Source: Halichondria panicea (lineage: Eukaryota > Porifera > Demospongiae > Suberitida > Halichondriidae). Taken from it: 64,000 nucleotides of DNA. Every line of letters starts with the position of its first letter. Within the stretch, counting starts at the first letter, position 1. The stretch covers positions 5,079,205 to 5,143,204 of the forward strand of contig NC_087378.1 in NCBI RefSeq assembly GCF_963675165.1, written 5' to 3'. Of the stretch, positions 1 to 64,000 are shown piece by piece. A program made the position numbers and the translations under genes. The notes beneath the pieces were generated by a model. That model searched no databases, was not told where the DNA came from, and saw nothing but the letters and a program-made list of their open reading frames with translations.

Positions 1-3000
1 TTGCTGTCCAAACCAGAAAGTTCATGTACTCAAAGCAGTGCCATTAATAAAGCAGCTGAAGATGTATCTAACAAATTTCCTAACAACGTTGAGTTTAAAC
101 AGGTAAGGTTAAACTGTGATCAGATTTTTAATCACAGTGAATGATGTTTGGTTTCAGTGCAACTATGTTCCAAACAAAGGCTCTCAGGCAGACTGTCAAA
201 ATGCTGAGTATGACACTATACTAGCACTGAGCCTTACCAAATGGATCCACCTAAACTGGGGTGATGATGGCATCAAAATGTTCTTTAGGAAAATCTACAA
301 TCATTTGAGACCAGGAGGGCGCTTGATTTTAGAACCGCAGCCTTATACATCGTATTCAAGGAAAAAGAAACTTGCTGTAAGTGTCTATGGGGATAAAATA
401 ATGTGCGTACATGTATGTACATGCAAAGGGTATATACCATATAGCAGGTAATTTTTGGGGCAAAATATTCGTGGTTGAGCAATAATAATTATTAATATTT
501 AGTCATTTCATGGATAACATTTTCGTGGTTGCTGCTTGCCCCGCAGGTAAAGGTAGGCAAGGTCGCTTTATTCAAGTTTATACCCTCGAAATATACCCGC
601 TATAAACCCATGCATGATTATATCACTCGTGTTGAGTTGTGGACTCGTGTACTCTTGTGTTCTTTTACTAGGCTGGGTTTTTTTCACTGAAGAAGGCTGT
701 TTATTCGAACAAGTTTGGGGTACAGTGCTAGCTCCTTATATATATAATTCCCTTGTTGTTCAGTCTTTAGAATAATGTTTTCTAAGCTTCAGAGAGAAGC
801 TTCAGCTAAGAGCCATTCCAATCGATTCCAATAATAATAAAACGGGAACTGACTTCGTACACGATAGTACACGAATATAAATGTCACAAAAGTGAACGAG
901 AATATACTAATAGCCAGAATTGGCAGGCTTAGTTGTTCGCCTAACCGTTATAAAAGCGAAAACTCGGCCTGGGATCAAGGCTATACATGCAGTAGCATTT
1001 GTGAACTTGATCTCTTTGGACACACCCTTTAATTAATTATTCCTGAATATGTAATGCGCATGCGCACTCATTCCCCATGTGTGAGAAAATAATATCCAAG
1101 ATCCAGATCATCTTTTTCTTGAGGGCCTGGTAAACACTACCATATACAACAATGTAACAATGTAGATGCATGTACACAAGTCTTTTCACTGAACTACAGA
1201 TCCTGAAAGAATCAATTTTCTTCTTTCTTGAGGTCCTGGTAAGCCATAAATAACAACAATAGATACATGTAAATAAGTATTTTCTTCTCAGTGACTTTAT
1301 ATAGAGAAGCTAACTTTAAAAACTACTATAACACTTGAGCGAAAGCATAACATGGCGAGAGGCATTAGCAAGCGCACGCTTGCAACATTCGTTTATAATA
1401 TATATAGTAGGGAGAATATAAAAATTATTATATTTTATTAATAATTATAAGCTTTTTTCTATAATGAATTTTACTAGCAGAAGTGATTATATCTAGTGTT
1501 TTGTAGCTTACCAGGACCTCTAGAAACAGAAATTGATTCTCTGCCAGGATTGTGGATGAGTGTGCATGCGCATTAGAATAACCCTTTATCGTTCAGCCGC
1601 ACACAATCTGGAAACAGTTCCATCACTTTAGTTCGCATCTGAGCCCAACCCACCAAATTAGCTTGATGTTATCTCCGCCCCAAATGAAGTGGCTAATGGC
1701 TTTTAGATCATGTTTGTCATAAATACTGCAATCTGATTGGTTAGAGGAAATGTTCTATCCAATTTAGAAAATCATGTACTTCAATAGAAAATCATGTACT
1801 TCAATAGAAAATCATGTACTTCACTTAGAAAATCATGTAGCAAAGATTAGATAAGAACATTCAAATCTGATTGGCTAAATACTCATGGTTGCTATGATCT
1901 AAAATGGTTAGACACTGTTTAAGAAGTTTCCACATGATTTAGAAGTCCTCAGGGCTAGTAGAACCCTCACTGCGTTCGGGATACTACAACCAGCCCTTTG
2001 GGCTTCTAAATCATGTAGAAACTTCCTAAACAGTGTCTAACTATTATGTAGAGATGGGCGTGGGTCAATGGCTGTGCACAAACTAACCATCGATTTTATG
2101 CTTTGCTGCTGCCTCGATGGAAGTATGTGTGGCCTTTAAAAGCTGCACTCTGGTCAACTAAGCTGCTTAGCAAGCATGTAGACCATTGTAGAGCTTGTGT
2201 CCACTTGTGAAGTGCCTGTGTACACAAATGGCTTGCTGCTTCCTCTTCGAAAATATTCTATGGCTACCAAGATAGTCCAGAGGGTCTATCAATGGATACT
2301 ACTCAGTCCTACATGCTGTATAGCTTGTTTTAAACCTTTTTTTTTTTTTTTTTAAGTGTCCTAATTGAACAGCTCAGCAGAACATCAAAGGATAATCGCA
2401 TTCATGATACTATCCAATCTGCCACAGAATCCAATATCATGCAACATTCACAAGTTGATAGCACACTCCCTCCCAGATAGTTGTTGTAAAAATTACAACA
2501 TTTTGACTGGTAAAGGGATAAGGGTTGTGTCTGCAAGAGGTCAAGTTTATGGCCGGCTACTAGCTGCTTTAGCAGCTCTTTTCTGACTCTTGTACGTAGT
2601 TAATAAAAAGCTAGCGCTTTAGTGCAAGGATAACTCATAAGTTGAATAAAAACTTGCGAACAAATAATGCTACGAAAGATTTTGAAGAGACTGCAACAGC
2701 CTTCAATTTGAGTCAAACTAGCCATAACTCGAGAAAGAAGCTTTAGTTTGCTAATCCACGAATCAAAATCCAAGAGAACGTAGTTAGAAGCTGTTAGTTT
2801 TCGTCGCATTGTAATCGTTGAGCAGTTACAGACAAACAGACACACACACACAGTCGTATCCCTCATGCGGCTACGCCTCGAGGCATAACAACGCTGGCTA
2901 GGAAAGGCCATTAACTAGGGGATGCTGGAAGCATTGTGTAGGGCGAGCCTTAGCGAATTTGCAGGTAGTAGTGTTGTGTAAGCGTGGGTGTAGAGAATAA

Positions 3001-4168
3001 CAGCCTCAGTTCTCTTTCATCTGTAGTTTCATTAGCGCGTGCTTCCTGACGACGTTCCCTGGCCCGATCTGACCGCTCGTTACATTATCTTCTGGTCTGG
3101 ATATGGAACTACTTTCTTGACGTAGGGAGCACCGTTGCCTTCGCCGCTGTTGACCTGTATCAGTTACAGTTTCATCCATAGTAGACTACCAGTGTACTTT
3201 TGCTGATTTAGTATCTGCTTAACTTGCAAAGTATATACGATATATACTGCAGCGAGCGATCGTCACGCTAAAAAGCTTTGCTCTGAAATGCAAATTCAGC
3301 GATCATCAAGTTAAAAAGCTTCAAGCGACAGACAGACAGACAGATATCTGGTCGCTGAGCTTTTCTCTACAGTACTCGAAACTATGGGACTCACCTCAGG
3401 GCTCGCCCCAATAACATCTATCACAAATGTTATTCATTATTCATTAGTGGAGTTGCGTACTCTTCCTAATGAATTTTGATGGTACAAAAGCTGCTATTCC
3501 GTGAAAACCTTTCTAACGGTCTTTCCGCAAAAGTTTATACTCTAGAAATATACTAGCAATTATTTTTTATGTGCCTTGTATTTTCAGCCTCAGATACTGA
3601 AGAACTATGAATCGATTACTTTCTTCCCTCGTGATTTTCATTTGTATCTAATGTCATCGGAGGTTGGCTTTACTCAGCACAAGCTACTTGGGGTACCTGG
3701 TAACCAGTCTAAAGGTACCGCTGTCTGTATATAAATGGCAAGAAATAATTTTAAAATGCCCTTTAGATCGTGAAGTGTGTGCAAATTTTATCAAGTACAT
3801 GTATAGGTTAAGTTAGTAGCAACATGTGTGATCTAAACAATTAATCGTTACCATCATATATATTTTTTTTGCTGTTTCAGTCATGCACACTTATACAGCT
3901 GCTGTGCAAGATCCACATTAATTATTATAGTGTATTTCATCCATGTGTAGGTTTCAGACGTCCTCTTCACTTATATAGAAAGTCAATTTTACCAACGGTA
4001 CCGGTTATACCGTTATCTATCGACAGAAGTGGAGCTGTTACTGGTATTGAAGACCTTGACACAGTGAAGTGCAAGAGGCTGAAGTCAGTCATCGGTGGTG
4101 TGTCAAAAACATTTACACTGGATGCAACAAGGCACACAGTTAAAACTGATACATGCAAAGCAGATTGA
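1..4168 (+). CDS. MEPCE: 7SK snRNA methylphosphate capping enzyme (MEPCE/Bin3 family), 3' part
   Basis: Four exons are visible: 1-102 (continues upstream of the window), 158-376, 3588-3714 and 3951-4168, with GT-AG borders and compatible phases (0, 0, 1). The translation carries the Bin3-family SAM-methyltransferase core: SLTKWIHLNWGDDGIK, then HLRPGGRLILEPQPYTSY in exon 2, and FPRDFHLYLMSSEVGF plus QSKGFRRPLHLYRK at the end, which correspond closely to the C-terminal half of animal MEPCE. The family places a methyl group on the gamma-phosphate of 7SK RNA in the nucleus and stabilises the 7SK/P-TEFb complex. The N-terminal SAM-binding motif lies outside the window. After the RPLHLYRK block, where the family usually ends, there are about 60 more residues before TGA. 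Intron 2 is 3.2 kb and full of repeats; intron 1 is only 55 bp. A Bin3-family paralogue is possible but MEPCE fits best. Confidence 0.9.
1000..1595 (+). mobile_element. family C repeat in MEPCE intron 2
   Basis: The left end begins GTGAACTTGATCTCTTTGG and runs into AATGCGCATGCGCACTC. The right end carries the inverted GAGTGTGCATGCGCATT. An internal stretch around 1350-1390 (GGCGAGAGGCATTAGCAAGC) recurs at 44267-44310 and, inverted, near 61440. Related copies lie at 43446-44310 and 61430-61850. No coding potential was seen, so this looks like a non-autonomous DNA element. Confidence 0.6.
1766..1838. repeat. short tandem repeat, about 20-bp unit
   Basis: Three and a half copies of a unit reading AGAAAATCATGTACTTCAAT lie head to tail; the last is followed by a diverged CACTTAGAAAATCATGTAG. 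It sits in MEPCE intron 2. Confidence 0.85.
1906..2043. repeat. large imperfect palindrome
   Basis: GGTTAGACACTGTTTAAGAA at the left is matched in reverse complement by TTCCTAAACAGTGTCTAA at the right, and CATGATTTAGAAG by CTTCTAAATCATG inside it. The loop centres on a CTCACTGCGTTCGGGATA stretch. It is a foldback or short MITE in MEPCE intron 2. Confidence 0.7.
2508..2892 (-). mobile_element. family B repeat
   Basis: Read on the minus strand it starts ATGCCTCGAGGCGTAGCCGC, passes a CA-rich run, CTCGAGTTATGGCTAGTTTG, and the block ACTAAAGCGCTAGC. The same order of blocks occurs at 21503-21780, 43068-43425, 58734-59010 and 61856-62258. No protein was found. It lies inside MEPCE intron 2. Confidence 0.7.
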
Positions 4169-4409
4169 CTCCTAATAGCAAATGTATAATAATTGTATGA
4201 TTGCCACTAACTAGAGTTTTACTTGACGCCAATTTAGTTTCCTTTAGATTCCAGCAACTCCACTGCATCCTAATAATATCATCGTAACTACGAAATCAAA
4301 ATAATTGTTAAGTATACCTGGTGATTGAATGATTGAGCGAAATCCTTAGCACTCATGCCGAGCTGCATAAAATAACCTCATAGGTACACATGCAAAAGTA
4401 ATGCATACA

Positions 4410-5366
4410 GTAGTGTGTTTGTGTGTACTTTCTACAGGCTTCTAGTCATGTTTTAATTTGTGGATTTGCAAAATAACACTTCGTTCTCGAGTTATGCCTA
4501 GTTTTGTTTTAGTTACGCCATGTAGCCTTTTCAAAAGAGTACCGTATAATCCGGTTAGTAAGCACATGCGCCTATAGGGAAAAGAGCAGGCCTCTATGCG
4601 CCTATTATCTGGATGCGCTTATAGAGACTAACAACGGCCATGACGTTTCAATGTAGCAAATCTCCATGTAGCTATATAGCTCAATCGTTTGTCTTCAAGA
4701 GGTCTATAGTCACATCTGACAGCAGTTACACAACTACCTGTAGTGAAAGAGACTTAATATCTACCGAATTTTGGGCAGAGAACTGTGCAAAAAACTGCAG
4801 AAAACCATGCGCCTTCTATCAAGGCCCTTGGTCTGCTAACCTATTAGTTGATGTGGGCTTATTAACCAAGTGCACTTATTCAATTGTGACATCATTTTTA
4901 GCAACAACTATGGTCGTTATTGGTCGATCATTTCCCACTTTTTGAGTTTCCGCGTGATTTATGCCCAGAGGAGAATAGTCAAGGTCAATTAAATTAACTG
5001 TATTCCAATCGTCTAATCTACACCTCCAACCCTTGTAAACGTCACTGTGGTTGGAGGTAACAAAGAAAGAGTAGATAATTGGAATGCAATTAAAGTTCTC
5101 CAGAAGCAAATTTTAATTGAGCCTGACTACCGTATAAGCGGGTATATTTCGAGGGTATAAATGTTTGCAGTAAATACTTAATCCGCGAAAACCGCTAACA
5201 TTTATACCGCTCGAAATATATGTATACACGCTATACGGTGTCCTCCTCTGATGTATACCTCTATGCAGCAAAATTATGTTTATCATAATTATGTGTGTGT
5301 ATTAGCAATAGCTAGTAACTTAGCTTAACACATCCACCGAGGCATCAACATCCGCGGTGCTTTCAT
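4410..5366 (+). mobile_element. fragmented family A repeat with nested insertions
   Basis: Blocks of family A appear in order but interrupted: the GTGTGTTTGTGTG / GGCTTCTAGTCATG part at 4412-4545, the GGTCGATCATT part near 4920-4935, and the CCACCGAGGCATCAACATCC plus GGTGCTTTCATT terminus at 5334-5366. A family D MITE (5128-5237) and other unidentified sequence separate the blocks. The stretch 4169-5319 otherwise holds no gene. The terminal block overlaps the apparent last coding exon of FANK1. Confidence 0.6.
5128..5237. mobile_element. family D palindromic MITE
   Basis: It opens TACCGTATAAGCGGGTATAT and closes with the inverted ATATATGTATACACGCTATA and a short CGG-type tip. Inside are GAGGGTATAAATG and its inverse. 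The same ends occur at 6058-6392 and, degenerate, at 16811-17025. Confidence 0.7.
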
Positions 5367-8300
5367 TTACCTTAGTTTTGACCGCAGGGTCAGCACCATT
5401 AGCCAGTAAAAGTTGCACAAGGTCTTTGAAACCATTCAGTGACGCCAGCTGGGTGTACTTTTGTTCAAAAGGTACATCGTAGATTAATGTAATGTTCTCA
5501 CCATAAGTGGCGTCTTTCCATTTTTATCACACTTGCTCACATTTGCCCCTGCCTCGATCAAAACTTGAGCGACTCTAGCTTTACCACCAAATGTTGCTAA
5601 TACGTGCATATCACGTTCACACACTTGTAATAGTAATGATTACAACAAATAATTGTGCTTCAAATAATTAACTAATAATTAACTATGTTTTTTTGCTCAC
5701 CAGTTCTTAGTAAAGGTGTCCAGCCCGACAATGTACATTCATTCTTATCATCAACCTATAATAGCATCCTATAATGTGCACTGATAGTGCACGCAACCTA
5801 CGTTTACTCCTTCGCTAAGGATGTAGTTAATTGTAGATAGGTTCCCTCCGTCTACTGCGTAATGAAGAGCTGAGAAGCCTGTACAGAAATGAGATATTAA
5901 GTATAATTTGCAGTGGTAATTACTACCTGAATTGTCTCGACTAGTCCAAGACGCTCCACTGTCTGCAATAAGTTTTGCTCCCTCAGTATTGCCAAAATAG
6001 CAAGCTTCCATCAAACTGGTATAGCACAATTTACACGATAAATTTTGGTATGTGTGTATACCGTATAGCGGGTATATTTCGAGGGTATAAATTTTCGCGG
6101 ATGGACCATTACAAAGGATTTCGCGGATTTTATTTTCGTGGTCTGAGTTCCAGCCTTTTGGCGCATGCGCACATCAACATGCAGCTGTACCTCCACACCG
6201 TTAGCCTCGAATCCAGGCCTAGCCTATACGGTGAGGCACCTCTTATTGTCGATAAGTGTGGTCAATAATACTGAACACGCCTACTATTCAATAAAGATAT
6301 AAATTTTCGTGGGTATAAATTTTCGCGGTAGAGGCTCAATCCACAAAAACCGCGAACATTTATACCCTCGAAATATACCCGCTATACGGTATGTGTCAAC
6401 CAGCTGTTGCATATAATAATATTAGGCGCGAGTATTCTTCAACCAATAGGATTTAACTATAGGATTACACCACTTTCGTAGTTTAGCAGTTCAGTTGCAC
6501 GTGTTTTCTCAATCATTGACAGCATAATAGATAGTACAGCTATTATTGGGGAGAGTACGTGGAGTGTGTCGCCTGCCCCCACTAGCCTGAAAAATTATTT
6601 AGGTGGTCTTAGGTGAATTCTGGTTGGTTTTGGGGTTGCCTTTGCTACTCGATCAGTAACACATCTAGCAAATTTTAGGGGAAGGGGATATCCCTGCACG
6701 ACACCCTGATACATAGACATTTGAAAAAGTGCACTACATACTTTAAGGTGACATATTTTCACGAGTACTGCAAATGAGCAAAAGTGTGTACTTGCAGATA
6801 ATTGAAAATGCAATGAATCTCATTAAAACTAACTTAATTGCAAGTAATTATAAACGCTATGACTAGCATTAATTTCAAAGCCAGCAAAATGAGCTAAACA
6901 GTGAAATCGATAACAAATTTATCTGTGAAAATAAGGTAGTGAAGGGAGGGGAATTAGAAATGAAAGCCAATTACATGGTGCTTTTACATTTGAAGTTTGA
7001 TGTCTATTTGGAGGCTCTAGGAACATTCGTCTATCTGTGTCATTGCCCAGCTATGTGTCGGGGAAATTTCTTTTTTGTGTGTGTCCAAATACGTATAATT
7101 CTCACCCCCATAACTGATTCTATACTACACTCCCTGATAGTGAGGAAATGAAGAAAGCAATATTTTTGATTGTCTTGAAGTAGCTAGAAGTACAGAACAT
7201 TTGTTCACACTTAATATGAGATGTTTGTTTATATACTTGCAATACGTACATATACTGTGCCATAGGGCCTCAAATGAGGTGGCAGTGGAGTTAATGATGT
7301 TTAACCTTCCATGTTAAAACTAAGCCTCGATAAAACAGCAGATATAGCGGATAAATTGAATATCATTTTCAACTTCAACAGAAACAACTATACACGACAA
7401 CAGTTGTCAATCGTATTCCGCTAAAAACATTGTACGGTTGTGAACAACGCAATTGTCGAACTACATAATTATTACATAGATAAATTAAAGTAGACTTATG
7501 AAACTGGATTGACGTGCGGCTCCCCATTTGCTTGTTTTGGTGCTTCCCCCACCAACCAAATGTAGTATCGTATTACAGCATTTTGTTTACACACAGTTGC
7601 ACTATTTTACCTTGTTTTACCACCATAGTTGCAGTATTCTACATTTGCTCCCATGTCTAAAAGAAGGGAAACGATGCTGCATGGGATCATGTACATAAAT
7701 TGCTGGAATATATACATAGCTTACTTGTTTTTAGTTTGACTGGAAGCAATCATTAACGGGGAAGATCCGTAAATATCAGGTACATCAATATAAAGTGAAC
7801 TATGAAGAGTAAAGTCTTATCATACACCATGTAGCTAATAACATTTTTTACTTCTCATCCAGTATGGTCTTAACTGCCTGTAAATTCCCTCGATTTATGG
7901 CCTTATGAAGGTTTTCGCTTGTTCTTGGCTGTTCTATATGTATGAAAAAGTAAAAACCGCCCAAGTTATCTGATGACTGTATGACCCACAGAGGAATTGT
8001 CTATAACAATTTGTACTTACTATCAGTTGTAACAGTGACAGTACAGCTCCAAGGTCCAATACCAGTGTCATTCAAAAGCCTGACACAGTATGTATACTGT
8101 GTTAGCGCCTTCAAACCAGTGAAAATGTGCTGAGTAGCATATCCCCTGAAAAATATACAGTTTTCTGTTACAATGTTTATCCTTCTGAACTGGAAATACA
8201 TACACGTTGAGTCCCACTCTTAGAAGCTTGGCAAACAAAATGATTGATGCAGTGAAACTCGACTTGTAAATGGTTCAATGTCTGGGCGTGCTAAGCATAC

Positions 8301-10383
8301 TCAATATGTAGCTATTTATAATTATACCACTAAAGTGGTGATCAGAGTATATTGAGTCGGTAATCAATGTTCAGGCCATATCAATATAGTTAGGCTTCAT
8401 GTGTACATTTGCAAGCAGAAGTGAAGCTCTCACAGACAATAAATTATACTAATTTGTTAATCAGAGAAAGTTTAGGGGAAAGAACAAGCTTATTAAAAAT
8501 AATGATAATAAATTATTATGTGATCAGAGTATATTGAGTCGGCAATCAATGCTCAGGCCATATCAATATAGTCAGCTTTATGTGTACATTTGCAAAGCGG
8601 AAGTGAAGCTCTCACAGACAACAAATTTGCCTTAGTCAGAGAACGTTTAGGGGAAAGAACATATTTTTGACACATGGTGCACATAAGAATTTATGAATTT
8701 ATAAAGAGGGCATGAAACTCATTACCCATGTAATCACCATACTTCATATTAGAGGCAGGATATACTATAAATAGAATCCAGTAGTGTGCAAAGTCAAAAT
8801 TTCCACCCATGCAGGAATAAGAATGCCATAGTAAGAGATGAAGTTTGCTGATTCCAGGGGCGTAACAATGAGGCAGAGGAGGCCCTTGCCTCCTGCTTAA
8901 AGTTTCATGCGACTCACCTCACTAGCTTTTAATAGCTCTGGCTAGCTAACTTCTGGATAACTAGCTAACTAAGTACATAGAATGAAGAAATGAGCTCTAG
9001 CACTGTCATGTTGATGAAGAAAAGAGAAGGTAAATAGCAGTTTTCTGCCATTTGCATGCGCTTCTACGCGATAATTAGTGGGTGTGGTTTCCAGACAAAC
9101 AATTTGCGGGGGCAGTTGCCTCCTTCCCGTAAATTTTCTAGTTACGCCCCTGGATTCTGAGAATAGCCTGATCAAGTTGAAGTTTCTCTTTATAAACCCT
9201 TGATTTAGCTGAGTATTCTTTTGTTGAGGCTTTAATTGTGCTTGTGGCATGTCCAAAGCGATCTTGATTACCATACATGTACATGCACATACTCAGAGCT
9301 ACAATAACTACAATGTATATATACCGTATAGCGTGACATTTTCTACGGGCTTAACTTTCGCTATTTTCGTGGGTTAGCAATCCTACATGCATGTACATGT
9401 ACACGAAAATTAATTCCACGAAAATCGTTCTTTAATTATCTACTGTAACTAGCAAAGATTAAAGGCGTGGCTTCTGGTAAGTACCGTACGGGTAGAAAAT
9501 TTCGAGGGTGTAAATTTTCGTGCAATTCAATATTGTCTTATTTGGAAAATTTCGCGGGTAGTAAATTTCGTGGAGTTAGGGTGTGTCACTATCTCACATG
9601 CGTAAACAAAGCCTTTCGCGGGTTTTAATTTTCGTGTTCTGCAGCCACCCACGAAAAACGCGAAATTAAAAGCACCTCGAAATTTTCTACCCGTACGGTA
9701 GTCAATTCACGAAATTTAATGAAATGCTTTTTTAGAGGTCCTCAAAAATGAAAACGCTACTACAAAAAACAGTATAAAGTTGTAGCTGTCTTCTTTTCGC
9801 TAGAAGTTCTAATAAGGCCACCTCAAAATAAGGCGATCCTCTACATGTACTTGAACATTTTACCATAATTAATTTTGTGTGCTTTCGCTAGAAGTTCTAA
9901 TAAGGCCAACTCAAAATAAGGCGATCCTCTACATGTACTTGAATATTTTACCATAATTAATTTTGTGTGCTATAAAACAGTATAGGCATGCAGATGCTCT
10001 TTGATTGTTAGGTTTAAGCGTTCAACACAGCTCTCATTCTGCAAAGAAGGCTGGCATTAGATTTTCTTCCAACATGTTGTCGTTTAGCCCTTGGTCATTG
10101 GTCTGTGAGGCGAATAAACACGTCTACTTTGCAACTCTTCCAAAGAATCAATTTTATCTGACTATGATTGGCCTGAGCGTTCTTTGCTGACTAGTCTAAA
10201 TCCACATTATTATAAACGGTGGTGTATACTCTTACCTGTACACAATCCCAAACCCTTCTTCTTTCACATGGTACTTGGGTCTTCCTGTTTCATTGGGTAA
10301 CGTACCCCACAACAGTTGTATGGAGTGGTGTGTCGTCTTCAATACAGCTGGGGCACTGAGAGCTCCAATGTCGTTGGCACTGC
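5320..10383 (-). CDS. FANK1: fibronectin type III and ankyrin repeat protein FANK1
   Basis: Nine exons read on the minus strand with matching phases: 10383-10236, 8145-8021, 7933-7852, 7799-7725, 7676-7611, 6015-5927, 5878-5798, 5623-5502 and 5448-5320, about 305 residues. The first two exons form a fibronectin III domain (THHSIQLLWG, then GFGIVYRGYATQHIFTGL and TYCVRLLNDTGIGPWS). The next seven give ankyrin repeats (LHKAINRGNLQAVKTIL, YGSSPLMIAS, VSLLLDMGANVEY, SLMEACYFGN, FSALHYAVDGGN, ARVAQVLIEAGANV, DLVQLLLANGADP). Order and spacing match animal FANK1 almost residue by residue; in mammals it is a testis-enriched protein implicated in transcription and apoptosis control. No ATG is in frame in the 5'-most exon seen, so a short first exon upstream of 10383 is missing. 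The last about 17 codons and the TAA come from a family A repeat terminus. Confidence 0.93.
6058..6392. mobile_element. family D MITE in FANK1 intron
   Basis: The ends are TACCGTATAGCGGGTATATT and its inverted counterpart AATATACCCGCTATACGGTA, each followed inward by CGAGGGTATAAAT and an inverse copy. The middle carries GTCCGAGTTCC-like and CCAGGCCTAGCC blocks from another repeat. It lies in the 1.6-kb FANK1 intron between 6016 and 7610. The remainder of that intron (6393-7610) shows no gene; part of 7090-7340 resembles 33556-33860. Confidence 0.8.
8339..8661 (+). repeat. direct repeat, two copies of about 140 bp
   Basis: GATCAGAGTATATTGAGTCG starts both copies, at about 8340 and 8522. Each then runs through CAGGCCATATCAATATAG, GAAGTGAAGCTCTCACAGAC and GTTTAGGGGAAAGAAC. 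Both lie in the FANK1 intron 8146-10235. The two copies differ at scattered sites, so the duplication is not very recent. Confidence 0.8.
8855..9152. mobile_element. 298-bp TIR element with 5-bp target duplication
   Basis: The termini are exact 12-bp inverted repeats, CAGGGGCGTAAC and GTTACGCCCCTG. GATTC flanks both sides (8850-8854 and 9153-9157). The longer element at 37321-38455 has the same CAGGGGCGTA tip and also a 5-bp duplication. No transposase is present. Superfamily not assigned; hAT-like tips are possible. Confidence 0.85.
9482..9701. mobile_element. family F palindromic MITE
   Basis: It begins TACCGTACGGGTAGAAAATT and ends with the inverted AATTTTCTACCCGTACGGTA. Inner blocks GGGTTTTAATTTTCGTG and CACGAAAAACGCGAAATTA pair too. 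It lies in the 2.1-kb FANK1 intron, next to a broken relative at 9318-9440. Confidence 0.85.
9795..9972 (+). repeat. tandem duplication, 88-bp unit x2
   Basis: Two adjacent copies begin TTTCGCTAGAAGTTCTAATA and end AATTAATTTTGTGTGC. They differ at only about two or three positions, which suggests a fairly recent duplication within the FANK1 intron. Confidence 0.9.
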
Positions 10384-10514
10384 CTGTAGTTATAATAATT
10401 TCACGAAGTAAGCATCCAAAACAATTGACGCTAACCAAACATGAACATAACTCTTCGGAACAAGATACCCTTCTAACTTAGACACATGTGGCAACATTAT
10501 TCTGTTTGGATATA

Positions 10515-10942
10515 CAGTAGACTCTCGCTATTCCGGCTCTCTGAAGTACGGCCACCTCGATATACCGGCCATTTGGCTTGGCACGGAATGCTAGCTATAT
10601 GTTTACTGCACAAAACTCACCCTGAAGTACGGCCACTCGCTATTCCGTTTACCGGCCAGTGCTGGCTGTCCCAAACAAGGTTTTCAATGTAATTTTATAC
10701 GTATATTACGGCCAGATATGACGTTTTGGGTGTGGTTTAGCAAATAAAATTGGATTACACTTAAATAGAGAACAGAAATTTTCATTATCCTACAGTATCC
10801 TCGAGGAAAGAACCGCAAAAGTAGTCATTAGATTCGAGGTAAGGTCGTTTTTAAGCCGCGGCTATTTCCTGAGCTACAGCCACCTCGCTATCCGGCCAAG
10901 CTGCATGGTCCCAAGGGTGACCGGATTAACGAGAGTCTACTG
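10515..10942. mobile_element. pogo/Tigger-like TA element
   Basis: Exact 13-bp terminal inverted repeats CAGTAGACTCTCG and CGAGAGTCTACTG are flanked by TA on both sides (10513-10514 and 10943-10944). Subterminal GCTATTCCGG / CTATCCGGCC motifs and the TA target fit pogo-type MITEs. A truncated copy of its right half lies at 40288-40518. No transposase is present. It lies just upstream of FANK1. Confidence 0.85.
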
Positions 10943-10951
10943 TACTATAAT

Positions 10952-11133
10952 TACCATATAGAGGGTAATTTTCGTGGGGGAAATAGTCGTTATTTTTGTG
11001 GGCAAGGTGTGGCTTACCGGAACATAGGAATGCAGTTCAGGCAACAAGACTAAACGAAATTTTTACTCATGAAAACCACTGTTTCTCGAGTTGAACGAAT
11101 TTTTTACCCCACGAAAATTACCCGCTATACGTA
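10952..11133. mobile_element. family E palindromic MITE
   Basis: The left end ACCATATAGAGGGTAATTTT and the right end AAAATTACCCGCTATACGTA are near inverse. Inside are CGTTATTTTTGTGGG and AACGAAATTTTTACTCATG blocks. Fuller copies are at 21961-22512 and 43961-44162. Confidence 0.75.
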
Positions 11134-11140
11134 TAATTAA

Positions 11141-11278
11141 TAGTATGGCTAAGAGTGCAATATGAGATTAATAGCACGAATAACAAGCAATGGCAAGGAT
11201 ACTAATTGCACGAGGCGCAGCCGAGTGCTATTAATCCCTTATTGCACGAGTAGCCATACTATTGATTGTTAATAGTAT
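11141..11278. repeat. palindrome around TAATAGTATGGCTA
   Basis: TTAATAGTATGGCTAAGAGT at the left pairs with GAGTAGCCATACTATTGATT at the right; TGCAATATGAGATTAATAGC pairs with CTATTAATCCCTTATTGCA. It is a foldback element between FANK1 and sideroflexin. Confidence 0.65.
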
Positions 11279-11280
11279 TA

Positions 11281-12084
11281 AGAAAATTTTTAGCTGCAGT
11301 TTGAGTAAAAAAAATTTGCCGCGGCCGTTATTCGAACGTGCGGTCGTCAAGGCAGTAATTGCATGTCGTCATTAACGATGTGCAATTACTGCCCTTGACG
11401 ACGTGCAATTACTGATACGCGATTAATCACTGTACGAATCACAGTGAATAATAGGACAACATGCGATTAGGTATATAATTATATGTGACAGGGCCTAGGA
11501 AAACAACCCTTATGGAGCAAACTAATTAATTGTATTTTATTGCTTAATTAAATAAAGCAGTGCTTAAGCTTCAAATTGATTACAATATCACTCACTTTGC
11601 ACCTTCCTACCCCAAAATATTTTCGGGTGAAAGGGGGGAAGTATTGACCTACCATTTTGAGAAACGAATGTTCCAAGTTCTATCCGCATACAAGAACAGC
11701 ATGAAAAAATTCAATGGCTGCCTTGTAACGGCTATACAAACTGTTACAGAGTCATTTTATACTGCATGGGAAATGGTATATAGGTCTAGCCTTTGTTACA
11801 GAGTTCCTTCCTGCCAGAGCTACTCGAGTGCTGGCTACTGGGGGAGCATCAACCAATACAAAGATACTTCAGGTATTCGTGTAACCTATGCACTCTGGTG
11901 TCCCTTAGTTACACAAGAAGTTCCAGTAAAATCTCTAGAGCTGCTAGTCAGAGCCATGTCCGGCGTTGTATAAATGACAATATGCCAGACGTTGTGGCAG
12001 CTTTGCAGTGCTTTCCTTGACCTTGCCAGTCAACTATTATAAATAGGTCTGCTGTACAACGAGTTAAAACTAAACTAGCTATAG
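11281..12084. other. intergenic stretch with one unexplained open frame
   Basis: The plus strand is open for 137 codons from 11560 to 11973, with an internal ATG at 11668. The product has no domain I recognise, no signal peptide and no membrane segment. The first codon of the open stretch is GTG, not ATG. A second smaller inverted stretch near 11350-11415 repeats GCAATTACTG. I do not call a gene here. Confidence 0.4.
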
Positions 12085-12229
12085 GCTAGCCTCAATACCT
12101 GGCCGATTAAAATACGGCCTGGTCTCTATTGCATGGGTGATAGTGCACATGCGCAAAACTGAGTTATCCAGAATCTGGGTAACTCATTATACTTTAGTAA
12201 ACCTTTGTAAAATTATATCGTAAACTAGT

Positions 12230-12507
12230 TTGTTTACTAGTTTCTTTCCCTACAAATACTTGTCTCCTGTGAAGCTGTGGCTTATGCTCTCTATTGCGTT
12301 GTTGAGAAGACTTGCTGGCTAGCTGTGGCCCTCTATGGTGTTGTCGAGAAGGCTTGCACACTAGTCTGAAGCCAGAAGAAGCTCTCATTTGTACAGAAAC
12401 CAAGTTCAAAACATCACGACCATCCAACCATCATAGAGGTAGATGAGAGCCTCTTCTGGTTTCAGACTAGTGTGCAAGCCTTCTCGACAACACCTTAGAA
12501 AATGCTT
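12230..12507. mobile_element. family J hairpin element (nested)
   Basis: GAGAAGGCTTGCACACTAGT at the left and ACTAGTGTGCAAGCCTTCTC at the right are exact inverses, joined by CTGAAGCCAGAAGAAGCTCT and its inverse. The same hairpin recurs at 15410-15740 and 28255-28560. Confidence 0.75.
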
Positions 12508-12917
12508 GTTACAAATGATGCAAATCTGATTGGTTACTGAGAGGTCCCTTATTTCACTTAGAGACGTCAGCAGAGGTCTTCTACAGAGGTCCATTATATG
12601 TACTTGCCTATGGAACTTTATGTTGAAGTCATAGTAACGATGAATTTTAAAATAAAATATTTGTGTTCTGTAGTGCAGCTTTATAGATTTTGTCTCACTC
12701 TTGCAGCTACTAATAGCTAGTGCTCTAGTGTAGAGCTAACTACTAAGTAGAATAGCAAGTTTCTATTAGCAGTTTTTGCTATGCATGATTCACAAGGGGA
12801 CAGAAACGGCCTTCAGACTAGCCAGAGCAAAGTTTTAACGTTGCTTTGAGGCTTGTAGAAACTCTTGGTTGCAGAGTCTTCTTTGTATTAATATAGCCGC
12901 TTAGCACTATTCTAAAT

Positions 12918-13010
12918 CAGTTATAGGCCTCGTCCAACGGTCACTATGGGATTATGAGACCCTCGGGGTCTCATAATCCCATAGATACCTTGGACTCAGT
13001 CTATAACTAT
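12918..13010. repeat. short palindrome centred on GACCCTCGGGGTC
   Basis: CTATGGGATTATGAGACCCT is followed at once by its inverse ending TCATAATCCCATAG, with flanking ATAGGCCTCGTCCA and TGGACTCAGTCTAT arms. It could form a near-perfect stem. Confidence 0.7.
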
Positions 13011-13377
13011 TATATAGAGTGAGTACGTGGGCGTGTATGGACCACGCCTATGATTAATTACACATGCAATAGATACCAGGCCGTATTTTAATTGGCCTGG
13101 ATTCGAGGCTAGCTATACTAGCTATAGGCTATCTGTTTTGGGATTGTACCTTGACAGATAGGCTTGATCTGCATGAAGATGTCCATAATAACTTTGAACG
13201 GACCGCTGCAATCGCTATCTGTCAATGGACTGGGGGGACCAAATACTTCAATGAGGGACCAAATATTACAGGCGATAGCTGAAATATTTTATTCCCCCAG
13301 ACTAAATAATTATTATGGCTTTCTTGAAATATTTGGTCCGGAGGACCGAATATTTCAGGGGACTATATAATTATTTC

Positions 13378-13809
13378 GTTAGTCTCATGAATCAGACACC
13401 CTAGGAAAGTCCGTCTGAGCACTTTCCGACCTGACCAATCAGATCAAGGATTGACAAAATTAAAGAAAATAAAGAATGACAGAAGCGTATGCAGCAGGAC
13501 ACATTTATAGCTAGCGCTAGTCAGCCTAATTATGGCTACTGTTAGCCAGTCAAGGAGCTATAAGTTGAGTTGACTGCACAGCATTTGTGCAACCTTTTCT
13601 TGATCTTTTAGCAACGTTCTTGGAGCAAGCCAAACAAAATTCATAGTTGCTATTAAATTCGGGGTTGACCTTTTGACCTTTTGCGCATGTTGGAACTAAA
13701 ATTGATGGTTTGACCTGACGTAATGACAATTAAACTTCCATTGTGCAATGACCTCTGGACTAAAGTGCTCAGACAGACTTTCCCAGGGCGGCTGATTCAT
13801 GAGACTAAC
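13378..13809. mobile_element. 432-bp TIR element with 5-bp target duplication
   Basis: The ends GTTAGTCTCATGAATCAG and CTGATTCATGAGACTAAC are exact inverses. Subterminal GAAAGTCCGTCTGAGCACTT pairs with AAGTGCTCAGACAGACTTTC. ATTTC flanks both sides (13373-13377 and 13810-13814). A shorter related piece (GTCTCATGAATCAGCCGCCC) lies at 14034-14053. No coding sequence is present. Confidence 0.85.
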
Positions 13810-14202
13810 ATTTCGTCACAGGCTCCTGATATGAATGAAAACCTCTCGTCATCAATATTAAAACAACGGTGACACACGCTCGCCCCACAATGGTGTACAT
13901 TCTCCTAGTTATAATAATAATAATAAGCTCACTTTGCATGGTCAATTTTCGATTCTGTACTGTCAGCTAAGCCGCGCCGCCCAATTCGCAGAGTTGCCAG
14001 TGTGCTTTCTTTAGAAACTTCACCTTTGACTTAGTCTCATGAATCAGCCGCCCTTCCTCTCTACAGGGGTACTGGTCTCGAGGCTAGGGCCTGGATTGCG
14101 GAAGGAAGGGCGGCTATTAAACAACCTCTTTCTCTGCTAAAAAAAATCAGCCTCCTGGGAACTAGCTTGACATGTGACAGCAAATTGTATATCTATGGTG
14201 CA

Positions 14203-17200
14203 ATGTCAGTCGAATCAATCACCTCACAATCTATGGTCAACCTTGCACACATCGATCTGTCTAAACCGAGATATGACCAGAGTTCATACAAAGGAAGGAT
14301 GAAGCATTTCTTTGAGACTGCAAATCCATTGACGATCTTTGCCAGTAATCGTAAGCTCGCTCAGGCAGCGCAGTTGGTTAAAACCCACAAGTGAGTATTT
14401 AATAATTATGCATGTGTGTGGCCACATTTTCATCCAATGTTGTTGTTCCGCTATCCATGCATGAGATAAGAGTGGTACATGGTGCATTGTAAAGCGTTGA
14501 ATGCATACGTACCTGTCGCTAGCCTCGAATCGATCGGCCTGGTATTTATTGCATGTGTAATTATGCCTCGGTGCACTAGACTGGCGGCGACAGCCGCCCG
14601 AGCGCGTAGCGCGAGCGACTGGCAAACTGCCTATCAATCACTCATCTCAGCGGAAGTGTAATAGATCGTATGACACTGAATCCCCTGAAGTGTAAGTGCG
14701 GTTACAATTACAGGGGGCTAATATGACGTTGAGCAATCTGATAGGCTGCAATGCTCGTTGCAGCTGAGACGAGTGACTGATAGACAGTTTGCCAGTCCCT
14801 CGCGCTACGCACGCGAGGGGCTGTCGCCACCAGTCTATCGGTGCGCATGCACAACCGAGGTATACGGTAGTGTGTTTGTGTGTCTGTGTCTGTGTAGACT
14901 GCTACAGCTGCTCAAGGATGAATCAAGTGCAAGTAAGAGTTTCTATAGGCTTCTAGTCATGTTTACTTGGATTTTAATTCGTGGATTTGCAAAATAATGC
15001 TTCGTTCTCGAGTTATGCTTACTTGGAATGCCATTGCAGCCTTTTCAGAAGAGCATGTAGCCAAACTTGTTTACCGAATATTGCTACTCTACTTAGCAGT
15101 TAGCTCTGCACTAGAACGCTAGCTATTGGTAGCTGCAAGAGTGAGAAGAGAGCTGCAAGGCTCTGCAGACGCCAGCCATTAATTTTAGACTTGAACTTTT
15201 GGCATCGATCATTTTTAACAACAATCATGGTCGATCATTACCACTCTTTGAGTTTGCATGCATGATTGTAATTATTGGACTGCTATTATGTACAGTTATG
15301 TAGCTTTGGCATCTCCACCGAGGCATCAGCACCTGCGGTGCTTTCATTAATCATAGGCGTGGCTCCTGCACGCCCATGCACTATCTACATTGTATGGCCT
15401 ATGGTGAAGCTTAGCTAGCTAGCTGTGGCCCTCAGGCTTGCACACTAGTCTGAAGCCAGAAGAGGCTCTCATCTATATACCTCTATAATGTCGGGATGTT
15501 TGAACTTGGTTTCTGTACTGACTATGGCAAGTCTTTGACTTTGTGCTTCCATGCAACTGCGACCGTACGACCATTGTAGTAGATAAGAGAGAGCCTCTTC
15601 TGGCTTCAGACTAGTGTGCAAGCTTTCTCGACAACGAAAAAGAGGGCATAAGTCACAGCTTCACAGGAGACAAAGTATTTGCTAAAATTAATACGGAAAA
15701 AAACTAGTAAACAATTTTACAGAGGTTTACTACATAACGTAGAACTAATTCTCCAGATTTCTGCGGAGTGCGTAGCAAAATCACTTTTCTACTTGGAGTT
15801 AGCTCTGCACTAGAACGCTAACTATTGGTATTTGCAAGAGTGAGGAAAGAGCTGCAAAGCTGCACTGTTTCATGAGAATGGAAGCTATTAATTATGGAAT
15901 TTGTGATTTTTTGGCAATCTTCTTCTTTCATGTCGCAACGATATCGGGGTCAATCATTTCCCATTCTTATAATTATGCATGCATGCAAATTAGTGCAAAA
16001 ACTGAGAATGTGGGATCCTATTCAATCCCTGAGGATCACCTCCATTTAGCCGAATTAAGTGTGTGAAATTTTACTCAGAGATATCTCGGGTAGGTTAATT
16101 ATTACTAATCGTACCTACCGCTATACGTACTCCATCTAATCTTATTCAACTGTCTCAGAGCACGTAGGTAGAAACATTGTGTTTAAAATTATGAGAACAA
16201 CTGTCCGCCTGTGTTGTCCCTGTCTTCAGTAAAAAAATTTATAATTATGCCGTCAGTGGCTACCATATCAAGGCTGTATACTGAGAAGAGGGCATACAAT
16301 TTGCTATGTACCGTACGTACTCAGCATACTTCATATCATAGGCCAGATAATTATACTATAAATAAATAGAATCTAGTATACGGATGTGAACAAGTGGGCG
16401 GTGTTTGTTATAATTATGAGCGTGTAACATCAAAGCTGTCTAGCTACAGAAACATCATGACCAGTATACCAGTACCAGTCCTAGTCCAGCCAGGCCCAAG
16501 ACAATGTGAAGTTAAGCGCTGGGCGTATTGCTAAACCAAAGGCTCAGAGTATACCTATTAATATGCTGTGGACAGTTGTAAGCAGGTTTCATTTTCTTGG
16601 CGCTGTTGGATATGCTATGCCTCTGCCTTTGATGGTGCTAGTACGAGCCGTACTGCTGGTTTTATCAATGCTGCAGTAATCGAGTCACAGCTAGGTGCAG
16701 CAGATTCTAATTTACCACATGTGGCGCGTGGGCTTTTTTATGGGCAGTTCTAAAAATAGCTACAATATGATTCTGACGAGTTCCATACCCTCTTCTCTTT
16801 ATACGCCCTTGGCCATATACTGTATAACGAGTGTATTTCGAGGGTATAATGTTCATGGTTTTCGCTGATCAAGCATCTACTGCGAACATTTATACCCAAG
16901 AATTTAACATCGCATGCGTGCATGCATGCTGCAGAAAGGCTGCTATTCCGCAAGAATTAAATCCGTGAAAACCTTTCTAACGATCATTCCGTGAAAGTTT
17001 ATACCCTCGAAATATACTTGTAAATATTTTTCAAAGGGTGCAATTCACTGTTCAGAACATTTTTGCTGGTATTAAATTCTAAAGTTGTGAAGTTGATGTT
17101 GTATAGATTTGTAATTACACAACAACTTGCACGTGGTTTTAATTGCATTTTCCAATTATCCGCAAGTACACATTTTTGACTATCATTCGCAGAAATTAAT

Positions 17201-20200
17201 ATCCACGAAAGTATGTCACCTTAGAGTACTGTCGGTCCTGTAGGAGAGGAGAAACCCTAAACAGTACAACTGAGGATGAGCTATGGAGGGCCAAAATACT
17301 TTATGATTCTGCTTATCATCCTGATACTGGGGAAAAGATGTTCTTGTTGGGCAGGATGTCTTTTCAGGTTCCTGGCAATATGACAATTGTTGGGCTCATG
17401 ATGACCTTCTACAAGTGAGTTCTAGCTAGTCAATGACATGCATAGTTTTTTTTTGTACTTAGAAAAACTATGAGGTGCAGCATTCAGTCCTTAAGCCTTA
17501 ATTTTGTACCCTATAATTATAATGTGGTTATTACAACAATGAAAAATTGCGCTAATATCTGACTAAGTGAGTAAGTAAGTTTCTTTTCCTACAAACATCT
17601 TCAGGGCATTCTGCATCCTACTTTCCAGATAAATACAGCTCAGATTAGCAATCACTGTCATGAAGTACATGACCTTTCTGGGTCTACTTTTGTTATACAT
17701 ATATTTTTATCTGTCATTTTGTTATTCAGGGCCGTAGATAGCTTAGGTAAGCAGGGGTTGACAAAATAGCAGCTGAAAATGTTTACTAAAAAAAAGAGGT
17801 CAACGTACTGTTTTTCATATCCTCTGAGTATGGCAACTTGTTGTGGCACCAACTTAGCTATTCATGGAGCAACTAAAACAAGGTAGCTTGTACTAAGAAG
17901 CTAAGAAGATGCTCCTGCTCCCAGAGGCGTAGTGGAGCTCTGAATTTCCAGAGGTCATCACTCTTCTCAGCAGTCAGCATGTGCATCAGATAGCCCTGCC
18001 CACATTTCACATCTAAAAGCATTGGTCATGTGCAGATCAATGTTTCACAGTACTTCTTGCAGATCTAGAATACCAGTTGCCCCCCCTCCCCCCGCTGTCT
18101 ACGGCCCTGCAATTCTGCATTTAATGTGACTTTTATCACTTGCACATACACAGTAACATCAAGAGTGCATAAAAAGAGAAGAGTGCCGATACTTCTACAC
18201 AAACACTGTGCACAAAGTAACATGACTCGCACGTGATAAAGTATTGTAAATTTATTAGTAATCTCCTAGTAAATGTTAACCGTGACGTTTTTAGGGGTGT
18301 GGTTTTCGAACAATTCTAGCTATTAATTGTTCAATGTTCGCGTTCAACGTTCAGAGCTTGTGGTGCTGCTCACTGCACACTGATAGGAGACGATGATCTC
18401 TTCACAAAAATCATCTAAAAGAGACAATAGTCGAGTTGATCCTCTTCACTTGCTCTTTACTCACTATTAACAACTTCTGTGCGTTGCGTAAATTATGCGC
18501 AAATGTCATCAATTGCGAGTTGCTCACGTGCAATTGACAGGATGTCACGTTACTTTGTGCACAGTGTTTGTGTAGAAGTATCAGTAGTTCGACACTCTTC
18601 TCTTCTTATGCACTCTTGGTAACATCAATACGGGAGAATTTATCAGACAGCAAAAACTCCAGAACAGATTATTACAGAGCATATGATAACTGCATGCGAG
18701 CTACTAATAATGTAGCTAAGTGCAGTGTGCGACTGAACAGTTGTACTACTAGCTAGTTATATTAAAACTATAGCTAAAACCTCAAGCTATCTAAATGCAG
18801 AACTCTAGCTTGGAGATTCTTTCCGGATATTTAGAACAAGTGACAGCTGTATTAGAACAACGAAAATTGCCCCTGAAGTAATTACCACTTATGAGATATG
18901 CGTGACTGTGATTAGCCTCCTAAAAGGAGAGCCTGCCTCGCTAAGTCGCATGACGATAAACAAGTGGTAGACAAGTGAAAATGAACGTGGGCATGCAGTC
19001 AGTAGCTGGGTGGAGCGGCATGCTGCGATTCACCTACACAGCCCATAATCCACAGGGCGTTTCATGCCTGTTATAGCCGAAATCCAAGTGCATGGTGCAT
19101 TCAACTGTTTGGTTAGATACTGCTTAGCAAGCATCCTGTGGATTTCAGCATGAAATCTATGATGTGTTTTTAGTGCTAAAGTGATAACTCGTCGTCGTGC
19201 AAGCAGTCAGAATCAATATGCAAGCGGTATGAATGAACAATCACAAAATTAGTATGTAGTAGAGTGAGGAAAGATCTGCAAAGCAGACTACTGTATACAT
19301 ATATATAATTATATGGGAGGACAGTTATTGCAGTTTTCAATTAAATTAGTCTACGTCAGGCGGATCAAGTGATTTAGCGAGACAGACAATCTCTCACAAT
19401 AATTACATTGCTGTTGGTTTAACAAATACAGTCCACTTTTTATTTTTTATAGTTCAAAATCCATTTTCGTTTTCATTTTCATTCATGTGGATATTTTCAT
19501 ACGTAGGAATACAGGAGCAGTGATATTTTGGCAGTTCGCTAATCAAACCTTTAATGCTATCGTGAACTACACTAACAGAAGTGGAAAAGATATCATCACA
19601 CCAAGGTACAACCAAACAGCTGCAAGTTATTTGACTGACTCATTATTTAGGAGTGCTATAATAGTCTACTAAAGTCTATTTGCATTGAGTTCGACCCCGG
19701 AAGTTATGTGGTCAATTATGGCTTCATTTATGCTTTATGTGGTGGACAAGTATGCCTGGGATTCTACATAGAAAATGCTAACTTTTAGCTGGTTGGAGCT
19801 TACCAGCTCTACAGCATATAGATAGAAGCACTTTTTAACAAGGAATCCAATGGTATATGAAACTTTGAATTTCGGTAAAGTTATGATAACTTTATGAAGG
19901 TCAAACTCAACCAAATAGACTTCAGTAGTAATTTAATTTTAATTTCACTCTGGCGTATCTAACCTCTAGTTATTTAACAGGCAGGTTCTTGTGCCTTATC
20001 TAGCAGCAACATCTGCAGCCACCATCACTGCACTGACTCTGAACAATGTTGCAAAGGTGGGTTATTATGCCTCGGTGCGCATGCGCAATCGAGGTATATG
20101 GCAGTGTGTTTGTGTCTGTGTATGTGTAGACTGCTACGTAACAGCTGCTCAATGAACTGGTTCTATAGGCTTCTAGTTGGATTTTGATTTGTAGATTTGC

Positions 20201-23200
20201 AAAATAATGCTTCGTTTTTGAGTTATGCCTAGTTTTGCTTGCTTGGAAGTTGGAATGCCATTGCAGCTTTTTCAGAAGAGTGCGTAGTAAAACTTGTCCA
20301 TGCAATGTTGCTACTCTACTTGGTAGTTAGCTCTGCACTAGAACGTTAGCTATTGGTAGCTGCAAGAGTGAGAAGAGAACTGCAAGGTTCACTTCACTGA
20401 TGCAGCAGCTTAATTTTAGACTTAGTACTTTTGGCATCCTTTTCATCAGACATGATATCGATCATTAATATTATTATAGCAGGTATTTTCGTTCGTGCAA
20501 ATTTTCGTACGAAGGACCCATTTAATTACTTCGTTTTTTGGGGTTTATTTTCGTACCGCTCAGGATAGTGACGTTGAATCTGTTGCGGTAGAACCAGGGG
20601 CAGATCCAGGAATTTTGAAAAGGGGGGGCAGGGTGCTTTCATTTTAATTGGCTTAGTTTATTCTACATTACCAGCATGATTGTACTCCCACCCCACATAT
20701 ATAAAATGTACACATGCATGCGCTATATTAGCTTCGATTCCAGGCCGCGAAGAGAAAGGCGGCCTGGTATACTTTGTATGCGCATGCGCGAAATAATTGA
20801 CAACAATTTCATCATACAAATTGTAAAAAAACGGACAAAGTTACAATACGTATGGCAATGTGACCACAATGGCAGCTTTCAGAGACACTAATCAAAGTAG
20901 AATAATTATGCTGCAGCAGTGTTGCTTCTTCTAGCTCTGTTTATCAAAGAGACAGTTCAAGAAAGCCTCCCAGACAGCTAGAGCTGCCAGCTGGGAAGAG
21001 TGGTGGACTCTTTAATACATCAGTAGATCTTGAGTGAATAACTTCCTGAGTGTCGAGTTAAAGCTTATTAAAAGCTTTCAGGAGTGATCATTAGCTTCTT
21101 TATCTTCAGCAATGACTTCTTGTCGAACATAAAGGCAAGATTTGGTAGCAGAATACTTGCCTGGTCCATATTACCACAACCTCATCAGGGGACCCACAGG
21201 AACACATCATGCCTTTCATAACATCTGTATAGCCTTACAGTGTAGGGTGTCGTTAAGTAGAGACTTGGCTTGATACAATAAAGGGCGCAAGAACTCAGTC
21301 ATCTTTGCACAATACTTTTATGTAACTGACTGTAACTTCAGAATACAAATAGTATACGGTTTATTTTACTGACAGTATCCACAAATACACGGATTACCCC
21401 CTTTTTGGGGTAATGTACGCGCATGCGCATACAAAGTATACCAGGCCGCCTTTCTCTTCGCGGCCTGGAATCGAGGCTAGCGCTATAATTATATGCATAC
21501 ATTATGCCTCGAGGCGTAGCTGCACAAGGGATACGGTAAAGCTGGCTGTGTATGTTTCTGTTCCAGCTGTAGTTTAACTGCTCCACGGTTGCAATGCGAC
21601 GAAAACTAACAGCTTCTAGCCACATTCTCTTGCATTTTGATTCGTGGATTAGCAAACTAAAGCTTCTGTCTCGAGTTATGGCTAGTTTAACAGTGAAGGC
21701 TGTTGCAGTCTCTTCAGAATCTTTCATAGCAGCATTATCTGTTAGCACAAACTTTCTATTCAACTTATGAGTTATATATAGCCTTGCACTTTATTGGAAC
21801 TGCAAAGCTGCATGCCTGGCCTATACAGTACACTTTTACTGCATGCCACCTTTTTTAACTCTGACCTCATTGCAGCTCTACCCCTTTTCAATTAACTATT
21901 CATTGACAAGAAATGCAAAATACTGAACTCATGTACGAAGCACTATTTTACATGTACATATACCGTATAGAAGGTAATTTTCGGGGGACAAAATATTCAT
22001 GGTTCAACAATATTGAGACATTTCGTGGGTAATATTTTCGTGGTAGCTGCTGCACTGCAGATAAAGGTACCTTAATGTTACTATTATAGACGGGTAGTAA
22101 ATTTAGTGTTTTCAGATTTTTTTCTGTTTTTACTAATTTTGGTGAATTTTTAGCAAATTCATTACCAATAATAACTAGATGTACAAGTATGAGTTTAAGT
22201 TAAATGGAAAGTTTGGAGTCAGATACAGATAAAAAAAAAAAGGGCTGGCTTGCTTAGCATACTCTCAAAAGTACATTAGAAAAAGAAGAAAAAAATGTTT
22301 TTTTATGAGTTCATAATTTTTTAATTGCGTTTTATTAGCGCGTACTTAATTTAGCGTTAATTACAAAAATCGCTAAAATTCACTACCCGTTTATAATAGT
22401 AACAATAAGGTAGGCAAGGTCGCTTCATTCGTGGGTAAAATAATTGCAGTCAGCCCTCCAACCACAAAAACCATGAATATTTTGCCCCACGAAAATTACC
22501 CGCTATACGGTATACTGTTTCCATTAAGCTCCTCTCCAGTAATGACTGTATGGAATTCAAATCATTCATTGTTAAAAATTGTTACAACAATAATAACGTA
22601 ACATTACTCCTAGCTGTGCTCCCCCCTTAGCAATGAGCCCCCACCCCAGAAAGCTATGGTGGGTGGGGCTCATTGCTGACTCAGGCACAAACTACGCTTT
22701 GCAAGGTTTACTGGCTCTGCAGTTGCTCCACCATGTACTGTAGATTGAGCCCGGTGTGTGTCAGTTAACTCTAGCTGTGTAGTAACTCTAGCTGTACAAA
22801 AGCGGAACACTCGCTAATTAGTAGTCCCATAGCCTAGTAGTCCCATAGCCACCTATTGGTGTGTGCATGCAGAATCAATCTCATTTTGTTGTGCATTATT
22901 ATACGCACTTTTGCTGACGATAATTGACGTCTGACTAAATTTGGTAGTCTACAGTCGAGACCTTGAAATGGTGACCAGAACTGGCCTTTTGTCAACAAAT
23001 TAAGGTTACGGTAAACAGTTTGCTCATGAATATTCATGATTTTCTTATAAAGTGTCTATTCGAGCCATAAAAATAATGACTTACTGCGTTTCAGCTGGAC
23101 TTCCAGCTCATTCTAGCTGGAAAAGATCACTAGATCTAGCTCATGAATAATTAATGAGCAAACGGTTCACTGTAACCTTAAGGGGGGAATAAAGCCAAAG

Positions 23201-24752
23201 AAATTGACTCGGACTAGAAAAATTATAACTCCACCCTACTACCTCCTATGAACTTTATATAGCTCTTTGAATAAGCTACATTCGTCTTGTAGGTACTGAT
23301 AACGAGATATAGTACTATGTATGTAATTATTGATGTGCTATCCCAGATTTACAACTGCTAACTGCATGTTCGCTAAGTGGTTTGTGGCCTAGATGTTTTT
23401 ACTTAGATGACCCGGCCTACTGTAATCGTTCTAATTATAGAACCAATAAAAAATTATTATTTTTCTAGAAACAATGTACGAAAAAAAATGATTTTATATG
23501 GTGGTATATATATATGGGCGTTATAAGGGGCGTCTCTTGGTTCTATAATTGGAACGCTTACGGTAATCTATTTAGATAAAGTTGATAATGTATATAATTA
23601 TATTGAAAATTCATTTTTTTACAAAATCGAAAAAAATACTAGTCTAGTATATACACAACATGTTTATAATGACTTGAATAATAACTTTCTAATGATTACA
23701 ATGACTTGAATAAAGAACAAATTAAAAACTGGGAAATACTATTAGAATCTTGTCTAGGCTTGGGTTTTTTTCTCAATTTGCTGGATTTTTTGGCTTAGAT
23801 GTGTTTAAGAATTGGCTGTAGTTTCGTAATGGAGCCTTCATCAACTGAAACTTGAAATCTGAGTTGTCCTACTGTGTTTCATATTTTAGAGTTAATTTTT
23901 GGCTTTACCCCCCTTAATAGTAAATACCGTTAATTGCTAACTCATGCAGAAAATGCCTCCACTTATTGGAAGATTTGTTCCGTTTCTTGCTGTGGCAGCA
24001 GCCAACTCTATAAACCTCCCCCTCATGAGACAACGAGAACTCAAAACTGGTGTTCCGATCTATGATGAGGACAACAACTATCTAGGAATGTCGACGGTAT
24101 ATTATGTAATTAATGCATATTCAACATCAGCCTTATATTGGACAGAATGCTGCCAGGAAAGGAATCTCTTCTGTAATTTTTTCAAGAATTGTTATGGCTT
24201 CACCAGGGATGGGTGAGTATAATATATGATAGGCATGGTAAAATACATCGGCATTGATTGTACAGTATTTCCACCAATTTTAATGAACGCTCTGGAAAGA
24301 AGAGGAACTTTTAAGGTACATTAATTATTAACTGACTGTTTAAAGTATTCTTAAATTCTACAGAGAATACCGTGGTTGAATGCACCACTTCAAGTTCTGC
24401 TTGTTGGATTGTGGTACGAGTATAATTATAGTTCTTATAATTTTTTGGGTAGCCAATCGACCTTGTTTACTACACTTTACGCAGCAAGCATTAGAGGGCC
24501 AGCCGATGATCACGATACCATTATTATAAATTACATCTTTATGCAGTCTTGTTTTCGCCACACCACTGGGCTGTGCAGTATTTCCTCAGCAGAGGTATGT
24601 TTGTTTGTGTGGGAAACTATTCCTGTCTTTACGTATCTCTATAATAATATTACAGCTCTATAAATGTCGAAAGCCTAGAAACACACCTCAGAAACAAGCT
24701 TCAGAAAACACACCCTTCTGTGAAAGAGGTGTATTTCAATAAAGGATTGTGA
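14203..24752 (+). CDS. SFXN1: sideroflexin, mitochondrial serine transporter family
   Basis: Ten exons give an uninterrupted 330-residue protein: 14203-14390, 17244-17414, 19507-19605, 19981-20056, 23950-24096, 24146-24212, 24266-24315, 24364-24413, 24547-24594 and 24656-24752. Family signatures are present in order: [17 protein letters not shown] near the N terminus, [19 protein letters not shown] (residues 76-94), [20 protein letters not shown] (127-146), [45 protein letters not shown] and the terminal [10 protein letters not shown]. Length is close to animal SFXN1/SFXN3 (about 320). The family sits in the inner mitochondrial membrane with about five membrane segments and imports serine for one-carbon metabolism. 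The ATG at 14203 gives the usual short N terminus. Several introns are 48-61 bp, while introns 1, 2 and 4 are 2-4 kb of repeats. Choice between SFXN1 and SFXN3 orthology is not possible. Confidence 0.95.
14561..15350 (+). mobile_element. family A repeat with nested insertion
   Basis: It starts TTATGCCTCGGTGC, is interrupted at 14575-14837, then resumes GCGCATGCACAACCGAGGTA and runs through CTCGAGTTATGCTTACTTGG, TTAGCTCTGCACTAGAACGC and GGTCGATCATT to CCACCGAGGCATCAGCACC and GCGGTGCTTTCATT. Other full or partial copies are at 20067, 26879, 30858, 41411, 52497, 61160 and 62262. No protein was found. It lies in sideroflexin intron 1. Confidence 0.8.
14575..14837. mobile_element. 263-bp TIR element nested in family A
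   Basis: Left TAGACTGGCGGCGACAGC and right GCTGTCGCCACCAGTCTA are inverses, with GGCAAACTGCCTATCAATCA / TGATAGACAGTTTGCCAG further in. The host words TCGGTGC occur on both sides, an apparent 7-bp target duplication. It is GC-richer than its surroundings. Confidence 0.75.
15410..15740. mobile_element. family J hairpin element
   Basis: CTTGCACACTAGTCTGAAGC and the inverse GCTTCAGACTAGTGTGCAAG bracket a central region containing TTTGAACTTGGTTTCTGTAC. It is the same element as 12230-12507 and 28255-28560. It sits in sideroflexin intron 1. Beyond it, 15741-16810 holds a family A fragment (15780-16000) and no gene I can support. Confidence 0.7.
16811..17025. mobile_element. degenerate family D MITE
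   Basis: GTATTTCGAGGGTATAATGT at the left and TTTATACCCTCGAAATATAC at the right are inverse, enclosing CATTTATACCCAAG and a second CGTGAAAACC block. It lies in sideroflexin intron 1, about 220 bp before exon 2. Confidence 0.6.
17727..18109. mobile_element. 383-bp TIR element, CAGGGCCGTAGA ends
   Basis: Exact 12-bp inverted ends CAGGGCCGTAGA and TCTACGGCCCTG are present. The tips resemble those at 8855 and 37321 but no matching target duplication is visible. A C-rich run lies just inside the right end. It sits in sideroflexin intron 2. Confidence 0.75.
18160..18618. mobile_element. 459-bp long-TIR element with 7-bp target duplication
   Basis: Inverted arms of about 70 bp: CAAGAGTGCATAAAAAGAGA at the left, TCTTCTTATGCACTCTTG at the right, with CTACACAAACACTGTGCACA and TGTGCACAGTGTTTGTGTAG further in. 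GTAACAT occurs on both flanks (18153-18159 and 18619-18625). The element has no open frame of note. It may be hAT-like. Confidence 0.8.
20067..20470 (+). mobile_element. family A repeat, right end lost
   Basis: It starts ATGCCTCGGTGCGCATGCGC just 10 bp after the sideroflexin exon 4 donor site and continues through TTAGCTCTGCACTAGAACG to about 20470. The hairpin terminus is missing. Segment 20471-20720 shows only TTTTCGT-rich MITE fragments. Confidence 0.75.
20728..21480. mobile_element. 753-bp TIR element, TAGCYTCGATTCCAGGCC ends
   Basis: The arms are about 60 bp: TAGCTTCGATTCCAGGCCGC at the left and GCGGCCTGGAATCGAGGCTA at the right, followed inward by GGCCTGGTATACTTTGTATG and its inverse. 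CGCTATA lies on both flanks (20721-20727 and 21481-21487). The interior has no recognisable gene. Shorter relatives of these arms occur at 6203, 32837-32902 and 44515-44580. It sits in sideroflexin intron 4. Confidence 0.85.
21503..21780 (+). mobile_element. family B repeat
   Basis: It starts ATGCCTCGAGGCGTAGCTGC and carries ACGAAAACTAACAGCTTCTA, CTCGAGTTATGGCTAGTTTA and TCTTCAGAATCTTTCATAGC in the standard order. It directly follows the TIR element that ends at 21480. Confidence 0.75.
21961..22512. mobile_element. family E MITE, long copy
   Basis: The ends TACCGTATAGAAGGTAATTT and AAATTACCCGCTATACGGTA are inverse. Next inward are ATATTCATGGTTCAACAATA and CAACCACAAAAACCATGAAT. A central insert (about 22085-22400) begins GACGGGTAGTAAATTTAG and ends with the inverted TAAAATTCACTACCCGT, so one MITE sits inside another. 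The following 22513-23000 holds a GGGGGCTCATTGCT palindrome (22627-22676). Confidence 0.8.
23001..23180. mobile_element. TTAA element, GGTTAC family (short)
   Basis: TTAAGGTTACGGTAAACAG at the left and CTGTAACCTTAA at the right; AGTTTGCTCATGAATATTCA pairs with ATGAATAATTAATGAGCAAA. Both ends abut TTAA, as in piggyBac-type elements. Related copies are at 37553-38124 and 47566-48073. Confidence 0.8.
23178..23917. mobile_element. TTAA element, GGGGGG family
   Basis: It begins TTAAGGGGGGAATAAAGCCA and ends TTGGCTTTACCCCCCTTAA, with a further AAGAAATTGACTC / GAGTTAATTTTT pairing. It shares TTAA 23178-23181 with the neighbouring 23001-23180 element. Inside, 23412-23566 is another palindrome (GTAATCGTTCTAATTATAGA). 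No transposase is present. It ends 32 bp before sideroflexin exon 5. Confidence 0.75.
24738..24743 (+). promoter_or_regulatory. candidate poly(A) signal inside sideroflexin last codons
   Basis: AATAAA reads through the Asn-Lys codons of the conserved terminal YFNKGL, six bases before the stop codon. No other AATAAA lies in the 270 bp up to the convergent RNF4 gene except one at 25036-25043, inside RNF4. If used, the 3' UTR would be only about 10-25 nt. This is inference from position. Confidence 0.4.
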
Positions 24753-25026
24753 CTTTTTACGACGGCTAGGTGCATGCATTGTGTATAGCATAGACGTATA
24801 GATCACAGAATGAACAATGAAATGTATGTTCGAGATGTATGTTCTTTTGCTGCATGTTTGTCTTTGTCATGAAATTATGTTCATGGGACCCAATCAACAC
24901 ACAATTGAGCTTAAAGGTGTTTGGGTGACATGGCTCAAGTTCCCTCCGACCTCAATCACACACTATAATAATCATATGCATGCTCACAACAACGGATTTA
25001 CGGTAATAACGTAGATAAACCACAAG

Positions 25027-25659
25027 TTAAGACAAAAATAAAGGGTGACAGTTGTTCCATTTTACAGGTTTTCTACAGTTGGGGCATTTTTGTTGAGCTT
25101 TGACTGCCTTTTTAATGCATTCATTGCAGAATATATGGCCACAATGAGTGACCATTACATGACGGCCATCTTTTTCAAACTGCTGGACAGTTTCCATACA
25201 TACAGGACAGTTAATAATATGCTTTGACGCTGGTGATGTTTTTTCAGTAACAAAAATCGCGCCAACTTGCTTTGTTGGGGTTACATGCCCAATCTTTAAA
25301 GAGCAAGCCCCTTCAGTTCCGTCGGAGGTCCGTCTACTTGAGCCGTATTTAGATTGGCCACCTCTTTTATAGGTTTTAGGCTCCTTGTAGGGATGAGCAG
25401 GCAATTCCATCTCAATAATGTCATCATCTGAGTCCGAGTCTATAATCAATACTTTTGTGGAAGTTGATACAGCATGAGATGACCTTCCTTCATTTGTTAA
25501 GTCCACAAAATTATCATCACTGACTGACGAGGAAGAGCTCACAGACAGGGGTCGTCTAGCCCATCTCAATCTGGTTGCCTCTTCACTATTGCCACCGACA
25601 CTCTTTCTCGATCTATATAACAAACAAGTGCATGCTGACAATTGGTCACAGACACACAT
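25027..25659 (-). CDS. RNF4: RNF4-like SUMO-targeted ubiquitin ligase
   Basis: The open frame reads 210 residues. At the C terminus is a C3HC4 RING: CPVC at 151-154, CGHIFC at 173-178, C181 and CPNC at 192-195, followed by the family-typical HPLF ending. Upstream are SUMO-interaction-like hydrophobic/acidic motifs: NFVDLTNE (50-57), VLIIDSDSDDD (70-80) and IIEMELP (81-87). RNF4 binds poly-SUMO chains and ubiquitinates the modified protein in the nucleus; length and layout fit (human about 190). An ATG at 25659 opens the frame, but a TATATAG acceptor at about 25613-25619 just before SRKSVGG suggests the true first codons may lie in a separate upstream exon, which I could not place. It converges with sideroflexin, 274 bp apart. 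Confidence 0.88.
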   Translation of the reverse strand: MCVCDQLSACTCLLYRSRKSVGGNSEEATRLRWARRPLSVSSSSSVSDDNFVDLTNEGRSSHAVSTSTKVLIIDSDSDDDIIEMELPAHPYKEPKTYKRGGQSKYGSSRRTSDGTEGACSLKIGHVTPTKQVGAIFVTEKTSPASKHIINCPVCMETVQQFEKDGRHVMVTHCGHIFCNECIKKAVKAQQKCPNCRKPVKWNNCHPLFLS

Positions 25660-26878
25660 GGGTCTAAAGGACTTAGGTGGTCAAATACTTATCAATACAA
25701 CCAATGATAATTACGATAATGATCATCTGCGCACATTTGAAAAGGCACCCCACACGTGTAAAACGCATTCGTTTCTTGTCACCGTTATCTTACAGTGGAA
25801 TTTTGTCGTATCCTGTATCCTATAACCATTGTCGATCTATATGCTAACTGAAGTGCTCAGAAGCTGCCCTTCAAGGTGCAGTTGATTGATAAGACTAGAA
25901 CCTTATTGTTGCTGCTGCATGTACATTCTTATAGCTTCTGCTGCTGGAGAAAACTAGTGATACTGACAGACATGCACTCTTAAATAGATGCTAAGCATTT
26001 CTGTATAATGGGTCAACATTCGTGGTTATTAATCAATTCGTAGATATTATTTTGTGGTTGCTGCTTACTGCAGGTAAAGGCAGTCAATGATTGCTTCATT
26101 CGTGGGTAAAATATTCGTGCTCAGGGATTCAACCAAGAAATGTTTCCCCTCCCCCAAAATAACCCGCGCTATGATATGCAGTCCATTTACATGAATAACC
26201 CTTCCACCACAAATGAAGGGAGCAAAGAAAGTATTGCATGATTCTTAAACAATAATTATGCCACTTGTACTGTATGAATTACCAACAGGCCCTGGAAAAT
26301 TATGCATAATAGGTTACGTTATTATGCTGGGGCGTAATAATTATAGGGTAAATTGGTCAGTTTTGTGTAAATTCAATGGCCGGTCCTCTGCTGATGTTGC
26401 TAAACGTGTTTTTTCTCTTTTAAATGCCTACTTTACATCTAGAAGATTATGTTGAATCTTCACTTATGTTACAAATTTGCAATACAACAAGAAATTATAA
26501 CTTTTTTGTTGCTTCTATATAATTTACATGTACTGCTGAAAAAAGATTATTTATGAATTCAATGTGGGGCATAATGGATTCATTCGACAAGCATAAAATA
26601 GGCTGAATTTAATTGGGGAAGTGCTTAAAAGAACGAGTATTACAACTGCGCTGTGCTAATGGCCTCTCGCCATGTTTTGCTTTTGCTCAGAGTGTATAGA
26701 AGAAGTAATCAGTTATCTTATTTATACAATTATTGTTGACATTGAACCACACAGTCTTTATAGAAAAGGAGCTTAATGGCAACAGAAGTCTAGACTATCT
26801 GATGCCCTGATGAATGGATCTTCAAGGATAGAAGCATGTACAACAGTTTATTGCATTTCCTGTCAATGAATAATTAAA
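25660..26878. other. intergenic, repeat fragments only
   Basis: It holds the putative RNF4 upstream region, a degenerate family E copy at about 26005-26175 (GGTAAAATATTCGTG, inverted arms) and a family C fragment (CCTCTCGCCATGTTTTGC) near 26663-26680. No supported gene was found. A GTAAGATAAC splice-donor-like site for a minus-strand exon lies near 25785-25794. Confidence 0.5.
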
Positions 26879-27605
26879 TGAAAGCACCCCGGGTGCTGAT
26901 GCCTCGGTGGAGGTGCCAAAGCTACATAACATAAAGCTAAGAAGCTACACACATTGATTATAATTATCGTGATGAACTTTTTAATTTTACTGCATGCAAA
27001 ATCCAGGGAAACTCAAGAAGTGGGTAATGATCGAAGATGATGGTTGTAAAAAACGATCGATGCCAAAAGTTCAAGCCTAAAATTAATGGCTGCAAGTCAG
27101 CAGAGCCTTGCAGCTCTCTACTCACTCTTGCAGCTACCGATAGCGTTCTAGTGCAGAGCTAAGTACTAAGTAGAGTAGCAACACTCGGTAAACAAGTTTG
27201 GCTACGTGCTCTTCTGAAAAGGCTGCAATGGCATTCTATTAAAGTAAGCAAAACTAGGCATAACTCGAGAACGAAGCATTATTTTGCAAATCCATGACAG
27301 GACTGCATCCAGGATTTTGGATCAGGGGGGGGGGGGCGAATTGGGTAATTAAAAAATGTAGAAGGGGCGAAGTCATCAGAATTATAGCAGTACAAATGAA
27401 TCTGCCAGATCCTAGGGGGGCGAATTACCCCCCTCGCCCCCCCCTCAATGCAGCCCTGCACGAATTAAAATCCAAGTAAACATGACTAGAAGCCTATAGA
27501 ACTCTTACTTGCACTTGATTCATCTTTGAGCAGCTGTAGTAATCTACACAGACAGACACACACACACACTACCGTATACCTCGCTTGCGCATGCGCACCG
27601 AGGCA
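26879..27605 (-). mobile_element. family A repeat with nested 161-bp element
   Basis: On the minus strand it runs from ATGCCTCGGTGCGCATGCGC (27605 inward) to the hairpin end GGTGCTTTCATT-type terminus at 26879. The host frame is broken within GCAAATCCA(C/T)GA by the insertion 27298-27458, after which AATTAAAATCCAAG resumes. Confidence 0.8.
27298..27458. mobile_element. 161-bp element nested in family A
   Basis: The ends are CAGGACTGCATCCAGG and the inverse-like CAATGCAGCCCTG, with G- and C-rich runs (27325-27335, 27415-27444) inside. Flanks CATGA and CACGA look like a 5-bp target duplication with one change. The host word is CACGA in other family A copies. Confidence 0.75.
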
Positions 27606-28254
27606 TAAAAAAGGGGTGTGATCAAGGGCCGGGCTGTAGGTTGGTTGGCATAATTTTGAGCATAATATACTGTAGGCACATTCATTTTTTTTTGCATAAT
27701 AGGCACCTTTATAACAATTACGAGAATAATAGGAGGTACAGGTCAGCACGAATCATACTATTTTGTAGGCTTGATGCATGGTCGTGATGGAAGTACTGGT
27801 GGTTAACTATCTCCTTGGGTATTCTGTATTATAGTGTTAATAATAGAGTCATGTGGCCATTATTTATACTTGTGTGCGATGACATGGGGTCTATCTTTGT
27901 AGTGGGAATAGTAGGCGATTTGAAAAGAGTGAAAAGAATAGCATAAACGAATAATAATATCTCGAGTATAATCTACCAACCCCTACCGGGCTGTGTTCCC
28001 AGGCCGATTTGTCTCTAAAATAACACTAGGTCGAAGGCTAGCAGTGTACGTGCATGCAGCTTTGCAGCTCTTTTCTGACTCTTGTAGCTAACAAACATAA
28101 GTTGAATAGAAAATTTGTGCGAATAGATGATGCTATGAAATATTCCAAAGAAACTATCAGAGTCTGCATGGGCCTGAGCCTCGAATTAAAATACGGCCTA
28201 GTATCTATTGCATGCTTACGCCTGACATAGCCGTTTACGCTCATCTACTATTTA

Positions 28255-28560
28255 CATTGTAGCTTAGCTATATGTTGCTGTGGCTTATGCCCTCTATTTC
28301 GTAGCCAGGGGAGGCTCTCATCTACCTCTACAATGGTCATATGGTCAGGATGTCTGAGCTTGATTCCTGTACAGGCTATGGCAAGTTTTTGTGCTTCCAA
28401 CTGCAAGATAACCCGACCATACGACCATCGTGTGAGAGCCTCTTCTGGCTTCAGACTAGTGTGCAAGCCTTCTCGACAACGCAATAGAGAGCATAAGCCA
28501 CAGCTTTAGAGGAGACAAAGTATTTGTTAAAAACGAAAAAAACTAGTAAACAAACTAGTT
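28255..28560. mobile_element. family J hairpin element
   Basis: It carries the same pair of arms as 12230-12507 (GAGAGCCTCTTCTGGCTTCA, TAGTGTGCAAGCCTTCTCGA) and the central GTCTGAGCTTGATTCCTGTA. It is bounded by a CTCGAATTAAAATACGGCCT end at 28183. The segment 27606-28254 contains a family B fragment (28058-28160) and no gene. Confidence 0.65.
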
Positions 28561-28670
28561 ATGGTGTTCTAACGTAGAACAAATTCAGTTGCGCATGTGC
28601 ATGCACCCATGCAATAAAAGTTATGCACAGGGCGTGGTCAACACCCATGTGGATCATTGTCAGGCACATT

Positions 28671-29290
28671 GAGTGGGGGAAACTTTTTACACACAAGTGA
28701 TAGTAAACTAGCACAATTGATCGACGTGTTTATGCAAAATGAAGAGTTACTGTGCAGTAAGCTGTAATGCAGATACTAAGAAGGATGCAGGCTACAGACC
28801 TGTTCAGCTAGATTTCTACTTCCATGCGTGCAAAAAGCTTTGTGCTCCTAGATTTGATGCATGTTCATACTAAATAACACTTTCTGTTAGCATCACGGAT
28901 CCAAGAATATAGTGAATGCAGCCTCAGTTACAAGGTGTACACACATTCAAAGCTGTTGTGCTAGACTTTAAGTTGCTCCGAAGACCCTCAGAGAAGAAGA
29001 GAGTAGACTCAGCAGTAAAGAATTGGGAGCCTACATATCTTGGATCTGCCTTTGTGGAAGAGCATAAGAATTTTATGTTGCTGGCTATGCTCTTCAACAA
29101 AATGATTTCTACAGATCCAAGAGCTCCTATTCTTTTGTTTTACTGCAGTCTCTAAAACAATACTAGTCCGTAGCCTGCATTTTTCTTAGTATCTAACTTA
29201 TTGCACAGCAATTCTTCATTTTGCCTCAACATGTCGATCTTTTGTGCAAGTTACTATCACTTCTGTGTAAAAAAATTCTTCTGCCACTCA
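28671..29290. mobile_element. 620-bp long-TIR element
   Basis: Inverted arms of about 120 bp: GAGTGGGGGAAACTTTTTAC at the left matches the inverse of CTTCTGCCACTC at the right, then AAGTGATAGT, GATCGACGTG and AATGAAGAGTTACTGTGC with inverse partners at 29160-29260. Inside each arm an ATG opens a short reading frame. The central part (28916-29155) is open for 79 codons without similarity I recognise. No target duplication was resolved. Confidence 0.7.
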
Positions 29291-29356
29291 CGACGGTGGA
29301 TATAGCCACGGTTGCTAACATAGAATGTTTTGTTTGAAACCACGCCCCGTGCATAA

Positions 29357-30199
29357 CCTCTATAGAGATAGTGCAGCGGAAGTAGATGTAGTCTACATGA
29401 TGGCGCACGCCCATGACAATTGTTGCTATCCGCCATCTTGGAGGGCAGTTACACATTGGAATTCTGCATGGAAGGCAAGTCAGAGTACTTTTCGGGCCTT
29501 TCTAGGGAATCTAGGGCTAGATATGAAGGGTAAGTGATTGGCACAAGCTTGATCCGTGATCCGTACGTCAAAAATAACAGAACTGATTTTCCTGATGTCC
29601 TCTGCCTGATGTTATGATGCTAAGTATAGATATGATGGTAAGTCAGCACTCAGACTTCGAAAGAAGTCTAGGCATTAGTCTACATTTGAGTGTGCAGGTA
29701 CTATATGGTCTGTGCAGGCTTGGAAAGGTTTGCTGATGGGGATTGCTCCATGAAATCGGGGATAGATTCGCAGTCATGGAAAAAGGTATAATTATGTGTA
29801 TGATGTAGGTCAAACCGTCACTAACGTGTCTGCTCATTTAATATTGTCATCGTAAATTACTAGTGAAAAGAATGAACCCTCCTTGAACCCTCCTGTAAGG
29901 CCGGATGCAGCAAAAAGCTCCCTCTGGATCTCACCCAAGGCACTAGATGAGCTATTGTGACTTCATATATCTGTTGGCCATATAATTTGTGACATTAGTG
30001 TGAAATATAAACTGAATTGAACATTGTATGAAAATGTCACAAGAATAGTAAAAGTGCAAAAAACACACTATAGATTTGATGCAGCTTCCCATTCTCTGCC
30101 CTCCAAGATGGCAGTTCCTGTATAACCGGAAGCGATTAACGTTGGCTCCTCCCATCTGCGTCATCGTTTACTTCCTCGGGGGCACTATCTCTATAGATA
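29357..30199. mobile_element. 843-bp TIR element, CTATAGAGATAGTGC ends
   Basis: CTATAGAGATAGTGC at the left and GCACTATCTCTATAG at the right are exact inverses; GCCATCTTGGAGGGCA and TGCCCTCCAAGATGGC pair further in. ATAACC lies outside both ends. No coding sequence was recognised inside. Confidence 0.75.
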
Positions 30200-30857
30200 A
30201 CCAGGCCGTATTTTAACCGACCTGGATATGAGGCTAGGTCTGGGCTGCCATGCAGTCTAAAAACACATTCCAATACAGCAGGATCGACGGGCAAGCTTGG
30301 CTTTTATTTATAGGTATTACTTAGAGTTTGAACGCTATTCAGATTCTATTCTTCCACCGAGGGAGCAACGTATTATAGCCAATAATTTATAACACTCGTA
30401 CTATGGGATTCATGGTAACCTTGCACTCAGGCTCGGTTGGTTTTACTGTTATAAATCCTCAATCACGGTATTAAAATATAAAGACACAAAAATGTAGGCC
30501 TACCTCAGTCCACTAGCCATTGCCTTCCTTTAAGGGTCTATATGCCGTTACTCTTTACTCTTTGCTCTCTTTGGACCCTAGAGAAAATCAGTAGCAGTGC
30601 AGTATATATAGTACACAGCCAAAAATACAAAAATGAGACTGTGGATTTTTTGCTGTGTAAATACAAAAATGAGACTTTGCTCTTTTCAAAAATTTCTTTT
30701 AAATTAGCCGTAAAAGTATTGTCCGGGTTAGTGAACGGCTGGTCTCGAGGCTAGGTCGGGGACATGTACATGTACATGTAGCCTCGATTCGAAGCCGCTG
30801 AGAATTCAAGGGGCTGGAGTCGAGGCTAATGTACATGTAACTGTTCACAATGTTTTT
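30200..30857. other. intergenic, no gene seen
   Basis: It contains a CCAGGCC...GAGGCTAG repeat end (30205-30238), a TACAAAAATGAGACT direct repeat (30624-30680), an ACATGTACATGTAC run and a second GCCTCGATTCGAAGCC end near 30780. No open frame carries a recognisable product. Confidence 0.5.
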
Positions 30858-31377
30858 ATGCCTCGGTGCGCATGCGTATACGGTAGTGTGTTTGTGTGTC
30901 TGTGTGTGTGTCTGTGTAGACTGCTACAGCTGCTCAAGGATGAATCAAGTGCAAGTAAGAGTTTCTATAGGCTTCTAGTCATGTTTACTTGGATTTTAAT
31001 TCGTAGATTTGCAAAATAATGCTTCGTTCTCGAGTTATGCCTAGTTTTGCTTACTTGGAATGCCATTGCAGCCTTTTCAGAAGAGCACGTAGCCAAACCT
31101 GTTTACCGAGTGTTGCTACTCTACTTAGTAGTTAGCTCTGCACTAGAATGCTAGCTATTGGTAGCTGCAAGAGTGAGAAGAGAGCTGCAAGGCTCTGCTA
31201 TTATGCAGCCATTAATTTTAGACTTGAACTTTTGGCATCGATCGTTTTTAACAACAATCATGGTCGATCATTACCCACTCAGAGTTTTTGCATGCAGCAA
31301 AATTAATGTATAAGTAGCTTTATGTTATATAGCTTTGGCATCTCCACCGAGGCATCAGCACCTTCGGTGCTTTCATT
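30858..31377 (+). mobile_element. family A repeat, near complete
   Basis: This is the cleanest uninterrupted copy: ATGCCTCGGTGCGCATGCG start, GGCTTCTAGTCATGTTTACT, CTCGAGTTATGCCTAGTTTT, TTAGCTCTGCACTAGAATGC, TTTAACAACAATCATGGTCG, ending CCACCGAGGCATCAGCACC then TTCGGTGCTTTCATT. It can serve as reference for the family. Confidence 0.85.
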
Positions 31378-31436
31378 TCCTCGGTTTTTTCAATAAACAT
31401 GTACTACACTGTACATACAATAGTCATAATTATCAT

Positions 31437-31598
31437 TGAGTACGGATGATGTTGAATGCCTCCTTGAGCTGCACAGCTCTACTCTACTACTCTACTATGA
31501 GTAGATCTATATTGGTATTGAGTACGTATAATGGATGATGTTGAATGCCTCCTTGAGCTGCACAGCTCTACTCTACTATGAGTAGATCTATATTGGTA
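31437..31598 (+). repeat. tandem duplication, about 81-bp unit x2
   Basis: Both units read TTGAGTACG..., GATGATGTTGAATGCCTCCT, TGAGCTGCACAGCTCTACTC and ATGAGTAGATCTATATTGGT. The first has one extra CTACTCTA step. It lies between repeats. Confidence 0.85.
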
Positions 31599-31756
31599 CC
31601 AGGACTTCAGTGAGCAAGGTGCAGGTGCAGGTGCATGGACGATGAACAGACTCCCATTGTCACCAAAGTAAGTAATGACAGTAAGTTATGGTGTTTTGAA
31701 ATCCTTCATTCGATGGCATCCCACTGATTTATTCAAACACGTTTCCAAGGTACACG

Positions 31757-32030
31757 CTAGTTGGGCGTGGCCCGACCGTCACTGACGGGAGGTCGGGGGA
31801 CACGCTTATATAGGATTTGTACTGCTGCACTGAGAAGTGCAGCCCAATCAGATTGCAGTATTTCTGAGATAACGATATTCATGACTCAAATATTGATATT
31901 CATAACTGGACATGCGGTTTATAATTTCATTCATGATGCTTACAGAGCAGTATTGCATAACACAGCAGTGTAAATCCTACATAAGCGTGTCACCCAGCCA
32001 CCCGTTAGGAACAGGTGCTGGGCTACGCCC
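31757..32030. mobile_element. palindromic MITE
   Basis: GTTGGGCGTGGC at the left and TGGGCTACGCCCA at the right are inverse-like; GACACGCTTATATAGGATTT pairs with AAATCCTACATAAGCGTGTC, and TACTGCTGCACTGAG with ACACAGCAGTG. The core contains GATATTCATGACTC and TTCATAACTGG. Confidence 0.65.
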
Positions 32031-32048
32031 ATGCAGCTAGGTACACAC

Positions 32049-32815
32049 TAGACTCGCAAGCCACTCCCTTTTCTCTGATTGGACGGGGGCGGGAGAAAAG
32101 GGACTGGTGACTCTGGGCTACAGCTTGTGTAAATCAGGAATGCTATTAAATATTAATGTCACGTGCAAATTATCCAATTTATTCTGATGCGTCAAAAGCT
32201 AAAGACACACAGAAGACAAGTATACAGATCTATCTAGCCAGCCTTTTGATTTTATAGATCCTTGTACCAGTGTCTGTTGTGCCACAACTTGTGGATTAGC
32301 ATGGAACAGCTGATGAACGTAGAAATCTTGGCAGTCCTTCTTTGAACCGAGGAGTGGCAGCGATTTAAGACAGCTTGTACAAGTCTGACTACTCTCAATT
32401 CAACTGCTGCCGTCTGCCATTATCTGTCTTGTATTGTACAGGTTATTAAAAGCTTTAGGCAACCAATGACTTTCGGCTGCCAGTTCTCATCACGTAAAAC
32501 TAAAACAAGCTAATCTCTGCTGGTGTCTTAGATGACTATATCCTAGCTGAATGCCTGATGATGTTATTACTCCATCATCTTCTCTTTTCTAGCACTAGCA
32601 TCCATTCTTAATTAAACTGTAGCTAAGAAGCCCGCGATCACTTTTGCAGGCTACGCAATTCTACTTAACCTCACGCAATTTTTGGATCACGTGGAAAAAT
32701 CAATGAATAATCTCTACCCAAATTCTGGTAGAGACACAAAATGTGTACCAGAGTCACCAGTCCCTTTTCTCCCGCCCCCGTCCAATCAGAGAAAAGGGAG
32801 TGGCTTGCGAGTCTA
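32049..32815. mobile_element. Mutator-like MITE with 9-bp target duplication
   Basis: The arms are about 70 bp and nearly perfect: TAGACTCGCAAGCCACTCCC / GGGAGTGGCTTGCGAGTCTA, then TCTGATTGGACGGGGGCGGG / CCCGCCCCCGTCCAATCAGA. GGTACACAC flanks both sides (32040-32048 and 32816-32824), exactly 9 bp. Long arms plus a 9-bp duplication are typical of Mutator-type elements. The 620-bp interior holds no transposase. Confidence 0.85.
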
Positions 32816-32836
32816 GGTACACACGTACGCAAAGTT

Positions 32837-32902
32837 AGCCTCGATTCCAGCCACAAAGAAAAAGGCGCCTTTTCTTCGCGGCTGGAATCGAGGCTAACGC
32901 AA
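32837..32902. repeat. perfect-stem palindrome
   Basis: GTTAGCCTCGATTCCAGCC and GGCTGGAATCGAGGCTAAC are exact inverses, with AAAGGCGCCTTTTC at the centre. It is a minimal form of the element family seen at 20728-21480. Confidence 0.85.
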
Positions 32903-34448
32903 AGTGGGCTGTCCAGCACATATTCATGTACATGAGTTGATACTTCCCATCATTTGCTGTTTCCATTGAACCCAGCAGCCATTCACTCGGATCTAAACAA
33001 AAAGAAACAAAGGCAACAAAGTATGCAGCTCTAAAGCAAGTCTCTTAACGGGAAAGAAAGTGGAGACAACAAAATGTAGTAACATAATTATATGCACATG
33101 CTGCTAATAATGAGCATCTGCATAATTATGATATATGCACCACCTGCTTATACATAATGTATTCATAATTATGATGTATATATACGTGCAATTTGTATTA
33201 ATTTTGTCACAAATGGCACCCCATAGATGAATAGATACACCTGTTACAGGCAGGAGGAATTAAAGTCCCCTAGACAATAATTTTTGCTGTCTGTAAGAAG
33301 TCCACGAGCAGTTCTACTGATTAATATATCAACTTCATATTTGTGGCCAGTTGGGACACAGCACACTACTTAGTGACACCATAGATAGAGTAGAGAGGAA
33401 TTGGAAACGGAAGTGATTCACGTGATGCTTTACAATGAAGTCTACGTAGTAGTGGCTCTGGGACCATCCGTGTATCTCCTCATAACTCCCGCAAAAGCCC
33501 GGGAAACTTATTGTGTCCAATGCAAACATCTCAGAGCTACCCCCATTAATGAATCACATGCCCTCTGATAGTAGGTATCAATTGGAAACGAAATATATAT
33601 AATCTCTCGATTGTCGTGAAGTAGCTATAGCTAGAAGTACACAGAGCGCTTTTTCATACTTGCATGCATGTGTTCCTATATATGATATAGCTATAAGGCT
33701 GTGTAACTATATATAGTGTCCTGTGTCCCAAATGGCCTCAAGTATTAGAGAAAGTTGACGCTTAGCAGCAGAACTGCTCGTGGACTTCTTACAGAGAGCA
33801 AAACCATTCTCATGAATTATTCATGTTTAGCCCTTGTGTTAAAAAGTAAGCCTCGATTAAAACCGGGGAGATACACGGAAATCAGGGGGGCCAGGTCATC
33901 CATAAAACACGGAGCACTCCGCGAACCGATTTCCCTCCAGTCAGCAGAAGTATATATACACATACAAGCTACAGACTTTTAGGTTCTATAATTATAATAT
34001 GCATGCATATCTATATTTTTTGTACCACTATAATTATACATAAAATTAAAATCACTATAAGCACATGTGTACTCATGCACTCATCAATGTACCAGACCAT
34101 ATTTTAATCGACCTGGATTCATGGCTATAGTATACTGGTGCAGCAATCACGGTCAATCATTCTCACTCTTAATTTGAGTAATTTCCCTTGCATGCAGCAA
34201 ACAAAATTAATGTTCATCATGATATCATGTTTATGTTATGTATAATTATAGCTTTGACACATCCACCGAGGCATAGGTACCTGCGGTGCTTTTATAATTT
34301 ATTGTGTATACTGTATACGAGTCACCTAATAAATTATTGATCAAGCACAGTAAGCAAAAATAAAAATAAAAAAATAATTAACACATAATTTAGTCGTAAT
34401 AATAAATTGTTAATAAATTCGAAGGTAAGTACACGCAATGATCATCAA
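32903..34448. other. intergenic between repeats and iRhom 3' end
   Basis: 33556-33860 is a diverged relative of 7090-7340 (TCGTGAAGTAGC / GCTAGAAGTACA, GGCCTCAA). 34150-34300 is a family A right-end fragment (ATCCACCGAGGCAT, GCGGTGCTTTTAT). A short minus-strand open frame (33335-33529, 64 codons) matches nothing I know. No gene is supported. Confidence 0.5.
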
Positions 34449-37400
34449 TCATAGTCCAAAGACAGTTGGATTAGGATTGCTGAATTCCTCAGGGCAAATA
34501 TCTGGTGAATACGGCACACAATTCAAGTAATGACAAAAGGAGCAGAAACTTGGATCAGGAATGAAGTAGAAGGTGAAAAAGCCAGCCAGATATAGAAGAA
34601 TGAGCAGTGGTATGCAGATAATCAACAGAATACGTTTGCGAGCTGCATCCCATTTGCCAAATGTGATGAAGGGTACAAACACTATGGCAGAAGGCATGCC
34701 AAATAATAAGCCACCTGAATAAAAAGATATTACAATTAGATGGTGGACTACTACAAGGCCAACTCAATACAATAAGCTACAGGAGCCTGGCCATGCATTT
34801 GTAACATTTTCACAATCTTTCAAACCAACTCATACTATAATGCCCAAAGCACAATATGCTACAAATCTTATACGTGAAGAGTTTCTCACCAATTTGTGCA
34901 AAGTTGTCCAGATATGGAAGTGTACCAAGGGCCAACAAAAACACAACAAATCCAGTGAGTTTCAGAAGCTCTAGCCACGCTTTGTCAACAATCTGCCAGA
35001 ATTGGAATAACTCTACATAGAGTACAGCCAAGAGACCGAATACAGCTCCTCCAACACCACAGTTAACACCATAGGGGATAAATACTGCACTGATCTGCAG
35101 AGGTTATAGAATATCACCACAGTTCATGGTAGTAGTACTAGTTTCATGTACATCAACTTTTAAAACTCACTATGTTTCCACCAACTCCACTGAGAAGGTA
35201 AATGATACAAAACCGTAGCCAACCAATAGTTTTTTCAATCTTGATACCCAAGTATAACTGTACAGGTATGTAAACCAAGAGATGAAGAACCCCAAGATGC
35301 AAGAATATGGATAAGAACCATCTCCAAAATTGCTGGGCCGAGGGCTGAAACCCACTACCTTCTTCACTGATTCCAACCTCGTTGAACCCACAAATATTTC
35401 GAAAACAGTTGACCTAAAGAACATACGCGACAGATAAAGAACTATACACAGTGCAAGCACACAAGCAAATGCTGCGAGTGAGTATTTTATAGTTTAAAAC
35501 TCACCTCCTGACACGCCTCATTATTAGGATGATAAAACCCTTGTCGAGCTTCACACTCTTCGTAAGATATCACCATGCAAAGACCAGTGATGGACACACA
35601 GCAAGGATGAAATGTTGGCAAAAAGAACACTGACTGATTGCTTGAGCAGAAAACACCCGTGTCATACCCAGTTTCGTTGAAATCAGCAGTCGTGGTCAAT
35701 GTAGTAGAATTTCTAAAGAAGATCCCACATTGCTCGCTTGGTACAGTCCCAATATTTCCCTCATTCCTACAGCAACCGAGCTTGTCTGGATCATACAGAA
35801 TAGCATTACGACGTCGAATCCCAAAATCTGTACGCATGCAAGGTGTAAACTTAGCACCAAACTGAATCAGGATGCTTGCAGGTGGCCCAATCCATAGGTT
35901 GACTCCTCGAAAGTAGGTAATATTAGCAGGAGTGGTGCCATTGAGAGTGGGGAAGGTTCCATTATTCTCTTGAGGAGAGACATGGATTGGAGCAATACCG
36001 AACAGTGGCAACAACACAATCATAGCCACCACCTGTAAGTGAGAAAAGAAAAGTGAAATGTCTTTTACATGTACTATTCATCTAATGAGATGTGCATTAA
36101 TTTTATCAGTGAAATATAAATGCGCAAACCAAGGCATGCAAATGTAAAAAAGGATTCAATTGTACATGTAATATGATAGCTGGTACGTAGCTTCATTTAG
36201 TTTACGTGTAAGTCACTAAAGCTGCATTCAAGATTCAAGACCAGGGGGTAGAATAAATGTTTCAGGCTCAAAGGTGGTTAAAAGCGAATTATGGTTGTTT
36301 ATTGCCACAAGGGGTGGAAATGTTTCTTAGACAAAATTAATGAATGGAAAAATTACCCTAATCTGCATAGACACCAATTAAGGCACAACCATGATTCTCC
36401 GCTGACTATTAGGTCACCATACTGATTCACCTGTGCCAAACTGATGAGAATCGTACACACTGGCCAAAAAGAAGGAAGAGACTCCACCTCGTTACGAATA
36501 AGAGTACTTTGACGCTGAAGTTTCATTCTCTTCTTTTTTTTACGCCTCTGTACCTGATCAGCTGGAGTGTCAACTGAAGCTAGTCGATCACGTCGTAGAG
36601 ATCCACCACGCTGTTCTTGTCTTTGAGCACCACCACCACCCACAGTGGAAGCTGTATGTATCAGTGAAAAGGTCTTATATACATTCAACTACAGTACTGC
36701 AAGTATGAATCATGGCAAACAATGAAGTCTTACAAGCATCTCCAAAGAATTCCAAAGCATCCACATGTGCCCTCCTCCTCCTCACTTTTTTTTCTGCCTT
36801 GATAAACTTCTGATAATATTCCCATGCTTCACTCTTGTCATGAATCAGTTCCTGTCTTGGAGGAGGGAGGACAGGGGCAGCCTCTTCAATGACCATTATG
36901 TTAGCAGCAGGATAAGTTGCAGCTGTAGTCAAAGGAAGGAATCATCTACCTCACAGATACCGTTGAAACTAACAATTAATTAATTACTAGGGATAGACGC
37001 GAAAAACGATAAACAAAACGTTGCTAAACCGGTACACGTGTGTGAACGTACTACGCACGTACAACTTATTGCATACTTCCCCTTAAAATTAACTTACCCA
37101 ACCCTATATAAGCCTCTACCTAACATTTCCCAACCATATGTACAAATTGGTTGAAACGAGTACATCCAATTTTGGCGTGAAGTGCATGCACATTATAATC
37201 CCAAAAATAAACTAGAGCACTGGCCTGAGACATGATTCTAAAGCATGTCTCATAATTAGATTCCTATCGAGTGCTGTACAATGTGAAAACAGTAGTACGT
37301 CATCAGGACATGAAGCCTACCAGGGGCGTAGCCAGAATTTTGAGGAAGGAGGTACTATCATAGATTAAAGAGGGCGCAAAGCGCCGAAATTTGGTGCACC

Positions 37401-40400
37401 GGAAGCCACACCTCTTATTAATGACATTATAATTAACTTATCTGCCTAGTTGGGCGTGGTCCAATCTTCTATTTGCATAGAGAAGCCTGTTTAGCTACGA
37501 AAGAGAACTAATCTATAGAGAATACTGTAATACTAGAATGTTTTGCGAGCATTAAGGTTACGATGCAGTGTTTGCTCATGAATTATTCATGAGTTTTTAT
37601 TTTTTGTTTTTGTGAGAAAGGAAGATATTATTTTATGTGTCTATACTGTTGCACTACTCATACAGCGCTTGCTAGCTATCAGTACTCTAACTAGATGGCC
37701 AAAAATTTACCACAAAGATCGTGTGGTCACTGCCGATTTTAGTCGTCAAATATTAGACAAAGAAAGACTCTAACAAGAACTAAACAGTGACCTACCAGCA
37801 GTTTATGATATTCCTGAGGGCGGCTCGAAGAGTTCTTGCTCCTATCTATCTACAAACTGAAGAAAAATGCCATAGTTTACTAGCTAGTCGGTTATTTTTC
37901 CATATTTTTCTACTTCTACACGAGCTAACTCGATGACTGCTCACCGTTTTGAAGAAATTGTTTCGAGCTGCCCTGCCCCTTTCCTCCTTTAATAGATAAT
38001 TGCCTTACTGGCAAAGAGCATGCAATATCTAGCATATAAAATGACGACTAGTGTATACAGTCAAGACAAGCTTGATTTACTACTGATAATTACTGCGTGG
38101 GCGAACACTGCATCGTAACCTTAAACATTTGCAAACTTTACGATGGTTGATCGCAACAATAAAATCCGCAAAATACACACGATCCTTGCCAGAACGCAAT
38201 AGTTAGATCGCAAAGGGTCAAATTTTCTGCTGATTTGGCTCATTCGCAAAGGTTTTTCACCCGCAAAATATTCTGTAGCTCAGTTGAAAGACTATATCGT
38301 TTTGCTTGCCTACTAGGTAGCTAACTGCAGCAAGATCTGGAAGAGAAGGGGGGTGCTCAGCTGGATAATCATACACTTCGTGTACAATTTCAGCCTACTT
38401 GAGATAGAAAGGGGGTGCTTAAGCACCATGAGCCCACCCCCTGGCTACGCCCCTGCCTACTGGCTAACTAAAGCTGGGGCAAGGTTTTGAGAACGGCATT
38501 GCTGCGCATTGAACTGGGACTAAAAAAGCTTGTTTTCCATGCAACATTAATCCAAAATTAATCTTGGGCTTCATGCACTTAGTTTGTAGTGATTGAGCAG
38601 TTTGAATTAAAACCATGTTCAGCTACAGCTAACGTGCAAGCATTACGCTTCTTTTTTTGCTCGCTGATATTCGATAACAAGGTTTGTTGATAAAATCTCA
38701 ATAGACCAGTTGCATATAAGCGTTGGAATGTGTTGAGCTGGTAATTACCTTTCAACGTCACGGCTGGATGCCATCGTGGGCGTTATATCTATGCACAAGT
38801 CATTGTAAAATTCGAGACTTTACACGTGCACTGTGCGCATGCTATTTAATGTATCCCAGTAGAAACAAATTTTGCTGAACTTTCCTTCTTCTGCTGGAGA
38901 AGCTCTAGCCATCCAGCTCTCTTCCTTAGGTCTCTAGGAAGTCTCTGGAAAGAGACAGTTATCTCTTGTCTTGTGTTCTCACAAAGTATTCATTTAAGCC
39001 CGGCTCTTTGTTTATGATTATCTCTAGAACTGAACACTCTTTTGACTTGCAACAAAGACTAATATACACGTGGAGAACTGCAGATTCAGCAGAAATTGTT
39101 TCTACTAAACAGCATGCGCACAGTGCACGTGTAAAGTCTAAATTCATGAATTTTACAATGACTTGTGCATAGATATAACGCCCACGACGGCCGTGACGTC
39201 ACAGCAATTATCTTTAGCTCTTACCTGCAACTGGTCTATTAAAGTTCAGACACACTGGCTAGACTATTAAAACCCGTGGCCCAGACTATGGGAATCTCAG
39301 GAATTGACATAGAGTATATACCACAGAGAAACATTGTCCATGTCGTGACATTTTTCTAATGTACAAAAATGTTTCAAGGAAAGCAAACTACACCCTGTTA
39401 ACAAATATGGAATTTTTGGAAGTTATTCTGCAGCCCCCCTTCAACTGCCATGTATAACAAGATGCTCATAGAGCATTCACCCTGTGCGTTGAGCTTCATT
39501 GTATGCGCACAGCGGCAAAACAGATACAATAACTTTTTACCATTAATTTTATCACTATGGGGAATGATCGTGAATCTATAAAGCAACGATTAGATGGATT
39601 AGAAAACAGTGTTTTTGTCGCCTTCAAAAATCGTCTATAAGTTTCAACTACAATTAGTTCAACTACAATTAGCCTACTATTTTTCAACTACTGTCTCATT
39701 AGCAGTTAAAGCATGCAGTGTATAAAAATGTCTATTTTCGCTCAAACAGCTCACTTTTGTGTTCACACACACACACACACCAATCACTCCGCGTGCTGCG
39801 CACACGCACAGGGTAATTATATACAATGTACATATCATAATCATAATAAATTGACAAAAGAATGGAACACATACCTGGATATGTTTGTTGTTGAAGCAGG
39901 CCAACTTCGTTTCCTATCACACCCCCTCCGGGTGCAGATTGCCATGGATCATTCGGGGCACTGCAGTGTATAGTACAAAGCAGGCCCATCATTGAAACGT
40001 TCTCACCATTAGGTGTACATGTAAACTGTACTACTATGGTATGGCGTTATTATTGTCTGTCACATGCAGTGTACATTAGATCTTGGTGTACAGGGTGTCA
40101 TACAGGGGAAAGGGAGATATCCCCCGTAGCTCCAATCCCCCCCCCCCCCTAAAATTTGCATTCATGAGTTGTCTGACTGAGTGTCCCATATAGCTGGGGT
40201 ATTGAAATAACAGTTGACCTTTTTTTAGCAACATTTTCTGGCTACTTTTCTTATTTCTTATTTCCCCCCTCTACATGTACTTATAATTATGGATATGACG
40301 TTTTGGGTGTAGTTTGGCAGATAAAACTACTTAAATAGAGAGTAGATCGAATGATTCATTATCTTTCATTATCCTCGAGACAAGAACCCCAAATTAGTCA

Positions 40401-43400
40401 TTAGATTCGAGGTAAGGTCATTTTTAAGCCGCAGCTATTTCCTGCAATACATCCACCTCGCTATTCTGGCCAAGCTGCACTGTCCCAAGGGTGACCGGAT
40501 TAACGAGAGTTTACTGTATTTTCTTCTGGTTACCGTGGCTACTTTAGAACATGGCAGAATTCAGAATTCCTACGAGCGACAAGGATTGCACAAATCAACT
40601 TCTCAACTTCTTGACTGATCATTTCGTGCTATGCCAAAACACTCAAAACCTCACTGTATACTGGTACTTGTATCAGAGATTGAAGAGAGAGGGATATGAA
40701 ACTTGATGACGTGTACATACAATCCGTGTTGCCCAAAATGGGCGTGGCACATTGTCTTTACTGCAATTTCTATGTAAAATCATGTAAAATACTTTGTGGG
40801 GACTGTATCTCTGGACTTGCTGCTACATATAGAACAAAGTTGATATTAAATGCAAGAGTAGACCTTTGGGAAGTGCAACAGCTCCTCAGCTAAAAGCCAA
40901 GAGACAGCTTGTTCGATCACTTCAACTTTTTTGACCTCTTGTACTTGTCCTGGAGCAAAATTTTGCAAAATTGTACACTAAAAATCGATTATACTTTCAG
41001 CATCAGAGCGATCTAGCCTTTGAGACAGGCACCAGTACATAGAATACATAGCTAACATTAAAACTCATCACTAAACCATCTTATGAAAACCAACTTGCTT
41101 TCTGCTACAGTCCCACAAAGGCTAGTATAGCCAATAAACCAGGGAATCTGGCGTTCTGGATTTTATTGCCACCAAATATATTTTAAAACAATCTGTGGCT
41201 AGTCAATTATATGATCATAATTCTTCAAGTGAGTCATCCAGCTTCCCATGGGCCTGTTTTGTTTTATTTACAAATTAAACCGCCATTTTTATAGCAACGC
41301 GGAGTGCCTAAACTTTTTACTCTGTTTTACATTGAGCACATAAGCTCACGTGATCTAGTTTCACATATCCCCTTCTCTTCAATCTCTGCTTGTATTGCTA
41401 TCTGTCAATTAGGTATACGGTAGTGTGAGTGTGTCTGTGTAGACTGCTACAGCTGCTCAAGGATCAATCAAGTGCAAGTAAGAGTTTTATAGGTTTCTAG
41501 TCATGGATTTTAATTCGTGGATTTGCAAAATAATGCTTTGTCCTCGAGTTATGCCTAGTTTTGCTTACTTGGAATGCCATTGCAGCTTTTCAGAAGAGTG
41601 CGCAGCCAAACTTGTCCATGGAGTGTTGCTACTCTACTTAGTAATTAGCTCTGCACTAGAACGCTAGCTGCAAGAGTGAGAAGAGAGCTGCAAGGCTCTG
41701 CTGACTCTGCTGTGATGCAGCCATTAGCTTGAACTTTTTTTTTTTTAACATAGATCGTTTTTAGCAACAATCATAGTCGATCATTACCCACTCTTTCAGT
41801 TTCTGTGTGATTCTGGATTCTGTTTGCCATGCAGTAAAATTAATCAATGCAAAAATGTTCATCATGATATAATAATGTGTGTATAAAAGGTATTAGTAGC
41901 ATATGTTATGTAGCTTTGGCACCTCCACCGAGGCATCAGCACCCGCGGTGCTTTCATTCGCAATGGTTTTCATTGTAGTAATACAGTGCATAACTTATGT
42001 GGTGAATTACAAACAGTAAAATTTGTTGTCACACAATTCATCGATCGATTAACTCTTAATGAACTTTCTCTGATACAAGGTAACATAATTATTTTGCTAT
42101 TTCATGTTTAGCACATTAATTTTGGGGGCATGCTTAAGTTATGAACAAATGTTTTCATTAGTACAACCAGTACGTTGTACATAGGATTGACAGTGCAATT
42201 GTGTGTGTTTTCAAATATTGCATAAGACATAGCGCAAGTGGTTTTAATGAACTATCTGCAAATACACATTTCTTGAGTAATAACCGCGAAAACAATTATG
42301 TCATCCTAAGGTAATACAACAAATCCCTCACCTTGTGCTTTGGCCTTCACGGCCTGTTACATCCAGGTAGTTTGGGGGTGCCTCGGACATGAAGCCATCT
42401 TCTTCACTGTCACTGTCTCCAAGGTCATCCATGTTAAAGCTCCGCCCATCAGCAATGGACGGGTAATCAGGTGGCGGAGGTTCATCAAAAATCACCCTGT
42501 TTGGGCGGCGTTGTGAAGCACGCCGACTGAGAGTACCAACGAAACCAACTGAATTGCTCTCCTGAAAAGGGCATGCACATAATTATATAGTAAGTAACTA
42601 GGGCACTAAAGTGCTAAACCCTCGGCTTGGGTGTATACTAATAGTGTGCCTAGCAATTGTGTACTAATGATACATAATTGTTATCAGGAAATGAGTGATG
42701 AAGCCTAGTGGCCAATAAACATTGTAACTTTGTTTCTTGATATGGAGCCTCCCACCTAGAGGCAAGGCTGGGACAGCCATAGGTCATGCACTAGGGACTA
42801 GCAAATTCAGCAAATAAAACTAAGACTTTACTACAGGAGCCAGAATGCAGCGCTCTGTAGTGCACAGGCAAGCAAGCCTGTAATTGACTTGCCTTGAATT
42901 TAGGCCATAGGCTAGCTAGTCAACATGCGAGTATAATTGTATCTTAGCTTTTGTTCTCCATTTTTTGGACAACAAATTAAAATAAGAGCCTTAAATAACT
43001 TGTTGTCCATACTGTAAATTTACAGCCAGGTGACTTAGAATATATATATGGATAATTATGCCTTGAGGCGTAGCCACATGAGGGATACAGTAAAGCTGAC
43101 TGTGTGTGTGTCTAAGTGTGTGTGTGTGTATGAGTGTATTCCAGCTGTAACTGCTCAATGGTTGCAATGAGACGAAAACTAACAGCTTCTATAGGCTTCT
43201 TTCTAGCCACGTTCTCTTGGATTTTGATTCGTGGATTAGCAAACTAAAGCTTCTTTCTCGAGTTATGGCTAGTTTGACTCCCATTGAAGGCTGTTGCAGT
43301 CTCTTCAGAATCTTTCATAGCATCATCTGTTTGCACAAACTTTCTATTCAACACATGAGTTAGCCTTGCACTAAAGCGCTAGCTTTTTGTTAGCTACAAG

Positions 43401-46400
43401 AGTCAGAAAAGATCTGTTAAAACAGCTAGTTATAGTAGCCATTGTGAACTTGATCTCTTTGGATACACCCTTTAATTATTCCTGTGGATGCAATGCGCAT
43501 GCGCGCTCATCCCTACATGTGATGTTAGAGAATCCAGTGGCAGAATCAACTTACTTCTTTTTCCTGAGGTCCTAGTATACCGGTAAGCCAAAAACAAATG
43601 ATACCATTATAGACAAGATAACAATAGATTCATGTACACAAGTCTGGTAACAATAGATATATACATTTACACAAGTCTTTTCTTCTCAGTATTAGTCTTT
43701 CTGCTTGTTTATATACTATAATGTCTGTGCTATACTACTGTCTGTGCTTAAATTCTCTCTTACTCTGTGCCTTTGAAAAAGGTTTGCTCCCACTGTTTGG
43801 CTACAGGCCGTTTAAATAAAATGCAGTTGCTTCAGTATCTATCGTTGATTTAATTCTGTGATTCAATTGTACTTTATATCTCACAGACTACTGACTATAT
43901 GCCTTTGACAAAAGTTTGCTCCCACTGTGTTTGGCTACAGGCCATTTAAGACGATCAGTATACCGTATAAGTTTCGTGGGGTAAAAAATTCGTTCAACTC
44001 GAGAAATGGTAGTTTTCGTGAGTAAAAATTTCGTTTAGTCTCGTGGCTGCACGGCATTCCTACGTTCAGATAAGCCACGCCTACGATAAAATTTCGTGGA
44101 GGTCAGCCTGCCCACGAAAATAATGAATATTTTACCCCACGAAAATTACCCGCAATACGGTACGCTATTAACTGCGGACACCCCTTTCTTGAAACAATCA
44201 AAGCACATTGCAAATTATTTACCTCTTCTATAACACTCTAATACTTTTGAGCAAAAGCAAAAACATGGCGAGAGGCATTAGCAAGCGCACGCTTGCAACA
44301 CTCGTTCTTGCAAATAGATGGTGTTAAATGGGTGGGGGATAAAACTACACTCCTGCTATTTCATGGACTGGTATAATAATGAGGACTAAATAGTGTAGGG
44401 CTACGCTACTCGATCTCTATATAATAATTAGAGGTATAGTATTTGTTGAAAAATACAGGGTTTAGGGTTATAAAACTTTGTTAATAGCTCTGGTGGCATG
44501 AATGTCTCAATTTAGCCTCGATTCCAGGCCGCACTTCACTCAGGGAAGTGGGCCTGGTATCGACTGCTTGCGCATGCGCTAACATCCCCCCGGTATCTGG
44601 GGGCTTTGGATAACATTGTATATGCTCAGTAAAACTATGACATCACAACGAACAGAAGTGGATTGAAGGAAGTAGATAGAAAGTTCGATTGAAGGTTTCT
44701 AGCCCATTGGATAGCATTCTCTGATAGCTACCCTTAGCCTGCTATGTTAACAAAAGACTCACAGCCTGCAACAGTGTGGATGACGATCGTCTGAATGGAG
44801 TGAAAGCTGACAAGAACCTATATGGACAGGCCACGCCCATTTAACACTAACTTTGGTGAAAGTCTACTATACTACTCCATCAGAAGAAAATAGCTGCACA
44901 ACAAACCTACACAGCTCTGTCTAGCTCTGTGTATGACTTTTAGGATATTTTCTCTCATGATTCTGTATTATAGGAAATTTTACGGGAAAAAATATCCAAT
45001 CATTTTGTGCACGCGCAAAATTATTAAAAAAAGAAACGCGTGACGTTGAAAGGTAATTACAATTTCTATGAAGGCCGGTGAAGGAGGCTAGTCTCAATTA
45101 TGCTATCGGTTTAATACATTTATGAGTATCACTTCATTGGTGTTACTTTTCACAATGAAGAGTGTATTCCACAATTGTCAGGTAAAATAGCATGCCTACA
45201 CTCTTTGTTTATATCCTATAAGGAAAAAATATAAGCGTACCCGACACAACTTGGTCCCCGTATACTTAGACAATGAAATGGCAAGAGTATAGAATTACAC
45301 CATCCTGTAGATTTCCAGGTGCAAAAATATGTACAAACATTATTTTCTCTATCCCTCTTTAACAGCTATCCCTGAATAGCGCCCATTTGCAATATAAAGG
45401 CCAACTCGGGTCCTGATTGAATCTACATTCGTAGATACAGTGCATCTAGCTAGCAAAATAGGTGAGTACTGATTTAGTGAGATTTGAAAGATGTTCTATA
45501 CTAAATAACATTTTTAGTTGATGTATATCGGTATTTAAGTTAGCCATTACCTACTGGCATAGTTTTAAAAATGACAAAGGTTAAGTACTACCAACCTCCT
45601 CTATGAGGTGGAGTCATGTGACAGTTCTTTAATTGCATTCTTGCAAATCTGATTGGAGATGTCAATTTTAGACATCTAAACCAAGAAAAGTGACTCTAAT
45701 GTCAGAGTCTCTCCCTGGCACATGTCAGATCACGTGCAAGGGAGTGGTCTGGCCCCAGACTAGATATCCTCAAGAGGCAGTTTTATACTGACCAATTTTC
45801 GAGTCCCTGGTCAGCTTTAGGGGAAAAAATTCTCTAGGGGCAAGATTTTGCTGAGATATGCACTATTTTATATTATCTATGATTACCCGAGGCGCGCGTG
45901 GGCGGCCACGGGTATAGTAGTCTGTTGGTTTGTCTGTTTGTTACCCGAGGCGCGTGGGCGGCCACGGGTATAGTAGTCTGTTGGTTTGTTTGTCTGTTTG
46001 TTTGTGACAGGTATATCTACTCACCTGGATGCCATAGCGCTGCGTTTACAGCATAGATAGTCTTTACACAACAATATCTTGGTTTAAATAGTGGCAGATT
46101 TTGATGTTAAAGCTTCTTTGTCGAGTAAAAGCGAGCAAAAGCTAAGAAGCTGAGTCAAGGTACGGGATCACTTCAGCTAAAAATACGTAGTCAAGGCTTG
46201 ATTATGTATTTTCATTTGTTTGTTTGTTTGTAATGAGTATCTCTACTCACCTGGATGCCATAGCACTGCGTTTACAGCATGGATAGCCTTCACAGAACAA
46301 TATCTTGATTTAAATAGTGGCAGATTTTGATGTTAAAGTTTCTTTGTCGAGCAAAAGCTAAGAAGCTTGAATAAGTTTGTGACTAGGTCTGCTTACCTGG

Positions 46401-49095
46401 ATGTTCTAGCACTGCGTTTACAGCATGAGTAGCCTCCACACAACAAGTTAGTACTTTTGATAGTGGCAGCTTTTGGTGTTAAAGCTTCTTTGTCTAATAA
46501 AAGCGAGCAAAATGTAGATTGAACAGAACTTGCACATGCGTTACTTATAACTGAAGTGATCCTGTACCAAGAACGATGGAACAGGGTCACTAAAGTAGAA
46601 AGCTGTATATACCAGGAACAATGGAACAGGGTCACTAAAGTAGAAGCTTGAATTATAGCTAGCGCTCCTGCTGCTGACTGGGATCCTACTCCATGCAGAA
46701 CCTGGAGCCATACTTCTCTGACTCCAGGCTTCTTTACTGTGATCCTAATCCACAGTGCATATATCTATAGTACCACTACTTGTTCTCAAATGTTTCAGCA
46801 TGCCTCCAGTCTGGTTTAGTTTTATTGCTCCTGAGTTGCTGTGCAAGTCATACATGATAACAACATCACTATATGCACTGCATTATATTTCTGGTTTCTT
46901 TATAATCATGTCACCAGCCGAGGGTTTGCACTTTAGTGCTCTAGTTATCTGTAGCTCTCTGCAACCTTTCTTGAGAGAAATATTAGCAGAGTTTCAAAAT
47001 TTTACTTGCCAATGGTGTCCGGTATAGAGGGCTTCTACAGGAATACATTATTGATAGAGTACCCTATCTAGGTGACGTATGTACATAATTATAGTGCCTA
47101 TAATTATTCCAGCTAATATGAAAACTGTGTAACTGCCATAAAATACCCATTCCATGTTAGTGTAATGCGTGCTTAATGTTCCACACAGTTATGTCACCAT
47201 AATTATTAAAATATGCCTTTTTGGGAACTGGTTATCACAACTCGTCACACAATTGTGGCACACTTAGTCTCGGTATAGATTGCTTAACACATTCCCCCAC
47301 TTTCACTGATGACTTTCAAAAGTGATCAAGAATTATACTACAACATACATGTACCTCCACTCTCCGTTCAGTGTATTCCTCCCAGCCTATGGTTTCCGCA
47401 GTGCCTTGCTGAGACGCTTCAGTCACACCAAAGAAATTACCCACTATAGTACCCACTCGACGCAAGGAAGTAGCTAAAAAAATCAACATACATGTACAAT
47501 CATACATTTTAGCATCGTGTTTTAGATGCAATATAATTATGATGTATATGCATGTAGTTGAATGATTAAGGTTACAGTAGTTGCTCATGAATATTCATGA
47601 TTTTGTGAAACTATAAATGTCATGATAGCACATACACGATAAATATATTGGTGTATCAATCTTCAAAACATTTTTCAGTGAAAGCTCTGAGCGATCATCA
47701 AGTTACTAAACACAAACTAGTAGTCATTTTAAACTTCCAAAAATACTTCTAGCTCTGTGTTCTTGCTCTAATAGGATACTTCTTGCCATGCTGGAGGGCT
47801 ACACGAAGAGTTTTTTCGTTCCAGGCCAGGAAACTCTCACAAAACAAGAATATGTCGCTGACAGAGGAGCCAAGAAAAACAGCCTCTTGTTAGCCTTTTT
47901 CTTCGTGTGGCCCTGCATATAATTAAGCTACAGTAGACTGCTCCTAAGCATCTATTAAAAGTGTCTATTCGAGCCTTGAAATAACTACTGCGTTTCAGCT
48001 GAGACTTCCATGCAGCTCATCCTTGCTGCTCAGATCTAGCTAATGAATATTACTGAGCAACCATACCCTTAAGAAACACACCATAAGATGTATCAACTTT
48101 GATCAACAAATCACTTACTGAATGTGCTGCGGTTCTCAGGAAAGGGAGGTTCTGGGGCTGTGGGCTCTGGGATACTGGTGTTGAATGTCACACGTGATGA
48201 CTCAGAGTAAGGAGGAAATACCGGGTCTGGTGGGGGAGTATGCTCAGACATGATTACTGACGAACGCACTCCGGTACCATCATTTAAATTGATATGAAGC
48301 ATAACCTGAAAAGGAAAACATTATACATCAAACTTAAAGTACAAAGTTGAAAGATAACTAGTGCTCAAGGAATCTGCTAAAAAAAAACTCATTTTTTGTG
48401 AACATATCATATTTTTGTAACTGCTTACCTATTCATGTTACAAGTGATTGCGAACATTATTGTGTGTACAGAGATCTACTTTGAAAACAAGCACAATCTA
48501 TATTTGGTATGCATATGAATCACGGTATGTAGTGTTTCCATCATGTGATACAAACAGACACTATCGTAATTATATTGTCCTGCACATGCACGTACCTTTT
48601 GAGGAAATAGCTCTGGGGTGCCTATCACCCAATACAACATGCAGTTTTGGATAAACAAAACTATAAATTTGCTCTCAAGTCCCTGAATCGATCAGTGGTA
48701 TGTTAGCCTGAGAGGCACACAGCCACACATAATTATTCCAATGGGGGCTGGCCGGGATATAATAAATAATACCTGTTGGCTGGCATGGTTGATGGTTGTT
48801 CATGCATGATACACGTACGTACACACGATACAATGTCAGTATAGATCTACACGTCATAATTTCCAACCTGAAAGAATTGCTGCCACGGTAGCACTCCAGT
48901 TCTTGCCACCAACCTATCAAACTCTGCTGCGAGGGGCTCAGGGCTTGGAGAGTTGCCGAGCGTGCATTGTGACAGGCTTAGGTTGACAGCAATTAGGAAG
49001 TTGTCTCTGTTTATTATGCCTTCTCTTTCTTCGTCACTGAATTCTTTGAACACTTCTCTGAAATGTCGGACCTGCTCCTGGTTAAACGAGGCCAT
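34449..49095 (-). CDS. RHBDF: inactive rhomboid protein (iRhom/RHBDF)
   Basis: Eleven minus-strand exons with matching phases: 49095-48868, 48305-48119, 47473-47355, 42561-42332, 39960-39875, 36922-36734, 36651-36431, 36032-35505, 35413-35171, 35094-34890 and 34714-34449; 833 residues. iRhom hallmarks are clear: a long Pro/Ser/Arg-rich cytosolic region, TM1 near 408-434, then the luminal iRhom homology domain with VNLWIGPPA (465-471), FGAKFTPCMR and many Cys and N-glycosylation sites, then the rhomboid core (FLHLGVLHLLVY, GWLRFCIIYLLSGVGGN, VLYVELFQFWQ, LGTLPYLDNFAQIGG, ITFGKWDAARKR). iRhoms are ER/Golgi pseudoproteases; in mammals they escort ADAM17. Catalytic Ser is Gly692 and catalytic His is Gln744. 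Exon 1 encodes a degenerate EF-hand pair whose membership is less certain; in-frame ATGs in exon 2 are alternative starts. Confidence 0.93.
37321..38455. mobile_element. 1.1-kb CAGGGGCGTA element with 5-bp target duplication
   Basis: The ends CAGGGGCGTAGCCAG and CTGGCTACGCCCCTG are exact inverses; CCTAC flanks both sides (37316-37320 and 38456-38460). It carries a second, TTAA-type element inside (37553-38124). It sits in the iRhom intron 36923-39874. No transposase was found. It has the same tip as 8855-9152. Confidence 0.85.
37553..38124. mobile_element. TTAA element, GGTTAC family (long), nested
   Basis: TTAAGGTTACGATGCAGTGT at the left and GAACACTGCATCGTAACCTT at the right are near-perfect inverses and end in TTAA. 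CATGAATTATTCATGAG follows inward. It interrupts the 37321-38455 element, so it is the younger insertion. Confidence 0.85.
38700..39241. mobile_element. 542-bp long-TIR element
   Basis: AATAGACCAGTTGCA and TGCAACTGGTCTATT bound it. Long inner arms pair (ATCGTGGGCGTTATATCTAT / ATAGATATAACGCCCACGA, ACACGTGCACTGTGCGCATG / CATGCGCACAGTGCACGTGT). It sits in the same iRhom intron as the preceding element. No coding content. Confidence 0.8.
40288..40518 (+). mobile_element. truncated pogo-like element (right half)
   Basis: GATATGACGTTTTGGGTGTA, CGAGGTAAGGTCATTTTTAA and the end GGATTAACGAGAGTTTACTG match 10710-10942. The left TIR is missing. It is in the iRhom intron 39961-42331. Confidence 0.75.
40551..40706 (+). 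other. short open frame of unknown status
   Basis: ATG to TGA, 51 codons, begins MAEFRIPTSDK and has no obvious low-complexity or repeat character, unlike most short frames here. An overlapping frame runs 40696-40893. It lies on the strand opposite to iRhom, within its intron. I see no domain, and no splice or poly(A) support. It could be a chance frame or a relic. Confidence 0.2.
41411..41958 (+). mobile_element. family A repeat, left tip lost
   Basis: It begins AGGTATACGGTAGTGTGAG, keeps GGATTTTAATTCGTGG, CTCGAGTTATGCCTAGTTTT and ends CCACCGAGGCATCAGCACCC then GCGGTGCTTTCATT. It lies about 370 bp downstream (plus-strand sense) of iRhom exon 4, in the intron. Confidence 0.8.
43068..43425 (+). 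mobile_element. family B repeat
   Basis: It starts ATGCCTTGAGGCGTAGCCAC and includes ACTAACAGCTTCTATAGGCT, CTCGAGTTATGGCTAGTTTG, TTCAGAATCTTTCATAGCAT and CACTAAAGCGCTAGC. It is followed within 25 bp by a family C repeat, the same neighbour order that is seen inverted at 61430-62258. Confidence 0.8.
43446..44310 (+). mobile_element. family C repeat with nested family E MITE
   Basis: The left end is GTGAACTTGATCTCTTTGGA; the right block is GGCGAGAGGCATTAGCAAGC. The family E MITE at 43961-44162 (ends TACCGTATAAGTTTCGTGGG and AAATTACCCGCAATACGGTA) interrupts it. Downstream, 44311-45887 of the iRhom intron holds a GCCTCGATTCCAGGCC end (44518-44533) and no exon I can identify. Confidence 0.7.
45888..46950 (-). 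mobile_element. family I repeat
   Basis: On the plus strand it starts TTACCCGAGGCGCG, with two tandem copies of a GTGGGCGGCCACGGGTATAG / TAGTCTGTTGG unit (to about 46010). It then has repeated CTGCGTTTACAGCAT blocks and ends CCAGCCGAGGGTTTGCACTT. An inverted copy lies at 55771-56636, sharing more than 500 bp, including an open frame of about 65 codons with LKCFSMPPVWFSFIAPELLC. It is in the iRhom intron 42562-47354. Confidence 0.75.
47566..48073. mobile_element. TTAA element, GGTTAC family
   Basis: TTAAGGTTACAGTAGTTGCT at the left, TGAGCAACCATACCCTTAA at the right, with ATGAATATTCATGA and its counterpart GAATATTACTGAG. Both ends meet TTAA. It is in the iRhom intron between exons 2 and 3. Confidence 0.8.
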
Positions 49096-49747
49096 TGTCG
49101 GAGAGTTACAGGTGATCTAGCTAGCTAGCCTAGACAGTACAGTTTAGTGCTAAGTGGGACATAAAATTATTAATCATTTCACACCCGTTCTACATTCTTG
49201 GCCCTACCCACAACTGACATTTCCCGGATTTTGTTGACACCATGTTTTCTCCAATACAACATACATGTACAATGTCATGCATGATCAGTCCTCTAATGTC
49301 CCAGAGAAGAAACAATGAAAACCTGACCTCTATAGTCACGTCATGCATCATGCACGGGTGCGTAAGGATTTCCCTCGTTTCAATTTTAGCATTATTTTCT
49401 GCAAAAATTTGCATTGCGGGAAATTGGTTAACTATGTGTTTCAAAATTGTTATCTAAACTGCAGGCGTATGTACGGACATTCATCGAGCATGATGCATCT
49501 ATATATAGACTAGAGCCATTCATGAGGGATGTAACTCTATATATCTAGCGATACACTGTAGTAGTTACTGTCATAATAATTGTATGTACAATTCAATTTT
49601 TAAATGTGCAGGTTAAAATTTGGTAAACACAACGAGCTAGTGTACTTACTTGGAAAACTAACAACATTGCATGGCTATTACAGTACAAAAAAGACACGAA
49701 AGTACACAGACAGTTTCATTTTGGCAGTAGGGATCAATACATCTGAA
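49096..49747. other. intergenic between STK32 stop and iRhom start
   Basis: The two genes run in the same direction, 652 bp apart. The segment must hold the STK32 3' UTR and the iRhom promoter. I see CATGCATGATC and GTACAATGTCATGC near 49266-49285, but no TATA box or other clear element that would fix a transcription start. It has none of the common repeat families, unlike most gaps here. Confidence 0.5.
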
Positions 49748-53745
<3,998 letters not shown>

Positions 53746-55387
53746 CTGCATAAAGAGTATATGTGATAATATTTGCGACAATTAATACATTACATTACAC
53801 GCGCATGCAAACACCTGTAGTTGGGAGTGTATTATGTATTTGCATGAGCTCCATCGCTAAAGAGCAGGATACCGAGTAAGTCACTGTCTGGAGGAATGCA
53901 TGATACTGTAAGTGACCACATGCAGGCACTGTTTAACTTTAAGTTAAAGTATGTATGTGCATGTATAAGCACGCATTGACTAGGATGTCAAACCTAGAGC
54001 ACACAATTTTGCACAGCAACCTCTGGTAACCTAAGGACTAAAACGCAGCCACCCTGATTTTTAATATGTTTTGTGTGTAAACATTTTTGCTACTTAAATA
54101 CCTTTTTAAGCTCTAAAAGCGGTTGCCTAAACGTTCCTTTCAGCTCTAAATTGATAGTGCAGATTTTCGCTATGATTCGGATCAATTGAAGCATCCTGAA
54201 GATTTCTAAATCAACGGAAATACTGAGAATTTGGTCACTTAGACTATGGCTTCTCAATGTCACGTGATATTAGCCTATACAGCTACAGCAAAACTATATT
54301 TGAATGCTCAGAATCAGCTGCGGTAGGTACCCTGAGATGAATTAAGGTAGAGCTACTATTTTATGCAGTTTTACTTACCACACACATTTCTAAATACGCC
54401 TTGTAGTTGTATGAACTGTTGTAACAGCAGTACCAGTTGTACCATAAACTTGCAAATGATAATTTAATTGTTTATGTTTTCACACCTGGAATTGATACAT
54501 CAAGGGCGACATGAATTGCTCATAATAACTTTGGCCCTCAAGCATAATTAAGTTATGTACAATAATGGTGCTTTCGAAATAAATAGAATGTCAATGTCAT
54601 GCATGAAAAACAGAAAGTCTATAATGGCAGAAGGAAGCTGGAAACACAATTTTTTTCGCTCTTTTGGGGGATGAGAAGGTAGGAGTAGAAACACGGGGAG
54701 AAGAGGCTGAGCGTTGCTCACTACACCAACTTCTTTATTCAATAGACAGAATCCAGTTAATGTAACGCTCAAGGAGTAACCATTTGCAGTAAATTTTTAC
54801 CTTCGCTCGCTTTGGTAAGCCTGGCCTAGTACTGTTTCAGCCCTTTCTCGGTACAGCCAAAAAATTTAATAGTTAGCTAAGATGCTAGACAGGCTAGATC
54901 TAAAATAGAAACAGGTTCTATTCCTAATTAAACGCTTCTACAAACTGTAGCTAAGCTGTAGCATTTTATGTAACATGCATGCGCTAACAAGTACAGATAC
55001 GACTGTTGTTTGGTCTGGTGCTCAGGACTGGAGGGAGGGGCTGATTAATTTATTGGAGGGGGATCGAGTGGCTGCACCGTTTATTTTCACATGAAGGAAA
55101 GGCTTATATTAATTCGAACCAGGGTAGCCTCCTGTTTATTACAGGCAATTAAGAAAAGGCTTCCGAGTTGTTTCTTGTTGAATGTATGTAGCTATAAATT
55201 AATTATACATACGGTAGAAGTTCATTACTGCACTCTAAGCCTTTTTTCCATTTCCAATTTAGCAGCTCTCGTACAGTGCATGTAGCTACATAGCTAGTGA
55301 TGTCCATTTCTTTGGGTACACTGTTATTTTGTCTGATCATGCTGAGAGAAATGTGAGTCTTAGATGAGATGAACTCATACCCTAGCT
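53746..55387. other. no gene recognised upstream of STK32 exon
   Basis: I looked here for the STK32 N-lobe on the minus strand and found no Gly-rich loop, VAIK-like lysine or HPF block. Open frames at 54548-54772 and 55091-55285 lack recognisable domains. It may be intron. It is relatively poor in the common repeat families. Confidence 0.45.
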
Positions 55388-57107
55388 ATGCCTCAGGTGC
55401 GCATGCGCAGCAAGGTATACGGTAATGCGTCTGTGTGAGTATGTTTGTGTGCAGAGTGTTACAGCTGCTCAATGATAAACTAGAGCACTGAAGTGCAAAC
55501 CCTCGCCGTTAATATGGGGTTTAGTGAAGTCTATACAGCCTCGAGTCAAAGCCGCATGTACATTTAGGCCAACAAGCTTCTTAGGTTCTTTTTCATTCGA
55601 CAACGAGGCTTTAACATCAAAATCTGCTAAATTAAAAACTACTACCTTGTTGTGTTGAGGCTATCCACGGTACAAATACGCGCTATCACATCCAGGTGAA
55701 GCAGATTTAGAACACACAAAACGACAGACAGGCAGACAGACAGACAGACAGACAGACCGACTGCTATAACTAGAGCACTAAAGTGCAAACCCTCGGCTGG
55801 TGACATGATTATAAAGAAACCAGAAATATAATGCAGTGCATGTAGTGATGTTGTTATCATGTATGACTTGCACAGCAACTCAGGAGCAATAAAACTAAAC
55901 CAGACTGGAGGCATGCTGAAACATTTGAGTACTATAGATATATGCACTGTGGATTAGGATCACAGTAAAGAAGCCTGGAGTCTCAGAGAAGTATGGCTCC
56001 AGGTTCTGCATGGAGTAGGATCCCAGTCAGCAGCAGGAGCTATAATTCAAGCTTCTACTTTAGTGTTCCATGTTCCTGGTATATACAGCTTTCTACTTTA
56101 GTGACCCTGTTCCATCGTTCTTGGTACAGGATCACTTCAGTTATAAGTAACGCATGTGCAAGTTCTGTTCAAGCTACATTTTGCTCGCTTTTATTAGACA
56201 AAGGAGCTTTAACACCGAAAGCTGCCACTATCAAAAGTACTAACTTGTTGTGTGGAGGCTACTCATGCTGTAAACGCAGTGCTAGAACATCCATGTAAGC
56301 AGACCTAGTCACAAGCTTATTCAAGCTTCTTAGCTTTTGCTCGACAAACTATTTAAATCAAGATATTGTTCTGTGAAGGCTACCTATGCTGCAAACGCAG
56401 CGCTATGGCATCCAGGTGAGTAGATATACTCGTGACAAACAGACAAACAAACAAACAAACAAACAAACCAACAGACTACTATACCCGTGGCCGCCCACGC
56501 GCCTCGGGTAACAAACAAACAAACCAACAGACTACTATACCCGTGGCCGCCCACGCGCGCCTCGGGTAACAAACCAACAGACTACTATACCCGTGGCCGC
56601 CCACGCGCCTCGGGTAATTATTACCTAAGTCGCCGCGGCAGGCCTCGGGTTAATGAAGTGCAATGCAAGTAAGTCTTTCTATAGGCTTCTAGTCATGTTT
56701 TCTTGGATTTACAAAACTAGAGCACTGAAGTGCTAACCCTCGGCTGTTTACATGGATACAACAAACATATGAAGCATGGAAGCTGGCTAAGTAGCAAGTA
56801 AGATGAGCAATAAAATTCTTTTCCATTGTTCCCGGTACAGGATCACTTCAGTTGTATATATGTACCTCGATTAAAGGACGCCTGTAGCTAGAGACCATGC
56901 AGCCAACGTGCAAGTTCAACCTTCTTAGCTTGACAATGAAGCTTTAACATATCCACTATTAAAACTAAAAACTTGTTATGTGAAGGCTATCCATGCTGTA
57001 AACGCAGTGCTGTGGCATCCAGGCGAGCAGGCTCAGAAATCAGACCGACAGACAAACCAAACGACTACTATACCCGTGGCCGCCCACGCGCCTCGTGTTA
57101 CTTACTT
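55388..57107 (+). mobile_element. cluster of family I repeats
   Basis: After a family A left tip (55388-55480), three family I copies stand side by side: 55486-55770 (starts GAGCACTGAAGTGCAAACCC), 55771-56636 (the inverted partner of 45888-46950) and 56712-57107. Each begins near CTAGAGCACT(A/G)AAGTGC and ends at a GGCCGCCCACGCGCCTCG motif. A GACA microsatellite lies at 55727-55757. No coding gene is supported. Confidence 0.75.
56471..56617 (+). repeat. tandem repeat of the family I terminus, 3 units
   Basis: Three copies of a unit that reads CCAACAGACTACTATACCCG then TGGCCGCCCACGCGCCTCGG, separated by AACAAAC runs. The 45888-46010 stretch has two copies of the same unit in the other orientation. 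The spacing suggests local slippage or repeated insertion. Confidence 0.8.
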
Positions 57108-57667
57108 TTGCTCACTTTGAAGGCTGTTGCAGATTCTTCAGACTTTTGCATAGCAAAATCTGTTAATATAACTTAGCTATTCTACTTAGTAGTTAGCTCT
57201 GCACTAGAACGCTAGCTATTGGTAGCTGGAAGAGTCACTGCATCATAAGCACATTCTCAAGAGCTCTGCCCCATTAGAGCGTAGGCTAATAATTTAGTTT
57301 CTACGGTATAGTAGGCTGGATGTATAGCAGCCAATCCAATGGGACATTTATCAATTAAATGTACAGTGCCTCAGGGTTTATACCAGAAAATTTGTTCACC
57401 TTAGGGTAATTCTACGCTAGAATTTACTGTGGCATCTTCTCTCCAGTAGTATCTAAGCATATTTATAGGGACATGGATATGAAACGCCCCTAGATTACGG
57501 ATAGTATCTTGGGACAATTATTGACCCCCGCTACCAGAAAATGAAGAACTGGCAAGCAAAGAATCAGTTGTCACCAGAATGTACGATAGCAGGTTGAAGT
57601 GCTATCATCCTCAGCGCTTTTGCGTCTCCCAACCAGATTGTTGTACAAATTATATGAAAATCAATTC

Positions 57668-57760
57668 AGTAGAACCTTGATTATCCGGACACCTTGGTTC
57701 CAGAGGCAGGCCGGATAACCGGATAATCGAATAGATAAACCATGCCTTGATCCACCCACT
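57668..57760 (+). mobile_element. pogo-like element, left end
   Basis: CAGTAGAACCTTGATTATCC opens it, followed by GGACACCTTGGTTCCAGAGG. The inverse of this stretch is at 62975-63063. The right boundary of this copy was not found. The adjoining minus-strand open frame (57661-57969) overlaps it and is not a gene I recognise. Between 57761 and 58733 only a family I fragment (58040-58237) is identifiable. Confidence 0.55.
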
Positions 57761-58733
57761 TTATTGATAAACAGCAGTGCCACATGGTTGTCTGCGCGTA
57801 CAAATAAGGCACTTGATGTACACTGGGAGTCCTGGACGTTAGTAGGATCCAACAGAGCCAGCAAAGAGGCCAAGAGTGCTACAAGCGGGGGCGGGGTACG
57901 CTCAGAGTAGAGCCAGCAAAGAAGCTCGGAGTCTCTTCCCATGAAAACAAAAGGGGCTCTACGTGGCAATAGTGCGCATGTGTAATACAGTGCCTCAAAA
58001 TAAAGCTACGTACTATCTAGCTAGCTCTATACCGTCCAATGTGCAAGATAAGCTTCTTAGTTTTCGCTCGCTTTTATTCAACAACGAAGCCTTAATTAAC
58101 CTTAACATCAAAATCTTCCACTGTTAACTTGTTGCATAGAGGCTATCCATGCTGTAAATGCAGTGCTATGGCAGATTCAGAATATACAATAGACTAGACG
58201 ATTACAATAACCCATGGCCGCCCACACGACTCGAGTTAATAACTTTGTGTTAGATGATTTGCTGTTGGAAAAGAATCGCTATAAATTATATCTGGCTCCA
58301 ATCCCCCCTCCCCCTAAAATTGCATTTAGGTACTAGTTGTATGACTGAGTGTCCATAGCCGGCATTGTTACATACTAACAGGGTATTGAAAACAGTTAAC
58401 CAGCAAAATGTTCTATACATGTATGTTTATTTATGTCTAGCAGTTAATTTTTTTATAGCCAGTATGATAGCTACTGCGTCCACATACATTCACATACATT
58501 TACATACATCTAACTTTGTATGCTTTAAATATAATAATTATGGTTACAAGCAGTTGAGGTGTTTTCAGGTATCCTTCTTTGTGTTAGTTGATTTCTATAA
58601 CTGTAATTCTTGAATGTCTGTACTCATTTATATTGCTTAGTTTAAGGGCATCTTCAGTTTTACTGATGTAGTGTGGCTAGAAATCAAGTTCAAAATTCGC
58701 ACCTTCCGTTGTTTTTATTGAACTGGAGTAGTT

Positions 58734-59010
58734 ATGCCTCAAGAGCGTAGCCGCACGGGGAATACGGTAAGTTGACTGTTTGTGCATGTGTGTGTCATTG
58801 CAACACGTGTATTCCAGCTATAACAGCTTATCGGTTGCAATACGACGAAAACTAACAGCTTCTATAGGCTTCTAGTCATGTTCTCTCAGATTTTGATTAA
58901 TGAATAAAGCTTATTCCTCGAGATTGGCTAATTTTACTTACAGTGAAGAAGGCTGCTGCAGTATCCTCAGAATCTTTAGCATCATCCTGTTGGCACAAAC
59001 TTTCTATTTA
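58734..59010 (+). mobile_element. family B repeat
   Basis: It starts ATGCCTCAAGAGCGTAGCCG and keeps ACGAAAACTAACAGCTTCTA and TCCTCAGAATCTTTAGCATC. A minus-strand family A fragment follows at about 59050-59215. The stretch 59216-60006 has a CTAGATGTGGAAGTCCCTTG / GGGGACTTCC inverted pair (59257-59450) and no gene. Confidence 0.65.
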
Positions 59011-60006
59011 ACTGATGATTTAAAGTTTAATACAATGTATTACATTTGCATGCAGGGAATGGTGAAAAAAGAGTGAAATGATCGACCATGATTGTTACTA
59101 AAAAGGATGCCGATAGTTGAAGTTCATAATTAACAGCTGCAAGCTAATGAAACAGCGTGGCTTTGCTACCAATAGCTAGCGTTCTAGTACAGAGCTAATT
59201 AGAATAGCTAAGTTATATCAACAGATTCTGCTACGCAAGAGTCTGAGAAGTCAGCGATTTTTCCTAGATGTGGAAGTCCCTTGTAGCATATAAAAACGTA
59301 CACATGTATCTAGAGAGTTGGTCAAACAGCGTAAACGGAGCAGATTCCTATTCATTTGCTTCAATGATGTACTTTTAGGAACTCCAATGCCAGTATGGGG
59401 AATACTATCCATTAATTCTTAGGTAACACAGCTAGGGGACTTCCAACAGCCGGCTAGCTTGCTTGGATAAGTAGTGTAAGTTATGAGTTTGGGTGAACTC
59501 TGACCTTCCAGGTTTCTAAAGTGAAATAGATGACCTGCGAGCAAGTGTTTTAGAAACCTCATTATTATACATGTAAGTAAGCTGATAAGATCAAAGCGAA
59601 AGCACAAATACATAGATCATGGTCTACTTATTGAGGTTCTAGGGCCAGGCATTTAAATGGGACTGGTATTTGATCAAACATAGCTTAGTATTTTATTTAG
59701 TCGGCGTTTATTTGTTATATCAGTTTATTACATACCCAGCGTTTAATCAAGACAGGTTCAAGACAATTCAGACCAGGCAATTAATCGAGGAAATATTACG
59801 TTAACTCAGATTTACCCTCTTTCAGGTATTATGTACTACAACCAGTGCGTAGACCAGTTGTTATGCAAACCCATTACTGACACCACAACTTGGTTTGTAC
59901 AAGATCTAGGACAGCGAGAGCCACTACACCATGCATTGGCTTAATTATAATTATGTACAGTACATGCACGCGATAAACATTGACAATACTGAATATAGGT
60001 GACATA

Positions 60007-60994
60007 CCGCACCCTCGCGAAAATAGGCCCACCCTTTTCTGCAAGAAGTTTAGGCTTATTAGGGGACTGGGCGTTTAATCGCGAATGGCGAGTTTTTATT
60101 CAAATATACGCCCACCCGCGGCCTCAAATCGAGGTTTACACTTTGCTCTATGACAATCTTCATTAATTTATTGTATTTTACAATAGAGCAAAGTGTAAAC
60201 CTCGATTTGAGGCCGCGGGTGGGCGTATATTTGAATAAAAACTCGCCATTCGCGATTAAACGCCCAGTCCCCTAATAAAATACAATAAATTAATGAAGAT
60301 TGTCATAGAGCAAAGTGTAAACCTCGATTTGAGGCCGCGGGTGGGCATATATTTGAATAAAAACTCACCATTCGCGATTAAACGCCCAGTCCCCTAATAA
60401 GCCTAAACTTCTTGCAGAAAAGGGTGGGCCTATTTTCGCGAGGGTACGGTATGTCACCTATAGTATGAACATTTCATTGACAACAACAATGTTATAAACT
60501 AATGCATGAGTATGATTAAAGCATAACAAGAGAATGAACATGAAGAAGTGGACTCTGACTCTATTCGTTGCTTGTCAATGTCAGATGTAGCAGAAACTTC
60601 CCAAAGGATGGTAGGTCATACTCCTACAGAGCAGCTATCAGGTACTTTGTTTCAGAAAACCAAGGTAAGGTAACCTGCAAAATTGGCCTGGGTGATAACT
60701 TTCTTCTCAGATTTGACTTTGTGTTTCCCTTTCCCTGCATATACATCTTCAAGGGCAAATAGATCCATACAGAGAAGTTATATGTCTAATCTTGGTCCAG
60801 CAAGGAATGTATAGTCTTACTAGCTACTACCTAAAACTTCCTTGTAAACATGTGGCATTTAGCTACTGCGCATGTTCAAACTCTTCATTCTGGGTGGGCT
60901 TACAGTCAAGTGAAAATACCCTCGTGCAAGAACTTCGAAGCAAAAGAGGGGATGGGCGTTTATTCAAGATGGGATTATTTTCGCGAGGGTACGG
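60007..60994. mobile_element. 988-bp TA element, rearranged copy
   Basis: It begins CCGCACCCTCGCGAAAATAG and ends TTCGCGAGGGTACGG, with TA on both flanks. Its right 540 bp is the inverse of 51580-52110. Its left part contains three inverted and direct copies of the subterminal block CAAAGTGTAAACCTCGATTT (60007-60450), one of them ending in a complete extra terminus at 60435-60450. No transposase was found. Confidence 0.75.
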
Positions 60995-61159
60995 TACATG
61001 TAGGAGTAGAAACAGTATCACGTTACAAAGAGTTTTGATCACGACCACATGATTTTTATTGTACATAATTATTGTATAGATAATTAAAGTACCAATAAAT
61101 TCATTACTGGACATCTCTTGACAATACAAGCAGGTTCGCTTAATTAAGAAACTGTCTGA

Positions 61160-61366
61160 ATGAAAGAACCGCGAGTGCTGATGCCTCGGTGGAGGTGTCA
61201 AAGCTACATAACATAAAGTTACTAGCTATTAGCAATAGCTTAATACACACATCATAATTATTATGACGAACATTTCTGAAATTGTGCTGCATGCAGGCAG
61301 AATCGAATCACAGGGAAACTCAAAGAGTGGGAAATGATCGACCATGATTGTTGTTAAAAACGATAA
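61160..61366 (-). mobile_element. family A right-end fragment
   Basis: GAAAGAACCGCGAGTGCTGA and TGCCTCGGTGGAGGTGTCAA give the hairpin terminus on the minus strand; GGGAAATGATCGACCATGAT marks the internal block. The rest of the family is absent. Confidence 0.65.
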
Positions 61367-61429
61367 TTTGCACAAACGAAAATTACCTGCTATAATTATA
61401 GTAATTAATAACATTATAATTACGAGTGT

Positions 61430-61850
61430 TGCAAGCACACCCTCTCGCCATGTTTTTGCTTTCGCTCAAAAGTATTAGAGTGTTATGGAAGAGGTAAATA
61501 ATTTGCAATGTGCTTTAATTGTTTCACAAGAAAGAGGTGTCCACAGTACTAGTTAATAGTGCATACTGATCGTCTTAAATGGCCTGTAGCCAAACAGTGG
61601 GAGCAAACCTTTGTCAAAGGTCAGTAGTCTGTGAGATAAGCAGAATTCAATCACAGAAAGTAGTATCTATAACCAGCAGTCTAAAAAGAGTTATCAGAAA
61701 AGGTTGGTTTGTGGCTTTCCAGGACCTCAACAAAGAAGAAAATTGATTCTGCCAGGATCTGGGGTTCAAATTGGATTCTCTTACATGTGGTATTGAGCGC
61801 GCATGCGCATTACATCCAGGAATAAGGGGTGTGTCTACAAGTTCAATAAT
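61430..61850 (-). mobile_element. family C repeat
   Basis: CCTCTCGCCATGTTTTTGCT and, at the far end, GCGCGCATGCGCATTACATC plus AGGGGTGTGTCTACAAGTTC are the inverses of the family C blocks at 1000-1390. It is immediately followed by family B (61856-62258). Confidence 0.65.
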
Positions 61851-61855
61851 GGCTA

Positions 61856-62169
61856 CTAAAGTAGCTAGCTAGCTTCTTTAGAAGCTCTTTCTGGCTCTTG
61901 TAGCTAACAAAAAGCTAGCGCTTTAGTGCAAGACTAACTTATAAGTTGAATAGAAAGTTTATGCGAACAGATGATGCTATGAAAGGTTCTGAAGAGACTG
62001 CAACAGCTTCACTGTGAGTCAAACTAGCCATAACTCGAGAAAGAAGCTAGTTTGCTAATTCACGAATCAAAATCCAAGAGAACGTGGCTAGAAGCCTATA
62101 GAAGCTGTTAGTTTTCGTCGCATTGTAACCGTTGAGCAGTTACAGCTGGAACAGACACACAGACAGACA

Positions 62170-62215
<46 letters not shown>

Positions 62216-62258
62216 CAGCTTTACCGTATCCCTCGTGCGGCTACGTCTCGAGGCATAA
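61856..62258 (-). mobile_element. family B repeat with expanded CA tract
   Basis: On the minus strand it starts ATGCCTCGAGACGTAGCCGC and reads through CTCGAGTTATGGCTAGTTTG to AGCGCTAGCTTTTTGTTAGC. The internal CA tract is expanded to more than 20 dinucleotides (about 62160-62213). Confidence 0.75.
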
Positions 62259-62261
62259 TTA

Positions 62262-62659
62262 ATGATCGATCATGAGCCAAAAGTACAAAGTCTAAGATTA
62301 ATTAATGGCTGCATCAGTGCAGTGTTGAGCCTTGCAGCTCTCTTTTCACTCTTGCAGCTACCAATAGTTAGCGTTCTAATGCAGAGCTGACTACTAAGTA
62401 GAGTAGCAACACTGTATAACAAGTTTTTCTTCGCACTCTTCTGAAAAGGCTGCAATGGCATTAAGCAAAACTGGGCATACTCCAGAGCCAAGCATTATTT
62501 TGCAAATCCACGAATTAAAATCCAAGAAAAGACTAGAAGCCTATAGAACTCTTACTTGCACTTTATTGATCCTTGAGCAGCTGTAGCAGTCTACACACAC
62601 AGACAGACACACACACACAACCGTATACCTCGCTTGCGCATATGCACACCGAGGCATAA
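62262..62659 (-). mobile_element. family A repeat
   Basis: On the minus strand it starts ATGCCTCGGTGTGCATATGC and includes GGCTTCTAGTC, GGATTTTAATTCGTGG and TTAGCTCTGCATTAGAACGC. The hairpin terminus is missing. With the two preceding repeats it forms an A-B-C series on one strand. Confidence 0.75.
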
Positions 62660-63075
62660 TTATTACAGTTATATAATTATTTATTATACGCAGAATTATG
62701 TGACACAATATAAAAAAAAGAGATTGATTGTGAACCATAATTATACATGTAAAAATATACGTACATGTACATGTACTATGCAACTTGGTCAAGATAGTTT
62801 CAAAAATATCTTGTTGCTACAATCTTCGATTATCTGGCTGGGCAACGTTTTCTACAATAGGGTGAAAGTTAACTAATACCTGCACACAACAACTGTTACT
62901 ATGGAGATATCTTCTGTGCAAACAGACGACCACATATCCTCTACATTTGCACTGATATATCAATATTATGTGGGTGGATCGAGGCATGGTTTATCCATTA
63001 GCTTATCAGTTTTTCGACCTACCTCTGGAACAAAGGTGTCTAGACAATCGAGGTTCTACTGAATCACAGTAGTTA

Positions 63076-63380
63076 ACAAGAGCACTGAAGTGCAAACACT
63101 CGACGTTAATTTGAGGTTTAGTGAGTCTATACAAGCCTCGAGTCAAAGCCGCGTGTACATCTAGGCGAGATTTTTAGCTTCTTAGCTTTTATTCGACAAC
63201 AAAGCTTTGATTAACATCAAAATCTGCCAAATTTAAAACTACTACCTTGTTGTGTTGAGGCTATCCATGGTACAAACACTGTGCTATCGCATCTAGGTGA
63301 GTACACTCAGAATACACAGAACGACAGACAGACAGATCGACTGACCGACTACTATAACCTGTGGCGCGCCTCGGGTTAAT
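63076..63380 (+). mobile_element. family I repeat, short copy
   Basis: It starts GAGCACTGAAGTGCAAACAC and ends CCTGTGGCGCGCCTCGGGTT, with ACTACTACCTTGTTGTGTTG and GAGGCTATCCATGG inside. It is like the copy at 55486-55770. Confidence 0.7.
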
Positions 63381-63529
63381 TACATGTAAATATACTGTGT
63401 GCAAATCCAGATCAAATAGGAAGTTGCCAAGGGTTAAAACAATAATCTCTGAAATACATGTACAATGAAAATAACTACAATGAAAATGACTACAATGGCA
63501 ATCTTAACTGTGAACAATCAAACCTAGTA

Positions 63530-63898
63530 CAGTAGAATCCGATTATCCGGAACCTTGATTATCTGGCTTGACAATTTTCTCTGAAAAGGGCATGTCCTTT
63601 AGTGCGCATGCACAATTAACAGCTGTTACCATGGACATAGGAATGTTTATCTTCTGCGCATGCGCAGACGCCCATGTGCACTGCTGCTTATCAATTAAGT
63701 TGGTGGATCAAAAAAATTTATGCATATAGTTTATCCATTCGATTATCTGGCATATTCAGTTATCCGGCCTGCCTCTAACCAGGAGCCCATAAAAAGAGAA
63801 GGAGCAGCTGACTACGGGGATCACGTTTCGTAAGTGGCTATGATTTATGGGCTCCTGCTCTAACCAAGGACGGTGTCCGGATAATCGAGGTTTTCATG
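63530..63898. mobile_element. pogo-like element with nested micro-element
   Basis: CAGTAGAATCCGATTATCCG at the left and CGGATAATCGAGGTTTTCAT at the right are imperfect inverses; the subterminal ACCTTGATTATCTGG and TATCCGGCCTGCCTCTAACC agree with 57668 and 62975. The element is interrupted at 63781-63857. Confidence 0.7.
63781..63857. mobile_element. 77-bp hAT-like micro-MITE
   Basis: AGGAGCCCATAAA and TTTATGGGCTCCTG are inverse ends, flanked by an exact 8-bp duplication CTCTAACC (63773-63780 and 63858-63865). Removal restores the host pogo-like sequence CTCTAACCAAGGACGG. An 8-bp duplication is typical for hAT. Confidence 0.85.
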
Positions 63899-64000
63899 TA
63901 CAGTACTTGCAAAACAGTAAAGGGTACTACTTAATGTATTTTGTACATCTAGCTCGGGAACACAAACAGAAGCATGTGTATATGAAATTAATACTGGAAG

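Follow-up and report, generated by a model that had tools for sequence, protein, structure and literature searches.

In the sponge Halichondria panicea, a degenerate EF-hand-like pair is probably joined to an inactive rhomboid of the iRhom kind. The window analysed here is a stretch of 64,000 nucleotides, and we read one exon on its minus strand, E1, on balance as the first coding exon of an iRhom-like gene (Table 1), i.e. as giving the cytosolic tail of a pseudoprotease a putative docking domain, EF-hand-like and calcium-independent, as far as the sequence tells.

Table 1. Proposed exons and first intron of the iRhom-like gene (positions in the window)
Feature	Position	Strand	Basis
E1, proposed first coding exon, EF-hand-like pair (228 nt, 76 residues)	48868..49095	-	Profile, PDB, codon and splice-site scores
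Proposed intron 1 (562 nt)	48306..48867	-	Splice-site scores, GC
E2, opens VMLHINLNDG, acceptor TTTTCCTTTTCAG	48119..48305	-	
E3, cytosolic tail	47355..47473	-	
E4, cytosolic tail	42332..42561	-	
E5, cytosolic tail	39875..39960	-	
E6, cytosolic tail	36734..36922	-	
E7, tail and start of first membrane segment	36431..36651	-	
E8, remainder of first membrane segment and luminal region	35505..36032	-	Aligns with solved iRhom1 chains
E9, rhomboid domain	35171..35413	-	
E10, rhomboid domain, GVGG	34890..35094	-	
E11, rhomboid domain end and C-terminus; stop TGA 34451-34449	34449..34714	-	

The sequence, coordinates and phases of E1, as set out in an earlier sequence-only reading of this DNA, all matched when re-checked. 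The exon starts with an ATG in a good context (ACAATGG), with seven codons between it and an in-frame TAG on the 5' side, and ends in phase 0 at CAG/GTTGGA, beyond which the unspliced frame continues, as that reading had stated, for six codons (VGNYDV) to a stop. Its codon-usage score exceeded those of 63 of the 64 unmasked, stop-free ORFs with 76 or more codons, which is a weak test because 5 of the 18 training exons scored below zero when left out, and its GC content is 0.487 versus 0.368 in the proposed intron 1. By these features E1 looks protein-coding.

The proposed resemblance to a pair of EF-hands was supported by several searches. Among 24736 Pfam families, EF-hand_6 was the sole family reported for E1 (E 0.072), matching the first hand only (residues 12-37) and reaching E 0.018 (15.2 bits) when 12 residues of exon 2 were appended, with every E1 variant falling under the gathering score of 25 bits. 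On a home-made EF-pair profile, for a family that was chosen post hoc, E1 scored 14.0 bits and E1 with exon 2 scored 17.4 bits; not one of 5000 composition-preserving shuffles reached the score of either (highest shuffle for E1 alone, 6.9), and the E1 ORF ranked first among the 368 ORFs in the window with 50 aa or more (13.8 versus 2.0 for the next). Likewise, a profile of actinin/spectrin EF-hands 1-2 picked out the E1 ORF (E 4.3e-4; next 1.7) from the window's 2225 ORFs of 20 aa or more, among which the corresponding EF-hand 3-4 profile found nothing convincing (best E 0.49). The top PDB match was alpha-actinin-1 (E 0.086), and 33 of the 35 matches up to E 10 are, going by protein name, of EF-hand type, the other two being RIB22 and a construct that bears the name of the calcineurin catalytic subunit. 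Of the former description 'calmodulin-like', the EF-hand-like part thus described holds, but alpha-actinin-1, with its first EF pair, is the closest single match (pairwise Z 13.7), not calmodulin or RHBDL3.

The alignment places helices at about residues 6-19, 32-41 and 53-64 of E1, with a final one from about residue 70 running into exon 2, and the sequence profile gives modest support to two helix-loop-helix units. The AlphaFold model from the single E1 sequence was of low quality (mean pLDDT 50.2) and put a helix at the expected position of loop 1, and a Foldseek search with it returned 16 matches at chance level (best E 3.9), of which one, troponin C, in last place at E 9.7, is an EF-hand protein by title. 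With the whole 833-residue chain, Pfam reported only Rhomboid up to E 1, and no EF-hand.

Calcium binding by this degenerate EF-hand-like pair is unlikely, judging from its residues. Loop 1 (S20-D31) carries Gly at position 7 and Ile at position 8, is one residue longer than a canonical loop in alignments, and shows a register off by one residue (SDEEREGIINRD); loop 2 (RTGVLPWQQFF, starting at residue 65) is shortened, and the stretch VARTGVLPWQQ contains no acidic residue at all. Neither is a 12-residue loop with acidic calcium ligands. Both the loop details and the doubt about calcium binding voiced in the sequence-only reading are upheld, the ligands being absent from both loops.

Splicing of E1 to position 48305, in phase with the iRhom exons, is supported by the predicted features of both sides. 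Exon 2 opens in phase 0, so that the two can be joined in frame as proposed before, and its acceptor is the strongest among the 89 AGs tested and sits 3 nt ahead of an ATG; therefore, an upstream exon is called for. The E1 donor, with T at +3 and rank nine among the 104 GTs in the interval, is indeed weak (score 4.8), but as an objection to splicing this has lost weight, the other nine donors of the gene scoring 5.15-11.64 and three of them 5.15-5.29. Among 10 junction variants searched with Pfam, E1 plus exon 2 was the best, with eight others at 12.9-14.9 bits and one without a match, and it also came first of 51 variants on the EF-pair profile, followed by other junctions at 16.5 and 16.0 bits; the margin over the alternatives was small in both. 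Adding exon 2 improved the alpha-actinin-1 match from E 0.086 to 0.023, with an alignment that crosses the junction, while the number of PDB matches went from 35 to 29 and most of them, apart from actinin-1, became no better.

The downstream exons encode a protein that carries a Pfam Rhomboid domain (E 7.3e-28) and finds iRhom1 in the PDB (E 3.8e-69); all four PDB sequences at E up to 0.001 are iRhom1 or iRhom2, and the alignments of these solved structures with the membrane core and luminal region have E values from 1e-64 to 1e-69. The iRhom1 chain 9q7y_A aligns with two parts of the 757-residue chain, residues 315-442 and 483-721, the middle being unaligned, and the cysteine-rich luminal iRhom homology domain is recognized by these two stretches. 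An active GxSG rhomboid site is absent: GVGG stands there, aligned with GPAG of iRhom1, and the catalytic serine is lost. The proline before the lost serine (GPx), given as an iRhom motif in PMC6451368, is missing too. The iRhom identity assigned earlier stands on the matches to solved structures, but the protein departs from the textbook motif, and we call it iRhom-like because its GVGG lacks the GPx proline and the closest relatives found among solved structures are iRhoms. A search of viral and prokaryote contigs gave no confirmed relative of the rhomboid domain, as expected of an animal gene. By eye, the cytosolic tail (about 330 residues) gives an impression of disorder, and 192 of its residues (exon 2 into exon 5) had no PDB match up to E 10. 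A shared iRhom tail motif was considered and dropped, as similarity of the predicted segments to the human iRhom1 tail was not clearly significant (shuffles reaching the observed score, per 1000: E1 289, E2 161, E3-E4 150, E4-E7 47).

If E1 is spliced to 48305, exon 2 would complete the last helix of the second EF-hand (WQQFFQ/VMLHI), and the resulting protein would consist of a degenerate EF-hand-like module of ~80 residues, a tail of ~330 residues and an inactive rhomboid membrane core. The module would resemble in fold EF-hands 1-2 of alpha-actinin or the myosin regulatory light chain and, with no calcium switch, would most likely offer constitutive docking on the cytosolic side, to the cortical cytoskeleton or to a helix of some partner. 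Such putative docking would influence the travel or retention of the pseudoprotease together with its membrane client. Human iRhoms put their cytosolic tails to comparable use, through FRMD8 and 14-3-3.

E1 might instead lie outside the iRhom gene, as a separate small ORF of 82 aa ending in VGNYDV or as a decayed gene fragment. Its frame does stay open past the weak donor up to the stop, and the viral and prokaryote contigs contained no confirmed homologue of E1, again as expected of an animal gene. Such an ORF, though, would end before the last EF helix, and since appending exon 2 gives a somewhat better EF-hand match than retaining the intron (Pfam 15.2 versus 13.6 bits, EF-pair profile 17.4 versus 14.1 bits), the separate small protein, already raised in the sequence-only reading, has become less likely; it would also leave the strong acceptor of exon 2 still needing an upstream exon, and altogether we regard it as unlikely. 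Among 12 polyadenylation hexamers, AATATA alone is present, twice, in the interval from its stop to exon 2, a weak point because AATAAA and ATTAAA are likewise missing from the upstream kinase gene, and polyadenylation signals fail to separate the gene models. To a similar degree we doubt that the iRhom has another, possibly noncoding first exon, ending at 48596 (AAG/GTACGT) or 48429 (TAG/GTAAGC), with translation from the ATG at 48302 or a later one (MSEHTPP) and with E1 part of a minor isoform or of none. These two donor-like sites within the proposed intron 1 score about 9.5 each versus 4.8 for E1, three sites of at least 9 occur in 49750-48300 versus about 0.5 expected per 1450 bases, and a usable start exists within exon 2; a coding-like, EF-hand-like and phase-matched E1 would nevertheless be left unexplained and would need some other use.

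Within the same intron, the open 87-nt stretch 48682-48596 (GLESKFIVLFIQNCMLYWVIGTPELFPQK) could be an extra exon between E1 and E2, with E1 still part of the iRhom. The required frame is open with phase 0 on both sides, the donor scores 9.53 and the acceptor 0.33, which falls within the range of the other acceptors of the gene, and the variant improves the actinin-1 match over E1 alone (0.055 versus 0.086) and is third of 51 on the EF-pair profile. The direct junction does better on that profile (17.4 versus 16.0 bits) and in the PDB (0.023 versus 0.055), Pfam reported no family for the variant, and a 29-codon open stretch is frequent by chance, all of which makes this exon improbable. That the EF-hand resemblance is coincidental and E1 a helical coding exon of another kind seems quite unlikely, with the proviso that this overlaps the other alternatives and that their likelihoods need not add up to one. 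It would fit the Pfam scores under the gathering threshold, the uninformative AlphaFold model and fold search, and the post hoc choice of family, but not the absence of any shuffle reaching the E1 score, the first rank among 368 ORFs, the predominance of EF-hand names among the PDB matches or an actinin alignment that covers both hands and the junction.

Reading E1 as the iRhom-like gene's first coding exon would matter in two ways. The cytosolic tails of iRhoms govern how membrane signalling enzymes are trafficked and activated, and in the iRhom of an early animal, a folded EF-hand-like module would, if true, be a domain to test for partners; it would also bear on a possible descent of iRhoms from EF-hand-bearing rhomboid proteases. 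One could even imagine, with little confidence, that an N-terminal EF-hand is an old trait of the animal rhomboid secretase/iRhom lineage, kept in degenerate form by this iRhom from an active, calcium-gated ancestor, catalysis having been lost first and calcium control second. The literature searched holds no description of an EF-hand and iRhom combination, in agreement with the earlier statement that EF-hands occur on some active rhomboids of the RHBDL3 type and are not known on iRhoms: in the two papers of that literature naming both, the term EF-hand is used once each, for rhomboid-4 and for RHBDL3 (PMC12476590, PMC12615303), and the passages of PMC6451368 consulted present iRhom tails as extended, regulatory and able to bind 14-3-3 and FRMD8, naming no folded domain.

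Among known systems, EF-hands 1-2 of alpha-actinin are the best sequence match to E1, end to end, with a longer linker in common (LGNSPSPEPLAAEF versus IGNDPQGEAEF), the difference being that E1 has an insertion in loop 1 and a deletion in loop 2. The N-lobe of the myosin regulatory light chain forms the second family of PDB matches (Z 9.5); its second loop is shortened as in E1, whereas it is a soluble protein and its first loop binds a divalent ion. iRhom1 and iRhom2 (RHBDF1 and RHBDF2) are alike in the membrane core, the luminal region and the long cytosolic tail, but differ in having the GPx motif where GVGG is found here and, in human iRhom1, a His in place of a Gln; moreover, the N-terminal EF-hand-like exon has no significant similarity to the human iRhom1 tail. 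RHBDL3 and Drosophila rhomboid-4 likewise carry an EF-hand module on a rhomboid, that of RHBDL3 in the cytosolic N-terminal domain (PMC12476590, PMC12615303), and are described there as proteases with calcium-binding EF-hands, in contrast to the missing catalytic serine and ligand-free loops of the present protein. The pairwise scores, themselves weak, do not favour a descent of E1 from EF-hands of the RHBDL3 type: the RHBDL3 EF-hands reached Z 3.6 versus 13.7 for actinin-1, and ten of the 19 sequences compared scored above RHBDL3. Finally, RHBDD3, Dsc2 and UBAC2 also combine an inactive rhomboid-like core with an extra soluble domain, which, according to PMC12615303, is ubiquitin-binding, unlike the EF-hand-like E1.

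On the minus strand, the phases of the ten exons running from 48305 to 34449 are consistent throughout, and together they encode a 757-residue chain with a terminal stop, or 833 residues when E1, the proposed first coding exon, is included. Pfam identifies the chain as Rhomboid (E 7.3e-28), and all four of its PDB matches at E <= 0.001 are iRhom1 or iRhom2 (best 3.8e-69). The position of the catalytic GxSG reads GVGG and aligns with GPAG of iRhom1. Since the protein lacks the proline of the GPx motif described for iRhoms in PMC6451368, the gene is named iRhom-like.

E1 (228 nt) opens with an ATG in good initiation context, separated by seven codons from an upstream in-frame TAG, and ends in phase 0 at CAG/GTTGGA; unspliced, its frame stops after VGNYDV. 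GC content is 0.487 for E1, 0.368 for the intron after it and 0.492 for exon 2. Using codon frequencies trained on 18 exon pieces from the window, E1 scored 0.060 per codon, above 63 of 64 unmasked ORFs with no stop across 76 codons or more, each entered by its best 76-codon stretch, in a test that separates imperfectly because 5 of the 18 training pieces scored below zero when left out. The highest score among these unassigned ORFs, above E1, belongs to a 114-codon ORF at 57664-58005 that may itself be coding (Table).

Table. Features in and around the E1-exon 2 region and elsewhere in the window
Feature	Position	Strand	Evidence or remark
E1, EF-hand-like pair, 76 residues	49095-48868	minus	
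E1b, possible extra 87-nt exon	48682-48596	minus	
Exon 2 of the iRhom-like gene	48305-48119	minus	
Protein kinase gene, upstream neighbour of E1	53794-49748	minus	Pfam Pkinase 9.8e-20 and 1.5e-10, two exon ORFs
Unassigned ORF, 114 codons	57661-58005	minus	no Pfam hit at E <= 0.01
Bin3-type RNA methyltransferase exon	113-451	plus	Pfam Bin3 5e-26
RING finger protein exon, serine/acid-rich N-terminal part	25027-25680	minus	zf-RING_2 1.5e-9
Ankyrin-repeat exon	5769-6173	minus	Ank 1.8e-8
Repeat with CTATGCTGTAAACGCAGTGCTATGGCATCCAGGTGAGTAG-like ends, several copies	46600-46000 and 51500-51400	minus	by eye; probably an interspersed element

The sequence-only reading had likened E1 to an EF-hand pair, and E1 is very probably an EF-hand-like pair, bearing in mind that EF-hands were picked post hoc as the test family and the scores are not corrected for this. 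EF-hand_6 was the sole Pfam family up to E 10 (E 0.072; 13.3 bits, where the gathering score is 25 bits), matching residues 12-37, i.e. the first hand. The PDB search gave 35 matches with E no higher than 10, and by our own typing from protein names 33 of them are EF-hand-type, including actinin, myosin light chains, EPS15, CaBP1, KChIP1 and calcineurin B, with alpha-actinin-1 the best (E 0.086); the other two are RIB22 and a calcineurin catalytic-subunit construct. A local profile, built from 15 EF pairs, gave E1 14.0 bits, reached by none of 5000 shuffles (4063 reported, top 6.9). It also ranked the E1 ORF first among 368 stop-to-stop window ORFs of at least 50 aa (13.8 bits versus 2.0 for the next), and in the larger set of 2225 window ORFs (20 aa or longer) it placed the E1 ORF at E 0.0074 versus 8 for the next, or 4.3e-4 versus 1.7 with an actinin/spectrin EF1-2 profile. 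Across 19 EF domains, pairwise Z values were 13.7 for actinin-1, 9.5 for the regulatory light chain, 8.2 for actinin-2, 7.6 for actinin-4 and 3.6 for RHBDL3. A single-sequence AlphaFold model (pLDDT 50.2) placed helices at 6-16, 21-29, 33-41, 53-66 and 71-74, the second, in this low-pLDDT model, occupying the expected position of loop 1; Foldseek with the same low-pLDDT model returned 16 matches, from E 3.9 to troponin C as the last (E 9.7).

The acceptor of exon 2 lies 3 nt ahead of an ATG and therefore calls for an upstream exon. The upstream kinase gene, which we take to resemble STK32/YANK, has its stop 1.4 kb away from this acceptor, and neither AATAAA nor ATTAAA occurs between that stop and E1. 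The phase 0 joining of E1 to the next exon, as earlier proposed, agrees with the phases found and with an acceptor that scores 6.32, more than any other of the 89 AGs tested from downstream of E1 to exon 3 (next 4.49); 7 of 4184 AGs on the window minus strand reach 6.3. The E1 donor, previously called weak, is indeed the weakest of the gene (4.8), but the gap is small, with three of the nine others at 5.15-5.29 in a range up to 11.64. Between 49750 and 48300, 8 of 104 GTs outscore it, including the intron 1 sites 48596 and 48429 at about 9.5.

E1 breaks off before the last helix of EF-hand 2 is complete, which allows EF-hand scores to test the junction separately. E1 continued by 12 exon 2 residues (VMLHINLNDGTG) obtained 15.2 bits, a whole-protein score whose listed stretch is still the first hand and the highest Pfam score among 10 variants, hand-chosen from 51 scored with the local profile; eight others gave 12.9-14.9 bits and one had no match. 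Those 51 comprised E1 by itself, E1 read on into the retained intron, and E1 joined to each of the 49 phase 0 acceptors that keep the frame stop-free; among them, E1 with exon 2 ranked first on the local profile (17.4 bits versus 16.5 for the second). With the added residues the actinin-1 PDB match improved to 0.023 (0.086 for E1 by itself) and its alignment crossed the junction, compared with 0.055 for continuation into E1b; most other PDB matches did not improve, and the list went from 35 to 29. These margins are small, and what counts is that three scores agree with the strongest acceptor. E1 is likely to be spliced to the iRhom-like gene in a real transcript.

Loop 1 of E1 contains an insertion of one residue, and the shortened loop 2 lacks any acidic residue; calcium binding, already doubted in the sequence-only reading, is for these reasons not expected. 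Degenerate EF pairs can act as calcium-independent binding domains, e.g. parts of actinin and myosin light chains, and E1 would sit terminally on the cytosolic tail and serve there for constitutive docking, a mechanism we regard as less likely than the joining of E1 to the iRhom. FRMD8 and 14-3-3 bind iRhom tails, according to PMC6451368.

The literature was searched for iRhom with sponges or early animals, and for rhomboid or iRhom with EF-hand. Two papers name both iRhom and EF-hand in their full text, and in each the term EF-hand occurs a single time, applied to rhomboid-4 (PMC12615303) and to RHBDL3 (PMC12476590), respectively. No EF-hand iRhom appeared in the titles or abstract starts among the matches listed, in a search outside which most subscription literature falls. 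That a pseudoprotease carries an added domain is not in itself novel, since the inactive members RHBDD3, Dsc2 and UBAC2 have ubiquitin-binding domains (PMC12615303); the putative E1-iRhom would combine known parts in a new domain arrangement. Within 35094-34714 on the minus strand, the iRhom-like protein is more degenerate than human iRhom1 at both the GPx and the His positions, the His retained in the human protein (DNFAH) being replaced by Gln (DNFAQ).
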